From Pseudalkalibacillus berkeleyi (GTDB lineage Bacteria > Bacillota > Bacilli > Bacillales > Fictibacillaceae), in assembly GCF_021608225.1 (NCBI RefSeq), contig NZ_JAKIJS010000001.1, positions 2,542,001 to 2,606,000 of the forward strand: a DNA stretch of 64,000 nucleotides, read 5' to 3'. This document shows, piece after piece, positions 1-64,000 of this stretch. Numbering within the stretch: the stretch's first letter is position 1; the number at the start of each line of letters is the position of its first letter. The notes beneath the pieces were generated by a model. That model was not told the origin of the DNA and ran no database searches. It was given only the letters and a program-made list of their open reading frames with translations. The position numbers and the translations under genes were made by a program.

Positions 1-827
1 AAGTAATCAACAATTTGAAATTGGCTATCCATCACCACATGTTCCTCATATTTTTTACAATTTTCCTTTGAACCAATAATGATAAATGTAGGATGATTGA
101 TACCTTTCTTAACAAATTGCCTAATAATATCACTCGTAATGAGCTTCCAAATCTGAATATACATGGTCAGGTTATTTCTCTGACTAATTGAACCATGGTG
201 AACACGATACTGATACAAACATTTTGGCAGTTTATAAGCCCTATCCTTATTTAGCATCCTTAACCACAAATCATAGTCCTGACAAATACGATAGTCTGGA
301 TCATAACCACCAACTTCGTAAAAAAGGGCTTTCGAATACATCACGGAACCATGACAAAATGGACACCCTAAGTATCTGTTGTCCATAATCTCCTGATGGG
401 ACTGACTATAATTAAAACCAGACGCCATATTGATTAGTTGTCTTAAGGGAATTTTTTGTTTACCAGGGATACATTCGACAAGGGAACTAACAATCCGAAC
501 ATCTGTATTCTGCTTTATGAAGTTCACTTGATGTTCAATTCTCGTAGGCATACTGATGTCATCAGCATCCTGTATCGCAATCCAATTTCCTTTCGACATA
601 CTAATTGCCAAGTTCAACCCTATTGGTGTCCCCCTGTTTTCTTTTTGATGAATAATCTGGACTCGGTTATCTTTTATGGAGTCAAGTAAGTCTTGGGTAC
701 CGTCGGTTGAACCATCATTGACGATAATGAACTCTATATTTTTGTATGATTGCGTTAAGATGCTTTCCACAGCTTCGATCAAGTAATCTTCCCCATTAAA
801 TACGCTCATTACAACACTGATTAGCAT
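1..827 (-). CDS. Family 2 glycosyltransferase, 3' end beyond window
   Basis: The frame starts at ATG 827-825 behind a GGGGAGGGG Shine-Dalgarno stretch (831-840) and stays open to base 1, so about 275 residues are visible and the C-terminus is missing. The N-terminus reads MLISVVMSVFNGEDYL, followed by the nucleotide-binding IIVNDGSTDGT motif and the metal-binding QDADD (DxD-type). Later come a GGYDP acceptor-side motif and an ED-like QDYDLWLRM. This is the GT-A fold of family GT2, which moves a sugar from a nucleotide donor to a glycan at the cytoplasmic membrane face. It is divergent from the NERD gene. The specific sugar cannot be read from sequence. A wall-polymer or exopolysaccharide role is inferred from the window's other glycan clusters. 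Confidence 0.88.
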   Translation of the reverse strand, partial: MLISVVMSVFNGEDYLIEAVESILTQSYKNIEFIIVNDGSTDGTQDLLDSIKDNRVQIIHQKENRGTPIGLNLAISMSKGNWIAIQDADDISMPTRIEHQVNFIKQNTDVRIVSSLVECIPGKQKIPLRQLINMASGFNYSQSHQEIMDNRYLGCPFCHGSVMYSKALFYEVGGYDPDYRICQDYDLWLRMLNKDRAYKLPKCLYQYRVHHGSISQRNNLTMYIQIWKLITSDIIRQFVKKGINHPTFIIIGSKENCKKYEEHVVMDSQFQIVDY

Positions 828-918
828 ATTACCCCTCCCCATATCCTTACACACTATGTATAATATGGTTATTCGACAAATGCTCAATTTGAACCATTAA
901 GGAATAGGAGTTGATTTA

Positions 919-1881
919 TTGATAAAGTTACCGCGTAAAGAACCTCTATGGATTCCAGCTTTAACCGCCCTGACCTACAGATGCCCTCCCTCACATCCGA
1001 ATTTTTCATTGATTGAAATAGATTTAGCAAAACACAAAACAGGATATCGTGGTGAACTCACTCTTGGCTATTACTTAGCATACCTTCCCCCAAAAGAAAC
1101 CTCGATTTTTAATGGCCTCAGATTATTTGATACCCTTCACTTTTTTCAAATGGATACAGTAATTTTGACGCCAACATTCATCCTCATTGTGGAAGTGAAA
1201 AACATTTCCGGAAGAGTCAAATTTGATGATGTAAAACAAATGATTCGAACGCTTGATGGTAAGGAAGAAGGCTTTCTGAATCCATTTTTACAGGTTGAGT
1301 GGCAGAAGGAAAAATTGAAAAGGTGGCTCGACCAACACAAGTTCCCAGAGATACCAATTAAACACCATATCGTTATCAGTAATCCTTCAACGATTATCGA
1401 ACCTTCAGCACATATCCCCACAAACTTAACACCCGCTGCCAACATTTATTTCGCAATAGAAGATCTCAAAAATGCACATCCAATAGAAGTGATGAAAAAA
1501 GAACAGATTCGCAAACTCTCCCGCTTATTTATAAAAAAGCACACCCCATACGTACCTGATGTAATGGAAAAATACAAATTAATTAAGGAAGATTTACGCA
1601 CAGGAATCTACTGCCCAGCTTGTAAACAATTGGCGATCAAGCGAAAACAAGGTCGCTGGGTATGCTCAGAATGTGAGATAGACCGTGAGAATGCTCACAT
1701 TGAAGTGTTAAAGGAATACAAACTTTTACTGGGTCCCACGATTAGTGCTGCTGAGTTCCAGTGGTTTGCCGGACTACCTTCACAGCTCATGGCTCGACGG
1801 ATTTTACAATCGATGGACCTCCAAGTCATTGGGAAGAATAAAGGTACAAGATATGTGCTCCCAAACTGGGATGATCGATAA
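919..1881 (+). CDS. NERD-domain protein with C-terminal zinc ribbon
   Basis: A 320-residue soluble protein. The start is TTG at 919, supported by AGGAG at 906-910; no ATG is better placed. Residues about 40-150 form a NERD (nuclease-related) domain: RGELTLGYYL, then a hydrophobic strand and VEVKN, matching the D/E-xK core of restriction-endonuclease-like folds. A C-terminal ribbon has two Cys pairs (YCPAC and VCSEC). NERD proteins are widespread in Bacillaceae and their substrate is mostly unknown; DNA or RNA processing is inferred only from the fold. The gene is monocistronic. Its TAA stop lies inside the first core of a 21-bp repeat array, so the array begins within the coding sequence. Confidence 0.85.
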   Translation: MIKLPRKEPLWIPALTALTYRCPPSHPNFSLIEIDLAKHKTGYRGELTLGYYLAYLPPKETSIFNGLRLFDTLHFFQMDTVILTPTFILIVEVKNISGRVKFDDVKQMIRTLDGKEEGFLNPFLQVEWQKEKLKRWLDQHKFPEIPIKHHIVISNPSTIIEPSAHIPTNLTPAANIYFAIEDLKNAHPIEVMKKEQIRKLSRLFIKKHTPYVPDVMEKYKLIKEDLRTGIYCPACKQLAIKRKQGRWVCSECEIDRENAHIEVLKEYKLLLGPTISAAEFQWFAGLPSQLMARRILQSMDLQVIGKNKGTRYVLPNWDDR

Positions 1882-1986
1882 AATTGGAGATTTGCACGAT
1901 AAATTCCGAGTTTTGATCGATAAAATTCAAGTTTTGCACGATAAATTCCCAACTTTGCACGATAAAATCCAAGTTTTGCACGATAA
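1873..1986. repeat. 21-bp periodic array, locus 1 (six 9-bp cores)
   Basis: Cores begin at 1873, 1894, 1915, 1936, 1957 and 1978, spaced exactly 21 bp. Their sequences in order are GATCGATAA, GCACGATAA, GATCGATAA, then GCACGATAA three times. The 12-bp linkers are AT-rich and vary (for example ATTCCGAGTTTT). The total is 114 bp, identical in size and core number to the arrays at 11265 and 46492. It lies between the convergent NERD and minJ genes and overlaps the NERD stop. Read through, it gives a heptad peptide, but no start signal supports a protein. Confidence 0.9.
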
Positions 1987-2011
1987 CCGCAACTAACCAC
2001 CTCACCAAACG

Positions 2012-2038
2012 AAAAAAACCACCCCTCAGGGCGGTTTT
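2012..2038 (-). terminator. Rho-independent terminator of minJ (probably bidirectional)
   Basis: Arms AAAACCACCC and GGGCGGTTTT around a CTCA loop, with one A/C mismatch. On the minus strand it is followed by a run of seven T. It sits 9 nt beyond the minJ stop and also serves the convergent NERD gene. Confidence 0.85.
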
Positions 2039-2046
2039 AGGACACA

Positions 2047-3243
2047 TCATCCAACGACTTTACGTCGCTTCGCTTTTTCCGGCTGTGCGAAGAGCAGTCC
2101 TAGCTCATGATGTTCATTTTCATACAACGAACGCTGCACAAACCGAACATCTCCATTTTCATTTAAGACTTCCATTTTACAAAACTGCGCATTGCTTTGA
2201 ACCGCTCCGTAAAAGTCCTCAACTCGATCCAACGTACGACCGTTCACTTTCACAATTCGCTCTCCGATTGATACATTCATTTTTGATGCAGGAGAACCTG
2301 GTATGATGCCAAGCACACGTAAACCTTCCTTTAATTCTGAAAAATACGGAGCCTTCTCCACTTCAAGCTTTCGATAGAATAAAATCAGTGCATTACGCCC
2401 AACAAAAGCGAGCGCCACCACTACAATCGATAACGACTCAAAGTCTAAAGAAATGAGCAATATGGACGCTGCAAGTAAAATGACGCCGAGCCACATGAAT
2501 CGAGACCCGATACTCTTAACGACTGGTTCTGGCATCGATTGGGATACAACGTGGTGGAATCCTATAGCAAACGGTACGAGCGCAATTCCTACACTCACTT
2601 CACCCATTTGCAACATCGGAAACCAGCTTGACGTTGAGATTGCGCCTCCTGGTACGAGTACGAACAATGGGACTAACCAAATCCGACTAATGACATGTGC
2701 GCCAATGCCTTTCCCTCTTTTTCCTCGTAATAAGATCGGTGACGTATTTTGTGCGCCAACTGACATGATTAGAATGCCTTCTACAACAACAAGTGCGGCA
2801 ACGAGCAACGCGATCATGCCAAGTGAAGCTGTTTGCAGTTCACCCATCCACGTATCAATCAGCCCAACGCCTGTACTAAATTCCGGAACATAAGCCGCTA
2901 CTACATATGTCAGCAAACCTGCGAATACGGGATGAAATAGATTTTTACGTAGTGTCAATCCAAGCAATATGTAGAATGCTGACATTACCGCGATTACGCC
3001 AAATGGAAGGTATAATCCAGCGAATACACTTAACAATGAGAAAATGAACCCGATTAAAAGACCTGGAAAGATCCCCTTCGAAAAGTCGTCCAGCGTATCA
3101 TGGATCCGCACATGAAAATCACTCCGTTCACGCTTCACACGAGTGACTGCATGGATACCAATTAAGATAAGGATGACATAAAAAAGAGGATTGAGAAAAA
3201 ACCAGCTCATTCCTTTTATAAAACTCCATAAAATTTCCTGCAT
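2047..3243 (-). CDS. minJ: MinJ-like PDZ membrane protein, division topology factor
   Basis: 398 residues, almost the length of B. subtilis MinJ (397). About eight hydrophobic segments fill residues 10-300. A cytoplasmic PDZ domain follows at about 305-385 (GLRVLGIIPGSPAS, then GERIVKVNGR). In B. subtilis MinJ links DivIVA at poles and septa to MinD, placing the division inhibitor, and it is also needed for swarming. The assignment rests on length, domain order and position beside ctpB, as in B. subtilis (yvjD-swrA-ctpB). Start ATG 3243 follows GGGGG. The upstream 54-residue gene ends 17 nt before, so the two are probably cotranscribed. Confidence 0.85.
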   Translation of the reverse strand: MQEILWSFIKGMSWFFLNPLFYVILILIGIHAVTRVKRERSDFHVRIHDTLDDFSKGIFPGLLIGFIFSLLSVFAGLYLPFGVIAVMSAFYILLGLTLRKNLFHPVFAGLLTYVVAAYVPEFSTGVGLIDTWMGELQTASLGMIALLVAALVVVEGILIMSVGAQNTSPILLRGKRGKGIGAHVISRIWLVPLFVLVPGGAISTSSWFPMLQMGEVSVGIALVPFAIGFHHVVSQSMPEPVVKSIGSRFMWLGVILLAASILLISLDFESLSIVVVALAFVGRNALILFYRKLEVEKAPYFSELKEGLRVLGIIPGSPASKMNVSIGERIVKVNGRTLDRVEDFYGAVQSNAQFCKMEVLNENGDVRFVQRSLYENEHHELGLLFAQPEKAKRRKVVG

Positions 3244-3259
3244 AACATTGCCCCCAACA

Positions 3260-3424
3260 CTAATCTTTCTGTTTTTCTTCTATTAAACGATCAAGCTTTT
3301 CATTCATCTGATCCATTGAGCGCTGCTTTCCCCGCATATATTTCACAACAAAAACAATCCCTAAAACCAATCCGATCAAAATGAGAAACGCAAACAGTTG
3401 ATATAATATATCCCCAACATTCAT
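3260..3424 (-). CDS. Small single-span membrane protein, 54 residues (DUF4083-like)
   Basis: ATG at 3424 follows GGAGGAG with a 6-nt gap, a strong start. The protein starts MNVGDILYQLFAFLILIGL, so residues about 7-28 span the membrane. A basic stretch (KYMRGKQR) follows, then a short amphipathic helix (MNEKLDRLIEEKQKD). This layout fits the small DUF4083 family, which has no known function. It lies between ctpB and minJ, where B. subtilis has swrA, but shows no resemblance to SwrA. Cotranscription with minJ is likely from the 17-nt spacing. Confidence 0.75.
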   Translation of the reverse strand: MNVGDILYQLFAFLILIGLVLGIVFVVKYMRGKQRSMDQMNEKLDRLIEEKQKD

Positions 3425-3524
3425 ATATAGCTCCTCCTATACTCTTCGCCCGAGTTAAAGAAAACTTGACGAAACCAAGCTTAAGCGACGATTGTGTCCT
3501 AGTTGCCCTTATACTGAATTCGTA

Positions 3525-3565
3525 AACTTTCCCACTACGTCGAAGTCCACCATTTGTGGAAAGTT
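3525..3565. repeat. Imperfect inverted repeat in the ctpB-to-54-residue-gene gap
   Basis: AACTTTCC(C)AC at 3525-3535 mirrors GTGGAAAGTT at 3556-3565, with a 20-nt loop and one bulge. There is no T-run on either strand, so it is not a classic terminator. It may be part of a dispersed intergenic element; nothing else is seen in this 230-bp gap apart from the ctpB terminator. Confidence 0.4.
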
Positions 3566-3585
3566 ATAGCTTGTTCAAGTAACCC

Positions 3586-3619
3586 AAAAGAAAAACCGTA
3601 GAAGGGGTATCTTCTACGG
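3586..3619 (-). terminator. Terminator of ctpB
   Basis: CCGTAGAAG and CTTCTACGG form a perfect 9-bp stem with a 6-nt loop. On the minus strand TTTTTC follows. It is 36 nt beyond the ctpB stop. Confidence 0.92.
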
Positions 3620-3654
3620 ATATATTCGACAGATATAGATTTTATCCTGCTCTT

Positions 3655-5133
3655 TTACTTGCCAAAGAGAACTTCTATCGCTGCTTTTAGCTGTTGATCA
3701 TTCTTTCCACTATCAATCTTTTCTAGCAGCTTTGTTTGCATCATAGTAGCTGTTTCTTCGTCCACATTGCCAGATGCTTTAAGATCGTTTGCATTTTGGA
3801 ATGCACGGACAGCAGTCTCTGTCTTTTCATCAAAATAACCATCATCACGACCTGGGTTAAACCCAAGACCCTTCAACATCGTTTGAACGTTTTTCACTTG
3901 TTCACCCGTCATATCGAACTTCAATGGTTTTTCAATCGTAATTGGGTTTGCCCGGTAGAAATCTGGTTGCTCGACTTTAATAGTCGGTTTAACACCCTTT
4001 TTATGAATCCAGTTTCCATCTGGCGTCAGCCATTTGAACATCGTCAGTTTGATGCTGCTTCCATCGTCCATTTCAACTGCCTGTTGTACAGTCCCTTTAC
4101 CGAATGATTTCTCACCAACAACATCATAACCGCCTGCTTCTTTTAAGGCTGCTGCTAATATTTCTGAAGCAGAAGCACTTCCTCCGTCAATTAAAGCAAC
4201 AATAGGGTAGTCTTTTTTACTCGTTTGATCTGAGAAAAACCGTTGCTTTTCTCCGGCTCTTGATTCAATTTGTACAATTGGATCGTCCTTCGTGATGAAA
4301 TGCTGTGCAATTTTCTCTACACTTTGCAAGAATCCACCTGGATTACCACGAACATCAATGACAAGCCCATCAATATCCTTCTTTTCAAGTGCCTTCAACT
4401 GTTTTGCAAAGTCATCAGCTGTATTTTCAGAGAACGACGTAATCTTCAAGTGTCCGACTTTCTTACCGTCATCTTCAATTACTTCTGAGTAAACCGTTTC
4501 AATCGGAATCTTATCACGCTTTACATCTACTTGGAGCGTGTTGCTGACACCTGCTCTTTTCACTTCGAGCTTTACCGTTGTTCCTTTTTTACCTCGAATC
4601 TTTAAGACAGCTTCGTAAAGGTCTAAGCCTTTCGTACTCTTCCCATCAATCGATACGATTTGGTCATGCGGCTTCAATCCAGCTTTTTCGGCAGGTGAAT
4701 CCTCGAATGGCGCAACGATGGTCACATATCCATCCATCATTGTCACCTCAGCACCGATCCCTTCAAATGAAGACTCGAGCGTATCATTGAATTGTTTAGC
4801 GGTGTTCGGATCCATGTAAACGGAATACGGATCATCTAATGTGTTCACCATCCCCTGAATGGCTCCGTCTAAGAGCTGTTGTTTGTCAACATCCTCTACG
4901 TACTGTTCAGAAATGAGTTTATACGTTTTTTCAATCTTTTCGAACTCTTCCTCGGATACTGAGGCACCGGCATTCAAATTCTTACCGTTTTCCGTTGCTT
5001 TCTCCAGTAGAGACTGCGTTTGTCCATCATCAGAAAACAAAGACATGCCAGCGTATGTACCACCTGCTCCAACTGCAAGTGATCCCGCAACTAATAACGC
5101 AGCCACTTTTCCTCTCACATTCATCTCTATCAC
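3655..5133 (-). CDS. ctpB: Carboxyl-terminal processing protease CtpB (S41 family)
   Basis: 492 residues. One N-terminal membrane anchor (about 8-30) is followed by a helical region (60-110), a PDZ domain (about 125-205, GLKPHDQIVSIDGK), an S41 protease core and a C-terminal peptidoglycan-binding domain (about 405-480). The Ser-Lys dyad is visible: Ser321 in GGSASASEI, Lys346 and Gln350 in SFGKGTVQQ, with the same spacing as Ser309/Lys334/Gln338 of B. subtilis CtpB. There it cleaves SpoIVFA in the intermembrane space and triggers sigma-K activation during sporulation. Start ATG 5133 follows GAGGTGA. A structured leader precedes it and a strong terminator follows. Confidence 0.93.
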   Translation of the reverse strand: MIEMNVRGKVAALLVAGSLAVGAGGTYAGMSLFSDDGQTQSLLEKATENGKNLNAGASVSEEEFEKIEKTYKLISEQYVEDVDKQQLLDGAIQGMVNTLDDPYSVYMDPNTAKQFNDTLESSFEGIGAEVTMMDGYVTIVAPFEDSPAEKAGLKPHDQIVSIDGKSTKGLDLYEAVLKIRGKKGTTVKLEVKRAGVSNTLQVDVKRDKIPIETVYSEVIEDDGKKVGHLKITSFSENTADDFAKQLKALEKKDIDGLVIDVRGNPGGFLQSVEKIAQHFITKDDPIVQIESRAGEKQRFFSDQTSKKDYPIVALIDGGSASASEILAAALKEAGGYDVVGEKSFGKGTVQQAVEMDDGSSIKLTMFKWLTPDGNWIHKKGVKPTIKVEQPDFYRANPITIEKPLKFDMTGEQVKNVQTMLKGLGFNPGRDDGYFDEKTETAVRAFQNANDLKASGNVDEETATMMQTKLLEKIDSGKNDQQLKAAIEVLFGK

Positions 5134-5147
5134 CTCATTGTGTTTGC

Positions 5148-5229
5148 AGGAAAAGGCACCACACCTTCTAGATGCGATGCCTTCTCCTATGAGTAAGGTC
5201 CCCCTACGCTCCGTGCCGTTCGCTTACTC
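5148..5229 (-). promoter_or_regulatory. Structured 5' leader of ctpB (two tandem hairpins)
   Basis: On the minus strand GAGTAAG (5229-5223) pairs with CTTACTC (5197-5191). Next, AGGAGAAGGCA (5188-5178) pairs with TGCCTTTTCCT (5158-5148), 11 bp with one mismatch. Neither hairpin has a T-run. Upstream, TTCATA and CATATAGT with a 16-nt gap loosely resemble a forespore sigma-F/G promoter; that is a weak match. Function is unknown; an RNA-stability or protein-binding leader is possible. Confidence 0.4.
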
Positions 5230-5494
5230 AATATACTATATGAACAGCTTGTATACTTTATGAATTCAATCTCTTCAATATTGTGTGAATTTTACTTCTT
5301 TTAGCTTACTACAGAACCCTTTATGAAACAACAATTCTAGCTTTTATTTCTCCATATTTTCTCAAATCAATGTGAAGTTCACAATATGCAAAATCCGACT
5401 TTTAAAATCAAGTTCAATTCATTTTTTGTGCATAGTACCTCCCCATTCAGAGAGATACTAAAGTGAAATGATTAACAAACATGGAGGTAATGAC
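5230..5494. other. Intergenic region between divergent ctpB and oppA
   Basis: AT-rich, no coding frame with a Shine-Dalgarno site. It must carry the promoters for ctpB (minus) and opp (plus), but no convincing -35/-10 pair for oppA was found. Confidence 0.5.
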
Positions 5495-7129
5495 GTGTTC
5501 AAACAACGTAGATCTGAAAAGAAAAGTATTTTCACAGCATTTAGCCTTCTACTAACATTAGCGCTTGTACTAGCAGCTTGTGCCCCAGGTGGCGGCGATG
5601 GTGGTGGTGAAGGTGGAGAACAAAAGATTAGAGTCAATATCAACACTGAACCATTTTCATTGAATCCTGGTCTTGCAAACGATACGACGTCCGGAGGCGT
5701 ACTCCTTCAAACGTTTGAAGGCTTAACACGAATAGGTAAGGACGGAAAGCCTGAAAATGCAATGGCAAAAGACGTTAAGAAATCGGAAGACTTGAAAAAG
5801 TACACATTCACAATTCGTGATGCAACATGGTCTAACGGTGATAAAGTAACCGCGCAGGATTTTGAATACGCATGGAAATGGGCCATCAATCCTAAGAACG
5901 AAGCACAGTATGCATATCAACTCTACTACTTAAAAAATGGTGAGTCGGTAAACATGGGCGAAACGCCTGTTGATCAACTCGGTGTAAAAGCAATCGATGA
6001 GAAGACGCTTGAAGTTACGTTAGAAAACCCAACACCTTATTTCTTAGAGCTGACGGCATTCTATACGTACTTCCCAGTCAACAGCAAAATCGCAAAAGAA
6101 AACCCAAAATGGTACACAGACGCAGGTGAAAACTACACGTCCAATGGACCATTTGTCATGAATAAATGGGCACACAACGACAAAATTATACTTAAAAAGA
6201 ATAAAGAATATTGGGATGCAAAGGCTGTAAATCTTGAACAAATCGAGATGATTATGGTCAACGATCCTAATACAGAATTAAGCATGTTTGATAATGGTGA
6301 GCTGGACTGGGCGGGTTCTCCAATGGGTAACCTTCCAACAGAAGCAATCCCATCATTAAAAGATGAAAAACGCCTCAATATCGAACCGATTGCAGGTACG
6401 TATTGGTACAAATTCAACACATCGAAAAAGCCGTTCAACAACGTGAACATCCGTAAGGCATTTGCGTACTCGATCAACCGTGAAGCGATTGTTAATAACA
6501 TCACCAAAGGCGGACAGATCCCTGGAATGGCAGCTGTCCCTCCAACCATGATCGAGGAAAATGAGAAGGGTTATTTCAAAGACAATGAAGTTGACGAAGC
6601 GAAGAAACTGCTTGAAAAGGGATTAAAAGAAGAAGGATACGGAAGCGTTGCTGATCTACCTGCGATTACACTCTCGTATAATACCGACGAGTCACACGCA
6701 AAGGTCGCACAAGCCATCCAAGATATGTGGAAAAAGAACCTTGGCGTTAATGTGAAGTTGAGTAACGCTGAGTGGAAGGTTTATATCGACAAATTACACA
6801 GCGGGAACTACCAAATTGGACGAATGGGTTGGCTTGGTGATTTCAACGATCCAATCAACTTCCTCGAGCTATATAAAGAAAAAGGCGGGAACAACGATAC
6901 ACGCTGGCACAATGATGAATTCGCTTCCCTACTTGAAAAGTCTGCAACAGAAACAGATGAAAAAGCACGTTTAAAAATGCTTAAAGACGCAGAAGAAATT
7001 TTAATGGACGAAATGCCGATTGCACCCATTTATTTCTACACGAACACATGGGTACAAAATGAAAACTTACAAGACGTGGTCCTATCAGGACTCGGAGACG
7101 CTCAGTTCAAATGGGCATCGGTTAAGTAA
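5495..7129 (+). CDS. oppA: Oligopeptide ABC transporter substrate-binding lipoprotein
   Basis: 544 residues from GTG at 5495, supported by GGAGGT at 5483-5488; an in-frame ATG at 5468 has no such support. The signal peptide ends in the lipobox LAAC with lipidated Cys29, followed by a Gly-rich tether. The rest matches the SBP_bac_5 peptide-binding family (NDTTSGGVLLQTFEGLTR near the start, ATWSNGDKVTAQDFEYAW). It captures peptides outside the membrane for OppBC. It is first in a five-gene plus-strand operon in the order A-B-C-D-F, as in B. subtilis opp. A large hairpin separates it from oppB, which could set a higher dose of the binding protein. Confidence 0.92.
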   Translation: MFKQRRSEKKSIFTAFSLLLTLALVLAACAPGGGDGGGEGGEQKIRVNINTEPFSLNPGLANDTTSGGVLLQTFEGLTRIGKDGKPENAMAKDVKKSEDLKKYTFTIRDATWSNGDKVTAQDFEYAWKWAINPKNEAQYAYQLYYLKNGESVNMGETPVDQLGVKAIDEKTLEVTLENPTPYFLELTAFYTYFPVNSKIAKENPKWYTDAGENYTSNGPFVMNKWAHNDKIILKKNKEYWDAKAVNLEQIEMIMVNDPNTELSMFDNGELDWAGSPMGNLPTEAIPSLKDEKRLNIEPIAGTYWYKFNTSKKPFNNVNIRKAFAYSINREAIVNNITKGGQIPGMAAVPPTMIEENEKGYFKDNEVDEAKKLLEKGLKEEGYGSVADLPAITLSYNTDESHAKVAQAIQDMWKKNLGVNVKLSNAEWKVYIDKLHSGNYQIGRMGWLGDFNDPINFLELYKEKGGNNDTRWHNDEFASLLEKSATETDEKARLKMLKDAEEILMDEMPIAPIYFYTNTWVQNENLQDVVLSGLGDAQFKWASVK

Positions 7130-7202
7130 AGAAAACGTGAGGAATCGAAGCGACCTCGAGCACCTGTGCGCTGAAGCTAGACTTCTCTTCACTTTATCAG
7201 AA

Positions 7203-7261
7203 GTGTCAGGCTCCATTCAGGAACCCTTGAGTCCCAGGGGTTCCAAAAAGGTGCCTGACAC
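7203..7261 (+). promoter_or_regulatory. Long nested hairpin between oppA and oppB
   Basis: Outer arms GTGTCAGGC (7203-7211) and GCCTGACAC (7253-7261) are perfect. Inner arms GGAACCC (7220-7226) and GGGTTCC (7238-7244) are also perfect. No T-run follows, so full termination is unlikely. An mRNA processing or stability role that keeps oppA above oppBCDF is inferred. The TGTCAGGC outer arm resembles a palindrome I recall as common between Bacillaceae genes, so a small dispersed repeat is an alternative. Confidence 0.6.
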
Positions 7262-7284
7262 CATCATTTAAGGAGGTGGTTCCG

Positions 7285-8217
7285 TTGTTCGTTTATATTT
7301 TGAAACGCATTTTATTTATGTTCATTTCTCTGTTCCTTATCATTACGGCGACTTTCGGGTTGATGCGTGCTGCTCCCGGTGGTCCTTTTACAGGTGAAAA
7401 AGAACTGCCCCCAGCCATAAAGGCGAATCTAAATGCTTTTTATGGCTTAGATCAGCCTTGGTATATGCAATATCTTGACTATCTCACTTCAATCGCACGA
7501 TGGGATTTTGGTCCTTCTTTTACGTACAAAGGGCAAACGGTTAACGACTTAATTAACAACGGATTTCCAGTGTCTTTTTATCTCGGGATGGAAGCAATTC
7601 TCATCGCCGTTGCATTTGGCATTTTATTAGGAACAATTGCCGCTTTGAAACATAATTCATGGCAGGATTACGGCGCTATGATCATTGCCGTGCTTGGTAT
7701 CTCAGTCCCTTCGTTCATCATCGCGTCTGTTTTTCAATATTTTCTTGCGATGCAGCTCGGATTATTTCCTGTCGCACGTTGGGATACATTCATGCATTCG
7801 GTGTTACCTGCATTCGCACTTGCAACAACGCCAATGGCCTTTATTGCCCGGCTAACACGCTCAAGCATGCTTGAAGTGCTCAGTAATGATTACATTCGTA
7901 CAGCAAGATCAAAAGGTATCGGAAAGAATATGATCATACTGCGCCATACAGTCAGAAATGCGCTATTACCCGTTGTTTCTTATATGGGACCGCTCATTTC
8001 AGCGATTCTAACAGGGAGTTTCATTATTGAAAAAATCTTCGGAATCCCAGGACTCGGCATGCACTTTGTCACAAGCATCACAAACCGTGACTACACAACG
8101 ATTATGGGTGTAACCGTCTTTTTCAGCGTATTACTACTCGTATCCATTCTCCTAGTCGATATCGCATACGGGCTCATTGATCCACGTATCAAAATTGCCG
8201 GGACGAAAGGAGATTAA
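7285..8217 (+). CDS. oppB: Oligopeptide ABC transporter permease OppB
   Basis: 310 residues. TTG at 7285 is preferred because AGGAGGTGG (7271-7279) precedes it at proper distance; a GTG at 7276 overlaps that site. Six membrane segments are visible, the first right at the N-terminus. The EAA-loop, which contacts the ATPases, reads [21 protein letters not shown]. The N-terminal motif [21 protein letters not shown] is typical of the DppB/OppB group. It forms the membrane pore with OppC. The gene ends 5 nt before oppC. Confidence 0.93.
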
Positions 8218-8222
8218 CACAT

Positions 8223-9161
8223 ATGCGACAAGACGAACTTAATATAGAAGACATACCAAAAGACTATTTGACGCTCGTTGATACGAAAGCAGATGATGCT
8301 GAAAAAATTACCCGTCCAAGCCTCTCCTTCTGGCAGGATGTGTGGAGGCGATTTCGTAAAAACAAGCTCGCTTTAACGGGTGTCGTCATCCTCATTCTCC
8401 TATTGTTAATGGCGATTATCGGACCGATGATTACACCTTACGACTATAGAACCAACAACCTTCAAGCCGTAAATGAAGCACCCAGTGCGGAACACTGGTT
8501 TGGAACCGATAACCTTGGACGAGATGTGTTCACCCGTGTATGGGAAGGTGCTCGAATATCTTTATTCATCGGATTTTCAGCAGCAATCATCGACTTGTTC
8601 ATCGGGGTCATTTGGGGTGGTATTTCCGGATATAGAGGCGGACGATTGGATGAACTCATGATGCGAGCGGCCGATATTTTATGGGCAGTCCCTTACCTCC
8701 TTCTCGTTATCTTACTCATGGTTGTTTTAGAACCTGGACTGACAACGATGATCATCGCCATGACTATTACTGGATGGATCAACATGGCCCGTATCGTTCG
8801 TGGGCAAGTTTTACAACTGAAAAATCAAGAATTCGTCTTAGCCTCTCAAACATTAGGGGCCAAAACGAATCGAATCATGTCCAAGCATCTCATTCCTAAT
8901 ACGATGGGACCGATTCTTATTACAATGACGCTCACGATTCCGAATGCGATCTTTACTGAAGCATTCTTAAGCTACTTAGGATTAGGCGTTCCAGCACCAC
9001 TTGCAAGCTGGGGAACGATGGCGAGTGAAGGACTTCCAGCAATGCGTTACTATCCTTGGAGATTGTTCTTCCCTGCGACCTTTATCAGCTTAACGATATT
9101 TGCCTTCAACGTGATTGGTGACGGTATGCGAGACGCTCTCGATCCGAAACTACGGAAGTAA
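8223..9161 (+). CDS. oppC: Oligopeptide ABC transporter permease OppC
   Basis: 312 residues. ATG 8223 follows AAGGAGAT that overlaps the oppB stop. A soluble N-terminal tail with FRKNKLALTG leads into the first membrane helix, then GTDNLGRDVFTRVWEGARIS, a signature of the OppC/DppC family. The EAA-loop reads NQEFVLASQTLGAKTNRIMS. It pairs with OppB in the transport channel. Confidence 0.93.
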   Translation: MRQDELNIEDIPKDYLTLVDTKADDAEKITRPSLSFWQDVWRRFRKNKLALTGVVILILLLLMAIIGPMITPYDYRTNNLQAVNEAPSAEHWFGTDNLGRDVFTRVWEGARISLFIGFSAAIIDLFIGVIWGGISGYRGGRLDELMMRAADILWAVPYLLLVILLMVVLEPGLTTMIIAMTITGWINMARIVRGQVLQLKNQEFVLASQTLGAKTNRIMSKHLIPNTMGPILITMTLTIPNAIFTEAFLSYLGLGVPAPLASWGTMASEGLPAMRYYPWRLFFPATFISLTIFAFNVIGDGMRDALDPKLRK

Positions 9162-9191
9162 AGAAAACGAGAAATGAAAGGAGTGAACCTT

Positions 9192-10259
9192 ATGGATAAA
9201 GTTTTAGAAGTGAAAGATTTGGAAGTCTCCTTTTTCACACATGCTGGTGAGGTAAAAGCTGTGCGAGGCGTCAATTTCGAAGTGCGTAAAGGTGAAACAC
9301 TCGCTATCGTAGGTGAATCTGGTTCTGGAAAAAGTGTAACAACCCAATCGATTATGAAACTGATTCCGATGCCCCCTGGTAAATTTGTCGGCGGCTCTAT
9401 CCTTTTTGATGGGGAAGACCTCGTCCATAAATCCGATAAGCAAATGGAAGCCATTCGCGGAAAAGACATCGGAATGATTTTTCAGGATCCAATGACGTCA
9501 TTAAATCCAACGATGAAAGTCGGAAAGCAAATTACTGAAGGCTTACAAAAGCATGAGAAAATCTCACAATCAAATGCGAGAAAACGCGCAATTGAGCTAC
9601 TTGATAAAGTCGGCATACCTATGCCCGAAAAAAGAATCAACCAATACCCACATGAATTTTCAGGTGGGATGAGACAGCGCGCAATGATTGCGATCGCTCT
9701 TGCTACTAAACCTAAGTTGCTCATTGCCGATGAACCTACAACCGCGCTTGATGTAACCATTCAAGCTCAAATTCTAGAACTGATGAACGATTTGCAAGAG
9801 GAAATGGGTACTTCCATCATCTTCATTACCCATGACCTTGGTGTTGTCGCGAACGTTGCAGACCGCGTCGCTGTCATGTATGCGGGACAGATCATTGAAA
9901 CAGGAACGGTAGACGAAATCTTTTACAATCCGAAACATCCATACACTTGGGGATTACTTGGCTCGATGCCTGATATGACAACTGAGGAAGAGGAATTGAC
10001 AGCCATTCCAGGCTCACCACCGGATCTCGTCAATCCACCAAAGGGCGATGCATTTGCTCTCCGAAGTCCTTATGCGATGAAGATTGACTTTGAGTACGAA
10101 CCACCGATGTTTCAAGTTTCTGAAACTCATTTTGCTAAGACGTGGCTCCTTCATAAGGACGCACCACAGGTCGAACCTCCAGAAATTGTGAAGAAACGAA
10201 TGGTACATTTTAAAGAAAAACAAGGTCAAGAAAAAGGTGAACCGAATGGCAGCCGATAG
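9192..10259 (+). CDS. oppD: Oligopeptide ABC transporter ATPase OppD
   Basis: 355 residues from ATG 9192, with AAGGAG at 9178-9183; an upstream in-frame ATG at 9174 overlaps that site. Walker A is GESGSGKS, the signature is FSGGMRQRAMIA, and Walker B is LLIADEPTTALD followed by ITHDLGVV. The C-terminal oligopeptide-transporter extension (HPYTWGLLGSMP, then AIPGSPPDLVNPP) is present, but the Cys cluster found in many family members is not visible: the segment reads DAFALRSPYAMKI. This suggests loss of the Fe-S or metal site described in some homologs. Confidence 0.92.
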   Translation: MDKVLEVKDLEVSFFTHAGEVKAVRGVNFEVRKGETLAIVGESGSGKSVTTQSIMKLIPMPPGKFVGGSILFDGEDLVHKSDKQMEAIRGKDIGMIFQDPMTSLNPTMKVGKQITEGLQKHEKISQSNARKRAIELLDKVGIPMPEKRINQYPHEFSGGMRQRAMIAIALATKPKLLIADEPTTALDVTIQAQILELMNDLQEEMGTSIIFITHDLGVVANVADRVAVMYAGQIIETGTVDEIFYNPKHPYTWGLLGSMPDMTTEEEELTAIPGSPPDLVNPPKGDAFALRSPYAMKIDFEYEPPMFQVSETHFAKTWLLHKDAPQVEPPEIVKKRMVHFKEKQGQEKGEPNGSR

Positions 10260-11181
10260 AGAAAAGATTATTGAAGTAAAGAACCTATCGAAGCATTTCA
10301 AGACCGGTCGGGGGAATGTCGTCAAAGCCGTTGACGAGGTTTCATTTAACATATACAAGGGAGAAACATTCGGACTCGTTGGGGAGTCTGGTTCAGGGAA
10401 ATCTACGACTGGACGAACGATCATTCGACTGTACGAAGCATCTGGTGGCGAAGTGATTTTCAAGGGTGAAAATGTTCACGGTAAGAAGAACTCAAAAGAC
10501 ATGTTGAAATTCAATCGTAAAATGCAAATGATTTTCCAGGATCCTTATGCTTCACTAAATCCGCGGATGACAGTTGCAGACATTATAGCAGAAGGCATCG
10601 ACATCCATAAGCTAGCCAAAAATAAGTCTGAAAGAATGGAAAAAGTATATGATCTACTCGTCACTGTTGGATTGAATCGTGAACATGCCAGTCGCTATCC
10701 TCACGAATTCAGTGGTGGACAACGCCAAAGAATCGGAATTGCGCGTGCACTAGCTGTTGACCCAGAGTTCATCATTGCCGATGAGCCCATTTCGGCACTC
10801 GACGTGTCCATACAAGCTCAAGTCGTCAATTTAATGAAAAAGCTTCAAAAAGAAAAAGGACTGACCTACTTATTCATTGCCCATGACCTTTCGATGGTAA
10901 AATACATTAGCGACCGCATTGGAGTTATGTTCAACGGAAAACTCGTCGAACTAGCAGAAAGTGATGAACTATACCGAAACCCGATACACCCGTATACACA
11001 GTCGCTCTTAACTGCAATTCCGAGGCCAGATCCTGACTATGAACGAAACCGAAAGCGTACGCACTATAATCCAAAAGACCTGAACGTGAAAGAAGAAGAT
11101 GTTTCATTTCGCGAAGTGACACCAGGACACTGGGTCGCATTGACTGATGAACAGTATGAACAAGTTGTAGAACGGACTTAA
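10246..11181 (+). CDS. oppF: Oligopeptide ABC transporter ATPase OppF
   Basis: 311 residues. ATG 10246 with AAAGG 10 nt upstream overlaps the oppD end by 14 nt, implying translational coupling. Walker A GESGSGKS, signature FSGGQRQRIGIA, Walker B FIIADEPISALD and the switch IAHDLSMV are complete. C-terminal HPYTQSLLTAIPRPDP is the family's extension. It forms the ATPase pair with OppD. A strong terminator follows 11 nt after the stop. Confidence 0.92.
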   Translation: MAADREKIIEVKNLSKHFKTGRGNVVKAVDEVSFNIYKGETFGLVGESGSGKSTTGRTIIRLYEASGGEVIFKGENVHGKKNSKDMLKFNRKMQMIFQDPYASLNPRMTVADIIAEGIDIHKLAKNKSERMEKVYDLLVTVGLNREHASRYPHEFSGGQRQRIGIARALAVDPEFIIADEPISALDVSIQAQVVNLMKKLQKEKGLTYLFIAHDLSMVKYISDRIGVMFNGKLVELAESDELYRNPIHPYTQSLLTAIPRPDPDYERNRKRTHYNPKDLNVKEEDVSFREVTPGHWVALTDEQYEQVVERT

Positions 11182-11191
11182 CATGAGAGGC

Positions 11192-11229
11192 GTGACCCGA
11201 AAAAGCTTTTTCGAGTCACCCTTTTTTTA
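11192..11229 (+). terminator. Terminator of the opp operon
   Basis: GTGAC(C)CGAAAAA and TTTTTCG(A)GTCAC form a long stem, followed by CCTTTTTTTAT. Confidence 0.95.
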
Positions 11230-11264
11230 TAAAAAAGTAGGTTCAAATCTTCATCAAATTGCAT

Positions 11265-11378
11265 TTATCGTGCAAAGTTGGGATTTTATCGAGCAAAACT
11301 CGAAATTTATCGTGCAAAACTTCAAATTTATCGAGCAAAACTCGAAATTTATCGTGCAAAACTCCAATTTTATCGTGC
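11265..11378. repeat. 21-bp periodic array, locus 2 (six 9-bp cores)
   Basis: Cores begin at 11265, 11286, 11307, 11328, 11349 and 11370. On the plus strand they read TTATCGTGC, TTATCGAGC, TTATCGTGC, TTATCGAGC, TTATCGTGC, TTATCGTGC. This is opposite in orientation to loci 1 and 3, but has the same length (114 bp) and period. It lies between the convergent opp operon and exopolysaccharide operon, just after the opp terminator. Confidence 0.9.
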
Positions 11379-11468
11379 ATTTAGTATGTAAGTCCTAGTC
11401 GCGAGATCCTCCACCTGCAAGTTCCTTGGCACACAGTAGTAGAAAGATGCCCTTTTTTAATTAAGAAA

Positions 11469-11492
11469 ACTCACACCAGAATTGGTGTGAGT
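11469..11492 (-). terminator. Terminator of the exopolysaccharide operon
   Basis: ACTCACACCA and TGGTGTGAGT form a perfect 10-bp stem with a GAAT loop. TTTCTTAATT follows on the minus strand. It is 6 nt past the last gene's stop. Confidence 0.9.
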
Positions 11493-11498
11493 TCTTCC

Positions 11499-12293
11499 TT
11501 ACATATTAAATTGAATAAAGTCCGATCGTGCTTTCCATCTTTTGCTTAATGCGTACAATACTAAAGTTCCTAACAAGCTCTTCGCTTCATAACATTTGTA
11601 TTCAATGACTTCTTCCCCGCCGAAACCTTTTTTAAAATAATCGATATTCTTTTCCTCGTCATTATCCTCTTGGGTTAAACCACAAAAATCATAAATTTGA
11701 TACCCTTGATCTTTAAAGTACATCATATCTTGCCAATGTAGATGACGGTTGGCTCTACCAATAATACTTTTATCAATAGAATCATCTAACAGACGAGCTG
11801 AACAGGAGTAAATCATACAAGCTTTCACGCCATCAGTGGAGTATCCATGTGAGCTTAATAATCGACCGTTTTCATCCGTTACTCTCGTAATGACGAGCTG
11901 ATTTTTGTCCCTCAATGAAATTAATTTACTAATATTGCACGAGCCAATTTTCTTTTCTTTTGCAAATTCATTAAAGAAGACGCCAAAGCTTTGAATATCG
12001 ATATCACTCGGTATTTCAATGATCTCCACCTTCACATTGTCTCTTACAGCACGGTTTACTTGATAGCGTGTACTACGGTTCATTTCAGAACGAAGCTGCT
12101 CGGTACTTTTCGTCAAATCAATATGAAGTGTTTTAAAGCGTTTATGCAATGTCTTACTTACACCCTTTTTGATTACCTCAGGAAGTTGTGAATAGATGAT
12201 GACGTCTGTTTTTTGTTGATGATCGATTTCATTTTCTCTTCCATATATATCTGTAATTCTCATAAACCCTTTTGACCAATTTACAGGATTCAT
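11499..12293 (-). CDS. FemAB/GNAT-like acyltransferase, last gene of EPS operon
   Basis: 264 residues. The stretch STEQLRSEMNRSTRYQVNRA and later IYDFCGLTQEDNDEEKNIDYFKKGFGG (positions about 200-226) match the FemAB-like GNAT group found in polysaccharide clusters; the end of that motif marks the acyl-acceptor region. Such proteins add an amino acid or acyl group to a glycan or peptide; the substrate here is unknown. The start overlaps the deacetylase stop by 4 nt, so it is coupled to it. Confidence 0.7.
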   Translation of the reverse strand: MNPVNWSKGFMRITDIYGRENEIDHQQKTDVIIYSQLPEVIKKGVSKTLHKRFKTLHIDLTKSTEQLRSEMNRSTRYQVNRAVRDNVKVEIIEIPSDIDIQSFGVFFNEFAKEKKIGSCNISKLISLRDKNQLVITRVTDENGRLLSSHGYSTDGVKACMIYSCSARLLDDSIDKSIIGRANRHLHWQDMMYFKDQGYQIYDFCGLTQEDNDEEKNIDYFKKGFGGEEVIEYKCYEAKSLLGTLVLYALSKRWKARSDFIQFNM

Positions 12294-13318
12294 TTACTCG
12301 CCTCCATTTGAAAGACTTTCGATTTCTCTTGATACACCTCGTTCATTGTTTTTGAAGTCATGCCATAATTCGTCTTTAGATCAGCATAATGCGTTAATAC
12401 TTCACGAAGAAAATGCATGTTCTCCTTAAAATTCGCCCCAAAGTTGTGAGGGTGCCACCATATATGAAATACCTCTCCCTTTTTAGCTGCGTGTGTTAAC
12501 CCATCCTTAATTCGCTTCAAACGCAAAGGTTCTAACATACGTAATTTTTTAGAATAAGGCTTTATTTGACGACTCGAAGGAACGTTTAAAGGTAATGGAT
12601 TGTCTCTGTTCACTGTATACGTATGATGACCAGATATATTCACATACGTATCGAGCAAACGTAGCGCTCTTTTAATGTATTTACGTCGTTCGTTTGCGCT
12701 AATGTCGTAAAACCAAGATGATTCATTACCTCTATAGGTTGAAAGATTGTTTTCTCTACAAATCGCCAAATGCTCTTCATTGATTTGATTTTTAGGAAAT
12801 ACGATACTACTAATCGTGTGCCCATTTCGCCTGGAAATGTTCAATGCATTTCTTAAATCTTCTCTAAAAACATGTGTATTTTTATTTTCTAAGCTGTAAT
12901 GGTGTGAATACGTGTGGGTAGCGATTTCTTGATGTGGGTAAGACGAGATTAGTCTAATTAATGAGGGTGCAAAATGAAATGGATCTTCTGACTGGATATT
13001 TTCTAGTTCCTTAATATATCTAGCTAAACTCATTCTAGCCTGCATGATAGATGACGCATTTTTCATTTCAGCTAAAAGCTCTTGTTTATTCTTATAATAC
13101 ATAAACCCAACAACCGCCCAAGTTGCATGGACATTGAATGTATTAAAGAGATGCAGAGTTTCCGGTACGTTTTTTTGAATACCAATAATATTATTTTGAT
13201 AATCATCTCGATCAAAACCTTGATCCCATAAACCCCAAAATAATTCAAAATCAAGTGAGACGACGAGCGTGCCTGTTTTTCTATGTTGATTTATGTTATT
13301 TGACTTCACTTGATACAT
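12290..13318 (-). CDS. Polysaccharide deacetylase family protein
   Basis: 342 residues with a NodB-type fold. Motif 1 is SLDFELFWG with the catalytic/metal Asp. Motif 2 is EIATHTYSHH with the two metal-binding His. A late WWHPHNFG carries the further catalytic His. It would remove N-acetyl groups from the exopolysaccharide or from wall glycan; lack of a signal peptide suggests action in the cytoplasm. The 5' end overlaps the epimerase gene by 23 nt; AAAGAAAGG is the likely ribosome site. Confidence 0.82.
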   Translation of the reverse strand: MYQVKSNNINQHRKTGTLVVSLDFELFWGLWDQGFDRDDYQNNIIGIQKNVPETLHLFNTFNVHATWAVVGFMYYKNKQELLAEMKNASSIMQARMSLARYIKELENIQSEDPFHFAPSLIRLISSYPHQEIATHTYSHHYSLENKNTHVFREDLRNALNISRRNGHTISSIVFPKNQINEEHLAICRENNLSTYRGNESSWFYDISANERRKYIKRALRLLDTYVNISGHHTYTVNRDNPLPLNVPSSRQIKPYSKKLRMLEPLRLKRIKDGLTHAAKKGEVFHIWWHPHNFGANFKENMHFLREVLTHYADLKTNYGMTSKTMNEVYQEKSKVFQMEASK

Positions 13319-14255
13319 ACCTTTCTTTCGACTCCGAATTATAGTTCATACTATAATAGTCCATCGTTTCTTTAAGGCCTTCTTCTAATAAGGTGTTAGG
13401 CTTCCAATCTAGAGAAAATTTTGCATGTTGGTTTGCTAAACAACTGTTTGGTATATCTCCTTCAACGACTTGCTCATATATATAATTAAATGGCTGTCTT
13501 GATAGCTTCGAAATGACTGAAGCTAGTTGTCGAACAGAAACTTCCTTACCTGAACTAATATTAATAATTTGATGATCCCCTTTGGTTAAGGCACGAATAC
13601 AAGATTGTACAACATCTTTTACATATATGAAATCTCTCGTTTGTTCTCCATCACCAAAAATAATGATGGGTTTATTTTCAAGTTTATTAATAATGAATTT
13701 TGTAATAACCCCAGCTTGTCCGAGAGAGTTTTGTCTAGGACCATACACATTAGCGAACCTCAGAATACTATAATTGAGACCGAATCTTTTTTCATACATC
13801 GTTATATATCTTTCAGCCGACCATTTTGAAACGCCATAAAAGGATATAGGACTTAACGGGTGACCTTCTTGGATAGGTAGCAATTCAGGCACACCATAAA
13901 TCGCTGCGGAAGACGCAAATATAATTTTAGACACACCTAACTCTACACAATAGTTTAAGATTTTAAGTGTCCCATTTACATTGGTGAAGCTGTCTTCTAA
14001 TGGATTACGGTTTGAATGTTCAACAGATATTTGAGCTCCGAAATGATAAACAACTTCAGGTCTTTCGTGCACCATGACATCGTGAAGCCCTGGCTCATTG
14101 ATATCCATATGATAGAAATTTGCCTCGGGTGAAACATTCTCCAGATCACCATTCACTAACGAATCAACCACAACTACTTTATGCCCTTGTTTAATCAACT
14201 CATCCACTAAGTGAGAACCTATAAAACCCGCTCCGCCTGTAACCATGATTTTCAT
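13296..14255 (-). CDS. NAD-dependent nucleotide-sugar epimerase/dehydratase
   Basis: 319 residues of the extended SDR family. The NAD-binding GGAGFIGSHL sits at the N-terminus and the catalytic pair at YGVSK, with upstream FASSAAIYG. Family members such as UDP-glucose 4-epimerase invert a sugar hydroxyl. The exact nucleotide sugar is not certain. It overlaps the GT4 gene by 4 nt and probably supplies donor sugars for this operon. Confidence 0.87.
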   Translation of the reverse strand: MKIMVTGGAGFIGSHLVDELIKQGHKVVVVDSLVNGDLENVSPEANFYHMDINEPGLHDVMVHERPEVVYHFGAQISVEHSNRNPLEDSFTNVNGTLKILNYCVELGVSKIIFASSAAIYGVPELLPIQEGHPLSPISFYGVSKWSAERYITMYEKRFGLNYSILRFANVYGPRQNSLGQAGVITKFIINKLENKPIIIFGDGEQTRDFIYVKDVVQSCIRALTKGDHQIINISSGKEVSVRQLASVISKLSRQPFNYIYEQVVEGDIPNSCLANQHAKFSLDWKPNTLLEEGLKETMDYYSMNYNSESKERYVSSEVK

Positions 14256-15391
14256 ATACTTTCCTCCCTTTTATGAAGTACAATTTGGTTTTTGGGAAAG
14301 GAGATTTTCTTATAATAATTTAATGTGTCCGAGAACATCCTGTCATAGGTGAACCTTTCTTCGTAACGCTTTCTACTGAACTCACCCATCTTCAACATCA
14401 GTTCTTGATTCGATATTAACGTTGATAGCTTAATAGCTAATGTATCAACGTCTCCTTCAGGAATTAAGTATCCATTCCAATTGTCTCTCACCATTTCTTT
14501 AACACCACCAACATTAGAAGCTACGATTGGAAGCCCACTGCGCATCCCTTCAATAATGCTGATTGGTAATCCCTCATGTTTGGACATTAATACAAAAATA
14601 TCTGAGTCGTTAAGCACCTGATTGACGTGGCGTATAGCCCCCATAAATGTGACTCTGTCTGAAATCTTGCTTTTCTTTACTATACTTTTCATATCTGACA
14701 GTCTCGGTCCATCACCGACTAGAGAGAGTTTCCACCTCATATGACCCAGCTTCTCTAAAGCTTTAATGACAGTTAGATGATCTTTTGGATAAGCAAAACG
14801 AGCAACCATAACTATTGTTGGAGGACCCATATTCCTTTGAGATGATAAAGGTCTTTTGATATCCGGTATCCCATTATAAATAGTCTGTAATTTGTTTTCA
14901 GGTAAAATGTCATGCTGCAACGCTAATTGATAGTCGTAATCCGACACAGTTATTATCCCTTGAGAAATCCGCCCAATTAGTCTCTCTAAATATATGTACA
15001 TCCTCCTTTTTCTTTCTGGAATTCCTTCTGAAAAGGACCAACCATGAGCAGTAAAAATAGTAGGGATTTTAAGCTGTTGTCCAAGAATTCTACCAATTAC
15101 TCCAGCTTTAGTAGAATGAATAGCCAATAAATGAGGGTTAGCTTGCTTTAAAACTGACCGAATTTTATATAGTGCTCTCAAATCAAAATAAGGGTGAATG
15201 GTACGACGCAGTTCTGGAATTTCAATACATGCAATATTGTTTTGATTTAACTCATCAAACAATGGACCTTTTTCATTAGCAATGACGGTCACATGATGCC
15301 CTCTCCGTGCAAGCCCGATTGATAAATGAAGGAGATGTATCTGTGCACCACCAATATCATCCATACGTGTTATGAATTGAACAATTTTCAT
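14252..15391 (-). CDS. Family 4 glycosyltransferase
   Basis: 379 residues with the GT-B fold. The N-terminal GGAQIHLLHLSIGLARRGH is the usual acceptor-domain start. The C-terminal donor-binding motif SKHEGLPISIIEGMRSG carries the conserved Glu pair (EX7E). It adds a sugar to the lipid-linked repeat unit at the inner membrane face. It overlaps the epimerase by 4 nt and follows the polymerase by 15 nt. Confidence 0.9.
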   Translation of the reverse strand: MKIVQFITRMDDIGGAQIHLLHLSIGLARRGHHVTVIANEKGPLFDELNQNNIACIEIPELRRTIHPYFDLRALYKIRSVLKQANPHLLAIHSTKAGVIGRILGQQLKIPTIFTAHGWSFSEGIPERKRRMYIYLERLIGRISQGIITVSDYDYQLALQHDILPENKLQTIYNGIPDIKRPLSSQRNMGPPTIVMVARFAYPKDHLTVIKALEKLGHMRWKLSLVGDGPRLSDMKSIVKKSKISDRVTFMGAIRHVNQVLNDSDIFVLMSKHEGLPISIIEGMRSGLPIVASNVGGVKEMVRDNWNGYLIPEGDVDTLAIKLSTLISNQELMLKMGEFSRKRYEERFTYDRMFSDTLNYYKKISFPKNQIVLHKREESI

Positions 15392-15406
15392 TTCTATTGC
15401 ACCTCC

Positions 15407-16588
15407 CTATTTAATATCAACGGCAGATCGTGGATTAAGCTTGATAGATTCATTCCACCAAGGTAGTGCCAATAGTAACCAAAAGTGTCTCCAATGAATG
15501 GTGTCTACGAACAAACTATTCAATAAAATTCCTAGAATAGACGCTAAAATAATGACGAAAATCACTCGATCAGTGCCGTTCGTAGAGAAGATTTTCTGTA
15601 CACATCTAATCATGCAAATGAATAAGAATCCTATAAAAGTGAGCAATCCTAGTAATCCATTTTCTAAAAATAATCGAATATATAAACTATGAGTGGAGTG
15701 ATTAAATAGTAATTCTGTTTGACCCGCTCCAACCCCTAACGGACGATCGCTCCCTGTCGAAATGGCTGCTAGTTGGACATCAAACCGCTTTGTATCATAG
15801 CCTTGAACGCCAAACCGCTCTTGAAAAAGACCGACAAGATCAGAGGATGTACTAAGGTAAATTAGTAAAATTAATGAAAGAATGCTAACGAAAATGAAGG
15901 ACACAAATCTTTTTTTCGGGTTTACTTTCACAAATAGTAAGTAAACGGCTGCACCTAAGACAAAATTGACCCAGGCACCTCGGGAAAAGCTTAAAATAAT
16001 CCCCAAAAGTAATAATAAAAAAATAATGGCCCACATTGATACTGATCGAGAACCTTTTGATGTTTCTATTTTCGATAAAGCAAATAAGGCAGGTGCAATC
16101 AAAAAGGGACCGAAAACGTTAGGGTCTTTAAAAAATGATTTCACACGCCCTTCCATTAGTACCAATTCCTCTAAAGGAAGAACGTTGAGGTATCCAGCGA
16201 GACCGATGATCACCGAGAGAACTGCTGCAATGGTATAACCGTTAAATAAGACATCAATACCTTTTCGGTTAAATCTGGCTAACACCCCTGAAACACAAAC
16301 CCAAGTAACCATCAAAAATACAGTGATAATTGTGTATTTAATAGAATGAACCGGATCGATCGCAATGAATACCGATAGTAAATTGCTTACAGTAAATATG
16401 GCTAAAAAGATGATCGCGACTTGCATATATGATGAGAAATATAGATATGACATATAGATCGATATGACAAATAATAAAATTATAGACATATCATACGGAG
16501 AAGGTTCAATAAACACGATAAAGCTTGATACCATTACAAATTGAAAGAGCTTAAAATAGATCGTTGGCACTTCCTGAACATGATTCAC
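15407..16588 (-). CDS. Wzy-type polysaccharide polymerase (O-antigen ligase family)
   Basis: 393 residues with about ten to twelve hydrophobic helices. LSFSRGAWVNFVLGAAVY is the Wzy_C/O-antigen ligase family signature, with an extracellular loop following (SDLVGLFQERFG, then GVGAGQTELLFNHSTHS). It should link repeat units at the outer face after flipping. It overlaps the flippase stop by 4 nt. Confidence 0.85.
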   Translation of the reverse strand: MNHVQEVPTIYFKLFQFVMVSSFIVFIEPSPYDMSIILLFVISIYMSYLYFSSYMQVAIIFLAIFTVSNLLSVFIAIDPVHSIKYTIITVFLMVTWVCVSGVLARFNRKGIDVLFNGYTIAAVLSVIIGLAGYLNVLPLEELVLMEGRVKSFFKDPNVFGPFLIAPALFALSKIETSKGSRSVSMWAIIFLLLLLGIILSFSRGAWVNFVLGAAVYLLFVKVNPKKRFVSFIFVSILSLILLIYLSTSSDLVGLFQERFGVQGYDTKRFDVQLAAISTGSDRPLGVGAGQTELLFNHSTHSLYIRLFLENGLLGLLTFIGFLFICMIRCVQKIFSTNGTDRVIFVIILASILGILLNSLFVDTIHWRHFWLLLALPWWNESIKLNPRSAVDIK

Positions 16589-17892
16589 CCGATTCCATCA
16601 GCCCCTTTCAATTTCAATCTCATCGAATACCATGAGAAGTAAAGAAGAACAAGATATCCGATTGAAGCTGCAATACTTAATACTGCAATTGTTATGAATG
16701 TTGATTGTATAAAATAATGAGCTACAATAGCTGCACCTACAATAATGATTAATCTGATCGTTTCACTGATAATTTGCAGCCATTGACACTCGAGAACATA
16801 AAAGTTAATGAGCGTTGGTCCGGTGATAAGCTGGAATAAATAAAGTATGGCGAGAACTTGGACATAAGATCCTGATTCGGACCAATTATCTCCAAAGAAC
16901 ATTCCGAAAACCAATGGAGATAACAATGCGATACAACCTATTACAATAACGCCCAGCCAACTCATTTTCTTCAAAGTTTGCCAATACAATGATCTGAAGC
17001 TCTCATATGAAACTCTAGCTTGCTTCGTTGATTCTGATAAATACACCTGTTTCACTGAGAAACCGACTAGCGCATCAGGTAAAGTTAAGATTCTTTGAGC
17101 AAGCATGTACAACCCAGCAACCTTAGGACCGAAAGAAAACGCTACAAACAGTAAGGGCAAGTGTAAGCTTAATTCATTTATAATAGAAGAAATACTAGAC
17201 ACCATTGGAAATTTTTTATACCGTATGGAAACTTGTTTAAGTAGTTTTGGTGAAAATCCTTTGACCCCTTCTTTCAAATCTCTCCACATGCTCTTGCCAA
17301 GGAAACTGCTTCCTCCTACTCTACCCGCAACATCACCAACAACGAGACCTAGAGATCCGAAAGATAATAGACCGAACGTAAGTTGTCCTACTACTTGACT
17401 TATGTTCATCGTAACTTTCCCTTTTGTCATAGAAGGGTAAGACTCTTTTCTGATCAACCAGACATTGAATACTTGATAGGTGCCCAACCCTAGTAAACTA
17501 ATAGGGATAAACAAAAGATTCATCCTAATATGGTCAACGTTCATCCAATTGGCAATAACATCTTGAAAATACAGTATGAAAATGAATACACTAATACTTA
17601 CGCTTACGACAAATAGCATAGCTGTGCACAAGATATGAAAGGCATCACGATCACTTTCAGGATGCGGAATTGCCATTTCATATTGCATAGAAACAATTAC
17701 CGAAAGACTAAAGAGAATCGCTAAATAAATGGAATAAAAACCAAATTGCTCAGGTGTATAAATACGTGTCAATACTGGCATAGCAAGAATAGCTACAAAT
17801 TGAGAGAGCGCGGTCCCTGAGACAAGGATAGAAACCTTTTTGACAAAATCATTTGCGCTAAGTATATGAATAACCGGGTTCAGGATTCGCAT
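16585..17892 (-). CDS. Wzx-type oligosaccharide flippase
   Basis: 435 residues with twelve or so membrane helices across the whole length. The N-terminus VSGTALSQFVAILAMPVLTR followed by YTPEQFGFYSIYLA is typical of the polysaccharide-export flippase family (MATE/MOP fold). It carries the undecaprenyl-linked unit across the membrane for the adjacent polymerase. Confidence 0.88.
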   Translation of the reverse strand: MRILNPVIHILSANDFVKKVSILVSGTALSQFVAILAMPVLTRIYTPEQFGFYSIYLAILFSLSVIVSMQYEMAIPHPESDRDAFHILCTAMLFVVSVSISVFIFILYFQDVIANWMNVDHIRMNLLFIPISLLGLGTYQVFNVWLIRKESYPSMTKGKVTMNISQVVGQLTFGLLSFGSLGLVVGDVAGRVGGSSFLGKSMWRDLKEGVKGFSPKLLKQVSIRYKKFPMVSSISSIINELSLHLPLLFVAFSFGPKVAGLYMLAQRILTLPDALVGFSVKQVYLSESTKQARVSYESFRSLYWQTLKKMSWLGVIVIGCIALLSPLVFGMFFGDNWSESGSYVQVLAILYLFQLITGPTLINFYVLECQWLQIISETIRLIIIVGAAIVAHYFIQSTFITIAVLSIAASIGYLVLLYFSWYSMRLKLKGADGIG

Positions 17893-17942
17893 TTTGTTCT
17901 CCTTTTTCGTTATGGGTAGTGAATCCAGTTAAGTTATTGGCA

Positions 17943-18716
17943 TCATAGTAATCGAAAGACTTTTCGTTGTTTCTTAACTTGTTGAGGCTCTTTGATTTTA
18001 AATTCCCTCCCGGTTAGTACATGTTCTGCATTATTCATAAAATAAGATGAATACGGTCCTCCGAATTCCTTCTTAATCAACTTGTACGCTTCATGGATTT
18101 TGAAGGGACGCCTTGATGTATCATGTGCATCTGAAGCAATGAAGTGAACTAAGTTATGATGAATCATTTTCATTGCAGCCGATTGATTCCTTTCACCCAT
18201 ATCCCCTACAATGCTTCCAGCTGTAACTTGAGCTAATGTGCCTCTTTGGATAAAGGAATAAAGCCGATTCGGGTCCTTCCGAAATTCTGTATTACGTTCA
18301 ACATGAGACAAAATCGGAATATATCCCATTAATTGAAGCTCAAAAAGTATGGATTCTGTGTAAATCGGCACCTGATTGCGCGGCAATTCAATAAGGACAT
18401 AACGTCCGTTATTTAACGATAATAATTCTTGAGGATCTTTTTTCATATCTTGAAGAATGTTGCCATTCAAATGAATTTCCATACCAGGTACAATCGTTAC
18501 GTTAATTCTCAGTTCCTGTAGCATCATATTTAACTTCTTTGTTTGTTCTAACACTTTAATTGGAGAGTTATGATATTGATCGTTTTTATGGTGTGGAGTG
18601 GCAATGATATGTGTAATGCCCGCTTCTACTGCACTACGAGCCATGAGAAGTGATTCGGACAATATTTCTGGACCATCATCTAACCCATGTAAGATATGGT
18701 TATGAATATCGATCAT
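17943..18716 (-). CDS. PHP-type protein-tyrosine phosphatase (CpsB/YwqE family)
   Basis: 257 residues. Metal-binding motifs of the PHP fold are all present: DIHNHILHGLDDG, ATPHH, GMEIHL, LSHVERN and ASDAHD. Family members dephosphorylate the tyrosine tail of the cognate BY-kinase and so tune chain length. It lies 26 nt downstream of the kinase gene, the normal pairing. Confidence 0.92.
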   Translation of the reverse strand: MIDIHNHILHGLDDGPEILSESLLMARSAVEAGITHIIATPHHKNDQYHNSPIKVLEQTKKLNMMLQELRINVTIVPGMEIHLNGNILQDMKKDPQELLSLNNGRYVLIELPRNQVPIYTESILFELQLMGYIPILSHVERNTEFRKDPNRLYSFIQRGTLAQVTAGSIVGDMGERNQSAAMKMIHHNLVHFIASDAHDTSRRPFKIHEAYKLIKKEFGGPYSSYFMNNAEHVLTGREFKIKEPQQVKKQRKVFRLL

Positions 18717-18742
18717 TCAGTCTCTCTCCCTCTGTTCATGTT

Positions 18743-20110
18743 TTAATAATAGTAATATTGGCTCTGATTAATTGACTTGTCTTTATTTAAAACAACACCG
18801 ACGATGTTGCCACCCATTCTTTGAATTTTGCTTAGGCTTTTAGAAGTCTGATTATATTTTGAATTCTGGGCATCGACAACGAACAGGCAGTCATTCACTT
18901 TTGATGATAAGATGATTGGGTCTGAGACGATCAGCGGTGGACTGTCAATAATGATGACGTCATATTCTTCCTTCAAATCATTTAACAGTTGATCCATATT
19001 CTTAGATGAAAGAAGCTCTGATGGATTTGGGGGGATCGGTCCTGAACCGATAAAACTAAGGTTCGGAATTTCTGTTGTAGAAATGACGTCATTCAACGAT
19101 GCATAACCAGTTAAATATGATGTCATTCCGTGTCTTTTCGTTTGTTCAAATATCGTGTGACCATTTGGCCTTCTTAAGTCTCCATCGATATATATGGTTT
19201 TTTGATTATCCATAGCAAAGATAATCGCTAGGTTTGCACTCGTTAGTGATTTTCCTTCACCAGAATTCGTGCTCGTTACCATTAATGCTGTGGTATCCGA
19301 ATCTGTAGAATGAAATTGAAGGGAAGTCCTCAATGTTCGGTAAGCTTCTGCAATAGGAGATAAATTGCTTCCTTTATGGATGAGGTTCACATATGGCTGA
19401 TCTATTGAAGCAGCAACCTCTTCCTTCGACTTTTCAAAATACGGTATAACAGCAAGCACTGTTACAGATAGTAACTTTTCCACAATAGGCTCTGAATGGA
19501 GTTTAGCGTTAAAATATTTCTTAGTCAGAATGAATGTACATCCTAATATGAGACCGATTAGAACGGAGATTGCGCCGTTTAATATAGGTTTCGGTCTGAC
19601 TGGTTTTTGATCTGGCAATACGACTGCTTTTGAAAGGATATGAACATTATCGGTATTCATTACTTTCTTGATTTCTGTTTGGAACGTGTCTGCAACTGAA
19701 TTCGCGATTTTCGATCCTGTTACAGGGTTTGTATCTTCTACTACAATTGAGATAATTTGAGAATTCTCAAATGTCGTTACATTTGTCTTTTTAATTAACT
19801 TTTCGCTTGTCATACCGTTTCCGATTTCTGCTGCAACTAAATCCATAATTCTTGGACTTTCAATCATAAAGCGATACGTTTCAATTAACCTTAAATTGGT
19901 TTCAATATCATTAGAAGAGACTCTTAAACCTTCCTCGGTCGGATTGGTCCGGTTGACTAGTAAATCCGTTTTTGATTGATAAATAGGCTGTAATAGGAAA
20001 AATGTTAAACCCATACCGATCAATGTAGAAACAATCGTGAAAATAAGGATGACCCTATAATTCGCCTTTAATTCATCTAATAATTTACGTGCATCAAATT
20101 CTTGATCCAT
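18743..20110 (-). CDS. Wzz chain-length regulator fused to BY-type tyrosine autokinase
   Basis: 455 residues from ATG 20110, supported by AAGGAGG at 20125-20119; an upstream in-frame start is not. Residues about 20-190 are the Wzz domain between two membrane helices. A BY-kinase domain follows: Walker A' TSTNSGEGKS, Walker A'-like YIDGDLRRPN, Walker B IIIDSPP. The C-terminus ends in SQYYYY, the tyrosine cluster that autophosphorylates. In many Firmicutes the membrane modulator and kinase are two genes; here they are one chain, as in proteobacterial Wzc. Regulation by the next-door phosphatase is expected. Confidence 0.92.
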   Translation of the reverse strand: MDQEFDARKLLDELKANYRVILIFTIVSTLIGMGLTFFLLQPIYQSKTDLLVNRTNPTEEGLRVSSNDIETNLRLIETYRFMIESPRIMDLVAAEIGNGMTSEKLIKKTNVTTFENSQIISIVVEDTNPVTGSKIANSVADTFQTEIKKVMNTDNVHILSKAVVLPDQKPVRPKPILNGAISVLIGLILGCTFILTKKYFNAKLHSEPIVEKLLSVTVLAVIPYFEKSKEEVAASIDQPYVNLIHKGSNLSPIAEAYRTLRTSLQFHSTDSDTTALMVTSTNSGEGKSLTSANLAIIFAMDNQKTIYIDGDLRRPNGHTIFEQTKRHGMTSYLTGYASLNDVISTTEIPNLSFIGSGPIPPNPSELLSSKNMDQLLNDLKEEYDVIIIDSPPLIVSDPIILSSKVNDCLFVVDAQNSKYNQTSKSLSKIQRMGGNIVGVVLNKDKSINQSQYYYY

Positions 20111-20433
20111 AAATTGATCCTCCTTATTTTTATAGAAGGACCGGATTGTCCAAATGTTAGATGAGGACAACCCGTTCACTCTTTACTCATTTATCTTATG
20201 TTGGTCAATTAGGATAAATAACAACTTATTATTGGTCATTTTGAACAACGTAAAACCAAAAAAATACTACACCTGTTTTCTGATAAAAATTTCCTTTACC
20301 AATAGTGTACGTCGGACTCATTATTTACTTTATAGGTCTTTCTGTCGATAAGTAGTTTTATTGTACCACCAAAATCATGTTATATCTATACTTTTTTGAA
20401 TTATGTGATAATATTCAATAGATATTTAGATAT
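20111..20433 (-). other. Leader region between priming transferase and kinase genes
   Basis: 323 bp with no supported gene. On the minus strand GGTTGTCC (20172-20165) faces GGACAATCC (20151-20143), an imperfect stem upstream of the kinase ribosome site. No T-run follows. It may modulate expression between gene 1 and gene 2 of the operon; no clear promoter was found. Confidence 0.35.
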
Positions 20434-21096
20434 TTAATATGAACCTTTGCCCGACAGAACTTGAAAGATCGTTTTCCATAGGATTATTAGATCTAGTTTC
20501 AGGGACCAATTCCGAACATAATAAAGATCGAACTTAATTTTTTCGCCATGGTTAATTGTGGAACGACCATTTATTTGGGCATATCCTGTGATACCAGGTT
20601 TACATGATAGTCGACTTCTTTGGTAATCCGAATAAAACTGAGTAATTTGTGGAATTTCTGGTCTAGGTCCAACCAAACTCATTGTTCCTAACAGAACATT
20701 AATAATTTGAGGAAGCTCATCCATGCTCGTTCTTCTTAATACTTTTCCGATTTTGGTGATGTTCGGATTTTCTTTACCTTTAAACACAAATTCGTCTGGA
20801 ACGCCGTTCTCCCAAGAATAGTTATGGTTGTTTTTCTGAAGTGAATTTTTGTTTGTCATTGTCCTAAATTTGTAAATTTTAAAAGGTTTATTATTCAATC
20901 CGCTCCGAGTTTGAACAAAAAAGATCGGTCCACCATCAAGTAGAAATATCACCAACATGATCAAGAAGAAAATCGGTGAAACTACAATAAAGATCAAACT
21001 CCCTAAAACGATGTCAATGATTCTTTTGTACACGAGCAACGAATGATCCAATTTACGAATGGGATACGTAACATTCGCCACCTTGTTTCTTTCCAT
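20434..21096 (-). CDS. Undecaprenyl-phosphate sugar-1-phosphate transferase (priming enzyme)
   Basis: 220 residues, the short one-helix type of the bacterial sugar transferase family. A reentrant hydrophobic segment (about 28-55) precedes PFKIYKFRTM, RTSMDELPQIINVL, VGPRPEIP and KPGITGYAQINGR, all family hallmarks. It puts the first sugar phosphate on undecaprenyl phosphate and so starts repeat-unit assembly. It is the first gene of the nine-gene operon; GGAGGACAAGCT precedes its ATG. Confidence 0.92.
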   Translation of the reverse strand: MERNKVANVTYPIRKLDHSLLVYKRIIDIVLGSLIFIVVSPIFFLIMLVIFLLDGGPIFFVQTRSGLNNKPFKIYKFRTMTNKNSLQKNNHNYSWENGVPDEFVFKGKENPNITKIGKVLRRTSMDELPQIINVLLGTMSLVGPRPEIPQITQFYSDYQRSRLSCKPGITGYAQINGRSTINHGEKIKFDLYYVRNWSLKLDLIILWKTIFQVLSGKGSY

Positions 21097-21164
21097 AGCT
21101 TGTCCTCCTTAAGTGAAATTCCCCCTACTCCTAGTCTTCAAGTAAACTATATTCGCTTCCTATC

Positions 21165-21191
21165 AACATATTCCTTTTTATAATCTGTCAA
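21165..21191 (-). promoter_or_regulatory. Candidate sigma-A promoter of the EPS operon
   Basis: TTGACA (21191-21186) and TATGTT (21170-21165) with a 15-nt spacer. The -35 is perfect, but the -10 is weak and the spacing short. Confidence 0.4.
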
Positions 21192-21200
21192 TTATGTAGA

Positions 21201-21235
21201 AAAAAGAGCAATCCTTAGTAGGAATTGCTCTTTTT
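21201..21235 (-). terminator. Terminator of the M23 gene / ftsEX operon
   Basis: AAAAAGAGCAATCC and GGAATTGCTCTTTTT form a long stem with a TTAGTA loop. T-runs on both sides make it bidirectional in principle; the gene to its right ends at 21249. Confidence 0.92.
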
Positions 21236-21248
21236 AATACTATGATTT

Positions 21249-22484
21249 TTAGAAGAATCTTTGAGGATCTATAGCGTTTGATTTGCTAGAGTTCCATTGA
21301 CCTTTATGGATTTCAAAGTGTAAGTGTTGACCAGTTGAACGGCCTGTATTCCCCATGATTCCAATTTGCTGTCCTTTTTTTACAGATGCACCATTTCCAA
21401 CTTGACGATTTCTCAAATGAGCATAAACAGTTGTATAGGTCTGTCCATTGATATTGTGGGCAATAAAGACTACGTTTCCATAACTACTAGAGTAGTAGGA
21501 TTTAATAACCGTACCAGATGCTGATGCAACAATTGGAACTGTGCCACCACGAGCCAAATCTATACCCGCGTGTTGTTTACCCCAACGAGATCCAAATCCA
21601 GAAGTAATTCCTGCATTCGCCGGCTTCATGAACATACCACCTGTTACAGAAGGTGCGGATGCACTGGAACCAGATGATGAGCTCTTAGCTGCTTCTCTTG
21701 CTTGACGGCGCTTTTCTGCTTCAAACGCAGCTTGTTGTTTCGCTAAAAGATCACCTTCATTTTCTAGTTTACCTAACTCTTGATGCATATGTGCTTCTTC
21801 TTCTTCTAGATCACTAAGCAGTGCATTCTTTCGCTCAACTTTTTGATTTAGACTTGCTTTTAAACTCTCAAGCTCTTTCATTTGCTTGTTCAATGTTTCA
21901 AGTTCACTCTCAACTTCAGCTTTTTTATCTTCTAGAGCTTGTTTATCGGCTTTATGCGCCTCAAGAATCTCTTTATCTTGAGCAGCAATTTGGTTTAATG
22001 CAAATACACGGTCTAGGAAATCACCAAAGTTGCTTGATCCGAGCAGAACTTCAATGTATTGGACAGAACCACCGTTTTCGTACATTGCTTTCACACGGTC
22101 TTTCAACATCTTATCACGTTCAGCAATTCGCTTTTTTATAACAACAATTTCTGCCTTCAGTTTTTCAATATCTTCTTTCGTTTTGGCTATATCTTTTTCT
22201 TTCTGATCAATTTGATTTTCTGCATCTGAAACTTGTTGGTCGAGCTTTTCAATTTCTGCATTTAATAGATCTTGGTCATGCTTAATTTTTTCAATTTCTT
22301 CTTTTGCTTTTTCTTGTGCTGATTTATTTTTATCGCTTTTCTTTTTTACGTCATTAATTTTATCATTTAGTGAATTTGCGGATGCTACATCATTAGTTCC
22401 TGTCAGGCCTGGATACCCTCCAAGCAAAAGGCTTAGTGATGCAACCGCGACAATTATTTTCTTTTTCAATCGTACATCCCCCAA
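21249..22484 (-). CDS. Coiled-coil M23 (LytM) endopeptidase, EnvC-like, beside ftsX
   Basis: 411 residues. A signal peptide (about 1-35) is followed by a long coiled coil (about 38-260), a Ser-rich linker, and an M23 domain (about 285-405). The zinc and catalytic residues are intact: HAGIDLA (HxxxD) and HLHFE (HxH). This is the architecture of EnvC-type proteins, in which the coiled coil docks on FtsX; unlike E. coli EnvC, the LytM site here appears active. It is 52 nt downstream of ftsX, so control by FtsEX is likely. In B. subtilis FtsEX instead activates CwlO encoded elsewhere. Substrate is inferred as peptidoglycan stem crosslinks. Confidence 0.88.
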   Translation of the reverse strand: MGDVRLKKKIIVAVASLSLLLGGYPGLTGTNDVASANSLNDKINDVKKKSDKNKSAQEKAKEEIEKIKHDQDLLNAEIEKLDQQVSDAENQIDQKEKDIAKTKEDIEKLKAEIVVIKKRIAERDKMLKDRVKAMYENGGSVQYIEVLLGSSNFGDFLDRVFALNQIAAQDKEILEAHKADKQALEDKKAEVESELETLNKQMKELESLKASLNQKVERKNALLSDLEEEEAHMHQELGKLENEGDLLAKQQAAFEAEKRRQAREAAKSSSSGSSASAPSVTGGMFMKPANAGITSGFGSRWGKQHAGIDLARGGTVPIVASASGTVIKSYYSSSYGNVVFIAHNINGQTYTTVYAHLRNRQVGNGASVKKGQQIGIMGNTGRSTGQHLHFEIHKGQWNSSKSNAIDPQRFF

Positions 22485-22536
22485 TCAAATCTTTTTATGT
22501 ATACCAGAAAGTCTGTAACGACTTCCTGGTTTTCAG

Positions 22537-23433
22537 TTATACTTTCAAGAATTTACGGACAGAAGTTAAGCTCCCCCACACGCCAATGAAAGCACCTATG
22601 ACGATTAAGAGTCCAGCAAGCTGGAACATTAACGGATAAACTGGTAGGAGCTGAATGAAGACTGTCTTTAAGTTCATACTGACAGCATCATAAACGAATT
22701 GATAAGCTAGTATTAACAGACCAATCGGAACCAGTGATCCTAGCACGCCTAGCAATAGCCCTTCAACAAAGAACGGACCTCTTATGAAAGAGTTGGTAGC
22801 ACCTACTAGTTTCATAATCTCAATTTCACGACCTCTTGTAACGATCGTGATTTTAATTGTATTCGCGATCAAGAACATCGCAGTAAAGAGAAGGCCTACG
22901 ATTAATATGAGCCCGATATTTCGAGCAGCATCAGTCACTTTAAAAAGTTTCTCAACGGTTCCCTTACCGTATTCAACCTTCGTGACACTTTTCATGCCTT
23001 CAATTTTATTGGCTACAACTGGTGTATCTTGCGGCTTTTTCGTTTTGACCGCAAAAGCATCAGGTAGAGGATTCTCTGTCTCTAGAGATTCAAACACTTT
23101 CCCTTCATCTCCGAGAGAGTTAATTAAATCCTTTAATCCTTCATCCTTTGGTACAAATCGAACATCGTTCACTCGATCGATTTTGCTCAGCTTTTCTTCA
23201 ATTTGCTGATGCTGTTCTTGTTTTGTTGTTTTATCGAGATACACTCTAATTTCAACATCATCTTCAATTTGTGAAGCGATGGAATTAATATTTAAAAGTA
23301 ACACGAGGAATACGCCTACTAATAATAGAGTCACTGTTACTGCACTAATCGATGCAAATGACATCCAACCGTTTCTTCCAAGGTTTTTGAATCCTTCTTT
23401 AATGTGTCGAGATAGGGTTCGCATCTTCCTCAT
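22537..23433 (-). CDS. ftsX: Cell-division ABC transporter permease FtsX
   Basis: 298 residues if ATG 23433 (MRKMRTLSRHIKEG) is used, which aligns with B. subtilis FtsX; longer starts overlap ftsE further. Four membrane helices are present. The large extracellular loop (about 55-165) that binds murein hydrolases lies between helices 1 and 2. It overlaps ftsE by 35 nt. FtsEX acts in septal or lateral-wall hydrolase activation and, in B. subtilis, entry into sporulation. Confidence 0.92.
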   Translation of the reverse strand: MRKMRTLSRHIKEGFKNLGRNGWMSFASISAVTVTLLLVGVFLVLLLNINSIASQIEDDVEIRVYLDKTTKQEQHQQIEEKLSKIDRVNDVRFVPKDEGLKDLINSLGDEGKVFESLETENPLPDAFAVKTKKPQDTPVVANKIEGMKSVTKVEYGKGTVEKLFKVTDAARNIGLILIVGLLFTAMFLIANTIKITIVTRGREIEIMKLVGATNSFIRGPFFVEGLLLGVLGSLVPIGLLILAYQFVYDAVSMNLKTVFIQLLPVYPLMFQLAGLLIVIGAFIGVWGSLTSVRKFLKV

Positions 23434-24109
23434 AACCGTAGACACCCCTTTTCTCATCACGTACGATTCGTCCACCTTCGATGGCGATCACCCGTTTTTT
23501 AATTGTGTTTACAATCTCTTTATTGTGGGTAGCCATAACTACAGTTGTCCCACGATTTGTGATTTCTTCAAATACTTCCATAATTCCCCAAGCTGTGTCT
23601 GGATCAAGGTTTCCAGTAGGCTCGTCTGCAATTAAAACGGGCGGCTTGTTCACAATGGAGCGCGCAATTGAAACACGTTGCTGCTCTCCTCCAGATAATT
23701 CATCAGGGAGAAACCGCGCTTTATTCTTGAGACCAACGAGTTCAAGTGTTTCCATCACTTCTCGTCGAATGACTTTTGGAGACTGCTCAATCACCTCAAG
23801 AGCAAACGCTACATTTTCATATACTGATAGTTTCGGTAGAAGTTTAAAGTCTTGGAACACGACGCCAATTTGTCTTCTTACGTAAGGGATTTTGCGTTCC
23901 TTTACTTTTGTTAAACTCTTACCATTTATAATAATGTCACCTTTTGTCGGTTTCTCTTGGCGGAACATACATTTTATGAATGTTGACTTTCCCGCACCAC
24001 TTGGTCCGACAACATAGACAAAGTCACCTTTTTCGATATGGACATCTATCCCGTTCAATGCCATCACACCGTTGGGGTAAGTTTTCCATACATCTATCAT
24101 TTCGATCAA
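23399..24109 (-). CDS. ftsE: Cell-division ATPase FtsE
   Basis: 236 residues. Walker A GPSGAGKST, signature LSGGEQQRVSIARS, Walker B VLIADEPTGNLD and the switch ATHNKEIV are complete. The start is TTG at 24109 (MIEMIDVWKTYPNG), matching the B. subtilis N-terminus; its ribosome site is poor and ATG 24100 is an alternative. It drives FtsX by ATP hydrolysis. Confidence 0.93.
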   Translation of the reverse strand: MIEMIDVWKTYPNGVMALNGIDVHIEKGDFVYVVGPSGAGKSTFIKCMFRQEKPTKGDIIINGKSLTKVKERKIPYVRRQIGVVFQDFKLLPKLSVYENVAFALEVIEQSPKVIRREVMETLELVGLKNKARFLPDELSGGEQQRVSIARSIVNKPPVLIADEPTGNLDPDTAWGIMEVFEEITNRGTTVVMATHNKEIVNTIKKRVIAIEGGRIVRDEKRGVYGYEEDANPISTH

Positions 24110-24717
24110 ACTAAATCACACCCTATGTTGTTTCTTTTGAAGTCTATTCTAAGTAGAGTATCTTTATATCAAAGTATTCTAGTATATTTAGTCGTAATAT
24201 TTAGCACAAGATTAATTATAACATCTTGATTCGGCAAAATAACCCAAAATCATATTACATTTTTGTTTCAAAGTATGACGAAATATATCATATACTCGTT
24301 TGCTCACTCGATATTCTTCGACAGGTTTCTCGCATTATTGTACTTTTCTCCATTACTTGATTATATCCTTCTTAAAATTAGTAATAAAGTACAAGGAACT
24401 CAGAATTATACAGTTATAAATAACCAGAAAATTAAAAATCGCGATTGGAATTAGATGAAATTAGACCTATGTAATATCATATTTACCCATTGTGACATCG
24501 TACTTTTTACTACTATTTCAATTTTTGACAAATTATTAGGGATTGAAGCACGTAAAGAAGTGAATTATGGCAGAATATCATAAGAACAGATTATATCCTT
24601 TAAGGTTTACGAGGATAGGCATATGAAGGGGTATTACTTTTGTTTAATGAAGCAATTTCCATGTTAAAGGTCACTTTAAAGTTTGCTCTTAGAATGAAGA
24701 CACATGAACCTTCCTCT
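24110..24717. other. 608-bp gap without a recognisable gene
   Basis: Very AT-rich, with no frame backed by a Shine-Dalgarno site and no family match. B. subtilis has cccB near this position; no cytochrome CxxCH motif is seen here. Presumably it holds the ftsE promoter and the 3' flank of the DCC gene; nothing definite was identified. Confidence 0.5.
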
Positions 24718-25110
24718 CTATTGTAAGAACCGTTTTTTTATATCAGGAGTTGGCATCATGCATTCATTTCGTTTTCCAAACCATTTATAACGATTCTTAG
24801 CGACATAATTGTATAGAGCATCCCTTAAAGGTCTTGGTATGATGAGTAGAACAGTGAGTAGTTTCCAAAAGCCTTTTAATTTCCTACAAATTCGTAACGC
24901 CGCACTTGATTGTTGATAGACCTTGGCATTTTGTATAAGTACTATACTATTGAATGACTTCGGTAGATCATAAGTTTGTAATAGCTCAGACCCGACTTTA
25001 CTCTGAAGTGCTGCAAATTTGAAATGTCCTTTCGGATCTCGGTCAATAATGAACTGAACCGCACCATTACAAAGGTTACACTCACCATCAAATAGTAAGA
25101 TGTCATTCAT
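24718..25110 (-). CDS. DCC family (DUF393) thiol-disulfide oxidoreductase-like protein
   Basis: 130 residues from ATG 25110, with AAAGGGG 8 nt upstream. The defining N-terminal motif DGECNLCNGAVQFI contains the DxxCxxC redox signature; RDPKGHFKFAALQS follows as in the family. Cellular function is not established. It lies 55 nt past the collagen-like gene's terminator, so it is probably its own unit. Confidence 0.85.
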   Translation of the reverse strand: MNDILLFDGECNLCNGAVQFIIDRDPKGHFKFAALQSKVGSELLQTYDLPKSFNSIVLIQNAKVYQQSSAALRICRKLKGFWKLLTVLLIIPRPLRDALYNYVAKNRYKWFGKRNECMMPTPDIKKRFLQ

Positions 25111-25164
25111 TTGATACACCCCTTTCAGATGAACCTAGTATACCATTTGAAAATGACGACAAAA

Positions 25165-25189
25165 AACCTCTTGATCGGATCAAGAGGTT
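25165..25189 (-). terminator. Terminator of the collagen-like gene, overlapping its stop
   Basis: AACCTCTTGATC and GATCAAGAGGTT form a perfect 12-bp stem with a one-base loop region, followed by TTTTTTG on the minus strand. It includes the first bases of the TAA stop region. Confidence 0.9.
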
Positions 25190-25859
25190 AAAAAATCAAG
25201 CCTGCTTCAAAATGTGTGAAACGGTTTCCGATGATCGTCGTTACATTCCTACTTGAGGACTGGAGTTGTATTGATATCGTTTGTCCAGCTGTCAATCTGA
25301 TGATTGTGCACCCCTGCACTTTGTCTGTCGTTCCTGGATTGGAAACTGCAAAGTCCAAATCTGTTACAGCAGCTCCATTACTACTGTTAAGAATCAATCG
25401 TACGTTCGTTGGAGCTTGTCCTCCTCCAGTAGCGACCGAATATTCAACACTCGAACAGACTGAATAGGTACCTGTTTGGGGCGCTGTGAATGTTGATGTT
25501 GCAGGGTTATATCCATTTGCTAAATCAAATGCTTCTGTTTCAAAGGTGACGGTTTGCGGTGTATTGTTCCCAAGAATCGTTTGAGCTACACTGTCAAACG
25601 CACGAAATGCTGTATCTGGAGGTGGCGGTCCAGGTGGTCCTTGTGGTCCCTCTGGACCTTGGGGGCCTTCTGGACCTTGGGGACCTTCTGGACCTTGGGG
25701 ACCTTCTGGGCCTTGGGGGCCTTCTGGACCTTGGGGGCCTTCTGGACCTGGTGGACCTGGTGGACCTGGTGGGCCTGGTGGGCCTTCACCTCTTTGTATA
25801 ATGACACAGCACTCGTTATTGGATGTACAACCTTTACAATTACAATACTTCCTTTTCAT
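25188..25859 (-). CDS. Collagen-like (G-X-Y) surface protein, exosporium type
   Basis: 223 residues. The first 23 are Cys-rich ([14 protein letters not shown]). Residues 26-79 form 18 G-X-Y triplets: four GPP, then six GPEGPQ, then two GPP. The C-terminal about 135 residues form a beta-rich domain resembling the C1q/TNF-like heads of BclA-type spore filament proteins. There is no signal peptide, membrane helix or LPXTG, which fits assembly from the mother cell onto spores. The spore role is inferred, not shown. The 18-bp DNA repeats make its length variable by slippage. Confidence 0.82.
25641..25748 (-). repeat. Six tandem 18-bp repeats coding GPEGPQ
   Basis: Six near-identical 18-bp units inside the collagen-like gene, flanked by GPP codons. 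The high identity at synonymous sites suggests recent copy-number change by slippage or recombination. Confidence 0.9.
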
Positions 25860-25969
25860 AAATACACATCCTAATAAACTAGTAATAGTTCATTATATGC
25901 TGTGGAACCCTTCTTTACATGAGCTTATGCCTAGGACAAGCTATAATTGGGTGTTGGTCTGCATAAATA

Positions 25970-25992
25970 AAAGACTCCCAAATGGAGTCTTT
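25970..25992 (-). terminator. Terminator of the YitT-family gene
   Basis: AAAGACTCC and GGAGTCTTT pair perfectly with a 5-nt loop; TTATTTATG follows on the minus strand. It starts within the stop codon. Confidence 0.85.
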
Positions 25993-26857
25993 ACGATTGA
26001 CTGAATCCTTCGCCAAGTACCTCATGTGCATTCACGATAATAATGAAGGCAGCTGGATCCACTTTTTTCACTTGTTGTTTTAGACGTGTCACTTCAAACT
26101 GCTCAACAACGCACATGAGCATCGGCCTCTTATTGTCTGTAAAACCTCCCGTGGCAGAAATTCGTGTTACACCACGATCGATTTCTCTAAAGATTTCATC
26201 ACGTACATCATCTTCATGTTCTGTAATGATATACGCCATTTTTGAGTAGCCGAGCCCCATTTGAACGACATCAATCGTTTTTGCGGTCAAAAACATACCG
26301 ATCATTGCATAAAGCGCTTGTTCAATTGAGAAAACGAATGCCGAGGTTGTCACAATTGCACCGTCAATGCTTAAGATACAAAGGCCAAGTGACATGCCCG
26401 TATACTTATGGACGATTTGTGCTGCCAAATCAATTCCGCCTGTAGACGCTTTTCCTCGAAACACGATTCCTAGACCTAAACCTACACCAAGTCCTCCAAA
26501 CAATGCACCGAGAAGAGGGTCATTCGTAATTGGCTCCGCTCCTTCTGAAAGAAAGACGACAAAAGGTAAAAACAATGTACCAACTAGTGTTTTAACGCCG
26601 AAATTTTTCCCGAGAATGACTACACCAGCTATGAATAGTGGAATGTTAAGTGACCACTGTACAATCGAAGGCATCCAGCCAAACAGATTTTTTAAGATTA
26701 AACTGATCCCGACTACACCACCAGAAGCGATGTTATTTGGGGCTAAAAACAAATTGAATGCTAAGGCAACGAATGCCGAGCCTATCAACACAAATATATA
26801 ATCTAATAGAATTAATAACTTAGGATTTACTTTATTACGTCGAACAGCCATCATCAT
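25991..26857 (-). CDS. yvjA: YitT-family membrane protein (DUF2179), YvjA-like
   Basis: 288 residues. Five or six N-terminal membrane helices ([19 protein letters not shown], then [20 protein letters not shown]) are followed by a C-terminal DUF2179 domain ([27 protein letters not shown]). Family function is unknown; a small-molecule transporter has been suggested for some. Its place next to prfB matches yvjA of B. subtilis. Confidence 0.85.
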
Positions 26858-27033
26858 TTTGTACCACTCACTTTATGTAAAAGTAATATTTGGTAGAATA
26901 TAACCTTGAAAAGTATATCACTACCCTAGGTTTAAGTAAATTTTCCGATTATTAGGACTAGTCCGTCGATAAACTTAAGCGTGACAAGGTATATGAGGCT
27001 TTTGAATGAAGGATTCGACAGTGTTCACAAATC

Positions 27034-27055
27034 GTCAAACAAATGTTTGTTTGAC
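27034..27055. promoter_or_regulatory. 22-bp near-perfect palindrome between yvjA and prfB
   Basis: GTCAAACAAA and TTTGTTTGAC are exact mirror arms with a TG spacer. This size fits a dimeric regulator site or an RNA hairpin. It lies about 175 bp upstream of yvjA and downstream of prfB. No T-run is seen. Confidence 0.55.
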
Positions 27056-27092
27056 ACTGCACACTCGCTGTATGTGTGCGGCAAAACTAATA

Positions 27093-27116
27093 GGGACAAC
27101 GGTTTCCCGTCATCCC
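27093..27116 (-). terminator. Probable terminator of prfB
   Basis: On the minus strand GGGATGACGG and CCGTTGTCCC pair (10 bp, two G-U) around a GAAA tetraloop, then TATTAGTTTTG. The T-run is interrupted, so it is moderately strong. Confidence 0.6.
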
Positions 27117-27131
27117 CACTTTACACTTCTC

Positions 27132-28233
27132 TTATTTTATTTTTGAACGAAGATAAGCATCAATGAACGGATCAATGTCCCCATCCATGACACCATTGAT
27201 ATTTCCAACCTCTACATTTGTCCGGTGATCTTTAGCCATGCTATAAGGATGGAAGACATATGAACGGATTTGACTGCCCCATCCGATTTCTTTCTGTTCC
27301 CCGCGAATTTCATTGAGCTCAGCTTGTTGCTCTTCAATTCTTCGTTGGTATAGCTTCGCTTTCAACATTTTCATAGCACGATCACGGTTTTTTATCTGTG
27401 AACGTTCCGTTTGGCAAGAAACAACTGTATTCGTTGGGATATGTGTCATTCGAACGGCTGAATCCGTCGTGTTGACATGCTGACCACCAGCTCCACTTGC
27501 ACGATACGTATCAACCTTAATTTCATCTGGCTTTAATTCAATTTCGATATCGTCACTCAGCTCTGGCATAATCTCACATGATACAAATGAAGTATGCCTT
27601 CGACCTGAAGAATCAAACGGTGAAATTCGCACAAGTCGGTGTACACCTTTTTCAGCTTTTAGGTAACCGTACGCATTATGACCTTTAATCGCCAACGTAA
27701 CACTTTTGACTCCTGCTTCATCACCAGGTAGATAGTCTAACGTCTCAACCTTATAGCCTTTATTCTCAGCCCAACGTGTGTACATACGCAATAACATAGA
27801 TGCCCAGTCTTGAGACTCTGTACCACCTGCACCTGGGTGAAGTTCCAAGATGGCATTGTTTTTATCATGCGGCTCACTAAGAAGAAGGGTTAGTTCAAAG
27901 TCTGAAAGCTGTTTAGAGAGCTCTTTCAATTCGTTTTCAAGCTCGCTTTGTAGATCAGCATCCTCTTCCTCTTTCACAAGTTCATAAGAAACTTCTAAGT
28001 TTTCATAGGTTTCGTTCAGCTCATGGAATTCATTAACGACATCTTTCAATCCATTTGCTTCATTAATAACTGTCTGCGCATTGTTTTGATCGTCCCAAAA
28101 ATCAGGAGATGTCATTTGCTCTTCCAAAACAGCAATGCGTGCCTCTTTATTGTCTAAGTCAAAGAGACCCCCTAAAGTCTTGTATTCGTTTCTCCATAGC
28201 CGATAACTCGTGCTTAATCTCCACTAATTCCAT
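27132..28233 (-). CDS. prfB: Peptide chain release factor 2 (programmed +1 frameshift)
   Basis: The full 366-residue protein needs a +1 shift. ATG 28233 follows GAGGAG. Frame 0 gives 24 codons ending GSL, then TGA at 28161-28159. Translation resumes one base later (GAC 28160-28158) through 27132. The shift site is the classic CTT-TGA-C with AGGGGG as an internal Shine-Dalgarno. RF2 recognises UAA and UGA. The SPF anticodon (RISPFDSS) and catalytic GGQ ([10 protein letters not shown]) are present. Length equals B. subtilis RF2. The shift allows autoregulation: low RF2 favours shifting. Confidence 0.97.
28159..28173 (-). promoter_or_regulatory. prfB autoregulatory frameshift site
   Basis: On the minus strand AGGGGG (28173-28168), TCT, CTT (28164-28162) and the in-frame stop TGA (28161-28159), followed by C. 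Spacing between the internal Shine-Dalgarno and CTT is 3 nt, as in other bacterial prfB genes. Confidence 0.96.
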
Positions 28234-28383
28234 AATCGAACTCCTCTTTTATATGGTTGATGTGTCAGTCATCAATTCACAACCGTTGATATGAATGGGT
28301 TGACGATCGGTACCCGACACTTTTTAAGTCATAGAATCTGTTAAATGCAGCAATCACTAACATATCCAAATCATAAAAGAAAA

Positions 28384-28399
28384 CTTGGCAGGGGCCAAG
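28384..28399 (-). terminator. Terminator of secA
   Basis: CTTGGC and GCCAAG pair around a short G/C/A loop. TTTTCTTTTATG follows on the minus strand. It is 20 nt beyond the secA stop, ahead of prfB. Confidence 0.75.
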
Positions 28400-28419
28400 C
28401 CTTCTTTAACTGCTTCTAT

Positions 28420-30927
28420 TTAAGCACCGTGACAGTGCTTATATTTCTTTCCGCTTCCGCAAGGGCAAGGTTCGTTGCGTCCTACCTCGCTGCTTCTACG
28501 CATAGGTTTTTTCTTTTGTTGTTCTTGTGCTTTCGGATCGACCGCTTTTCCTTCAGCTACTTTTTCACGTTGTAGATTTTGCTCTACTTGAGCCTTCATG
28601 ACATAAGTAGAAACCTCTTCTTCAATCGCTTCAACCATTGCTTCGAACATTTGGAAACCTTCGAATTGGTATTCACGTAATGGATCATTTTGACCATAAG
28701 CACGTAAATGGATTCCTTGTCGGAGTTGATCCATCGCATCAATGTGATCCATCCACTTTCGGTCAACTGAGCGAAGAACGATTACTTTTTCAAACTCACG
28801 CATTTGTTCTGGCTCAAGCTCAGATTCTTTACGATCATACTCTTCCTTCACTTTTGCTAAGAACACTTCAACAATTTCTTCACGTTCTTTACCTTTTATG
28901 TCGTTAACAGTTACGACCCCATCGTTCAAGAACGTACCCTTTGCATAATCGATAATCGCTTGTAGGTCCCAATCCTCTTGAACCTCTTCTTCCGGTGTAT
29001 GTGCAGCTACAATTCGCTCTACAGTAGAATGAATCATACGCTCCACAATTTCACGTAAGTTTTCAGATTCCAACACTTCAGCACGCTGTGCATATATAAT
29101 CTCACGTTGTTGACGCATGACGTCATCATATTGGAGCAACTGCTTACGTGCATCATAGTTATGACCTTCCACTCGTTTTTGGGCAGTTTCAACGGCTTTC
29201 GTCACCATTTTACTTTCAAGTGGTTGATCTTCCTCCATTCCGAGGCGATCCATCATCGCAATCATATTATCTGAAGCGAATCGACGCATCAATTCATCTT
29301 CCATTGAAATATAAAATTGGGAAGAACCTGGATCCCCTTGACGACCAGCACGTCCACGTAACTGATTATCAATACGTCGGGATTCATGACGCTCGGTACC
29401 TACAATGTGAAGTCCACCCAGTTCTAATACACCTTCGCCAAGCTTGATGTCCGTACCACGACCCGCCATGTTCGTAGCGATTGTAACGGCACCTTTTTGC
29501 CCAGCGTCTTCAATGATCTGCGCTTCTCGACCATGGTTCTTCGCATTCAAGACGTTATGAGGTACGCCTTTTTTCTTAAGTAATGTTGCAATTAATTCAG
29601 ACGTCTCAACCGCAACCGTACCGACAAGAACAGGCTGTCCCTTTTTATGGCGTTCAGCAATTTCATTTACAACTGCTCTATACTTACCTTCTTGTGTTTT
29701 ATAAATATGATCCGCATTATCTAAACGCGCAATCGGTCTGTTCGTTGGAATCACAACAACATTCATATTATAAATGTTACGGAATTCCTCTTCTTCCGTT
29801 TTCGCTGTACCTGTCATCCCTGAAAGCTTATTGTACATACGGAAGAAGTTCTGGAACGTAATCGTCGCAAGTGTCATCGATTCACGTTGGATTTGCAAGC
29901 CTTCCTTCGCTTCAATCGCCTGGTGCAATCCATCACTATAGCGACGGCCTGCCATTAAGCGACCTGTAAATGGATCGACAATGACTACATCGCCATCTTG
30001 TACAACGTAATCTGTATCGCGATGCATGACGACATGCGCTCGTAACGCTTGGTTGATGTGATGGTTGATGGAAACGTTCGAAACGTCGAACAAGTTCTCA
30101 ACACTGAAAAAGCTTTCAGCCTTAGACATACCTTCTTCTGTAAGCTGAACATTTTTCGTTTTAATATCAAACGTATAATCCACATCAATTTTCAATTGGT
30201 GAATGAATTGATTCGCAATCCGATATAGCTCAGTCGATTTCGCAGCATTCCCTGAAATAATTAAAGGCGTTCGCGCTTCATCAATTAAAATCGAGTCAAC
30301 CTCATCGACAATTGCAAAGTTCAACGGGCGCTGTACCATTTCTTCCTTATAAAGCACCATGTTGTCACGGAGATAATCGAACCCTAGCTCATTGTTCGTC
30401 GCATACGTAATGTCAGCTGCATAGGCTTCTTTCTTTTCTTCTTTCGAAAGTCCAGTTACATTCAAGCCGACACTCAAGCCAAGGAAGTTATATAGCTGAC
30501 CCATCTCCTCGGCGTCACGTGCTGCTAAGTATTCGTTGACTGTAACAACATGAACACCTTTACCAGTCAGCGCATTCAAATAGACCGGCATAGTCGCGAC
30601 CAACGTCTTACCTTCACCGGTTTTCATTTCTGAAATATTACCTTCGTGTAGTGAAACAGCACCCATAATCTGTACAGGGTACGGTCTCATCCCAAGCACG
30701 CGAGTCGCTGCTTCTCGAACGACTGCAAATGCCTCAATTAAAATGTCATCTAGCTTCTCCCCGTTATCTAAACGAGATTTGAATTCCTCTGTTTTTGCTT
30801 TTAACTGTTCATCTGACAGCTTTTCCATCTCTGGTGCGAACGTTTCAACCTCATCCGCATACTTTTGTAGACGAGAAATTTGACGCTCATTACCACTTGG
30901 AAAAATCTTTTTTAACATACCGATCAT
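28420..30927 (-). CDS. secA: Preprotein translocase ATPase SecA
   Basis: 835 residues (B. subtilis SecA 841). Walker A is [14 protein letters not shown] and the DEAD-type motif is [20 protein letters not shown]. The second helicase domain has [11 protein letters not shown] and [11 protein letters not shown]. The C-terminal zinc-binding SecB/membrane tail [15 protein letters not shown] is intact. SecA pushes unfolded preproteins through SecYEG. ATG 30927 follows GAGGTG. It precedes prfB, as in B. subtilis. Confidence 0.98.
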
Positions 30928-31075
30928 GAAGTTAGCACCTCTATTTACAAATCAAATGATTTTTTGAAAATTCTTCTAACTTTAGTCCATGCTTTATTTT
31001 AACAGTTTGCAACAGGAAGAACAAGAATTCAAGGCATATCCACCATGCGTAGATGCTGATTTTTTCCATATAAAA

Positions 31076-31100
31076 AGACGCAGTCATTACGACTGCGTCT
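31076..31100 (-). terminator. Terminator of hpf
   Basis: AGACGCAGTC and GACTGCGTCT, perfect 10-bp stem, 5-nt loop, then TTTTTATATGG on the minus strand. Confidence 0.94.
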
Positions 31101-31119
31101 CCCGTGCTTTCATATTTGT

Positions 31120-31704
31120 TTATTCGATATCCGGAGCAATTAGCCCGTACCTACCGTCTTTACGTTTGTACACGACGTTCGTTTCTCCAGATTCAGCATG
31201 AGAGAATACGAAGAAGTTGTGTCCTAGCATATCCATTTGAAGGATCGCTTCCTGTGTATCCATCGGCTTTAAGTCAAAACGCTTATTACGAACAACTTGG
31301 AAGTCATCCTCTTCCTCTTCTTCCTCAAGAAGAGTGGTTGTAGTAGCAGGTGCTGCACTAGGTGCACCATTGCCATTTGCAAACGCGAATTTGATCGCGC
31401 CACCCTGTCTAAATTTACGATTTACTTTTGTTTTGTGTTTGCGGATTTGTCTTTCCAGTTTTTCAACCACTAAATCTATTGCAGCATACATGTCGTCATG
31501 AGACTCCTCTGCACGTAATAACAACCCTGGCATAGGAATCGTTACCTCGACAAGCTGCTCATTATTGAACACCTTTAGGTTGATGTAAACATCTGAGTTT
31601 GGAGTACCATCAAAATAACGTTCTAGCTTTCTTACCTTCTTTTCGGAGTAACTCCTTAGTGCTGGTGTTACCTCAATATTTTCTCCACGAATGTTAAAGT
31701 TCAT
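31120..31704 (-). CDS. hpf: Long-form ribosome hibernation promoting factor HPF
   Basis: 194 residues. The N-terminal S30AE domain (about 1-100, MNFNIRGENIEVTPALRSY) binds the small subunit. A variable Ala/Glu-rich linker follows. The C-terminal dimerisation domain (about 133-190, RNKRFDLKPMDTQEAILQMD) makes 100S ribosome dimers. This is YvyD of B. subtilis, induced by sigma-B and sigma-H; a sigma-B-like promoter is seen here as well. The gene stands between the flagellar genes and secA. Confidence 0.95.
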   Translation of the reverse strand: MNFNIRGENIEVTPALRSYSEKKVRKLERYFDGTPNSDVYINLKVFNNEQLVEVTIPMPGLLLRAEESHDDMYAAIDLVVEKLERQIRKHKTKVNRKFRQGGAIKFAFANGNGAPSAAPATTTTLLEEEEEEDDFQVVRNKRFDLKPMDTQEAILQMDMLGHNFFVFSHAESGETNVVYKRKDGRYGLIAPDIE

Positions 31705-31742
31705 GAAAGACTCCTCCTTTCGGTGTTTATATATATTTCGCT

Positions 31743-31769
31743 ATACCCCTTAACAATTCCTCCATAAAC
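31743..31769 (-). promoter_or_regulatory. Sigma-B-type promoter of hpf
   Basis: GTTTAT (31769-31764) and GGGTAT (31748-31743) with a 15-nt spacer, near the GTTTAA/GGGTAT consensus. The expected start is about 30 nt before the hpf ATG. Conservation with the known sigma-B control of yvyD supports it. Confidence 0.65.
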
Positions 31770-32011
31770 ATAAAAGTAAATCTAAAAATTCTGACAATAT
31801 TTTTAACATTTAAGTAATATTGAGGAATTTAAGGAAAATAGCGCTATATAAAGGGAAACACGCGAGTTTCATGCCACCGCAATGACATGTTACAGAGATT
31901 ATTCGACAAATCCTCATACTAGCTGTAGAGGTCTTTCGATGGATATATTAAGAAAATGTAAATTGGGGAAATTGTACAGGATTAAAGGAGTGAACACGAT
32001 CCAGATAAATT
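31770..32011. other. Intergenic region between cold-shock gene and hpf
   Basis: No coding frame with a ribosome site. It may contain further hpf promoters such as a sigma-H site, but none is clear. Confidence 0.4.
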
Positions 32012-32042
32012 AGAAAACCCGCTCCTATATATAGAAGCGGGG
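32012..32042 (-). terminator. Terminator of the cold-shock gene
   Basis: CCCGCTCC and the mirror AAGCGGG enclose a TATATATA loop; TTTTCTAATTT follows on the minus strand. Confidence 0.85.
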
Positions 32043-32080
32043 GCTTGCTATTAATTCAAATTCTCAAAAAGGAATGTGAA

Positions 32081-32278
32081 TTAAAGCTTTGTTACGTTTG
32101 ATGCTTGAGGTCCACGGTTGCCTTCTACAACTTCAAACTCAACGTCTTGGCCTTCTTCAAGAGTTTTGAAGCCTTCAGACTCGATAGCAGAATAGTGTAC
32201 AAAAACGTCGTCTTGTCCTTCTACCTCGATAAATCCGAAGCCCTTTTCTGCATTAAACCATTTTACTTTTCCTTGCAT
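32081..32278 (-). CDS. Cold-shock protein (CspB family)
   Basis: 65 residues from ATG 32278 ([19 protein letters not shown]), the standard Csp start; an in-frame GTG at 32287 would add three residues. RNP1 (KGFGFIE) and RNP2 (VFVHYSAI) are intact. It is a five-stranded OB-fold RNA chaperone that melts mRNA structures. It has its own promoter and terminator. Confidence 0.95.
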
Positions 32279-32311
32279 GTAATTCACATTCCTTTCGTAT
32301 TCAAGAAATCA

Positions 32312-32327
32312 TGTGGAAAATTCCACA
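32312..32327 (-). promoter_or_regulatory. 16-bp palindrome at the 5' end of the csp transcript
   Basis: TGTGGAAAATTCCACA is a perfect palindrome. It starts where transcription from the predicted promoter should begin, so the mRNA would open with a hairpin, possibly stabilising it; a regulator site is an alternative. Confidence 0.6.
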
Positions 32328-32332
32328 ATAAA

Positions 32333-32362
32333 AGTATACAATGTGACAACCTTTAGAGTCAA
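32333..32362 (-). promoter_or_regulatory. Sigma-A promoter of the cold-shock gene
   Basis: TTGACT (32362-32357) and TATACT (32338-32333) with an 18-nt spacer, each differing from consensus by one base. Confidence 0.75.
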
Positions 32363-32417
32363 CATTCCGGAAATGATTAGTAAAATGTGACCAAAAGTCG
32401 GACAACCTACAACCTTA

Positions 32418-32442
32418 TTCTAATACGTCAAGAGTATTAGAA
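32418..32442 (-). terminator. Weak hairpin downstream of pcp
   Basis: TTCTAATAC and GTATTAGAA form a 9-bp AT-rich stem just past the pcp stop. No T-run follows, so termination is uncertain. Confidence 0.4.
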
Positions 32443-32446
32443 ACAC

Positions 32447-33052
32447 TTACACAGCAAGGGTTTTGATGGCCGCTTCTACTGCTTTTTGGATGGTCGGCAA
32501 TGGCCATGCCGGGAGACTTTCCTCACCAATAGAAAGTTCAAATGAAGCTGGTACATGGATGAACCCAGCAGGCATTTTTAGGTCCCTTTTGTCCAGTTCA
32601 TGGAGCAATAAATACATGACATTATTGCATAAATATGTACCCGCACTGTTTGAAATTGCAGTCGGGATCCTTTCTTCATGAAGATGATCTACGATCTGCC
32701 GTATCGGTAAAGTGGAAAAATAAGCAGCAGGACCACCTTCAACTATGACTTCATCTACTGGCGTTTGTCCTGCATTGTCCTTAACACCATCGTTCACATT
32801 AATCGCGACCCGTTCAGGAGTAATTTTGTTCCGACCCGCTGCAAGCCCTAACGCAATGACAGCATCTGGCTCAATTTCTTTTAAGTGAGTTAATAGTTGT
32901 GGAGCTGCCTCATCAAAAACAACAGGTAAAACTCGGCCGACAACCTCAAACTCTCCCACTCGCTTCCCATCTAAATTTCGAACGATCGATTCAGTTGGAT
33001 TCATTGCGTGATCAAGAAACGGTTCAAAACCAGTTAATAATAACTTTTTCAT
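32447..33052 (-). CDS. pcp: Pyrrolidone-carboxylate peptidase (pyroglutamyl peptidase I)
   Basis: 201 residues, typical family C15 length. The triad is Glu80 (ITPERVA), Cys142 (AGTYLCN) and His166 (GFIHVP). It removes N-terminal pyroglutamate from peptides in the cytoplasm. AGGAGGATTTTT precedes ATG 33052. In B. subtilis pcp lies elsewhere, so here it has entered the flagellar-secA interval. Confidence 0.95.
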   Translation of the reverse strand: MKKLLLTGFEPFLDHAMNPTESIVRNLDGKRVGEFEVVGRVLPVVFDEAAPQLLTHLKEIEPDAVIALGLAAGRNKITPERVAINVNDGVKDNAGQTPVDEVIVEGGPAAYFSTLPIRQIVDHLHEERIPTAISNSAGTYLCNNVMYLLLHELDKRDLKMPAGFIHVPASFELSIGEESLPAWPLPTIQKAVEAAIKTLAV

Positions 33053-33064
33053 AAAAATCCTCCT

Positions 33065-33097
33065 ATAAAAAAGAAGCCGATATTTTTCGTCCGGCTC
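33065..33097 (-). terminator. Terminator after the fliT-linked gene
   Basis: AGCCG and CGGCT arms with a T-rich loop; TTCTTTTTTATAGG follows on the minus strand. It closes the flaG-fliD-fliS-fliT unit. Confidence 0.78.
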
Positions 33098-33105
33098 CTT
33101 TCATT

Positions 33106-33495
33106 CTAATGCTGTATGTATGGTTTAAACGTCACGTCGAGAATTTCCTTCCAAGCAGAAAAGGCAGGAATCAATCGATTCAGAACTACACGCTTGCGCT
33201 CTGTTTCAAGCTCATAAACCTTTTCTAAGTCAGCAACTATGCTTATCACTGTATCAAATTTTTGTATATCATTGAGAATGGTAGTCTCATTTTTGAACAG
33301 CTCATTCATCAATTGGTTCGTTTTTTCAAACTGAGTAAAAGCGAGGAAAACATCTCCAAGCATCCGATCGCCTTCAAACCACTTTTCTAACTGATATTGT
33401 TCTTCTACATAATCAAAGCCTTCTTCAACGACTGTCAACAAATGTGAGTATTGGATCATCATTTCATGTTGATTATTATCTAAATTGTACATCAT
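33106..33495 (-). CDS. Uncharacterised 129-residue helical protein coupled to fliT
   Basis: The start ATG 33495 lies 3 nt after the fliT stop; AGGAAGTAG within the fliT end serves as ribosome site. The protein is acidic, predicted mainly helical, with many aromatic residues (EEGFDYVEEQYQLEKWFEGD) and no signal peptide or membrane helix. I do not recognise the family. Its place as last gene of flaG-fliD-fliS-fliT, before the terminator, suggests a flagellar chaperone or regulator; that is inference from context. Confidence 0.7.
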   Translation of the reverse strand: MMYNLDNNQHEMMIQYSHLLTVVEEGFDYVEEQYQLEKWFEGDRMLGDVFLAFTQFEKTNQLMNELFKNETTILNDIQKFDTVISIVADLEKVYELETERKRVVLNRLIPAFSAWKEILDVTFKPYIQH

Positions 33496-33498
33496 AAC

Positions 33499-33849
33499 CT
33501 ACTTCCTTTTATCAAAGAACATGCCATCAGCACGATTGGTTTGATAAGGGTTGGCGTATTTCGTGTTATTCGTCCGCTTCGTCTGGATCTTCATTAATTG
33601 CATTTTAATATGCTTCATTTGATCGTTCAGATAAGGTTGGATCAGCTTGTTAATTTCAACGAGCTGTTTACCCAACTCCTTTTCCTTATCTGTATAATCC
33701 CCCGACAAACGCTCAATCAGCTTCTGACGATATTCCATATATTGATTTAATTCATCAAGATAGTCTTCAGGCTCATCCTCTGGCAATCCCTTTTGCACAT
33801 GATCATATAGCTTTTCGGTATGCTCCAGCAATTCCTGAACTTGGCTCAT
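33499..33849 (-). CDS. fliT: Flagellar chaperone FliT
   Basis: 116 residues from ATG 33849, which overlaps the fliS stop (TAATG); longer in-frame starts would run inside fliS. B. subtilis FliT has 113. Helical, with EYRQKLIERLSGDYTDKEKELG typical of the family. It is expected to bind the filament-cap protein FliD before export. Confidence 0.85.
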   Translation of the reverse strand: MSQVQELLEHTEKLYDHVQKGLPEDEPEDYLDELNQYMEYRQKLIERLSGDYTDKEKELGKQLVEINKLIQPYLNDQMKHIKMQLMKIQTKRTNNTKYANPYQTNRADGMFFDKRK

Positions 33850-34256
33850 TAAGCTTGTCCACCCATCCCATAATTTGCTTTTCGATTTTGTTGAATAACT
33901 TCCTTCCATGTGTCACGGAATTCCGTTGTGATGCCCTCAACTTCTTCAATAATGGTCACATCATTTTTCACGTTCGCATCAATCAAACGACGATTCATGT
34001 AATCGTACATCTGCATCATCTGTTTTCCAACAGCTACATCTGTATTCAATGTCACCATCAGCTCTTGAATGATCTTTTGAGCCTTTTGCAAGTTGATATT
34101 CTTTTCTTCAACTTTTCCAGCTTCAATTCCTGCTTTTGCTTGTTTTAAGAACTTTAAGCATCCATTATAAAGCATGAGAGTAAGTTCACCTGGTGATGCT
34201 GTCCCCACAGAATTTTGTTGGTAAGTTTGATATGCATTAAGAGACATTGTAATCAA
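33849..34256 (-). CDS. fliS: Flagellin export chaperone FliS
   Basis: 135 residues from TTG 34256, with AGGAG 5 nt upstream; ATG 34247 (MSLNAYQTYQQNSVG) is the alternative and matches family starts, but its spacing is 14 nt. The motif SPGELTLMLYNGCLKFL is the FliS signature. FliS binds the C-terminal helix of flagellin and keeps it unfolded, and in B. subtilis also helps FliW release. Both C-termini predicted for hag here keep the end that FliS contacts. Confidence 0.92.
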   Translation of the reverse strand: MITMSLNAYQTYQQNSVGTASPGELTLMLYNGCLKFLKQAKAGIEAGKVEEKNINLQKAQKIIQELMVTLNTDVAVGKQMMQMYDYMNRRLIDANVKNDVTIIEEVEGITTEFRDTWKEVIQQNRKANYGMGGQA

Positions 34257-34279
34257 AACAACTCCTTATATTTTCGCGG

Positions 34280-35839
34280 TTACTGTCCGCCGCCAAATTG
34301 ATTCATCAAGAACATTGACTGTTGGTTCATACGACTAATTGCCTTTTCCATTGCGGTAAACTGACTCCAATAACGATCTTCAATACCTGTCAATCGACGT
34401 TCAAAGTCAGTAATTCTTGAATCCAAGTCGGTAAGATCTCTTCCCATAGTGAACTGCGCGTTTGTTTTTAGTGAGTTTCCCGCTTTTGATTCGATTTTAT
34501 CAATTGTTTCATCAATCGAGTCACGTAGTCTTCTCGCAATCCCTTTTTCACTCGTAGTCGCACCATTACTCATGAACATTTGGTAAATGGCATCCGGATC
34601 GTCTTGAATCGCTGCCCGAAGTTTATCCTCAGTAATGATGAGCTTACCACGGTCTAAATAATTGGAGGAGGTTTTTATACCAATTTCAGAGAGCTGGTCG
34701 TACTTTGTAGATACATTTGCACCTGTTACTTGAGAGTAAAGATTAGATCGCATATTGTTCAAACCACTGTTGAGAATTGAGTCGTTTCGAAGCATTCCGC
34801 TTCTTGCCTTCTCTTCCCAAAGCTCGACTTCCCTTTCAGACAAGTCTTCCTTTTGTTTAGCCGTTAAAGGAGGGAAATCTCGATAACGATCTTCTTTCAC
34901 TTCACCATTAATCTTTTCAATGGTTTCATTATATTTATCGACGAACTTAACGATTTTATCAAGAATTGAATCGGTATTTTGAGAAACAGAAATGTTCACA
35001 TCGGAAGTGGTCACTTGTTTCAAAGAATACGTCACATCATTGATCGTAAAATCGTTCGTTTTCCGAGTAGTGGCAAAACCGTTATATTCAAATGACGCAT
35101 CTTTACCTACGGTTTTTCCAGTAAGGTCAGAACCAGTGGTAGCATTACTAAATCCAAGTGCTTGGAAGAAATCTCTCGTGGTATCATCCTTCATATTCAG
35201 TTGTGCGCCATTCCCAGTGTTTTTCATCGTAAGTACAACTTTGTTCGTTGCTTCATCGTAAAATGCTGAAACGCCTAATGATGTATGTGAATTGATTTTT
35301 GACATGACATCATTAATTGAATCAGTAGAAGGATCAATATCTAAGGTAATATCACTTGCAGCTGATTCACCAGGTTTCATGACACTTAAAGATAACGTGA
35401 ACGGACTCGCAAAAGTTTTATCGGCCCCACCAACAGTGAAAGTAACGTCTTGAAGGTTCGTATCTCCACCAACAACTGCACCATTCTTATCTGTAACTGT
35501 TGCTTCAGAACTATACATTGCAGCTTTTGCTAATTGATTTACCTTTATAGATGTATTTGTCGCAACAGCACTGTTGCCTGCTTTAGCAGAAACTGAGGCT
35601 TGATCAGAGCTTGTTACAGACTTTGATAAATAAGTACTTTGTCGGAATACACCGTCAAAAATATGTTTGTCAAAGTCTTTCAAGAGCTTATTCATTTCAC
35701 GATAGTCATCGCGTTTCCATTCCAGTAATTGCTTATCTTGATTCATTTTATCTAATGGAATTCGTTCCGATTTCATTAAGTCACTTACAAGCTGATCAAT
35801 ATCCATCCCACTTGCTAGTCCGCCTATTCGCATGCCCAA
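34280..35839 (-). CDS. fliD: Flagellar filament cap FliD
   Basis: 519 residues. The N-terminal D0 (MRIGGLASGMDIDQLVSDLM) and C-terminal coiled coil are family hallmarks; the middle domains are Ser/Thr-rich. Start is TTG 35839, supported by AGGTGA 6 nt upstream; ATG 35833 is possible. It caps the filament so that flagellin subunits fold in place. Second gene after flaG. Confidence 0.93.
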   Translation of the reverse strand: MGMRIGGLASGMDIDQLVSDLMKSERIPLDKMNQDKQLLEWKRDDYREMNKLLKDFDKHIFDGVFRQSTYLSKSVTSSDQASVSAKAGNSAVATNTSIKVNQLAKAAMYSSEATVTDKNGAVVGGDTNLQDVTFTVGGADKTFASPFTLSLSVMKPGESAASDITLDIDPSTDSINDVMSKINSHTSLGVSAFYDEATNKVVLTMKNTGNGAQLNMKDDTTRDFFQALGFSNATTGSDLTGKTVGKDASFEYNGFATTRKTNDFTINDVTYSLKQVTTSDVNISVSQNTDSILDKIVKFVDKYNETIEKINGEVKEDRYRDFPPLTAKQKEDLSEREVELWEEKARSGMLRNDSILNSGLNNMRSNLYSQVTGANVSTKYDQLSEIGIKTSSNYLDRGKLIITEDKLRAAIQDDPDAIYQMFMSNGATTSEKGIARRLRDSIDETIDKIESKAGNSLKTNAQFTMGRDLTDLDSRITDFERRLTGIEDRYWSQFTAMEKAISRMNQQSMFLMNQFGGGQ

Positions 35840-35851
35840 TTTCTATCACCT

Positions 35852-36208
35852 CTATATCTTTTCGTCTACAACAATCCCGACAAGCTCCGCCATAGCCGCG
35901 TACATATCTAAAAATTTTCGATCTGGTATCTCACGGACCACTTCATTCGTTTGATCATCCACTACTTGCACATAATATTCATCTGACTGTTCATGGAGCT
36001 GGAATTTTAAAGATGTGTGAGTCGGCATCAGAAATTCATTCATACTTGCGATTTTCTCATCAAGTACAGCCTTAGGAATACTCTGCTCTTCTGAATTGTC
36101 CTCTTTCTTTTTCTTTGATTCCTGTTCGTCTCCTTTAAACTTAAGGCCAATAATCCTCTCAAGATGTTGAACACCAGATGTACTTGAACTCACATTCCCT
36201 GTTTCCAT
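35852..36208 (-). CDS. flaG: FlaG family protein (YvyC)
   Basis: 118 residues. The C-terminal half (LKFQLHEQSDEYYVQVVDD, then EVVREIPDRKFLDMYAAM) is the FlaG domain. The N-terminal part is charged and variable. Members influence filament length in several bacteria. ATG 36208 follows GGGGGAG. First gene downstream of a sigma-D promoter. Confidence 0.9.
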   Translation of the reverse strand: METGNVSSSTSGVQHLERIIGLKFKGDEQESKKKKEDNSEEQSIPKAVLDEKIASMNEFLMPTHTSLKFQLHEQSDEYYVQVVDDQTNEVVREIPDRKFLDMYAAMAELVGIVVDEKI

Positions 36209-36243
36209 ACCCGCTCCCCCTAAACAATTATTCTCTATCTCTT

Positions 36244-36270
36244 TTATCGGTAAATAAAGTAGAAACTTAA
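36244..36270 (-). promoter_or_regulatory. Sigma-D promoter of flaG-fliDST
   Basis: TTAA (36270-36267), 15-nt spacer, ACCGATAA (36251-36244). The sigma-D consensus is TAAA-N15-GCCGATAT; this has three of four and six of eight matches. Confidence 0.8.
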
Positions 36271-36302
36271 CAAGCTATTAAGATAATAAAAAACTTATTA
36301 AC

Positions 36303-36334
36303 AAAAAATGGCCGCCTCATTTGAGACGACCATT
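36303..36334 (-). terminator. Terminator of hag, after the distal exon
   Basis: AATGGTCGTCTC and GAGGCGGCCATT pair (12 bp with G-U) around AAAT, followed by TTTTTG on the minus strand. It lies 12 nt past the stop of the downstream exon but almost 400 nt past the first hag stop, evidence that the distal exon is the real gene end. Confidence 0.93.
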
Positions 36335-36346
36335 GTGTAGTAAAAA

Positions 36347-37861
36347 TTAACGAAGAAGTTGTAGAACTCCTTGAGGTTGTTGGTTGGCTTGCTTCGCCGC
36401 TATGTCTTTCGATCATAGAATAGACTATATCTTCACCCTTGATTATTAGGGGCTGGGCACTTCGAATGGTTATATCCACCCTACGAAATTCATCACCATA
36501 GTCTTATGACCTTAGATGGTTTTTTCTAGTCGTTGAACCTTCTCCACTCTTTCGAGACAGGAGCTTGGCTGCTGATTATCCAATCCCACTCATTTTCTAA
36601 CCCTCACGTCTGTCGTTTCCAACTACGTTGTGGTTGAGTAAGCTTAAGGAAGTTCCAGCAATTCACCCAGTTATACTCTTACCCGTTACCAGATAAGACG
36701 CCCTTCAATCAGTTACCTTAGAAGTTGTAAAACTCCATTCGGAGACTGCATTGATTGAGCCAACATTGCTTGTGCTGCTTGTGAAAGAATAGAATTCTTA
36801 GTTTGGTTCATCATTTCTTTCGCCATATCCACGTCACGGATACGAGATTCTGCAGCAGTTAGGTTTTCAGAAGATGTACCTAAGTTATTAATTGTGTGGT
36901 CTAAACGATTTTGCCATGCTCCCAAAGAAGAGCGTTGTGCAGAAACCTTTTTGATCGCTTCATCAATAACTTGAATATTGTCGTCAAAGCTCTGTGTAGT
37001 TACATTTACAGCTGCAAGATTAGCTACATTTGCATTACTTGCAGTAGACCCAAGAGCCGATGATCTCATATCATCTATTGAAATATCCAATGTAGTCCCA
37101 CCATTTGCACCAATTTGGAAGCTTAATGAAGTACCACTAGTAGCTATTGTTCCTCCACTAACTGAACCTCCAGCATTAGCTGTACTTAAGTTAGCATCAG
37201 ATCCAAATGATAATTCTAGTCCAATAGAGTCAAAGTTTAAAGTTGTACCTGCAGATATTGCAGTAGTATCAGCTACTGTTAATGTTTGTGAAACCCCACT
37301 ATTTGTACCAGCAACAGTTATAGAAGTACCTGTTGTTGTAAATGTAAGAGTCTCTCCTGCAGCAACACCTGAAACAGATGCAGTAATTCCAGAAGCAGTT
37401 AAATCAGAAATTGCCATTGTTCCATCTGCTGCTTGTACACCTAAAGATCCATCTAATAGTGTCTTCGTGTTGAATTCAGTTTTATTCGCAACACGATCAA
37501 CTTCAGTGTTCAGTTGATTAATTTCTTTTTGGATTTCAGCTAGATCATCTGAAGTATTTGTGCCATTATTGGATTGAACTGCTAATTCACGCATACGTTG
37601 TAACATACTATGAGTTTCATTTAGAGCACCTTCAGCAGTTTGGATCATTGAGATACCGTCTTGAGCATTCCGAGATGCTTGCTCCAATCCACGAACCTGG
37701 CCACGCATTTTTTCTGAGATTGCTAGTCCTGCAGCGTCATCTCCAGCACGGTTAATACGAAGTCCTGAAGATAGCTTCTCCATTGACTTACCTTGTGCAG
37801 TAGAAGCACTGTTCAACTGACGATATGTGTTAAGAGCTGCGATGTTGTGATTAATTCTCAT
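36347..37861 (-). CDS. hag: Flagellin Hag, interrupted by a group I intron
   Basis: Exon 1 runs 37861-36758 (368 codons, from MRINHNIAALNTYRQ to AQAMLA). Exon 2 runs 36391-36347 (14 codons and stop). Splicing gives 382 residues ending AQANQQPQGVLQLLR, the usual Bacillus flagellin end. Without splicing the frame reads 14 codons into the intron and stops at 36713, also giving 382 residues, ending AQSMQSPNGVLQLLR. The conserved D0/D1 N-terminus and the C-terminal helix (LTAAESRIRDVDMAKEMMNQ) are intact; the middle is Thr/Ser/Gly-rich surface domain. AAGGAGG precedes ATG 37861. Expression is expected under sigma-D and CsrA/FliW control. Confidence 0.93.
36392..36757 (-). other. Group I self-splicing intron in hag (366 nt, IA-like)
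   Basis: Core elements on the minus strand: P2 CTTATC/GGTAAG (36697-36692, 36683-36678); P3 CTGGGT/GCCCAG (36670-36665, 36458-36453); P4 TTGCTG/CAGCAG (36661-36656, 36574-36569); P7 GACTA/TAGTC (36531-36527, 36427-36423), with the S element AAGATATAGTC; P8 CCC/GGG; P9 CTATG/CATAG (36418-36414, 36404-36400). The 5' site is after U (GGCU), the 3' site after G (GCGAAG). Intron start CAATCA pairs with TGATTG (36711-36706) as P1 extension, and GGC (36702-36700) can pair with exon GCU including the U-G pair. Exon 2 starts CAA, able to pair with the same TTG as P10. There is no homing endonuclease gene. P1's lower stem is short, the least certain part. Confidence 0.93.
36713..36757 (-). other. Intron-borne alternative flagellin C-terminus (in frame, with stop)
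   Basis: The first 45 nt of the intron encode QSMQSPNGVLQLLR and TAA, in frame with exon 1. Exon 2 encodes QANQQPQGVLQLLR and TAA, also 45 nt. Ten of 14 residues agree, and three shared residues use different codons (Leu, Leu, Arg). The stretch sits inside the P1 loop, so it serves as both coding sequence and intron. Confidence 0.88.
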
Positions 37862-37870
37862 TATAAAATT

Positions 37871-37903
37871 CCTCCTTGAATTGTCCGAACCACGTCCATG
37901 TGG
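37871..37903 (-). promoter_or_regulatory. Two CsrA-type binding sites in the hag leader
   Basis: CCACATGGACGTGG (37903-37890) is a hairpin with GGA in its loop and fits the CsrA consensus ACANGGANGT. The second GGA lies in the Shine-Dalgarno AAGGAGG (37877-37871). B. subtilis hag has the same two-site layout, where CsrA blocks translation and FliW relieves it. Confidence 0.82.
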
Positions 37904-37970
37904 TTTGATTTTCACAAAAACAAACGTTCACGTCGGCCGACCATGATTGTTGCTTTTGCTTACAATTCTA

Positions 37971-37997
37971 TTATCGTCATCACTCGACAGCTCTTTA
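37971..37997 (-). promoter_or_regulatory. Sigma-D promoter of hag
   Basis: TAAA (37997-37994), 15-nt spacer, GACGATAA (37978-37971). The leader is about 105 nt and includes a 10-bp palindrome GTCGGCCGAC (37941-37932). Confidence 0.85.
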
Positions 37998-38003
37998 ATA
38001 GTT

Positions 38004-38234
38004 TTATTTAGATTTTTTTACAGATTTTAATGTTTCCATTAGATTGCTCGGTGTTTGGCTTGCTTGGTTGTTCTCATCTTGGATAGATAAATAGATTTCT
38101 TTTCTATGTATATCAATGTTTTTAGGCGCATCGATTCCAATCTTTATTTGATCCCCATCAATACCAAGGACCTTGATCTCAATTTCCTCACCAATTTGAA
38201 TGGACTCGTTTGGTTTCCTGGTTAACACAAGCAT
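38004..38234 (-). CDS. csrA: Translational regulator CsrA
   Basis: 76 residues. [20 protein letters not shown] and the RNA-binding region [13 protein letters not shown] are conserved. As a dimer it binds GGA motifs, here those of the hag leader. The start follows the fliW stop directly (TAAATG); GGGGGA in the fliW end is the ribosome site. Confidence 0.95.
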
Positions 38235-38690
38235 TTATCTGTCCCCCTTAACAGCGTTCAGGGATTCTTGTAATAACGTGTGCTTCGTGATGTATTGCTC
38301 ATCATTCAGTACAATTTGCTTTCCGTAACCTTTTTCAATATTAATTACAATCGGCGCTTTCAAATTTGCAGTTGTTTTTTCAAATGGATCTTGAACCGTT
38401 AAGATGACAAAGACTGCAACCTCTTGTTCGCCCTTAATTTGCAATTGACTCGTGACCGCTTCTGGAATATCAAACTCATAATTTCGGAAAAACAAAAATG
38501 GATTAGCAATTACAAAAGCCAATGAAGGTGTACTGACGGATTGTAAAATATTCAGTGGTGTCTCTTCGTCACCAAATGGTATTACAACAAACTTCTTCTC
38601 TTCAATAAAGCCTGGTAGCCCTTGTTCGAACTTAATGATTTCTTTTTCCTCTATTTCCATCTCACCAAAGTACCTTGTATCAATTTTCAT
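38235..38690 (-). CDS. fliW: Flagellar assembly factor FliW
   Basis: 151 residues from ATG 38690 (MKIDTRYFGEMEIEEK), the family start; an upstream in-frame GTG is possible. FEQGLPGFIEEKKFVVI is the family motif. FliW binds either flagellin or CsrA: when flagellin is exported, FliW is free and blocks CsrA, so hag is translated. Adjacent to csrA and hag. Confidence 0.93.
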   Translation of the reverse strand: MKIDTRYFGEMEIEEKEIIKFEQGLPGFIEEKKFVVIPFGDEETPLNILQSVSTPSLAFVIANPFLFFRNYEFDIPEAVTSQLQIKGEQEVAVFVILTVQDPFEKTTANLKAPIVINIEKGYGKQIVLNDEQYITKHTLLQESLNAVKGDR

Positions 38691-38712
38691 TATTTTCACC
38701 ACACATTTTTAT

Positions 38713-39264
38713 TTAGACAAAATCTATTGAAATTGAATTTCTTTGTTGTAAGGACACCTCTACTTTACCTGGCTGGTAGTTGTGTTCAGGTTTTTGTAAA
38801 GTAGTCTCAATTATTGGCTTGTTTACTTTCACATCAACATTTACGTCCGCAGGCTGATAATTGACCTTCACACTACCTGCAGAAGGAATCCATCCAATAT
38901 TCCATTCCTTCATTGAGTTCATACTATTCATCTCAGCTTGATCTACTAAAGGACTTCCACCATTCTCAATGCGCATCAGCTGATCACCTTCCTGTGCACG
39001 ACGTGCTACGCCCTCTAAAAGGTCTGATTTCCCTAATTGTGCTGCTTCTTCTGTTCGAACAAATACACTTTTAAGATCCATATCATTCCATGCTTGTGTC
39101 TGATCAATCGTTAATGTTCCTTTGGTTGTCTGGATGTTAAGCTCCGCTTTTGGTTGCTGAATGGACTGATCTGCTTTGGGTTGTTTAATCTCTTGAATTG
39201 GCTCAGTTGTTTTCAAACCGATTAAAGCTGGCTGTGATTGTATTCGAATTTGTGGAATTTTCAT
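38713..39264 (-). CDS. yviE: YviE-like protein (DUF6470) upstream of fliW
   Basis: 183 residues from ATG 39264, with GAGGTG 8 nt upstream. The start MKIPQIRIQSQPALIGLKTT and WNIGWIPSAGSVKVNYQPADV match the YviE family, conserved between flgL and fliW in Bacillus. Function is unknown. No signal peptide or membrane helix. A terminator lies 20 nt upstream of the gene, so it probably starts a new transcript or receives read-through from flgL. Confidence 0.82.
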   Translation of the reverse strand: MKIPQIRIQSQPALIGLKTTEPIQEIKQPKADQSIQQPKAELNIQTTKGTLTIDQTQAWNDMDLKSVFVRTEEAAQLGKSDLLEGVARRAQEGDQLMRIENGGSPLVDQAEMNSMNSMKEWNIGWIPSAGSVKVNYQPADVNVDVKVNKPIIETTLQKPEHNYQPGKVEVSLQQRNSISIDFV

Positions 39265-39284
39265 GATCAACACCTCAATTTATC

Positions 39285-39313
39285 AAAAAAAGCTATCTAA
39301 CGAGAGATAGCTT
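39285..39313 (-). terminator. Terminator between flgL and yviE
   Basis: AAGCTATCT and AGATAGCTT pair, 6-nt loop, followed by TTTTTTGATA on the minus strand. Confidence 0.9.
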
Positions 39314-39329
39314 AAATTAATATAACATC

Positions 39330-39529
39330 ATAGTAGTAGACGGTTTAGGAACAAGAAGTTCAAGGCACGATGGTTTTGAGGACCGGAGCGACGAGCGATA
39401 CATCTATGTGTTACTGCGAGTTGTACCGAGGAAGATTACTTCAAAGGTACACTTGTAGACGCAGGTACATATGCTCTTTGTCCGGTAAAACCGAGTAACG
39501 ATGAAATTCGCCATTCATAAATCGGATAC
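39330..39529. repeat. Structured GC-richer element 3' of flgL (putative dispersed repeat)
   Basis: About 200 bp, higher in GC than its flanks, with no gene supported. It has TGTACC/GGTACA inverted arms (about 39422-39451) and a purine-rich segment with GGACCGGAGCGACGAGCG. Its style resembles intergenic repeats I recall from other Bacillaceae; this cannot be verified here. It would be the 3' UTR of flgL. Confidence 0.4.
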
Positions 39530-40411
39530 TTATCTTAAAAAGTCCATTAGCGTAGGCTGGATAATCCTCGCTCCAGCTGCTAACGCAGCCCGGTGAACGC
39601 TTTCTTGCGTTTTCAAGTCAATGATGACTCGTTCCATATCTGCATCTTCGTTGTCTGATAAGATACGATTAGCAATAACTTCTTGTTCAGCTACACGGTC
39701 TTGCACCATTTCCACTCGGTTATACCGCGCACCAAGTTCAGCTCGTTCAGATACAACCTCATCCAGGTGTGAATCAACTTTTCCAATAAAAGCATTTAAT
39801 TGTTCTCCTGAGGAACCAGCATTGTTCAACTCATCAACAAGCCCTTGCAAGTCATCAAACAAATCCTGTGAAAAAGCTTTATCCTCATCAATGTTCACTT
39901 TTAGCTTTATGCCTTTTGAAACTTCAATTTTAATGGCTTCAGTTCCATTAGGACGAACGACTATACCATCTGCATTTACTGGAGCATTTGTCGTATCGGT
40001 CCCGTTAAAGATATACTTCCCAGCAACTTTAGTATTCGCAATGTTAATCAAGTGATCACGCAACTGCCCAATCTCGTCTGCAATTGCGCCACGTTGGCTA
40101 TCTTCATAAGTCCCATTACTTGCCTGCACAGTCAACTCACGAACGCGATGTAAGACTTGCCCCGCTTCATCAAGCGCCGCATCTGAATTCTCCATCCAGC
40201 TGTTTACTTCAGACAAATTACGTTTGAACTGCTCAACTTCTGTTAAGTCCGTTCTGTATTCCATCCCTTTCATCGCAACGACTGGATCGTCAGAAGGTTT
40301 CGTTATACGCTTTCCTGTTGAGAGCTGATCCTGATATTTCCCCATCCGCTGGTAGCTCTGGCTTAAGTTACGCAACATGTTTCCTGTTAGCATACTTTGT
40401 GTGACACGCAT
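39530..40411 (-). CDS. flgL: Hook-filament junction protein FlgL
   Basis: 293 residues. MRVTQSMLTGNMLRNLSQSY and GKRITKPSDDPVVAMKGM are the flagellin-like N-terminus, with the C-terminal helix at LKTQESVHRAALAAGARI. It joins the filament to FlgK. AGGGGAAATAA precedes the ATG, 9 nt after flgK. Confidence 0.94.
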   Translation of the reverse strand: MRVTQSMLTGNMLRNLSQSYQRMGKYQDQLSTGKRITKPSDDPVVAMKGMEYRTDLTEVEQFKRNLSEVNSWMENSDAALDEAGQVLHRVRELTVQASNGTYEDSQRGAIADEIGQLRDHLINIANTKVAGKYIFNGTDTTNAPVNADGIVVRPNGTEAIKIEVSKGIKLKVNIDEDKAFSQDLFDDLQGLVDELNNAGSSGEQLNAFIGKVDSHLDEVVSERAELGARYNRVEMVQDRVAEQEVIANRILSDNEDADMERVIIDLKTQESVHRAALAAGARIIQPTLMDFLR

Positions 40412-40420
40412 TTATTTCCC

Positions 40421-41971
40421 CTACCTTCCTACTCGACCCATGCCGTTGATAATTCGGTCAAGCATTTCATCAATACTCGTAATGTTTCTTGCTGCAGCAT
40501 TATAGGCATGCTGGAATTGCATCATTTTCGTCATTTCTTCGTCTAATGAAACCCCACTAACGGATTGACGACGTTCCTCAACCGATTGTTTCAACGTATT
40601 AGAGTTGTCCATTAACCGATTGGCTTGTTGTGCATCGACAGCCATTTCACCAATGATACCTTCATAAAAGCTTTGCAAAGTAGAATCTCCGCTAGAAAAA
40701 GTGAACGTCTCGTCTTTTACTTCACCTAAGGCTAAGGCGTTACTTCCATCTCCCGCATTACCATCCGTTGAAGCTGCAATATTATTAAGCCCATTTGCAC
40801 CTGTAACATCACTATGTAACTTGATTTGAGAGGCCGCACCTTGAGTGGATGTCAACTCGTCGAAAAACTTCTTTCCAGTATTGGTATTCGGACTTGTAGA
40901 GCTTAATCCATATCCACTTTCATGAACATTATTGAACTCTGTAGCGAATTGATAAGCCATTTCATCTACTTTTGAGAGCATTTCAGGGTAAATACCTGAA
41001 ACATTTCCGCCAGTATCTTCTTTACCGTAACTCTCGATTAACCCGAGCAACTTACCTTTGGATGTGAAATTTTCAATTGGCGTAGCTGGTCCTTGCGTGT
41101 TCGATCCAAAAGGTGTTAATGCAAATGAATCCATCAAACCATTCGAATCACTATCAAGGATCTCTAGTGTATTCCCAGTCAAATTCGCTCCATCTACTAA
41201 AGTACCAATTGAATTACCGCTTGCGTCCATCAATTCAATTGTATATTTACCTTCAGCAATATCGAGCGACTGTCCACCACTTCCAACTGCTGTAACCTTC
41301 ACATTTGCTAATTCGGATAATCGATCGACAAGGGCATCTCTTTTATCATATAAATCGTTCGTTAAATATCCATGAGGCTCAATCTCACCGATTTGTTTAT
41401 TAATATCATTGATTTGCTCTGCAATAGAGTTGATTTCTTTAGCGGTCACGTCAATTTGGGTCTTGAAATCATCACGAATCGAATTCAAAGAACTGGAAAG
41501 GTAGTTGAATGTTTCCGCTAGCGCTATACCACGTTGACGTACCACAGAACGTGCTCCAGAATCTTCTGGGTTAACTGCTAAATCCTGCAATGATTGCCAG
41601 AAACGATCCATCGTCTTTGCTAAACCATGATCTGACGGCTCATTCATTACTTCTTCCATCTTTTGAAGTGCATCACTTCGAGACGCCCAATAGCCTGACT
41701 TTGTGTTTTCACCTCTGAATTGTAAATCCAAGAAACTTTCCCTTACACGCTGAACCGTTCCTGCTTCAACGCCTGTTCCCATTTGTCCAGGAACTTGCGG
41801 ACGGTTACGAGCTGCTGCAGGATAGGGTTCCGTTTGTGAAAAGTTAACACGTTGTCTAGAATATCCAGGTGTACTAGCGTTTGAAATGTTATGACCAGTT
41901 GTATTCAAGGCACTTTGGTGTGTCCGTAAGCCTCTGAGTGATGTTTCAAGTCCGTGGAACGTAGATGACAT
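40421..41971 (-). CDS. flgK: Hook-associated protein FlgK
   Basis: 516 residues. N-terminal SALNTTGHNISNASTPGYSRQ and C-terminal SLDEEMTKMMQFQHAYNAAARN are family hallmarks. It forms the first junction ring at the hook. It follows flgN by 17 nt. Confidence 0.95.
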   Translation of the reverse strand: MSSTFHGLETSLRGLRTHQSALNTTGHNISNASTPGYSRQRVNFSQTEPYPAAARNRPQVPGQMGTGVEAGTVQRVRESFLDLQFRGENTKSGYWASRSDALQKMEEVMNEPSDHGLAKTMDRFWQSLQDLAVNPEDSGARSVVRQRGIALAETFNYLSSSLNSIRDDFKTQIDVTAKEINSIAEQINDINKQIGEIEPHGYLTNDLYDKRDALVDRLSELANVKVTAVGSGGQSLDIAEGKYTIELMDASGNSIGTLVDGANLTGNTLEILDSDSNGLMDSFALTPFGSNTQGPATPIENFTSKGKLLGLIESYGKEDTGGNVSGIYPEMLSKVDEMAYQFATEFNNVHESGYGLSSTSPNTNTGKKFFDELTSTQGAASQIKLHSDVTGANGLNNIAASTDGNAGDGSNALALGEVKDETFTFSSGDSTLQSFYEGIIGEMAVDAQQANRLMDNSNTLKQSVEERRQSVSGVSLDEEMTKMMQFQHAYNAAARNITSIDEMLDRIINGMGRVGR

Positions 41972-41988
41972 TTGTGAATGCCGCCTTT

Positions 41989-42477
41989 CTATGCTTTAGA
42001 ATCAAAGATTGATTGTTGTTTCTGATATCCGTTTGATTTTGTTGATTGTCCGGGTCTTCCGTAATTTGCAGTTGGTTGCTTAGGCTCCATTAAGGAAAGC
42101 GATGCATTAACGAATTGAAGTGACTGCCTCGTCAATTCATGATTCAACTCATTTTGCTCCTGCAGTTTCTGAATTGTCGTACGCAACTCAGCTTGAACCT
42201 CCAGCAACGTTTGCTGCTCCTTTTCATTATAAAAACGAAGAAGCTGAGCTAGAGACGGATTCTCATCCGCCACAATCCCCTTCTGGTTCAAAAGTGACTC
42301 AACTTCTTGAACTCTAGCATTCTCAATCGCGTCAATTTGTTGAATACATTTATTTTCTTGCGTTAAAATTTGATCCAATGCTTTCATTTCGTTCGCTTTG
42401 AGAGCCTCTGTTTTCTTTAGTGACAACTCTAGTAACTGTTCGTGCTGCTTATGTAAATCGGACAATAGCCCGATCAT
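41989..42477 (-). CDS. flgN: FlgN-type export chaperone (YvyG)
   Basis: 162 residues from ATG 42477, preceded by AGGGGA; B. subtilis has 160. An upstream ATG (42492) has only one base after GAAGG. It is a long helical protein (MIGLLSDLHKQHEQLLELS). FlgN binds FlgK and FlgL for export; both genes follow. Confidence 0.88.
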   Translation of the reverse strand: MIGLLSDLHKQHEQLLELSLKKTEALKANEMKALDQILTQENKCIQQIDAIENARVQEVESLLNQKGIVADENPSLAQLLRFYNEKEQQTLLEVQAELRTTIQKLQEQNELNHELTRQSLQFVNASLSLMEPKQPTANYGRPGQSTKSNGYQKQQSIFDSKA

Positions 42478-42504
42478 TCGATCCCCTATCATACCTTCAC
42501 ACCC

Positions 42505-42771
42505 TTAGGCTTTGGTCCAGAAGTCAGCGAACTTCTGTGCAACTTTTTCAGCATCAACCTTATAATTTCCAGATTGTACTTCGTTCTTTAATTGCTCAAT
42601 TCTTTCAGTACGTTCCTTTGAAGCACCACCACTTTTTTGCATTTCAAGTGCTTCTTTTGAAATTTGAATTTGGTCTTGTTTTACTTGTTGTTGGTTTTGC
42701 TGTTCGTTTTGTTTATTGATCTGCTGTTTGTACGGGTTGTTTGAGATGTTTCCAAATCGGTTGATTTTCAA
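42505..42771 (-). CDS. flgM: Anti-sigma-D factor FlgM
   Basis: 88 residues from TTG 42771 with AAGGAGG 8 nt upstream; this equals B. subtilis FlgM (88). Start MKINRFGNISNNPYKQQ. The Gln/Asn-rich N-terminal half is disordered, the C-terminal half (ERIEQLKNEVQSGNYKVDAE) binds sigma-D until exported by the finished hook. The rare start codon may limit its level. Confidence 0.93.
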   Translation of the reverse strand: MKINRFGNISNNPYKQQINKQNEQQNQQQVKQDQIQISKEALEMQKSGGASKERTERIEQLKNEVQSGNYKVDAEKVAQKFADFWTKA

Positions 42772-42800
42772 CTCAATTTCCTCCTTACTCCACATTTGGA

Positions 42801-43196
42801 TTATTTTTCTGTATAGTAAGTTATTCGTTCTTTCACTTGTTGTTTTTGGGTTAATTCATCATGTGTATACAATTCTTTTCTCAATTTCGAGTTGCATGAA
42901 TCACACATTCTTCCGTCTTGAATGCCTTTACCACAATGTTCACATTCATAAGTCAGGTTTGGAAATTGGGATGCTCGAATGCGTCCTTCTTTCACAAAGC
43001 GACTAATCGTTTTTTCTGAAACACCTGTCGCTTCAGAAACTTCTAGTAAAGACGCCTCACGATTCGCCTTCTTCTTAATAAACTTATAGACCACTTCATA
43101 TTGTTTCTCTTCTTCATTATAACAAGCATTACATACAGGTCGATACGCTTTCGCAAATAATCGGCCACAATGTGCGCAGTTGGCTAAATCCGCCAT
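42801..43196 (-). CDS. yvyF: Flagellar operon protein YvyF (TIGR03826)
   Basis: 131 residues. Two zinc-knuckle pairs at the N-terminus (CAHCG, CNACY) and two at the C-terminus (CEHCG, CDSCN) flank a helix-turn-helix-like segment (EVSEATGVSEKTISRFVKEG). Function is uncertain; DNA or RNA binding is inferred. First gene after the sigma-D promoter, before flgM. Confidence 0.9.
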   Translation of the reverse strand: MADLANCAHCGRLFAKAYRPVCNACYNEEEKQYEVVYKFIKKKANREASLLEVSEATGVSEKTISRFVKEGRIRASQFPNLTYECEHCGKGIQDGRMCDSCNSKLRKELYTHDELTQKQQVKERITYYTEK

Positions 43197-43243
43197 CGAC
43201 GGTCTCTCCTTTTACATGTTACGTTATTCTTTATCTACATTCT

Positions 43244-43270
43244 ATATCGGTTCAATTCACTTAAAGTTTA
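43244..43270 (-). promoter_or_regulatory. Sigma-D promoter of yvyF-flgMNKL
   Basis: TAAA (43270-43267), exact 15-nt spacer, ACCGATAT (43251-43244): one mismatch in 12 from consensus. It sits between comFC and yvyF. Confidence 0.88.
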
Positions 43271-43294
43271 ACGCTATCATATGTTTGGTAGGAT

Positions 43295-43999
43295 TTACCC
43301 TCTCGCTACTGTAAAAGATGTAATACTTAGGGCACCTTTATCTAATAGAATTTTGCCCGCTGCCTCAAGTGTCGCACCCGTAGTGTAAATATCATCCACT
43401 AATGTGATCTCTTTGTCACGAATATCCTCTTTAAATGATTCGTTAAAAGTAAAAACCGCTTGTTTCTCCAAACGATCCTCTCTTCCTTTTTTACTCTGCT
43501 TCTCTTCGTGTATTGGTCTATGTAGACAACAAAACATAGGTTGTTTTAGCAGTTGAGCAATTAAGAACGATTGATTAAATCCTCTTTCATAATGCCGTTC
43601 TTCACTTAACGGTATCGGAACAATTGTCGTGTTTTTGAATTCCTTTTTAAATAGTGAGACGGCTTTTTCCCGAATCGCTTTAATGAGTTCAGCATCCCCT
43701 CTATATTTAAACTGTGCCATGTATTCCTTCAAAAATGTGTTGTATACAAAGAGGGACCTATTCCTTGATATAGCCCTGCCCGACTCACTCCAACGAACAC
43801 AGTCAAAACACACATCTTCCTGCCGATATTTCTCGGGAAATAGCGAAAAAGGACGACCACACTGTCGACAAATTTCACCTTCTATGTGTTCAAGCTGTTC
43901 TGTACATGCCTCACAAAGTAATGGCAGACTGTCCCATCCAATAAATAATCCCCAGCCAACAGCAGGTTGAAAGGTTTTTTTACAATACAGGCATATCAC
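43295..43999 (-). CDS. comFC: Competence protein ComFC (phosphoribosyltransferase fold)
   Basis: 234 residues. N-terminal zinc-binding Cys pairs (CLYCKKTF, CEAC, CRQCGRPF, CFDCVRW) precede the PRPP-loop ITLVDDIYTTGATLEAAG. Start GTG 43999 overlaps the comFA stop by 4 nt. Together with ComFA it supports single-strand DNA uptake or handling in the cytosol during transformation. The comFB gene usually between them in B. subtilis is missing. Confidence 0.93.
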   Translation of the reverse strand: MICLYCKKTFQPAVGWGLFIGWDSLPLLCEACTEQLEHIEGEICRQCGRPFSLFPEKYRQEDVCFDCVRWSESGRAISRNRSLFVYNTFLKEYMAQFKYRGDAELIKAIREKAVSLFKKEFKNTTIVPIPLSEERHYERGFNQSFLIAQLLKQPMFCCLHRPIHEEKQSKKGREDRLEKQAVFTFNESFKEDIRDKEITLVDDIYTTGATLEAAGKILLDKGALSITSFTVARG

Positions 44000-45498
44000 A
44001 GACTCGGTTGACCCGCTCTTTTGTTGTGTTCTAAAATCGTATCTCGAGCTGAAACCATTGCGTTCGTTTTACCATAATGGAAGTAAACAACCTCTCCGTA
44101 TGGATCTTCAATACTACGTCCAGCTCTACCGGCAATTTGGACAAGGGCATTTGAACTGAAATTTTCATGATCTGCACCAAACACCCCTACGTCAATTTCA
44201 GGAACTGTTACACCTCGTTCGAGAATGGTTGTCGTGATCAACATCATGGTCTCCCCTTTGCGAAATTTTTGAATCTTTTCATTTCGATTTGGATCCTCAG
44301 CATGGACAAAATCAACACTTTCGCTTTTTTCAAAAAGCGCATACACTTGTCTGGCAACTTGAACAGTAGGTACAAAGACAAAAGTTTTCCGCTTTCTTTC
44401 AAGTCGATCCTCGATCCAATCAAGCACAACTTTTGTCATGAGACCTTTTTTCAAAAACTTCATCCAATTGCTGCACCATACGAATTCAGGAACGGGTAAG
44501 GGGTAGCCGTGATATCGCTTAGAGATATGCACGACTTCAAGCTCGGTCTTTTTCACTCTTTTTAACATCGAATGTGAAGGGGTTGCCGTTAAGTAAATCA
44601 TGGTGCGATTCGTTTTCGAGGCTTTTGCAACTGCAAATTGTAATGTTCGATCATAGGAATACGGAAAAGCATCCACTTCATCTACAATCATTAAGTCAAA
44701 TGCTTCTTTAAATCGGAATAGTTGGTGAGTTGTAGATAAGATGAGTTGTGAAGAATGCGATAAATCAGAGTGTCCACCGTATATCGCCTGTACGCCAACA
44801 TTCGGAAAAGCAGATTCAAATCTAGGACGTAACTCTGTGACGACATCCGTTCTAGGGGTTGCAAGACAAACGCGCTTTCCTTGGTGAAGAGCTTTTTCAA
44901 TCCCTTCAAACAGAATTTCTGTTTTTCCAGCACCACAAACCGCCCAAATGAGAAGTTCTTGTGGTAAATCAATAACTTCTGAAATCCTTTGTGAAGCTAT
45001 TGCTTGTAACTGAGATAACTTACCCTCCCACTTCAATATTTGATTATTTTTCTGTTTCCAACTGAATTCGGGTCTAGTCCACCTTAAAAGAGGTGTACAT
45101 TGACTCACTCTCCCCATCATGATGCAGTTTCGACAGTAGACGCATTGCTCCTTGCACCGAAAGCAGTCAAAGGATGCAAACAAATTTAGTTCATCGTTAC
45201 CACATCGCTGACAATAAAATTGACGTCCATTTGTAGTTATTCCTTTTTCAAAAATAATCAAACCATTTAAATAATGTTCGTAGATTTGTCCTATTGGGAA
45301 TGGTAGTTCATCAAGTAGAAGGTGTTTTCCTAATAAGAATTGGTGGAGTTGAGACGTATAACGGAATGACTCATTAATAGGTGGATGAGGTAGTTGAGAG
45401 ATATTTCCGATGGATTGTAGCAGTTGGTTCGGTGATTGAGCAAGGGGCTCCGGACACAGAATGGTGCCTGTTTCAGAAGGAATAGTGGCAAAACGCAT
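43996..45498 (-). CDS. comFA: DEAD/DEAH helicase ComFA, competence DNA import
   Basis: 500 residues from ATG 45498. N-terminal zinc-finger Cys (YCQRCG, CFRCKEQCVYCRNC) are followed by Walker A AVCGAGKTE, DEVD box, TATPS, and helicase C motifs ending in QIAGRAGRSIEDP. ComFA is an ATP-driven motor drawing DNA through ComEC. The ribosome site is weak; in-frame codons reach back to 45555 inside degV, but that would overlap. Follows degV by 20 nt. Confidence 0.92.
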   Translation of the reverse strand: MRFATIPSETGTILCPEPLAQSPNQLLQSIGNISQLPHPPINESFRYTSQLHQFLLGKHLLLDELPFPIGQIYEHYLNGLIIFEKGITTNGRQFYCQRCGNDELNLFASFDCFRCKEQCVYCRNCIMMGRVSQCTPLLRWTRPEFSWKQKNNQILKWEGKLSQLQAIASQRISEVIDLPQELLIWAVCGAGKTEILFEGIEKALHQGKRVCLATPRTDVVTELRPRFESAFPNVGVQAIYGGHSDLSHSSQLILSTTHQLFRFKEAFDLMIVDEVDAFPYSYDRTLQFAVAKASKTNRTMIYLTATPSHSMLKRVKKTELEVVHISKRYHGYPLPVPEFVWCSNWMKFLKKGLMTKVVLDWIEDRLERKRKTFVFVPTVQVARQVYALFEKSESVDFVHAEDPNRNEKIQKFRKGETMMLITTTILERGVTVPEIDVGVFGADHENFSSNALVQIAGRAGRSIEDPYGEVVYFHYGKTNAMVSARDTILEHNKRAGQPSL

Positions 45499-45517
45499 CA
45501 GTTTCGCCACCGCTCCA

Positions 45518-46369
45518 TTATTGTTTGATCCATGTAAGGCCGATACTTCCTTCACCTAAGTGTGTGCCGATGACAGGACCGAAATAAGAGATAATGATTT
45601 CAGCATTGGGAAAGTCCTGTTTCAATGTTTCTGCATATTCTTTGGCTTCCGCTTCACGATTCGCGTGTATAACCGAGATTGTCACTTGATCATTCGATTC
45701 GACATCCTCATGAAGAAGATCAAACAAACGTTTGATTGCTTTTTTTCTGGTACGTATTTTTTCAAAAGGAACGATTTTCTTGTCTGAAAAATGGAGGACC
45801 GGTTTCACTTGTAACAAGTTTCCGACGAAAAATTGTGCACTGTTCAATCTGCCCCCACGGTGTAAATGACTCAAATCATCGACCATGAAGTAAGCTGGCA
45901 CGCCATTTGCACGAATTAACGTCATACGTGACATGATTACTTTAGCGGCTTGCCCCTGATTAGCCATTTTCGCCGCTTCTAATACGAAGAAGCCTTGTGG
46001 CATACAACTGATTTCAGAATCGAACACATGAACGTCAATATTTTCTACCATCGTTTCAGCAGTTAATGCACTTTGGTACGTTCCGCTGATTTCACTCGAT
46101 AACGTAATGACGATGACATCTGTATATCCTTCATCTGCTAGCTTTTCGTATAATTCTACAAACAGACCCGCTGCAGGCTGTGAAGTTTTCGGTAAAGCAT
46201 CACCTTCTCGCACTTGTGCGTAGAAATCTTCAACGGTCAATTCAATTTCTTCTTGATAGGATTCTTTTTCAAAAATAACATTCAGTGGAACCATTTTGAT
46301 ATCATACTGGTCCCTCAGCTGCTTCGGTAAATACGAAGTGCTGTCTGTTACGATCGCAACTTTGTGCAT
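45518..46369 (-). CDS. degV: DegV family fatty-acid-binding protein
   Basis: 283 residues from ATG 46369 with AAAGGG 8 nt upstream; ATG 46375 is closer and less likely. VAIVTDSTSYLP at the start and TSQPAAGLF and YFMVDDLSHLHRGGRL are DegV-family motifs; members bind fatty acids for FakA-type kinases. It stands between degU and comFA, as yviA does in B. subtilis. Confidence 0.92.
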   Translation of the reverse strand: MHKVAIVTDSTSYLPKQLRDQYDIKMVPLNVIFEKESYQEEIELTVEDFYAQVREGDALPKTSQPAAGLFVELYEKLADEGYTDVIVITLSSEISGTYQSALTAETMVENIDVHVFDSEISCMPQGFFVLEAAKMANQGQAAKVIMSRMTLIRANGVPAYFMVDDLSHLHRGGRLNSAQFFVGNLLQVKPVLHFSDKKIVPFEKIRTRKKAIKRLFDLLHEDVESNDQVTISVIHANREAEAKEYAETLKQDFPNAEIIISYFGPVIGTHLGEGSIGLTWIKQ

Positions 46370-46491
46370 ACCCATAACCCTTTCTAAAATAAATTCCCCT
46401 AAATATGTATTTGACTAAAAACGAAGATTACCTGCTTCATTATACTCGAATCATGATTTAATTACATTTGTTGTGTTCATTATTTTCAAAT

Positions 46492-46605
46492 GCACGATAA
46501 ATTCGGGGTTTTGATCGATAAATTCTGAGTTTTGCACGATAAATTCGGAGTTTTGATCGATAAATCTCGACTTTTGCACGATAAAACTCAAAACTTGCAC
46601 GATAA
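46492..46605. repeat. 21-bp periodic array, locus 3 (six 9-bp cores)
   Basis: Cores begin at 46492, 46513, 46534, 46555, 46576 and 46597: GCACGATAA, GATCGATAA, GCACGATAA, GATCGATAA, GCACGATAA, GCACGATAA. Period is 21 bp and length 114 bp, as in the other arrays. It lies in the 327-bp gap between degU and degV, downstream of the degU terminator and upstream of the degV start. Confidence 0.9.
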
Positions 46606-46652
46606 ACGCGTCAATCCCCTCAAAACACCCCCCACAAATTAAAAATTCCCCA

Positions 46653-46684
46653 CCAAAAAGACCCCCTGTCACCAGAAGGTCCCT
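46653..46684 (-). terminator. Terminator of degSU
   Basis: AGGGACC pairs with GGTCTTT (with G-U pairs) and a TTTTT tail follows on the minus strand, 13 nt past the degU stop. Confidence 0.75.
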
Positions 46685-46696
46685 AACATAAAGGAT

Positions 46697-47407
46697 TTAG
46701 TTCACTTTCACCCAACCATTTTTAATTGCTTCAACTACAGCTTGCGTACGGTCGTTTACATTCATCTTTTGCAGAATGTTACTCACATGGTTTTTGACAG
46801 TCTTCTCACTAATGTAGAGCGCTTCACCAATTGAGCGGTTACTCTTACCATCAGCTAGCATCTGTAGGACCTCGCACTCTCGGCGAGTCAAAATGTGAAG
46901 CGGCTTGCGGTATTCAACCTCTTTAAAGCCAACTTCGCCACCACCGTTTGATGGACCTTGCGTTTTAATGCGACGAAATTCGCTGATCAAGTTTACCGTT
47001 ACCTTCGGATGTAAATATGCGCCACCATCTGCTACAACTTTAACTGCATCAATTAGTGCATTTGCGTCCATTTCTTTCAGCAAGTAACCAGATGCACCTG
47101 TTTGGACCGCATGTGTCACATATGCTTCATCATCATGGATCGATAAGATGATGACTTTAATATCCGGATATTTTTCAATCAAACGACGGGTCGCCTCTAC
47201 GCCGTTAATATTCGGCATGTTAATATCCATCAAAACGACATCAGGATCATAGTTCTCTATAAGTTCTACAGCATCTTGACCATCGTCACCTTCAGCAACG
47301 ACTTCAAAACCCTCTTCCATGTCCAAGATGCGCTTTACACCTTCGCGGAATAGTTTGTGGTCATCAATAAGTACAATACTTGTTTTAACGGCGTTCATTT
47401 GTGTCAT
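46697..47407 (-). CDS. degU: Response regulator DegU
   Basis: 236 residues from ATG 47407 with AGGAGG 7 nt upstream. Receiver domain with phospho-Asp in [10 protein letters not shown], then a LuxR-type HTH ([35 protein letters not shown]). It controls exoenzymes, motility, competence and biofilm in B. subtilis. The start overlaps the degS stop by 4 nt. Confidence 0.97.
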
Positions 47408-48558
47408 GTCCATGCCTCCTGCTCTTTTAATGGAATTTGAATAAAAATTAAAGTGCCTTTTCCAGGGGTCGTATCAATTTTCATCGTACCTTTAAGTAAC
47501 TCTACTCGTTCTTTCATTCCGACCAATCCAAAGGACTTATCCTTCTTCTTACTAGGATCGAATCCAACTCCGTCATCTCTTACTAAAATCGATAAGTTAT
47601 CCTGAAACTCGATCTTCACTTGAACTTCCTCAGCTTGAGCGTGTTTACAAGCATTTTGAACGGATTCTTGTATGAGCCTGTAGGTGGCTACTTCCATTCT
47701 CGAAGGTAGTCTTCGTTCATTTCCAAAACTTCTGAGTTGAATGTCAATTCCTGTTGAATCGCAAAGTGTTCTTAAGTATTTCTCCAAAGTTGGCACTAAG
47801 CCTAAGTCATCTAATGCCATCGGACGCAAATCATAAATGATTCTTCTCACTTCAGTTAGTGCTTCTTTTACCATCTGTCTTAAATCATTCAATTCATTTC
47901 GAGCTTGATCGATCCCTTTTTGCATATATGTTTTTTCGATCAATTCCGATCGTAAAAGTACATTCGCTAACATTTGAGCCGGACCATCATGTATTTCTCT
48001 AGAAACTCTGGCACGCTCTTCTTCTTGTGCTTCAATAATTTGAAGCCCGAAGTCCTGCTTTGCCTTCGCATCCTTCACAATCGCACCGACCTGTCGAAGG
48101 TCCGAATCTAAATAAGTCAAAACAACACTGATTTGACTGACCAATTGCTCAGCTCGCTCAATCGTTTGTTCCAACTGTCGGATCCTACGCTCAATATCAT
48201 CTCGTCGCTCTCGTAATGATGCCTCTTTTTGACGTGTTGAAATGAGTTGAACTTGATACTCACTAGCTACTTCATACGATCTTTTAATTTCATGTTCGTT
48301 ATACCGTTCGAAATGCTTACTGACTTCGGCTAGTTTCGCTCTTGATAAACGAGACTTTGTTTCAAGAACATCACCTAGATGAATCGTTTCATGAACAGAT
48401 TCTCTGATCTCTTTTAATTCGTTAGACAGCTTTTCAAATTCCTCACGTGACTGCTCACCAATCTCGAAAATTTGTTCTTTACTCTCATTGACGGTGGCAA
48501 TCGTTTTATCCAGAATCGTGTCGATACTACTTGGATCAAAGGTTTCTGTAGTTTCCAT
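47404..48558 (-). CDS. degS: Sensor histidine kinase DegS (soluble)
   Basis: 384 residues from ATG 48558 with GGAGG 7 nt upstream; B. subtilis DegS has 385. A coiled-coil sensor domain (about 25-180) is followed by HisKA_3 (phospho-His in [13 protein letters not shown]) and HATPase ([12 protein letters not shown], then [15 protein letters not shown]). No membrane helices. It phosphorylates DegU. Confidence 0.96.
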
Positions 48559-48782
48559 GCTTATGCCTCCAATACTACTGTATCGAACAACCCTAATAGG
48601 TACTAGGTCCTTCTTGCCCAAATATTCATAAAGTCCTATATCCAAATATTTCCCTATATAATTAGACAATTCGAAATGAAGTTAGAATTTATGACTTTAT
48701 TACTCCATTTTTTTAAAAATTTGATGGGATATTAGTCCAGATATATAATTGTTAAAGTCACTACTTAAATCTGGAGGTTATT

Positions 48783-49415
48783 ATGCTCTCATCATATTAT
48801 ACCGTAAAAGCGTACGGAGAACACGAACAAATCCTACAAAAATCAAGATTTATTGGCTATATACAAAGAGCTGAGACGGAAGAAGAAGCACAAGCTTTCA
48901 TCCAGTCGATCAAAAAGAAACATCCATCTGCCAACCACAACTGTTCAGCATACTTAATAGGTGAAAATGACCACATCCAAAAAGCCAACGATGATGGTGA
49001 GCCAAATGGTACAGCAGGGCTTCCGATGCTAGAAGTGCTCAAAAAACGAAAATTAAAAAATACTGTAGTAGTAATTACCCGATACTTTGGTGGAATTAAA
49101 CTCGGTGCAGGTGGTTTAATTCGTGCGTACGGCTCTACTACATCCAAAGTACTAGATGCGACAGGAATTGTCGAACGCCAACGAATGACTATGATGTCCT
49201 CTGCATTTGATTACCATCTCCTAGGTAAAGTCGAAAATGAGATTAGAAATGCTCACTATCTTTTAAAGGGAATTGAATACCTGGAAAAAGTAATTATAAC
49301 TACAGCTGTACGCGAGGGAGAGGAAGAACAGTTCTCTAAGTGGTTAATAAATGTTACAGCAGGACAGGTGGAAATAGCAGCTCAAGACAAACAATATATT
49401 GAAACCGAATTGTAA
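48783..49415 (+). CDS. yvyE: YigZ/IMPACT family protein YvyE
   Basis: 210 residues. SRFIGYIQRAETEEEAQAFI and GTAGLPMLEVLKKR, then TRYFGGIKLGAGGLIRAYG, mark the IMPACT N-terminal domain; a short C-terminal DUF1949 domain follows. Function is unclear; eukaryotic relatives regulate translation. GGAGG precedes ATG 48783. Divergent from degS, as in B. subtilis. Confidence 0.94.
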   Translation: MLSSYYTVKAYGEHEQILQKSRFIGYIQRAETEEEAQAFIQSIKKKHPSANHNCSAYLIGENDHIQKANDDGEPNGTAGLPMLEVLKKRKLKNTVVVITRYFGGIKLGAGGLIRAYGSTTSKVLDATGIVERQRMTMMSSAFDYHLLGKVENEIRNAHYLLKGIEYLEKVIITTAVREGEEEQFSKWLINVTAGQVEIAAQDKQYIETEL

Positions 49416-49457
49416 TTAAATATCTATTGCTATAAATCATTGATTGAGATACCATTT

Positions 49458-49484
49458 TAAAAGTTAGTCAAATTTAGTCGATTA
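49458..49484 (+). promoter_or_regulatory. Weak sigma-D-like promoter before the LCP gene
   Basis: TAAA (49458-49461), 15-nt spacer, GTCGATTA (49477-49484). The core CGAT is kept, but the -10 has several mismatches; low confidence. Confidence 0.3.
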
Positions 49485-49550
49485 AGGAGAGTTCGTCCAA
49501 CTAAATGACTCTCTTCGTAATTTATATATCAATAAGGAGAATATCGAAAT

Positions 49551-50549
49551 ATGTATCGGACAGAAATTCGAAGGAAAAGGAAACGCCGGCGTAAACGATT
49601 ATTATTGACTTCGCTCTTTTTAATCATTTTTTCTATAATTGGTTATGGTTCTTATTTAAGTTTCAAATTAGCTAACGCAAGTAACAATTCTGTTGAAGAA
49701 CTTAAACGTGGAGAAAAATCTGACCTTCGAGAAAATTTAGTTGATGTGAAGGACGATAATTTCTCTGTACTGTTCATCGGTATTGATGCACGTGAAGGGG
49801 AAAAGGTGAGTCGATCGGATGCCTTGATATTGGCAACATTCAATAAAAAAGACAAATCAGTCAAGATGGTAAGTATCCCACGTGATTCCTATGTTGATGT
49901 ACCAGGCAGAGGGATGGATAAAATTAACCACGCTCATGCTTTTGGTGGAGTTGACCTAGCAGTTCAAAGTGTTGAGAACTTGTTTGATGTTCCAGTTGAC
50001 CATTATGTACGAGTAGACTTTACAGCATTTATCGAAATTGTCGATGCCCTTGGCGGTGTTGAAGTTGACGTACCTAAGACGTTCTCAGTACAAGACAGTC
50101 AAGACCGTGCCGAAGCCATTACACTCCAAGAAGGAGAACATGAGTTGAATGGTGAAGAAGCACTTGCCTTTGTTAGAATGAGAAAGCAAGATCCAACTGG
50201 TGACATTGGTCGAGGAGAGCGGCAGAAACAAGTCATTAAAGCGATTCTAGAAAAAGGTACTTCATTAACTTCCATTACGAAATACGGAAAAGTGATAGAT
50301 GGACTAGAAAAGAACATCCAGATGGACCTGTCATTTGGAGAAATCGCAGGATTGCATGGATATGCTGGAAGTATTGATAATATCGAATCACTGCAATTAT
50401 CAGGGTCCAATACGAACAACGGAACATTTTATTATATGCTAGATGAACAAAGCGTCGACCAAATCTCTGATCAATTAAGAACACACCTAGAATTAGATGG
50501 GGAGAGCAAAACAGCTGAAGAAACTTCCTCAAAAGTTGCAACTCAATAA
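49551..50549 (+). CDS. tagV: LytR-CpsA-Psr wall-polymer ligase (TagV/YvhJ-like)
   Basis: 332 residues. A basic N-terminus and one membrane helix (about 18-38) anchor an external LCP domain. Conserved residues are in FIGIDAREGEKVSRSDALIL, SIPRDSYVDVPGRGMDKINHAH and FVRMRKQDPTGDIGRGERQ. LCP enzymes move undecaprenyl-linked teichoic acid onto peptidoglycan. AAGGAGAATATCGAA precedes the ATG. It is next to yvyE, as yvhJ is in B. subtilis, and close to the tag genes. Confidence 0.92.
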   Translation: MYRTEIRRKRKRRRKRLLLTSLFLIIFSIIGYGSYLSFKLANASNNSVEELKRGEKSDLRENLVDVKDDNFSVLFIGIDAREGEKVSRSDALILATFNKKDKSVKMVSIPRDSYVDVPGRGMDKINHAHAFGGVDLAVQSVENLFDVPVDHYVRVDFTAFIEIVDALGGVEVDVPKTFSVQDSQDRAEAITLQEGEHELNGEEALAFVRMRKQDPTGDIGRGERQKQVIKAILEKGTSLTSITKYGKVIDGLEKNIQMDLSFGEIAGLHGYAGSIDNIESLQLSGSNTNNGTFYYMLDEQSVDQISDQLRTHLELDGESKTAEETSSKVATQ

Positions 50550-50562
50550 GAATTCATATTAG

Positions 50563-50613
50563 AAGTTCTGACTAATAGACATCACATCGTCTGCTTTGGT
50601 CAGAACTTTTTTA
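50563..50613 (+). terminator. Terminator of the LCP gene
   Basis: AAGTTCTGAC and GTCAGAACTT pair with a 26-nt loop; TTTTTTATA follows. Confidence 0.85.
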
Positions 50614-50623
50614 TATTCAAAAG

Positions 50624-50655
50624 AAAAAGGAAGAGTTCCAAATACGGACTCTTCC
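50624..50655 (-). terminator. Terminator of the csaB unit
   Basis: GGAAGAGT and ACTCTTCC pair; TTTTTCTTTTG follows on the minus strand. It lies 10 nt beyond a 28-residue open frame, which supports that frame being transcribed. Confidence 0.88.
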
Positions 50656-50664
50656 AATAATCAT

Positions 50665-50751
50665 TCACAATATAATGATCCAAAAAAACGCAATAATAAA
50701 TCCTGATAATAAAGTTCCAACTAGAAGAAGTAACATTTGCTTACTGTTCAT
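50665..50751 (-). CDS. 28-residue membrane peptide after csaB
   Basis: MNSKQMLLLLVGTLLSGFII and then AFFWIIIL with TGA. It is almost one membrane helix. ATG 50751 has AGGATGATC upstream, a weak ribosome site. It starts 43 nt after the csaB stop and a terminator follows, so it is within the transcript. I recognise no family. It may regulate or stabilise CsaB or the membrane proteins nearby; this is a guess from position. Confidence 0.5.
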   Translation of the reverse strand: MNSKQMLLLLVGTLLSGFIIAFFWIIIL

Positions 50752-50793
50752 AGGATCATCCTAACTGACAGTTTAATAAGTGGGGCCCTAAAC

Positions 50794-51867
50794 CTATTGT
50801 TGCCTAAAAGTATCAATAGCTTTCTTTGCAGTTTCTAAAGCTACTCCCCTCATCTTGTTGACCGGCTCTTTCATCAATTGAAGGCGATAATCTAGATTAC
50901 TCATTTCCTCTAAAATCTTTTCAGAAAAGCCTTCCAAGTCATCATCTTCAACACTCCCTGCAACGCGCTGATTACACAAATCAGCAAATGAATCAATTTT
51001 CGGATCATAAGAAATGGCAAGGAATGGTGTATCTTTAACTGCAGCAAAGATAAGTGAATGCAGCCTCATTCCTACAAGTAAATCAGACTGGCCAATGATA
51101 GCGATTTTTTCCTCAATGCTGGCATCAAAAGGAGAAACTACAGCTGAATGTTTCATCATTGAGATGATATCCTCAGAGGCGTGATCATCATGTTTTCCAT
51201 GCATGGGTACAAAGACAACATGTGCATCAAATCGATCTAAGAATTTGTCCAATTCACTTGCGATTATTTTTTTGAATTCAACATGGTCTTTCCAATTTCG
51301 TACTGATACTGTGATGACAGGTTTGGAAAATGACTGTTCTTTAAACCATTGTGAATGATAATCTGCTTCGATACCAATCACGGGGTCAGGCACTATTTCG
51401 AGCTCTCTTTTCACACCTACAGTCTCCAATAGGCGCTTTGAATCTTCATCCCTTATGGTTATCTTATTTGAATGATTCATCACATGACGGACGATCGCTC
51501 TGCTGAGCGAGGACTTCAATGGTCCTATCCCCTGTGCATAAATAAAGACAGGTTTTTTCAACCATTGTGCTATTTTAATGATCCCACCATAATAGGGAAT
51601 GGATTTCCAGCCAGTTGAATCCTGAAACAAGCTACCCCCTCCGCTTATGAGACCATCAGAAGATTTTATTGCTTCTTTAACTTCTTTTAAGCGCCATCTA
51701 TTTACTGCCCCAACATTGTAAAGGCTTTTTGTTTTTTCAGGATTGTTAGACAAAACGACAATGTCCAAGTTCTTTTCAATCATTCGAAGAGATTGAATGA
51801 TTGAAAAGACAATAGCCTCATCACCTATATTGTCAAATCCATAATACCCTGAAATGACGATTTTCAT
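50794..51867 (-). CDS. csaB: Polysaccharide pyruvyl transferase CsaB
   Basis: 357 residues. MKIVISGYYGFDNIGDEAIV at the start, then GGGSLFQDSTGWKSIPYYGG, are CsaB-family hallmarks. It adds a ketal pyruvate to N-acetylmannosamine of the wall polymer, making the ligand for SLH domains. The 57525-59435 gene encodes three SLH repeats, which fits. Only 1 nt separates it from the DUF5693 gene upstream. Confidence 0.94.
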   Translation of the reverse strand: MKIVISGYYGFDNIGDEAIVFSIIQSLRMIEKNLDIVVLSNNPEKTKSLYNVGAVNRWRLKEVKEAIKSSDGLISGGGSLFQDSTGWKSIPYYGGIIKIAQWLKKPVFIYAQGIGPLKSSLSRAIVRHVMNHSNKITIRDEDSKRLLETVGVKRELEIVPDPVIGIEADYHSQWFKEQSFSKPVITVSVRNWKDHVEFKKIIASELDKFLDRFDAHVVFVPMHGKHDDHASEDIISMMKHSAVVSPFDASIEEKIAIIGQSDLLVGMRLHSLIFAAVKDTPFLAISYDPKIDSFADLCNQRVAGSVEDDDLEGFSEKILEEMSNLDYRLQLMKEPVNKMRGVALETAKKAIDTFRQQ

Positions 51868-51868
51868 G

Positions 51869-53767
51869 TTACCACCTTGCTTTCCATTTTGAAAAGTATC
51901 GATTTCCTAGGTTAAATACACCGATGAATAGTAAACCGATTACAATTCCAAAACTTAAGCTATATATGCTTCGAAGTAATGAAATATAAAGCGGAATGTG
52001 TAAATGAGTAAAAGTATTTACTAGAGATAACCACCCTATAATTGATGGAATCATGCATAGTAAACCAAGCTTTAAATAATTCCGCATGAATAGATACAAT
52101 CCAAGGATATAGAAAGGAAAACCAATCAATACTTCTTTTGTTCTTGGTCTGACAAACAGTAATTCTTCAAGCTTTTGTCTTACAGTCAATTCAAGTGTAG
52201 ACACAGATCCTGCATTGCCTGTCCTGCTTACATAATAAAGGAGAACTGCACCAACAACTACAAGTATAAGCAAATGCCAATACTTAATAGGCCTGTCTAG
52301 AAGCGAGACAACATCTCCTAGTTGTATATTTCTTTTGGTTCTTTTGTAAACAGCACCTATAACATAAACCACTGTAACAACAATCGGCATTAAGTATAAA
52401 ACTTTTACTCCTCTGAATCCTTCTCCTACATGAAGGAAATACTCTGTTCCATAAAGAAGTGAAACGACAAACCATATCCCGATGAAAGAGATTAATCCTG
52501 CTTTCAGATACTGGAATAATACCGCGCGCCAACTATCTACTTTATTATAAGATAATGCAGCAAATATAGGTGTTAACGATGCAACTCCTAAGGCAACCAG
52601 TTTAATTATTAATTCTATTTCAGATATGAAATAGATAACAGCAAGAAGAACTGTTCCCGCCCCCGCTAGTACCATCCATCTCTTTTTCAAAAATTGACCT
52701 ACAGATAGCATGATGAATATCGTTGCACCTAACAACACTATAGCCATTTCCCATATGCTGTGATCAAGCTTAGGGAAGGTTGTTGCCTCTTCATTTTTGA
52801 ATCGGTCTGGCATTGAATCGTTTAAATGATTAAAAAACTCCATATTTTCTTCTGCCAATTTTTCTGCATTACCAAAAGTAAGCAGGTGAATATACAAGAC
52901 ACGTATATTACGTTCCTTCACAGCTCGAATTGCTTCTTCTGTAATTTCTTCATATGGCTTCTTTTCCAAATCAAAACTTCTTAGTCGAATGACATTCAAA
53001 TCATTTAAATTGGCTAGGGTTTCCAAGCCTTTTTGGCTATACTGCTCAATTGTCAGTAGTGATATATTTTGTTCCTTTAGTTGATCTGCCCATTTTTTGT
53101 AATCTTCGTCTTTATATCCTAAGGCTTCACTTCCGTAGAAAAGAACTTTGTTTGATGCAGTGGTTGTATCAAACGCCTGATCCCATATGTGTTTATTCGT
53201 TTCTACAATTTCATCTACAGGAATACGAAGAACAATAGAATAGTCATATTTTTTTATTAAATCAATTTGCTTTTGCGAATAACTTAGGAAAAGATCTTCG
53301 ATTATTTCGGGACTTCCTTCTATGAAGAAGAACGTTCTTCCACCAATCGTCACTTCTTCTACTCGATCTTCAAAAACTTTCAACAAATTTTCTTTCAGTT
53401 TTATCGAACTATCTATATCAGATATGTACAAGCCATCTTTATCCTTAACAGCATTCAAGCCTTTGTTTTCGCTATCGGACATTACCAAAGGTATGATTTC
53501 TTCTTGTTCTAGAACTAATATTTTTCCGCTTTTATCTAAGGAATCAATTGTTTCAGGCATTAAGCTTACAGAAGTCACTCCAGCTTTTCTTAAACCTTTA
53601 AATAAACGTTCCTGTTTGGCACCTCCACGAATCAATTGATCCATTTCGTGATAAGGAACTGTAATTTCGTAGTTATCATTATTCCATTCCGCCTGTGAAC
53701 GTTCAATGATAAGCGGTGTTGTCAAGATCATGGAAGCAATCAGTATAATCCAAAGCCACTTTTTCAC
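51869..53767 (-). CDS. DUF5693 multi-spanning membrane protein
   Basis: 632 residues. One N-terminal helix, a large external part (about 30-325), then about ten membrane helices (KRWMVLAGAGTVLLAVIYF and later). The DUF5693 family commonly adjoins csaB in SLH-bearing Firmicutes. Function is unknown; export or modification of the pyruvylated polymer is inferred. RDSFE-type enzymatic motifs were not seen. Confidence 0.83.
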   Translation of the reverse strand: MKKWLWIILIASMILTTPLIIERSQAEWNNDNYEITVPYHEMDQLIRGGAKQERLFKGLRKAGVTSVSLMPETIDSLDKSGKILVLEQEEIIPLVMSDSENKGLNAVKDKDGLYISDIDSSIKLKENLLKVFEDRVEEVTIGGRTFFFIEGSPEIIEDLFLSYSQKQIDLIKKYDYSIVLRIPVDEIVETNKHIWDQAFDTTTASNKVLFYGSEALGYKDEDYKKWADQLKEQNISLLTIEQYSQKGLETLANLNDLNVIRLRSFDLEKKPYEEITEEAIRAVKERNIRVLYIHLLTFGNAEKLAEENMEFFNHLNDSMPDRFKNEEATTFPKLDHSIWEMAIVLLGATIFIMLSVGQFLKKRWMVLAGAGTVLLAVIYFISEIELIIKLVALGVASLTPIFAALSYNKVDSWRAVLFQYLKAGLISFIGIWFVVSLLYGTEYFLHVGEGFRGVKVLYLMPIVVTVVYVIGAVYKRTKRNIQLGDVVSLLDRPIKYWHLLILVVVGAVLLYYVSRTGNAGSVSTLELTVRQKLEELLFVRPRTKEVLIGFPFYILGLYLFMRNYLKLGLLCMIPSIIGWLSLVNTFTHLHIPLYISLLRSIYSLSFGIVIGLLFIGVFNLGNRYFSKWKARW

Positions 53768-53814
53768 ACGAAAACAATCCTTTCACATTTCAAATCTTGG
53801 TGTTTGACATGAAC

Positions 53815-53838
53815 AAAGCTTGGCATATGCCAAGCTTT
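53815..53838 (-). terminator. Terminator-like perfect palindrome after tagO
   Basis: AAAGCTTGGCAT and ATGCCAAGCTTT are perfect mirror arms. On the minus strand GTTC follows, so the T-tract is weak; TTTTTG is on the plus side. Confidence 0.65.
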
Positions 53839-53885
53839 TTGTATCATTAATAGATTACCCACTTGTAGAGAAGATTTACCCATGT

Positions 53886-54938
53886 TTAAATTTTCCGAGC
53901 ATTTGTCACTCTGCTAAAGAAATTTAATACTGGACGATAATTAGAGTCGACGAGACCGACTACTTCTACAACCAGTTCAATAAATATGAGCAGAATACCC
54001 ACTATAAGTAATGAGCCCCATAACGTAGTACTCTCAATCATTACTGCCGCAAGCCCAAAAATTGCACTCATTGCATAAATGATCAAAACCGTTGTTTTAT
54101 GACTGAATCCTAACCTTTGCAAACAGTGATGTAAGTGAGATTTATCAGGCGCAGATAAGGGTTTCTTTTTCACAATCCTTCTGACGATTGCAAAGAGTGT
54201 GTCAGAAATTGGTACGCCTAGAATAATGACAGGCACAAGCAATGAAAACAACGTAATGTTCTTGAAACCTAACAAAGAAATAATCGATATAATGAAGCCT
54301 AAATACAGCGACCCTGTATCACCCATAAAAATCTTGGCCGGGTTAAAATTATAAACAAGAAATCCAATTGTACTACCTAAAACCGTAAAACCGACTGCCA
54401 TTACAAAAGCATTTCCATTTACAATGGCCATTGTCGAGATGGTAATCAGTACAATAGAAGATACTCCTGCTGCAAGTCCATCCAGACCATCAATTAAATT
54501 GATTGCATTTGTTACCCCAATAATCCAGATGAGCGTAATTGGTATACTTAAATAACCTAAATCAAGGCGTAAATCAAACGGCAAGTTAATAAAATGGACA
54601 ACGACTCCACCGTGAATCATGATCCCTGCTGCAACCACTTGACCTAACAACTTTACTTTAGGAGAAATTTCAAAAATGTCATCAAAAAATCCTGTGGCAA
54701 CTATAATGGTCCCAGCTGCTAATAAAGGAATCATGTATTGTTGGTCTGGCTGAAGTATATAGAAGCCGATCATTGAACTAATATAAATAGCTAGCCCACC
54801 AAGTCTAGGCATGACCTTTGTATGAACTTTTCTTTGATTCGGCTGATCAGTAGCACCAATCCGAATAGCGAACTTCTTAATGATTGGTGTTAATATAACC
54901 GAAGATAAGAAGCATATTAACAACGTTAAATAAAGCAT
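53886..54938 (-). CDS. tagO: Undecaprenyl-phosphate GlcNAc-1-phosphate transferase TagO
   Basis: 350 residues with about ten membrane helices. Conserved loops: GFFDDIFEI (DDxxD), NAINLIDGLDGLAAG, FMGDTGSLYLGF and HLHHCLQRLG, typical of the WecA/MraY family. It starts wall teichoic acid or another glycopolymer by loading GlcNAc-1-P on the lipid carrier. The tagA and tagGH genes are in the same region. Confidence 0.95.
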   Translation of the reverse strand: MLYLTLLICFLSSVILTPIIKKFAIRIGATDQPNQRKVHTKVMPRLGGLAIYISSMIGFYILQPDQQYMIPLLAAGTIIVATGFFDDIFEISPKVKLLGQVVAAGIMIHGGVVVHFINLPFDLRLDLGYLSIPITLIWIIGVTNAINLIDGLDGLAAGVSSIVLITISTMAIVNGNAFVMAVGFTVLGSTIGFLVYNFNPAKIFMGDTGSLYLGFIISIISLLGFKNITLFSLLVPVIILGVPISDTLFAIVRRIVKKKPLSAPDKSHLHHCLQRLGFSHKTTVLIIYAMSAIFGLAAVMIESTTLWGSLLIVGILLIFIELVVEVVGLVDSNYRPVLNFFSRVTNARKI

Positions 54939-55128
54939 AATTAGGACACTCTCCTATTACATTTGGCAACAAATAAAGTCAACATTTGTTTATATACCCT
55001 TTAATTTGACAAACTAAGCCTATAATACAATACACAAAGAAAATTATACCATATAAAACCATTAAAAAATCACGAAATATATCTTTTTTTAGTATGTTCA
55101 TCTGGTGTTTTTTCTAGCTCTATACCAG

Positions 55129-56685
55129 TTATTTTTTTAAGATGTTTTTAATTCCAGGAATTGATCCAATTTCCTCATTTGATATTCCTTTCAAACGAAT
55201 AATTAAGATGAAGTAAATAACCCCACCAACCATCATACTGATAAGAGAATATCCAAGAGCTACAACCCTGCTCCACTCATCAACTGCTAAAAACAGAGTC
55301 GGTAGTCCAATGATCATCCCCATTAATATAGACGATCCAGCATGTACAATCGTTGCTCTTGAGTAGAACTTTACCCCTGTGTACTTATAAATAAAAATGG
55401 AGTTGACGATGAATAATAAAATGTATATCACGAGAGTCGAAACGGCTGCACCGATTAATCCCCAATATTGAATGAAAAGAACATTTAAGCCGACTTTTAC
55501 AATTGCACCCAAAACAATAATAAATGCGGCAACCCTGGAACGATCTAGACCTTGTAAAATGCCTGTCCCTAATACCGTTAGTGCTGTAAACACTGAACTC
55601 AAGGAAATAATCGCTAAAACACTTGAACCATTCATGTTAGTGAACAACGCTAGATTCAATGGAAGTGTCAGACTAAATAACCCTAATGCAGCTGGCCAGG
55701 ACAATAAATTACCGAGCCTCTGTGATTTCTCAATAAGGTTATTCGTCGTATGGATATCCTTTTTGGCTATACTTTTGCTGATTGTTGGAATGAGTGGTAA
55801 GACAATTGAGGTCGAGAAGACTGTTGCAATTTGAACCAAGGATAATCCTCTTCCATATAATCCATATAAATAATTAATCCCTTCTTCTGTTTGATCAGAC
55901 CATTTCAAACTGAAAGGAATCGATAATGAATCCACAACATTTATTAATGCCATCGTTAAAGCTCCAACACAAATAGGTAAAGAAATCACAAGTATACGCT
56001 TGGATGTCTTTTTAAAAATAGCTAACGAATAAGGGGACTTCACTTGAGGCTTGAAGACCGACCTTTTGAATAATATTCGCAAATAAATTAGAGAAATTAA
56101 TGCACCGATAGATGAGCCAACCATCACACCGCCAGAAACTTTTTCATTTGAGTATCCTAATTGAACCATGTAGTACGCAATTCCAATGATTAACACAACT
56201 CGAATCAATTGTTCGATGACCTGAGAGTATGCAGTCTGTCTCATGTCTTCATAACCTTGAAAGAATCCGCGATAAACTGCCATATAAGGGGCAATTAATA
56301 ATGTCAATGAGACCACGATTAGGGACAGACGTGTTTTTTGACCACCTAACATTTCTGCAATAGTAGCGGAAAAGCCAGAGATCAATAAGAAACTCACGAT
56401 CCCAAATAATGCACCAAGTATACTTGCTGTTAAAAAGATGTTTCTAACCTCTACTTGATCCCCGGATGTTCTTGCCTTTGCTATGAGTTGAGAAATGGCA
56501 ATCGGAATACCCGCAACTGATAAAATCAGAGCTGTCATATAAACAGGATAAACAAGTGAGAAAATGCCCAGCACTTCATCCCCTGCAATGTTTTGCAAGG
56601 GAATCCGAAAAATGCTGCCTAAAATTTTGGACAACAAAGTTGCAATTGTTAAAACAAATGTACTTTTAACAAGTTGATTACTCAT
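55129..56685 (-). CDS. Polysaccharide flippase of the SpoVB/MurJ-like (MOP) family
   Basis: 518 residues with 14 predicted membrane helices. Start TFVLTIATLLSKILGSIFRI and repeats such as LLIAPYMAVYRGFFQGYEDM match the SpoVB/YtgP group of Firmicutes. Substrate is unknown; position overlapping tagA by 4 nt suggests a lipid-linked wall polymer intermediate. No SpoVB-specific regulator site was seen. Confidence 0.88.
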   Translation of the reverse strand: MSNQLVKSTFVLTIATLLSKILGSIFRIPLQNIAGDEVLGIFSLVYPVYMTALILSVAGIPIAISQLIAKARTSGDQVEVRNIFLTASILGALFGIVSFLLISGFSATIAEMLGGQKTRLSLIVVSLTLLIAPYMAVYRGFFQGYEDMRQTAYSQVIEQLIRVVLIIGIAYYMVQLGYSNEKVSGGVMVGSSIGALISLIYLRILFKRSVFKPQVKSPYSLAIFKKTSKRILVISLPICVGALTMALINVVDSLSIPFSLKWSDQTEEGINYLYGLYGRGLSLVQIATVFSTSIVLPLIPTISKSIAKKDIHTTNNLIEKSQRLGNLLSWPAALGLFSLTLPLNLALFTNMNGSSVLAIISLSSVFTALTVLGTGILQGLDRSRVAAFIIVLGAIVKVGLNVLFIQYWGLIGAAVSTLVIYILLFIVNSIFIYKYTGVKFYSRATIVHAGSSILMGMIIGLPTLFLAVDEWSRVVALGYSLISMMVGGVIYFILIIRLKGISNEEIGSIPGIKNILKK

Positions 56686-57422
56686 GATTTTTCCTTAACC
56701 TTTTGTTCATTTATTTTTTTCATGAATTTAGGAATTGCCATCATTCGTCCAATTCGGGATGGTTGATTCAGCAATCTGTAGAACCATTCTAGGTGAACTT
56801 TCTGCCATATGATTGGTGCTCGTTTCACAGTGCCTGCCCATACGTCAAAACATCCGCCAACACCCATGAATACACCTTTGTCGAACTGATCGATGTGCTG
56901 GTTGATCCACTTTTCCTGTCTAGGGAATCCGAGTGCTACAAACACGAAGTCTGGCTTCAGTTGCTTGATTTCTTCTCCAATATCATTCTCTTCCCAATTG
57001 AAGTAGCCGTTATGATACCCAACAATTTCAAGGTTTGGATATGTTTTTTGAATATTTTCTTTGGCAAGTTGGATAACCTCATCCTTTGCACCTAACAAGT
57101 AAATAGACATCTTTTGTTGATTTGCCTTAGATAAGAAACCTTTCATTAAATCATAACCTGTCACACGCTCAGGAAGTGGTTGCCCAAGCTTTTCAGCTGC
57201 TTTCACGATTCCAATACCATCAGCTGTTACATAATTTGCGTGATGTAAAATCTGCATGTACGAAGAATCTTCATTTGCGTGCATGACGATCTCTGGATTA
57301 GCAGTAACAATCGATGCTTTTTTGGATTTTAAAATATGCTCATTTAAAATGTGGTCTATAAACTCATTTAATGTCGTATTTACAAATGGAACATCAAGTA
57401 TTTTTACTTTCGAAATTGCCAT
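56682..57422 (-). CDS. tagA: WecG/TagA/CpsF family glycosyltransferase
   Basis: 246 residues. TANPEIVMHANED, YVTADGIGIVKAAEKLG and FVALGFPRQEKWINQH are family hallmarks. TagA adds ManNAc to lipid-linked GlcNAc, the second step of the teichoic acid linkage unit. It precedes the flippase gene and overlaps it by 4 nt. Confidence 0.93.
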   Translation of the reverse strand: MAISKVKILDVPFVNTTLNEFIDHILNEHILKSKKASIVTANPEIVMHANEDSSYMQILHHANYVTADGIGIVKAAEKLGQPLPERVTGYDLMKGFLSKANQQKMSIYLLGAKDEVIQLAKENIQKTYPNLEIVGYHNGYFNWEENDIGEEIKQLKPDFVFVALGFPRQEKWINQHIDQFDKGVFMGVGGCFDVWAGTVKRAPIIWQKVHLEWFYRLLNQPSRIGRMMAIPKFMKKINEQKVKEKS

Positions 57423-57475
57423 GTGTTATTCTCCTTATCTTCACGATTGATTTCAAAGAATAACTTTATCATACC

Positions 57476-57513
57476 AAAAAGAGAACGCAACAAGAAATTG
57501 TCGCATTCTCTTT
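57476..57513 (-). terminator. Terminator of the SLH-glucosaminidase gene
   Basis: AGAGAATGCGACAA and TTGTTGCGTTCTCT pair (two mismatched or wobble positions), loop TTTC, then TTTTTGG on the minus strand. Confidence 0.9.
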
Positions 57514-57524
57514 CCAATTTTTAT

Positions 57525-59435
57525 TTACTTTGCAACCTTTAGTTCAGTAGTTAGATTACTGTATTTCCCATCGTGATAAATACTTGCTGCCGAATACTTA
57601 CTATCGATTGGCATTATGTTAAACCATTGTCCGTCACTACTATTCACTTCATTATTGATAATGAACGTAATGCCGTCGAACGGATACTTGTAAATAACCG
57701 AACTACCAACCGTAGTTGCTTTGTTTCTTACATTAATTGTAGATTTGTTCAATGTAACACCTAATTGGTATTTATGAAGGTCTTTCCCACCAAGGATTTT
57801 GTCTGCACGGTGCATTAAACCAGCAATTTTTTCTCCCCAGTATGGATCAGAAGCATATCTTACATTCATCCCCTTGGACTTGTTTCCGACAAACGCTCCA
57901 TTATATTTCCAATTGTCTAAGTTGAAATATTGTTGCTTAATAAATTCGTTCGCTGCACGATCAATTCCGTCTTCGAAAGAAGCAAATGTTGTTGCATTTT
58001 CTGAAGGATTGGTATCTGTTGCTCTCCAACCAAACAGATTATATTTTGATTGAGCGATTTGGCTCGTTCCCCAATTACTCTCATGGATTGCGTGCGCCAA
58101 GAAGTAAAGTGCATTAACTCCGTATTTTTGCTCTGCCTTTTTGAAATCATCACCTAAGCCCTTAAGCGGCGAAGTTGTGAAACCATTCCTTGCTGTAAAT
58201 CCTTTTTCAATAAACTTCTCTAAATCTGCAGCAGAGTAAGTTGTCTTAGAGTATAGCGGTAGATATTGGAAATACTGATACGCTTGTCCGACTTTTGAAC
58301 CAGAGCTCGTATAAAAATCATTTCCATCCCAACTATAGTACGTTTTACCCTCTTGTAAAAATGATGGTGCTGGACCAACTGCGAGCTTATCATATTTATT
58401 TAATTGTGGAACATAAATGTAATGATACAGCTCTCCAGAAGAAGCTTTGTAATAGGAGCGACCTTTTAACAATTCAGAAGGGACTAAAGTTACTTTGTTA
58501 ATATCAACATACCCTACACTTTCAGCAGATGTGACCTTAACCCAGCCATCACCTACTTCAAGAAGCTCAAGTTCTGCTCCTGAATTCACGTAAGTTACAG
58601 AGTCACCTTTGAGGCTAGTAGAAGTGTAAACAACCGTCAATTGGTTTGTATGTAAATAACCGTCTTTCACCCAAACAATCTTTTTACCTTTCATGATAAA
58701 TTGATTGTTTGAAGAAATAGCATTTTTAGCATCTGTTAACGTCTCAAATTTATCAACCTCTACTACTTCACCAGAACTATTCACTTTCGCAGTGCTATAT
58801 TCATAGTTTTTAGGTGGTGTCATGACAGTTAATAGTCTATGTATGACTACTGCTGCTTCTGCACGAGTTGTAAAGTTCTTTGGTAAATATGTTCCATTTG
58901 GATTACCATTAACAATCTTTAACGAAACAACTCGACCAATATCATCTAGAAGATCTGGATGAATATCTGCTTTATCAGAGAAAGTGACATTTCCTTCTGT
59001 GGATTCGATCGCTTTCGTCTTTAATGCTTGGTTAATGACTGCCGCCATGTGTTCTCTTGAAATGTTATTATTCGGTTTGAATGTTCCATCTGGATAACCA
59101 TTAATTATTTTTACTGCGGCAGACTTATGAATTGGACCAAAATACCATTTCTCTAACTCAACATCCTTAAATGCTTCAAAGTTAGGATCCTCTGGTAAAT
59201 CCAATGCTCTAGTAACAAATGCAGCAAATTCAGCTCTTGTTACTTTGCTATTAGGTTTGAAAATACCATTTCCATAACCATTCATAATGCCCTCATCATT
59301 TAAATACCTCAATGACTTTTCTGCCCAGTGACCAGTGATATCATCGTTTGCAGCTGAAGCATCCGGCGCTACAACTCCAAAAGACATCAAAACAACAACC
59401 ATCAGTACCCAAAACCGCCTAAACCTTAACTTCAT
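57525..59435 (-). CDS. SLH-anchored beta-N-acetylglucosaminidase (LytD-type)
   Basis: 636 residues. Signal peptide (about 1-28, ending ASAAND) and three SLH repeats (about 30-205; ITGHWAEKSLRYLNDEGIMN, YGNGIFKPNSKVTRAE). Middle region about 210-390 has SH3-like parts. A GH73-type glucosaminidase domain follows at about 405-545 (FLAHAIHESNWGTSQIAQ, with the catalytic Glu in HESNWG). A C-terminal SH3-like domain ends it. It cuts wall glycan outside the cell, held by SLH to pyruvylated polymer made by CsaB. The promoter is of sigma-D type, as for lytD in B. subtilis, so it likely serves cell separation and motility. Confidence 0.92.
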   Translation of the reverse strand: MKLRFRRFWVLMVVVLMSFGVVAPDASAANDDITGHWAEKSLRYLNDEGIMNGYGNGIFKPNSKVTRAEFAAFVTRALDLPEDPNFEAFKDVELEKWYFGPIHKSAAVKIINGYPDGTFKPNNNISREHMAAVINQALKTKAIESTEGNVTFSDKADIHPDLLDDIGRVVSLKIVNGNPNGTYLPKNFTTRAEAAVVIHRLLTVMTPPKNYEYSTAKVNSSGEVVEVDKFETLTDAKNAISSNNQFIMKGKKIVWVKDGYLHTNQLTVVYTSTSLKGDSVTYVNSGAELELLEVGDGWVKVTSAESVGYVDINKVTLVPSELLKGRSYYKASSGELYHYIYVPQLNKYDKLAVGPAPSFLQEGKTYYSWDGNDFYTSSGSKVGQAYQYFQYLPLYSKTTYSAADLEKFIEKGFTARNGFTTSPLKGLGDDFKKAEQKYGVNALYFLAHAIHESNWGTSQIAQSKYNLFGWRATDTNPSENATTFASFEDGIDRAANEFIKQQYFNLDNWKYNGAFVGNKSKGMNVRYASDPYWGEKIAGLMHRADKILGGKDLHKYQLGVTLNKSTINVRNKATTVGSSVIYKYPFDGITFIINNEVNSSDGQWFNIMPIDSKYSAASIYHDGKYSNLTTELKVAK

Positions 59436-59462
59436 TCTATTCCCTTCCTTTCTAATATTTTA

Positions 59463-59487
59463 AATCTCATAAACTAGGGATGAGATT
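59463..59487 (-). promoter_or_regulatory. Leader hairpin of the SLH-glucosaminidase gene
   Basis: AATCTCAT and ATGAGATT mirror arms, 9-nt loop, 28 nt before the ATG. No T-run, so not a terminator; a stability or accessibility element is possible. Confidence 0.45.
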
Positions 59488-59614
59488 CATAACCTAATTC
59501 AACAAAAACTGCAAAAAATAGAACAGAATAAAAATTTTGTCGTGAAACAAAAGTATCCAAATAGATATTAAATTGAAATTTATTAACTCTAGACCTTTTC
59601 TCTCCCCACTTTGT

Positions 59615-59641
59615 ATATCGGTGATAACGCCGATAAATTAA
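59615..59641 (-). promoter_or_regulatory. Sigma-D promoter of the SLH-glucosaminidase gene
   Basis: TTAA (59641-59638), exact 15-nt spacer, ACCGATAT (59622-59615): the same form as the flaG promoter. The long leader is about 170 nt. Confidence 0.75.
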
Positions 59642-59762
59642 GTGAAATCATATTTTTCCCGGTTACTTTTTTCCTTTCCATCAAAAGTATTAAAAAATAT
59701 TTCAGAATAATAGTAATAAAGTAATAGATCATATATTATCGATATTTATCAAAATTTCACAT

Positions 59763-59798
59763 AAAAAATAGCTTTAAGTCGGATGACTTAAAGCTATT
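59763..59798 (-). terminator. Terminator of the lipoprotein gene
   Basis: AATAGCTTTAAGTC and GACTTAAAGCTATT, perfect 14-bp stem, 4-nt loop, then TTTTTAT on the minus strand. Confidence 0.93.
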
Positions 59799-59810
59799 GA
59801 ATCTCAGTAA

Positions 59811-60305
59811 TTACTTTTCTTTTATACTAGTAATGTATAATGATTGACCTTCTCTGATATATGTAAAAGTTACACGTGATCCAGTCTTTAAATGATTGAT
59901 TGTCTCTTTGACATCTTCTGTAATTTGAAATGCCCGTGGCCCTTCTGCGAACATGATTTCGATTGTATGTCCATCTGCTTGACCGTTATAAACACCACTT
60001 CCTGATTGCTCTTCAGGTTTTGGCGCATCAGCATTAGGTTCTTTTACATCTTCATTAGTCTGTTCTTCTGTAGACTCTTCATCTGAGGAATTTTCTTCGC
60101 TTTCCTCTGTAGTGGTCGACTCAACTTGTTTAGACTCTGTTGTCTCACCGTCTTGACTAGATTCTGGTTCTTCCATCTTATTCTCTTGACCATCCATCTC
60201 AGTAGACGCTTGCTCTTCATTCGTTTCCGTTTCTTCTGTCGTTCCACATGCTGTTAATACAGCAATTACAAAAAGCAGCAACCCAATCCATTTCCAACCT
60301 TTCAT
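59811..60305 (-). CDS. Acidic lipoprotein, unknown function
   Basis: 164 residues from ATG 60305 with GGGGGG 6 nt upstream. The signal ends in the lipobox LTAC (VIAVLTACGTTEE). A long Glu/Ser/Thr-rich linker follows (about 20-105) and a compact C-terminal domain of about 60 residues (SGVYNGQADGHTIEIMFAEG, then GSRVTFTYIREGQSLYITSI), perhaps beta-barrel. The domain is not recognised. The linker length suits reach through the wall. It is a single gene between tagH and the SLH enzyme. Confidence 0.75.
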   Translation of the reverse strand: MKGWKWIGLLLFVIAVLTACGTTEETETNEEQASTEMDGQENKMEEPESSQDGETTESKQVESTTTEESEENSSDEESTEEQTNEDVKEPNADAPKPEEQSGSGVYNGQADGHTIEIMFAEGPRAFQITEDVKETINHLKTGSRVTFTYIREGQSLYITSIKEK

Positions 60306-60438
60306 ATCTGTACCCCCCTTATGTCTTACCAATATATTATCAGAATGTAAGACATTTGAAGATCCTTCTTTCTTCCTAACTTACAAAATTCGACATAAAT
60401 AAATTTGAGAGATGAATTCAATGATACAAATGTAACTC

Positions 60439-60486
60439 AAAAAAACAGAGTAACGTTAGCTCTTCTTAAAGCTAAAATTACTCCGT
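60439..60486 (-). terminator. Terminator of the tagGH unit
   Basis: CGGAGTAA and TTACTCTG flank inner arms TAGCT/AGCTA; TTTTTTTGAG follows on the minus strand. It lies 13 nt beyond the tagH stop. Confidence 0.85.
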
Positions 60487-60498
60487 TAATTAAAGATA

Positions 60499-61305
60499 TT
60501 ATGTGACTTTTAAATAATCTCCTCTTTGTTTCTCCATTACTTTTTGCTTGAATAGTTTTTTCTCTTTTTTCGACATAGCTTTATATTCTTTTAAGAATTT
60601 CTTATATTCTGGAAGTACGTCATCAATGTCCCCAAATTGTTTGACCTCACCAAACTCCATCCATAGGGCTTTATCACAGAAATTACTTACCTGTTTCATC
60701 GAATGACTGATGAAGAAAATGGTCTTACCCTTTTCTTTGAACTCATTCATCTTGTCTAAACATTTATCCGCAAAGGTTTGGTCTCCAACAGACAACGCTT
60801 CATCAATAACAAGAATATCCGGGTCAATTGTAACTGAAATAGCAAATCCTAATCGGGATTTCATACCACTAGAATACTTTTTAACAGGTTGATCGATAAA
60901 TTTCCCTATTTCAGCAAATTCTATGATTTCTGGTTCTAGCTTTTGGATTTCCTTCTTCGAAAATCCCAACATAAGACATTTGAGTTCAATATTTTCTCTT
61001 CCTGTTAGCTGATTGTTCAAACCAGAAGCAATAGCTATTAACGATACCTCACCTTTTGTAGTGATTGACCCGGAAGTCGGTGGGATAATGCCTGAAATGA
61101 TATTGGATAATGTAGATTTCCCAGCACCATTCACACCGACAACCCCAATCACATCTCCTTCATGTGCTTCAAAGCTAACTTTTTGAAGCGCATAAAAGTC
61201 TTCACCATATCCACCAGGAAGAATGATATCTAATAATTTATCGGATGTTTTACTGTACATTTTGAAGTTTTTTGAGACATCGTTCAGTACGACAGATTTT
61301 TTCAT
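60499..61305 (-). CDS. tagH: Teichoic acid export ATPase TagH (short form)
   Basis: 268 residues. Walker A GVNGAGKST, signature YSSGMKSRLGFA, Walker B ILVIDEALSVGD and the switch ISHSMKQV. B. subtilis TagH has a long C-terminal extension (527 residues); this form lacks it. With TagG it exports lipid-linked teichoic acid. It follows tagG by 17 nt. Confidence 0.93.
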   Translation of the reverse strand: MKKSVVLNDVSKNFKMYSKTSDKLLDIILPGGYGEDFYALQKVSFEAHEGDVIGVVGVNGAGKSTLSNIISGIIPPTSGSITTKGEVSLIAIASGLNNQLTGRENIELKCLMLGFSKKEIQKLEPEIIEFAEIGKFIDQPVKKYSSGMKSRLGFAISVTIDPDILVIDEALSVGDQTFADKCLDKMNEFKEKGKTIFFISHSMKQVSNFCDKALWMEFGEVKQFGDIDDVLPEYKKFLKEYKAMSKKEKKLFKQKVMEKQRGDYLKVT

Positions 61306-61322
61306 ACTTTCACATCCATTTT

Positions 61323-62129
61323 TTATAAATAATCCACAAAGTGATTTCTGAACCTAACATGGAGCATGGATCCTATCACGAGAAGAACCAACACGAGTCC
61401 CCAGTAATACAGGGTGTATTGAACGTTTTCTACCATGTACCAAGATGTTCCGAGAAAAGAAGCCCTGTACCCATTGACAATATAATAAAATGGATTGGCC
61501 ATCATAATATTTTGGATCCATTCTGGCAATCTTTCTGGAGACCAGAGAAATGGAGTCAAATATAACATCATCCTCATTACAGCTTGTACGATCATCTGTA
61601 CATCTCTAACAATCGTAGCTAATGTTGATGTAATTAAAGCAATTGCAATTAACAAAGCAAAAGTAGCAAAAACAAAATAGGGCAGCTGAATCATGTAGAT
61701 TGAAACCGGAAATCCAAGGAATTGCAGCATTATAAAAACTATCAAAGCTAATGCTATGTGTACATAGAACTTACCTACAATCACATAAGAAGGTATGACA
61801 CTTAATGGAAAACTCATCTTTGAAATCATTTTAATTTTCTTATAGATGGATTTGGTAGCTTCAAGAATAGCTGGATTAATGAAAAACCATAAAATAATTC
61901 CAGATAGCATCCAAGGTAAGTAAGGAATATCACCTATTGCTTCTCTTTGATATATACCATATCCAAACACGAACCAATATATAGATATTTGAATCATCGG
62001 GTTAATAACTTCCCAAAGCATCCCTAAATAATTATTGTTATTAGCTGCTTTCACTTCGTACAATGATAAGCGCCCAATTAAATAGATACTATTCCATTGT
62101 TCCTTGATAATCGTAAAGACAGACTTCAT
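61323..62129 (-). CDS. tagG: Teichoic acid export permease TagG
   Basis: 268 residues with six membrane helices. LYEVKAANNNNYLGMLWEVINP and WFFINPAILEATKSIYKKIK are typical of ABC-2 polysaccharide exporters. It forms the membrane part with TagH. It is 42 nt after the TagF-like gene. Confidence 0.93.
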   Translation of the reverse strand: MKSVFTIIKEQWNSIYLIGRLSLYEVKAANNNNYLGMLWEVINPMIQISIYWFVFGYGIYQREAIGDIPYLPWMLSGIILWFFINPAILEATKSIYKKIKMISKMSFPLSVIPSYVIVGKFYVHIALALIVFIMLQFLGFPVSIYMIQLPYFVFATFALLIAIALITSTLATIVRDVQMIVQAVMRMMLYLTPFLWSPERLPEWIQNIMMANPFYYIVNGYRASFLGTSWYMVENVQYTLYYWGLVLVLLVIGSMLHVRFRNHFVDYL

Positions 62130-62171
62130 AGAATATCCTTTCTAAGCTACCGATTACGAGAGAAACCACAA

Positions 62172-64000
62172 CTAGCTGTCTTTCCCTAAAAAGACTCTGT
62201 CAACTACTCTTTTAGCAGATTCACCAGACTCTAAATAGCAGAACTTCTCATGAAATTGTTTGAAACGTTTATCTTCAGCTATATTGATTTGTGAGTCTTC
62301 GCGAATACGATCAATAACTTCATCTGTTGTTTTAACTAACGGACCTGGTGCTTCCTGTTCAAAATCGAAATAAAATCCACGTAACTTATCACGATAATTT
62401 TCGATATCATACACATAAAAAATCATTGGACGTTTTAAATTCCCGAAATCGAAAAACACTGAAGAATAATCTGTAATCAATAGGTCTGAAATAAGATAGA
62501 GTTCACTTATGTCTCCATGTAAAGAAAAGTCAAAAGCAAAACCTTCATATGGTGATAAATCGAAGTTTTCAGCGACTAGATAATGCATCCTTAAAATGAT
62601 GACATACTCTTCTCCTAATTCATCCCTTAATTTGTTTAGATCTAACGCAAGATCGAATTTATATCGACCTTTTCCATAAAATTGATCGTCTCTCCAAGTA
62701 GGTGCATACAAAATGACCTTCTTTTCTATAGGGATTCCCATCTTACTTTTTAACTTACGGATATTTTCTTCATTATCATGATTGTGTAGAATGTCGTTCC
62801 GCGGGTAACCAGACTCAATCATTTCCTTTTCAAAGTTGAATGCTCTACGGAAAATTTCTGTAGAATATCCATTTGGGGAAATCAAGTAATCCCAATTTCG
62901 TGATTCTTTATGAAAGTTTTTCTTATATTTTTGTGTGTTCGTTCCAGGCATATGCACTTCTTCCATGTCAGCAGCTAATCGTTTGAGAGGCGTACCATGC
63001 CAAGTTTGAAGATAAACTGTATTTTTCGGTTTTGGAATCCACAATGGCATCCTGCTGTTCGTTACCCAATATTTAGCTCTAGCTGTAGCAAAAAGCCATT
63101 TAAGTGAGAAACGATTAATATGAGGTATACCCTCTTTCCGGAAAGTTTCAGCATACCGCTTGTCTACACTCCAGAACATCTTGTAAGTAGGATGATTTTG
63201 TTCCAAATATTCATAAATAGCTCGAGGATTGCAGCTATATTGTTTACCAAGAAAACTTTCAAACATAATTAACTTTTGATCAGCAGGAAGTTTTCCAATC
63301 CACTTAAAAGCTAGTTTGTATAGCTCTTTCGTCTTCTGGTGACGCTTTATTTCAATTAACTTATTTTTTATTTTTGAAACGACTCGTTTTTTTAATGAGT
63401 GGGAAGAGATTTTTATTCTAAGATTTTTAGTTTTCTTGTTGGCATCCACTTTCACTCTTCTTTTTCCTGAGTTCGATTGAATGACTGCTTCTTTACTAGC
63501 GATATGAGAATACGGAAGAAGCTTTAATATTGTACTACCTGTAAAGTCCTCTTCATTCTCATCTGTTATCGTATAAGATAACTTCATTAAGGAGTTATGG
63601 GCTACATTAAATAAAGCACCATAGTCTCTTAATTCTATTTGTAAACTGAAACTCCTCACTTTGTACCCATTGGCAACAACTTGTTTTGTCAGTTCGTCTT
63701 TGTCACCATCTTGCATGTTAATTTTTATTTCACCATTTGGATGCTGTATACTCAGCCTCATATTCGTAATAGAAACATTCGCTTCTGGATACATCGCATA
63801 ACCGAAAATATCCAACTTACCATTACGAGTAACTTGAATCTCTTCTACTTTGCTGACAACACTCTTTTCTTGAATTTTCAGCGATAAATTACCTTTGTTT
63901 GTAGTGTAAGGGAGCATCATTTTATCTTGACCAATCGAAATGGCCTTCAATTCTAAATACTGATCAAATGACTTCAGTCTACTTTTCTTATTAGTGTTAT
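62172..64000 (-). CDS. CDP-glycerol glycerophosphotransferase (TagF-like), 5' end outside window
   Basis: The frame is open to the last base. A TTG at 63950 begins MKAISIGQDKMMLPY but has no Shine-Dalgarno, and codons upstream (NKKSRLKSFDQYLEL) are in frame, so the real start is very likely outside. At least 609 residues are visible. A beta-rich N-terminal domain (about 1-150 of the visible part) precedes the glycerophosphotransferase domain, with catalytic His in LQTWHGTPLKR and LRMHYLV and the CDP-glycerol site in ITDYSSVFFDFG. It polymerises or primes poly(glycerol phosphate) on the linkage unit. Heads the tagGH unit seen here. Confidence 0.9.
   Translation of the reverse strand, partial: NTNKKSRLKSFDQYLELKAISIGQDKMMLPYTTNKGNLSLKIQEKSVVSKVEEIQVTRNGKLDIFGYAMYPEANVSITNMRLSIQHPNGEIKINMQDGDKDELTKQVVANGYKVRSFSLQIELRDYGALFNVAHNSLMKLSYTITDENEEDFTGSTILKLLPYSHIASKEAVIQSNSGKRRVKVDANKKTKNLRIKISSHSLKKRVVSKIKNKLIEIKRHQKTKELYKLAFKWIGKLPADQKLIMFESFLGKQYSCNPRAIYEYLEQNHPTYKMFWSVDKRYAETFRKEGIPHINRFSLKWLFATARAKYWVTNSRMPLWIPKPKNTVYLQTWHGTPLKRLAADMEEVHMPGTNTQKYKKNFHKESRNWDYLISPNGYSTEIFRRAFNFEKEMIESGYPRNDILHNHDNEENIRKLKSKMGIPIEKKVILYAPTWRDDQFYGKGRYKFDLALDLNKLRDELGEEYVIILRMHYLVAENFDLSPYEGFAFDFSLHGDISELYLISDLLITDYSSVFFDFGNLKRPMIFYVYDIENYRDKLRGFYFDFEQEAPGPLVKTTDEVIDRIREDSQINIAEDKRFKQFHEKFCYLESGESAKRVVDRVFLGKDS

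Follow-up and report, generated by a model that had tools for sequence, protein, structure and literature searches.

A group I intron in a bacterial protein gene is generally considered harmless only if it is spliced out. The flagellin gene hag, on the minus strand of the window (the whole 64,000-nucleotide stretch of DNA that was analysed), is interrupted by such an intron 14 codons before its end, and the first 45 nt of the intron encode a further flagellin C-terminus, hereafter called the decoy. The question raised by this locus is what a second ending does inside a ribozyme, that is, whether it is maintained as protein, as RNA or as both, and what becomes of the flagellin encoded by an mRNA that still contains the intron.

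Layout of the hag gene and the P1 hairpin of its intron

Exon 1 of hag (36758..37861, minus strand) runs from the ATG at 37861 to a last codon GCU (Ala 368) and encodes the flagellin N-terminal region and most of the C-terminal helical region. It is followed by a group I intron of 366 nt (36392..36757) and by a distal exon, exon 2 (36347..36391), which encodes QANQQPQGVLQLLR and a TAA stop. The decoy occupies 36713..36757, also on the minus strand; its codons, CAA TCA ATG CAG TCT CCG AAT GGA GTT TTA CAA CTT CTA AGG TAA, are in frame with exon 1 and translate as QSMQSPNGVLQLLR followed by the stop. The decoy product and the spliced product comprise 382 residues each, and the two endings agree at 10 of 14 residues and at 30 of 45 nt. 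These features (an in-frame second end, equal product lengths, ten shared residues) were already described in a sequence-only reading of the locus and hold on re-reading; its further statement that one gene gives two full-length flagellins follows from the sequence as coding capacity, while production of both proteins has not been observed. The decoy product fills the Pfam Flagellin_C model (1-86/86) and aligns up to the final residue of the solved B. subtilis flagellin (5wjt). A genome search detected hag as the only flagellin gene; the second match was weak (31% over 131 aa) and belongs to what we take, by recognition, to be a FlgL-like gene.

The intron is matched by the Rfam group I model RF00028 at 84.9 bits (gathering cut-off 50) over 36400-36731, on the same strand as hag, and the model is covered completely (1-253), so that the conserved catalytic core is present; at 366 nt the intron is too short for a homing endonuclease gene. 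Beyond the Rfam match, its limits are inferred, with splice sites after GCU at 36758 and after G36392, from the U.G wobble formed when exon GCU and the first intron nucleotide face GGGC, from the final G, and from comparison with intronless flagellins. A terminal G precedes the 3' exon in 16 of 16 aligned introns. Placing the 5' splice site at the end of the decoy, as the P1 of the Rfam alignment would have it and with a longer in-frame product as the result, was rejected: the spacer used for that pairing varies among relatives, and the pairing of GCU and the following C with GGGC is invariant.

The decoy is also used as RNA, an aspect that goes beyond the sequence-only reading, since by its predicted pairing it forms the P1 hairpin presenting the 5' splice site; self-splicing itself is inferred. 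The GGGC guide (36700..36703) pairs with exon GCU and intron C+1, leaving the U.G pair at the splice site, and the spacer past the decoy stop (36704..36712) is the 3' strand of a P1 extension whose 5' strand, together with the P1 loop, is supplied by the decoy. The first decoy codons pair with this spacer between stop and guide, and the later codons fold on themselves into an inner hairpin. GCT precedes the 5' splice site in 152/152 intron-bearing genes, as GGGCG is likewise found in 152/152, and in only 23 of the 36 flagellin copies that lack this intron in the loci retrieved; such fixation is expected if the codon has to pair with the invariant GGGC guide via the U.G wobble. P1 is present in 76 of 77 minimum-energy folds (the exception is L057), and decoys fold with their own spacers at -5.87 kcal/mol, against -3.83 (sd 0.13) with shuffled spacers, in 135 distinct pairs, a comparison that does not correct for relatedness. 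The spacer ranges from 7 to 16 nt, the decoy measures 14 codons in 152/154 introns, and the most variable decoy amino acids sit in the spacer-pairing part.

Conservation of the decoy and selection on both endings

The decoy end is real and extends more widely than could be seen from one locus, being common to a large intron family. In a search of 60 genomes (the host's own and relatives), a full-length intron at the same place was found in 16 loci read, with the ending intact in all 16; a relic in genome G029 lies beyond those loci. An intron query lacking the decoy matched 117 of 397 genomes of the order, at the hag site or at an upstream site; those read comprise 30 automatic loci, 60 regions picked by coverage of the intron 3' end, again with the decoy absent from the query, and a sample of the upstream type, the remainder being unread. 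A pattern scan of named genomes, likewise made without the decoy, gave at least 117 matches, and among the matches listed were 108 flagellin genes with a decoy, one flagellin gene without, one pseudogene, and seven without a flagellin frame, which were treated as chance. Once the loci were pooled and made distinct, with a recognisable exon 1 end required beside the core, 154 introns remained at the hag site, nearly all from Bacillales, and 152 of them carry a decoy of exactly 14 codons, which disfavours chance as an explanation. The 75 named introns span about 30 genera in the families Bacillaceae, Caryophanaceae, Anoxybacillaceae and Paenibacillaceae, among others: 73 belong to Caryophanales (Bacillales), one to Caloranaerobacter (Tissierellales) and one to a 'Pseudomonas' record. 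The latter (Pseudomonas sp. ISL-84, L205) holds a Bacillales-type flagellin gene with both introns and is probably mislabelled or contaminated. Within the genus Geobacillus (14 genomes), the decoy type occurs in seven genomes, the upstream type in four, and both in two.

Frameshifts or stops in this segment of related introns had been named by the sequence-only reading as what would refute a functional second end. Among the 154, the check found one frameshifted decoy (L046) and one intron with no trace of a decoy, in the second flagellin gene of Oceanobacillus luteolus (L092 c=3180 / L150), and outside the set there are broken loci, namely a pseudogene with stops in exon and decoy (L091/L147), an intron core without its 5' part (L085) and a 3' relic (L028/L035). 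Loci L250-L266 also lie outside the set, and L238 is counted within the 152 though its exon 1 frame is broken (by eye) and its exon 2 stop lost. The O. luteolus tail reads FEQIAA, again an AA end.

Several kinds of evidence support selection on the decoy as protein. Over 76 phylogenetically independent pairs its dN/dS is 0.129, falling to 0.051 in codons 8-14, close to the 0.120 of the last 20 codons of exon 1 (76 pairs) and the 0.070 of exon 2 (68 pairs), while the wrong frames +1 and +2 of the decoy give 0.96 and 3.6; an earlier set of 38 pairs agrees (0.124). The pairs derive from one approximate tree, and dN/dS is limited to loci with a decoy, leaving out 2/154. In the first 77 decoys the motif VLQLL is invariant as protein, with second codon positions unvarying and third positions varying much. 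When a segment was simulated on the same pairs with freedom to change as long as the hairpin kept its energy, amino-acid changes in codons 8-14 numbered 118-129, about seven times the 17 observed, and in codons 2-14 they numbered 265-288 against 105. The simulation also produced 10-17 in-frame stops, a class of change that the real set cannot show, as decoy-less loci (2/154) are excluded from it.

The two endings moreover vary together. Decoy and exon 2 end in the same residue in 139 of 144 genes, whereas 2000 shuffles reach at most 118, the pairs being R/R in 123 genes, Q/Q in 11, G/G in 5, K/R in 4 and Q/R in one, and 9 of the 16 Q/Q or G/G pairs use different last codons at the two ends. 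On the intron-core tree the last residue shows 13 decoy changes, 8 exon changes and 13 joint changes, and residue 8 shows 9, 6 and 10, respectively; exon changes behave as if they fell on branches where the decoy changes too. The view that codon differences between the ends point to selection on the protein, and not to simple recent duplication, is thus borne out by the dN/dS values with their wrong-frame controls, the failure of the RNA-only model, the co-variation of the last residue and the retention of the decoy in 152/154 introns.

Exon 2 is in turn complete in 144 of the 145 decoy loci with enough sequence, with only L238 having lost the stop. At one locus (G029/L035; G029:C1:3509000-3513800), a gene lies between hag and the relic of the intron's 3' half, presumably a FliB-like gene by recognition; there the 5' half of the intron is gone and the old exon 2 has decayed. 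Splicing therefore seems to matter too, although its occurrence in vivo is inferred from sequence alone, and both endings appear to be in use, because an unused ending should decay. Steady differences exist between the two: at position 2, 60 of 77 decoys have Ser where 76 of 77 distal exons have Ala, and at position 5, 72 of 77 distal exons have Gln where decoys mostly have Met or another residue. These differences could reflect distinct isoforms or mere needs of RNA pairing.

Explanations for the second ending

An RNA structure made of the P1 extension and the inner hairpin might by itself conserve the segment, the coding being incidental. The extension does co-vary with the spacer and the inner hairpin does fold, but the wrong-frame controls and the RNA-only simulation (which uses a simple energy criterion) contradict such a reading, as does a decoy that holds its length while the spacer does not, and next to no weight is left for it. 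It is only a little less improbable that the decoy is a non-functional relic, or a duplicated exon end kept similar by recombination. Ten shared residues out of 14 would suit this origin, but the DNA of codons 8-14 matches the gene's own distal exon at 14.62 of 21 nt and those of others at 14.20, the last codons of matching Q- or G-ending pairs are often unlike, and a relic would not give the low dN/dS observed; furthermore, with only one flagellin gene in the genome, there is no paralogue to serve as donor. The idea that the intron no longer splices and that hag really ends with the decoy draws on the fact that the unspliced open reading frame, read mechanically, is a complete flagellin, and is hardly credible in view of the strong selection on exon 2, the GCT kept before every splice site, and the decay of the old distal exon where the 5' half of the intron is gone.

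A regulated switch deserves more attention, in which splicing efficiency, set for instance by temperature, would determine the ratio of two functionally different C-termini. Both ends are under selection, residues 2 and 5 distinguish decoys from distal exons, and a second-hand report exists of temperature-dependent splicing (PMC4853749). On the other hand, the differing residues lie within the P1 extension and may reflect RNA pairing, and VLQLL is common to both ends, whose last residues usually change together, as would suit equivalence and not contrast. Such a switch is possible but unlikely.

The explanation preferred here, to which a probability of about 0.72 is given in the absence of RNA or protein data, is that the decoy is a substitute ending, through which unspliced mRNA would still give a usable flagellin while splicing stays under selection. 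The P1 hairpin of a group I ribozyme would have been turned into a replacement 3' end of the host gene. Before splicing, or where it fails, ribosomes leaving exon 1 would enter the intron, read its 14 decoy codons and terminate 7-16 nt short of the guide, so that the unspliced route would release a complete flagellin and not one short of its last 14 residues; once splicing is done, the canonical end would be made. Translation and splicing are inferred to compete, as translation of the decoy requires P1 to be opened; after termination P1 could re-form and the RNA could splice. A flagellin lacking 14 C-terminal residues is probably exportable and unable to pack properly, and a spare end would be worth keeping in so abundant a protein because this loss would spoil packing. 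The main benefit is probably, again by inference, the absence of a truncated, filament-poisoning form of an abundant, polymerising protein, which would make the intron nearly harmless; assembly of both proteins is likewise inferred. Two intact genes without a decoy keep the intron, which counts against a substitute ending. Whether the decoy serves as a fail-safe or as a source of two isoforms, both raised by the sequence-only reading, cannot be separated from these data, which include no expression data, and is left undecided.

The upstream intron and comparison with known systems

A sibling intron lies 23 codons upstream (between RDVD and MAKEMM), 37 codons from the gene end, in 67 of the 152 decoy genes; 80 lack it and 5 are unclear. 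Of 96 distinct cases read, a count restricted to introns with an in-frame stop no more than 140 nt ahead of the core, none had a decoy. Their in-frame tail is YALAA in 65/96 and ends in LAA in 70/96, in AA in 88/96 and in A in 94/96; among nine tails longer by whole codons (6 or 8 instead of 5), eight end in AA and one in VA. The unspliced products of L007, L011, L013 and others would thus end in YALAA or similar. We take this end to resemble the E. coli ssrA tag, and the tag encoded by the host's tmRNA, as read by eye in an alignment, ends in FALAA. Amino-acid changes in the tail number 19, against 32-40 in the RNA-only simulation, and those in the last codon alone 2 against 2-6. This last codon lies in a hairpin, its first two bases being paired in 89 and 82 of 96 folds, respectively; of the 15 cases in which at least one of the two is unpaired, 14 nevertheless end in Ala. 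The evidence for an ssrA-like degradation tag is suggestive only, and degradation by ClpXP is hypothetical.

Taken together, the two sites allow a broader and more tentative proposal, held at somewhat less than even odds, that flagellin group I introns hold a position-tuned control in the P1 loop by which protein from unspliced mRNA is either repaired or discarded: an intron 14 codons from the end would give a substitute C-terminus and a working product, and one 37 codons from the end would give a YALAA tail and a product that is destroyed. Other group I introns of the same genome, outside the window, include L001 and L003, in host genes that are presumably thyA- and nrdE-like (by eye); neither has a decoy or an AA tail, and the upstream frame stops no more than about 35 nt from the start of the Rfam match (LYQR*, GGSR*). 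Also outside the window, a group I intron (42.6 bits, under the cut-off) appears to split the host's tmRNA gene close to the 3' end (L004, G000:C1:2477562-2480862); an SmpB-like gene (165 bits) lies nearby, and ARAGORN detects no tmRNA at this locus.

Flagellin genes with group I introns are known from Geobacillus and thermophilic Bacillus (Hayakawa & Ishizuka 2009, 2012, as cited in passages of PMC3984707 and PMC4853749); gene and kind of intron are the same as described here, and those passages mention no substitute C-terminus. The latter article, citing Hayakawa & Ishizuka 2012, states that the thermophile flagellin intron has a temperature-dependent ribozyme activity, which promotes motility at higher temperature. 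This result fits the upstream intron type better than the decoy type; should that intron nevertheless carry a decoy, flagellin from unspliced mRNA may fail to support motility. Searches of open-licence PMC text, a scope that excludes most subscription papers and both Hayakawa & Ishizuka primary papers, turned up no description of a substitute C-terminus in flagellin introns, nor one of an intron-encoded ssrA-like tail in bacteria. The introns are thus already known, and the decoy ending is the apparently unreported part.

This intron family seems to solve the problem of the unspliced intron at the protein level, with one stretch serving as ribozyme hairpin and as coding sequence, and it offers a natural system for the study of competition between translation and ribozyme folding and of intron retention as a source of protein isoforms. 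It also carries a warning for annotation: the unspliced open reading frame resembles a complete flagellin, which makes it easy to overlook the intron and the canonical end.

Among other systems, we know of no substitute ending in the IStrons of Clostridium difficile. Like the hag locus, these elements contain group I intron parts and could yield protein variants through alternative splicing, but the variants arise from alternative splice sites and the element includes insertion-sequence parts (PMC4853749). The mobile ORFs with C-terminal duplications in mitochondrial genes of Glomus and Allomyces are similar in that the insert supplies a replacement C-terminus for the interrupted gene, the duplicated ends of atp6 being 63.5% identical in DNA and 91% in protein; in contrast to hag, the element contains an endonuclease ORF, and the native end is replaced and, in some genes, untranscribed (PMC3630166). 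At hag both ends apparently stay in use alongside the ribozyme, whose P1 hairpin includes the decoy ending. Finally, the HAC1 intron, like that of hag, encodes a tail on which the fate of protein translated from the unspliced mRNA depends, but the HAC1 tail destroys its product, whereas the hag decoy would complete it (PMC5114014); the closer analogue of HAC1 would be the upstream flagellin intron with its YALAA end.
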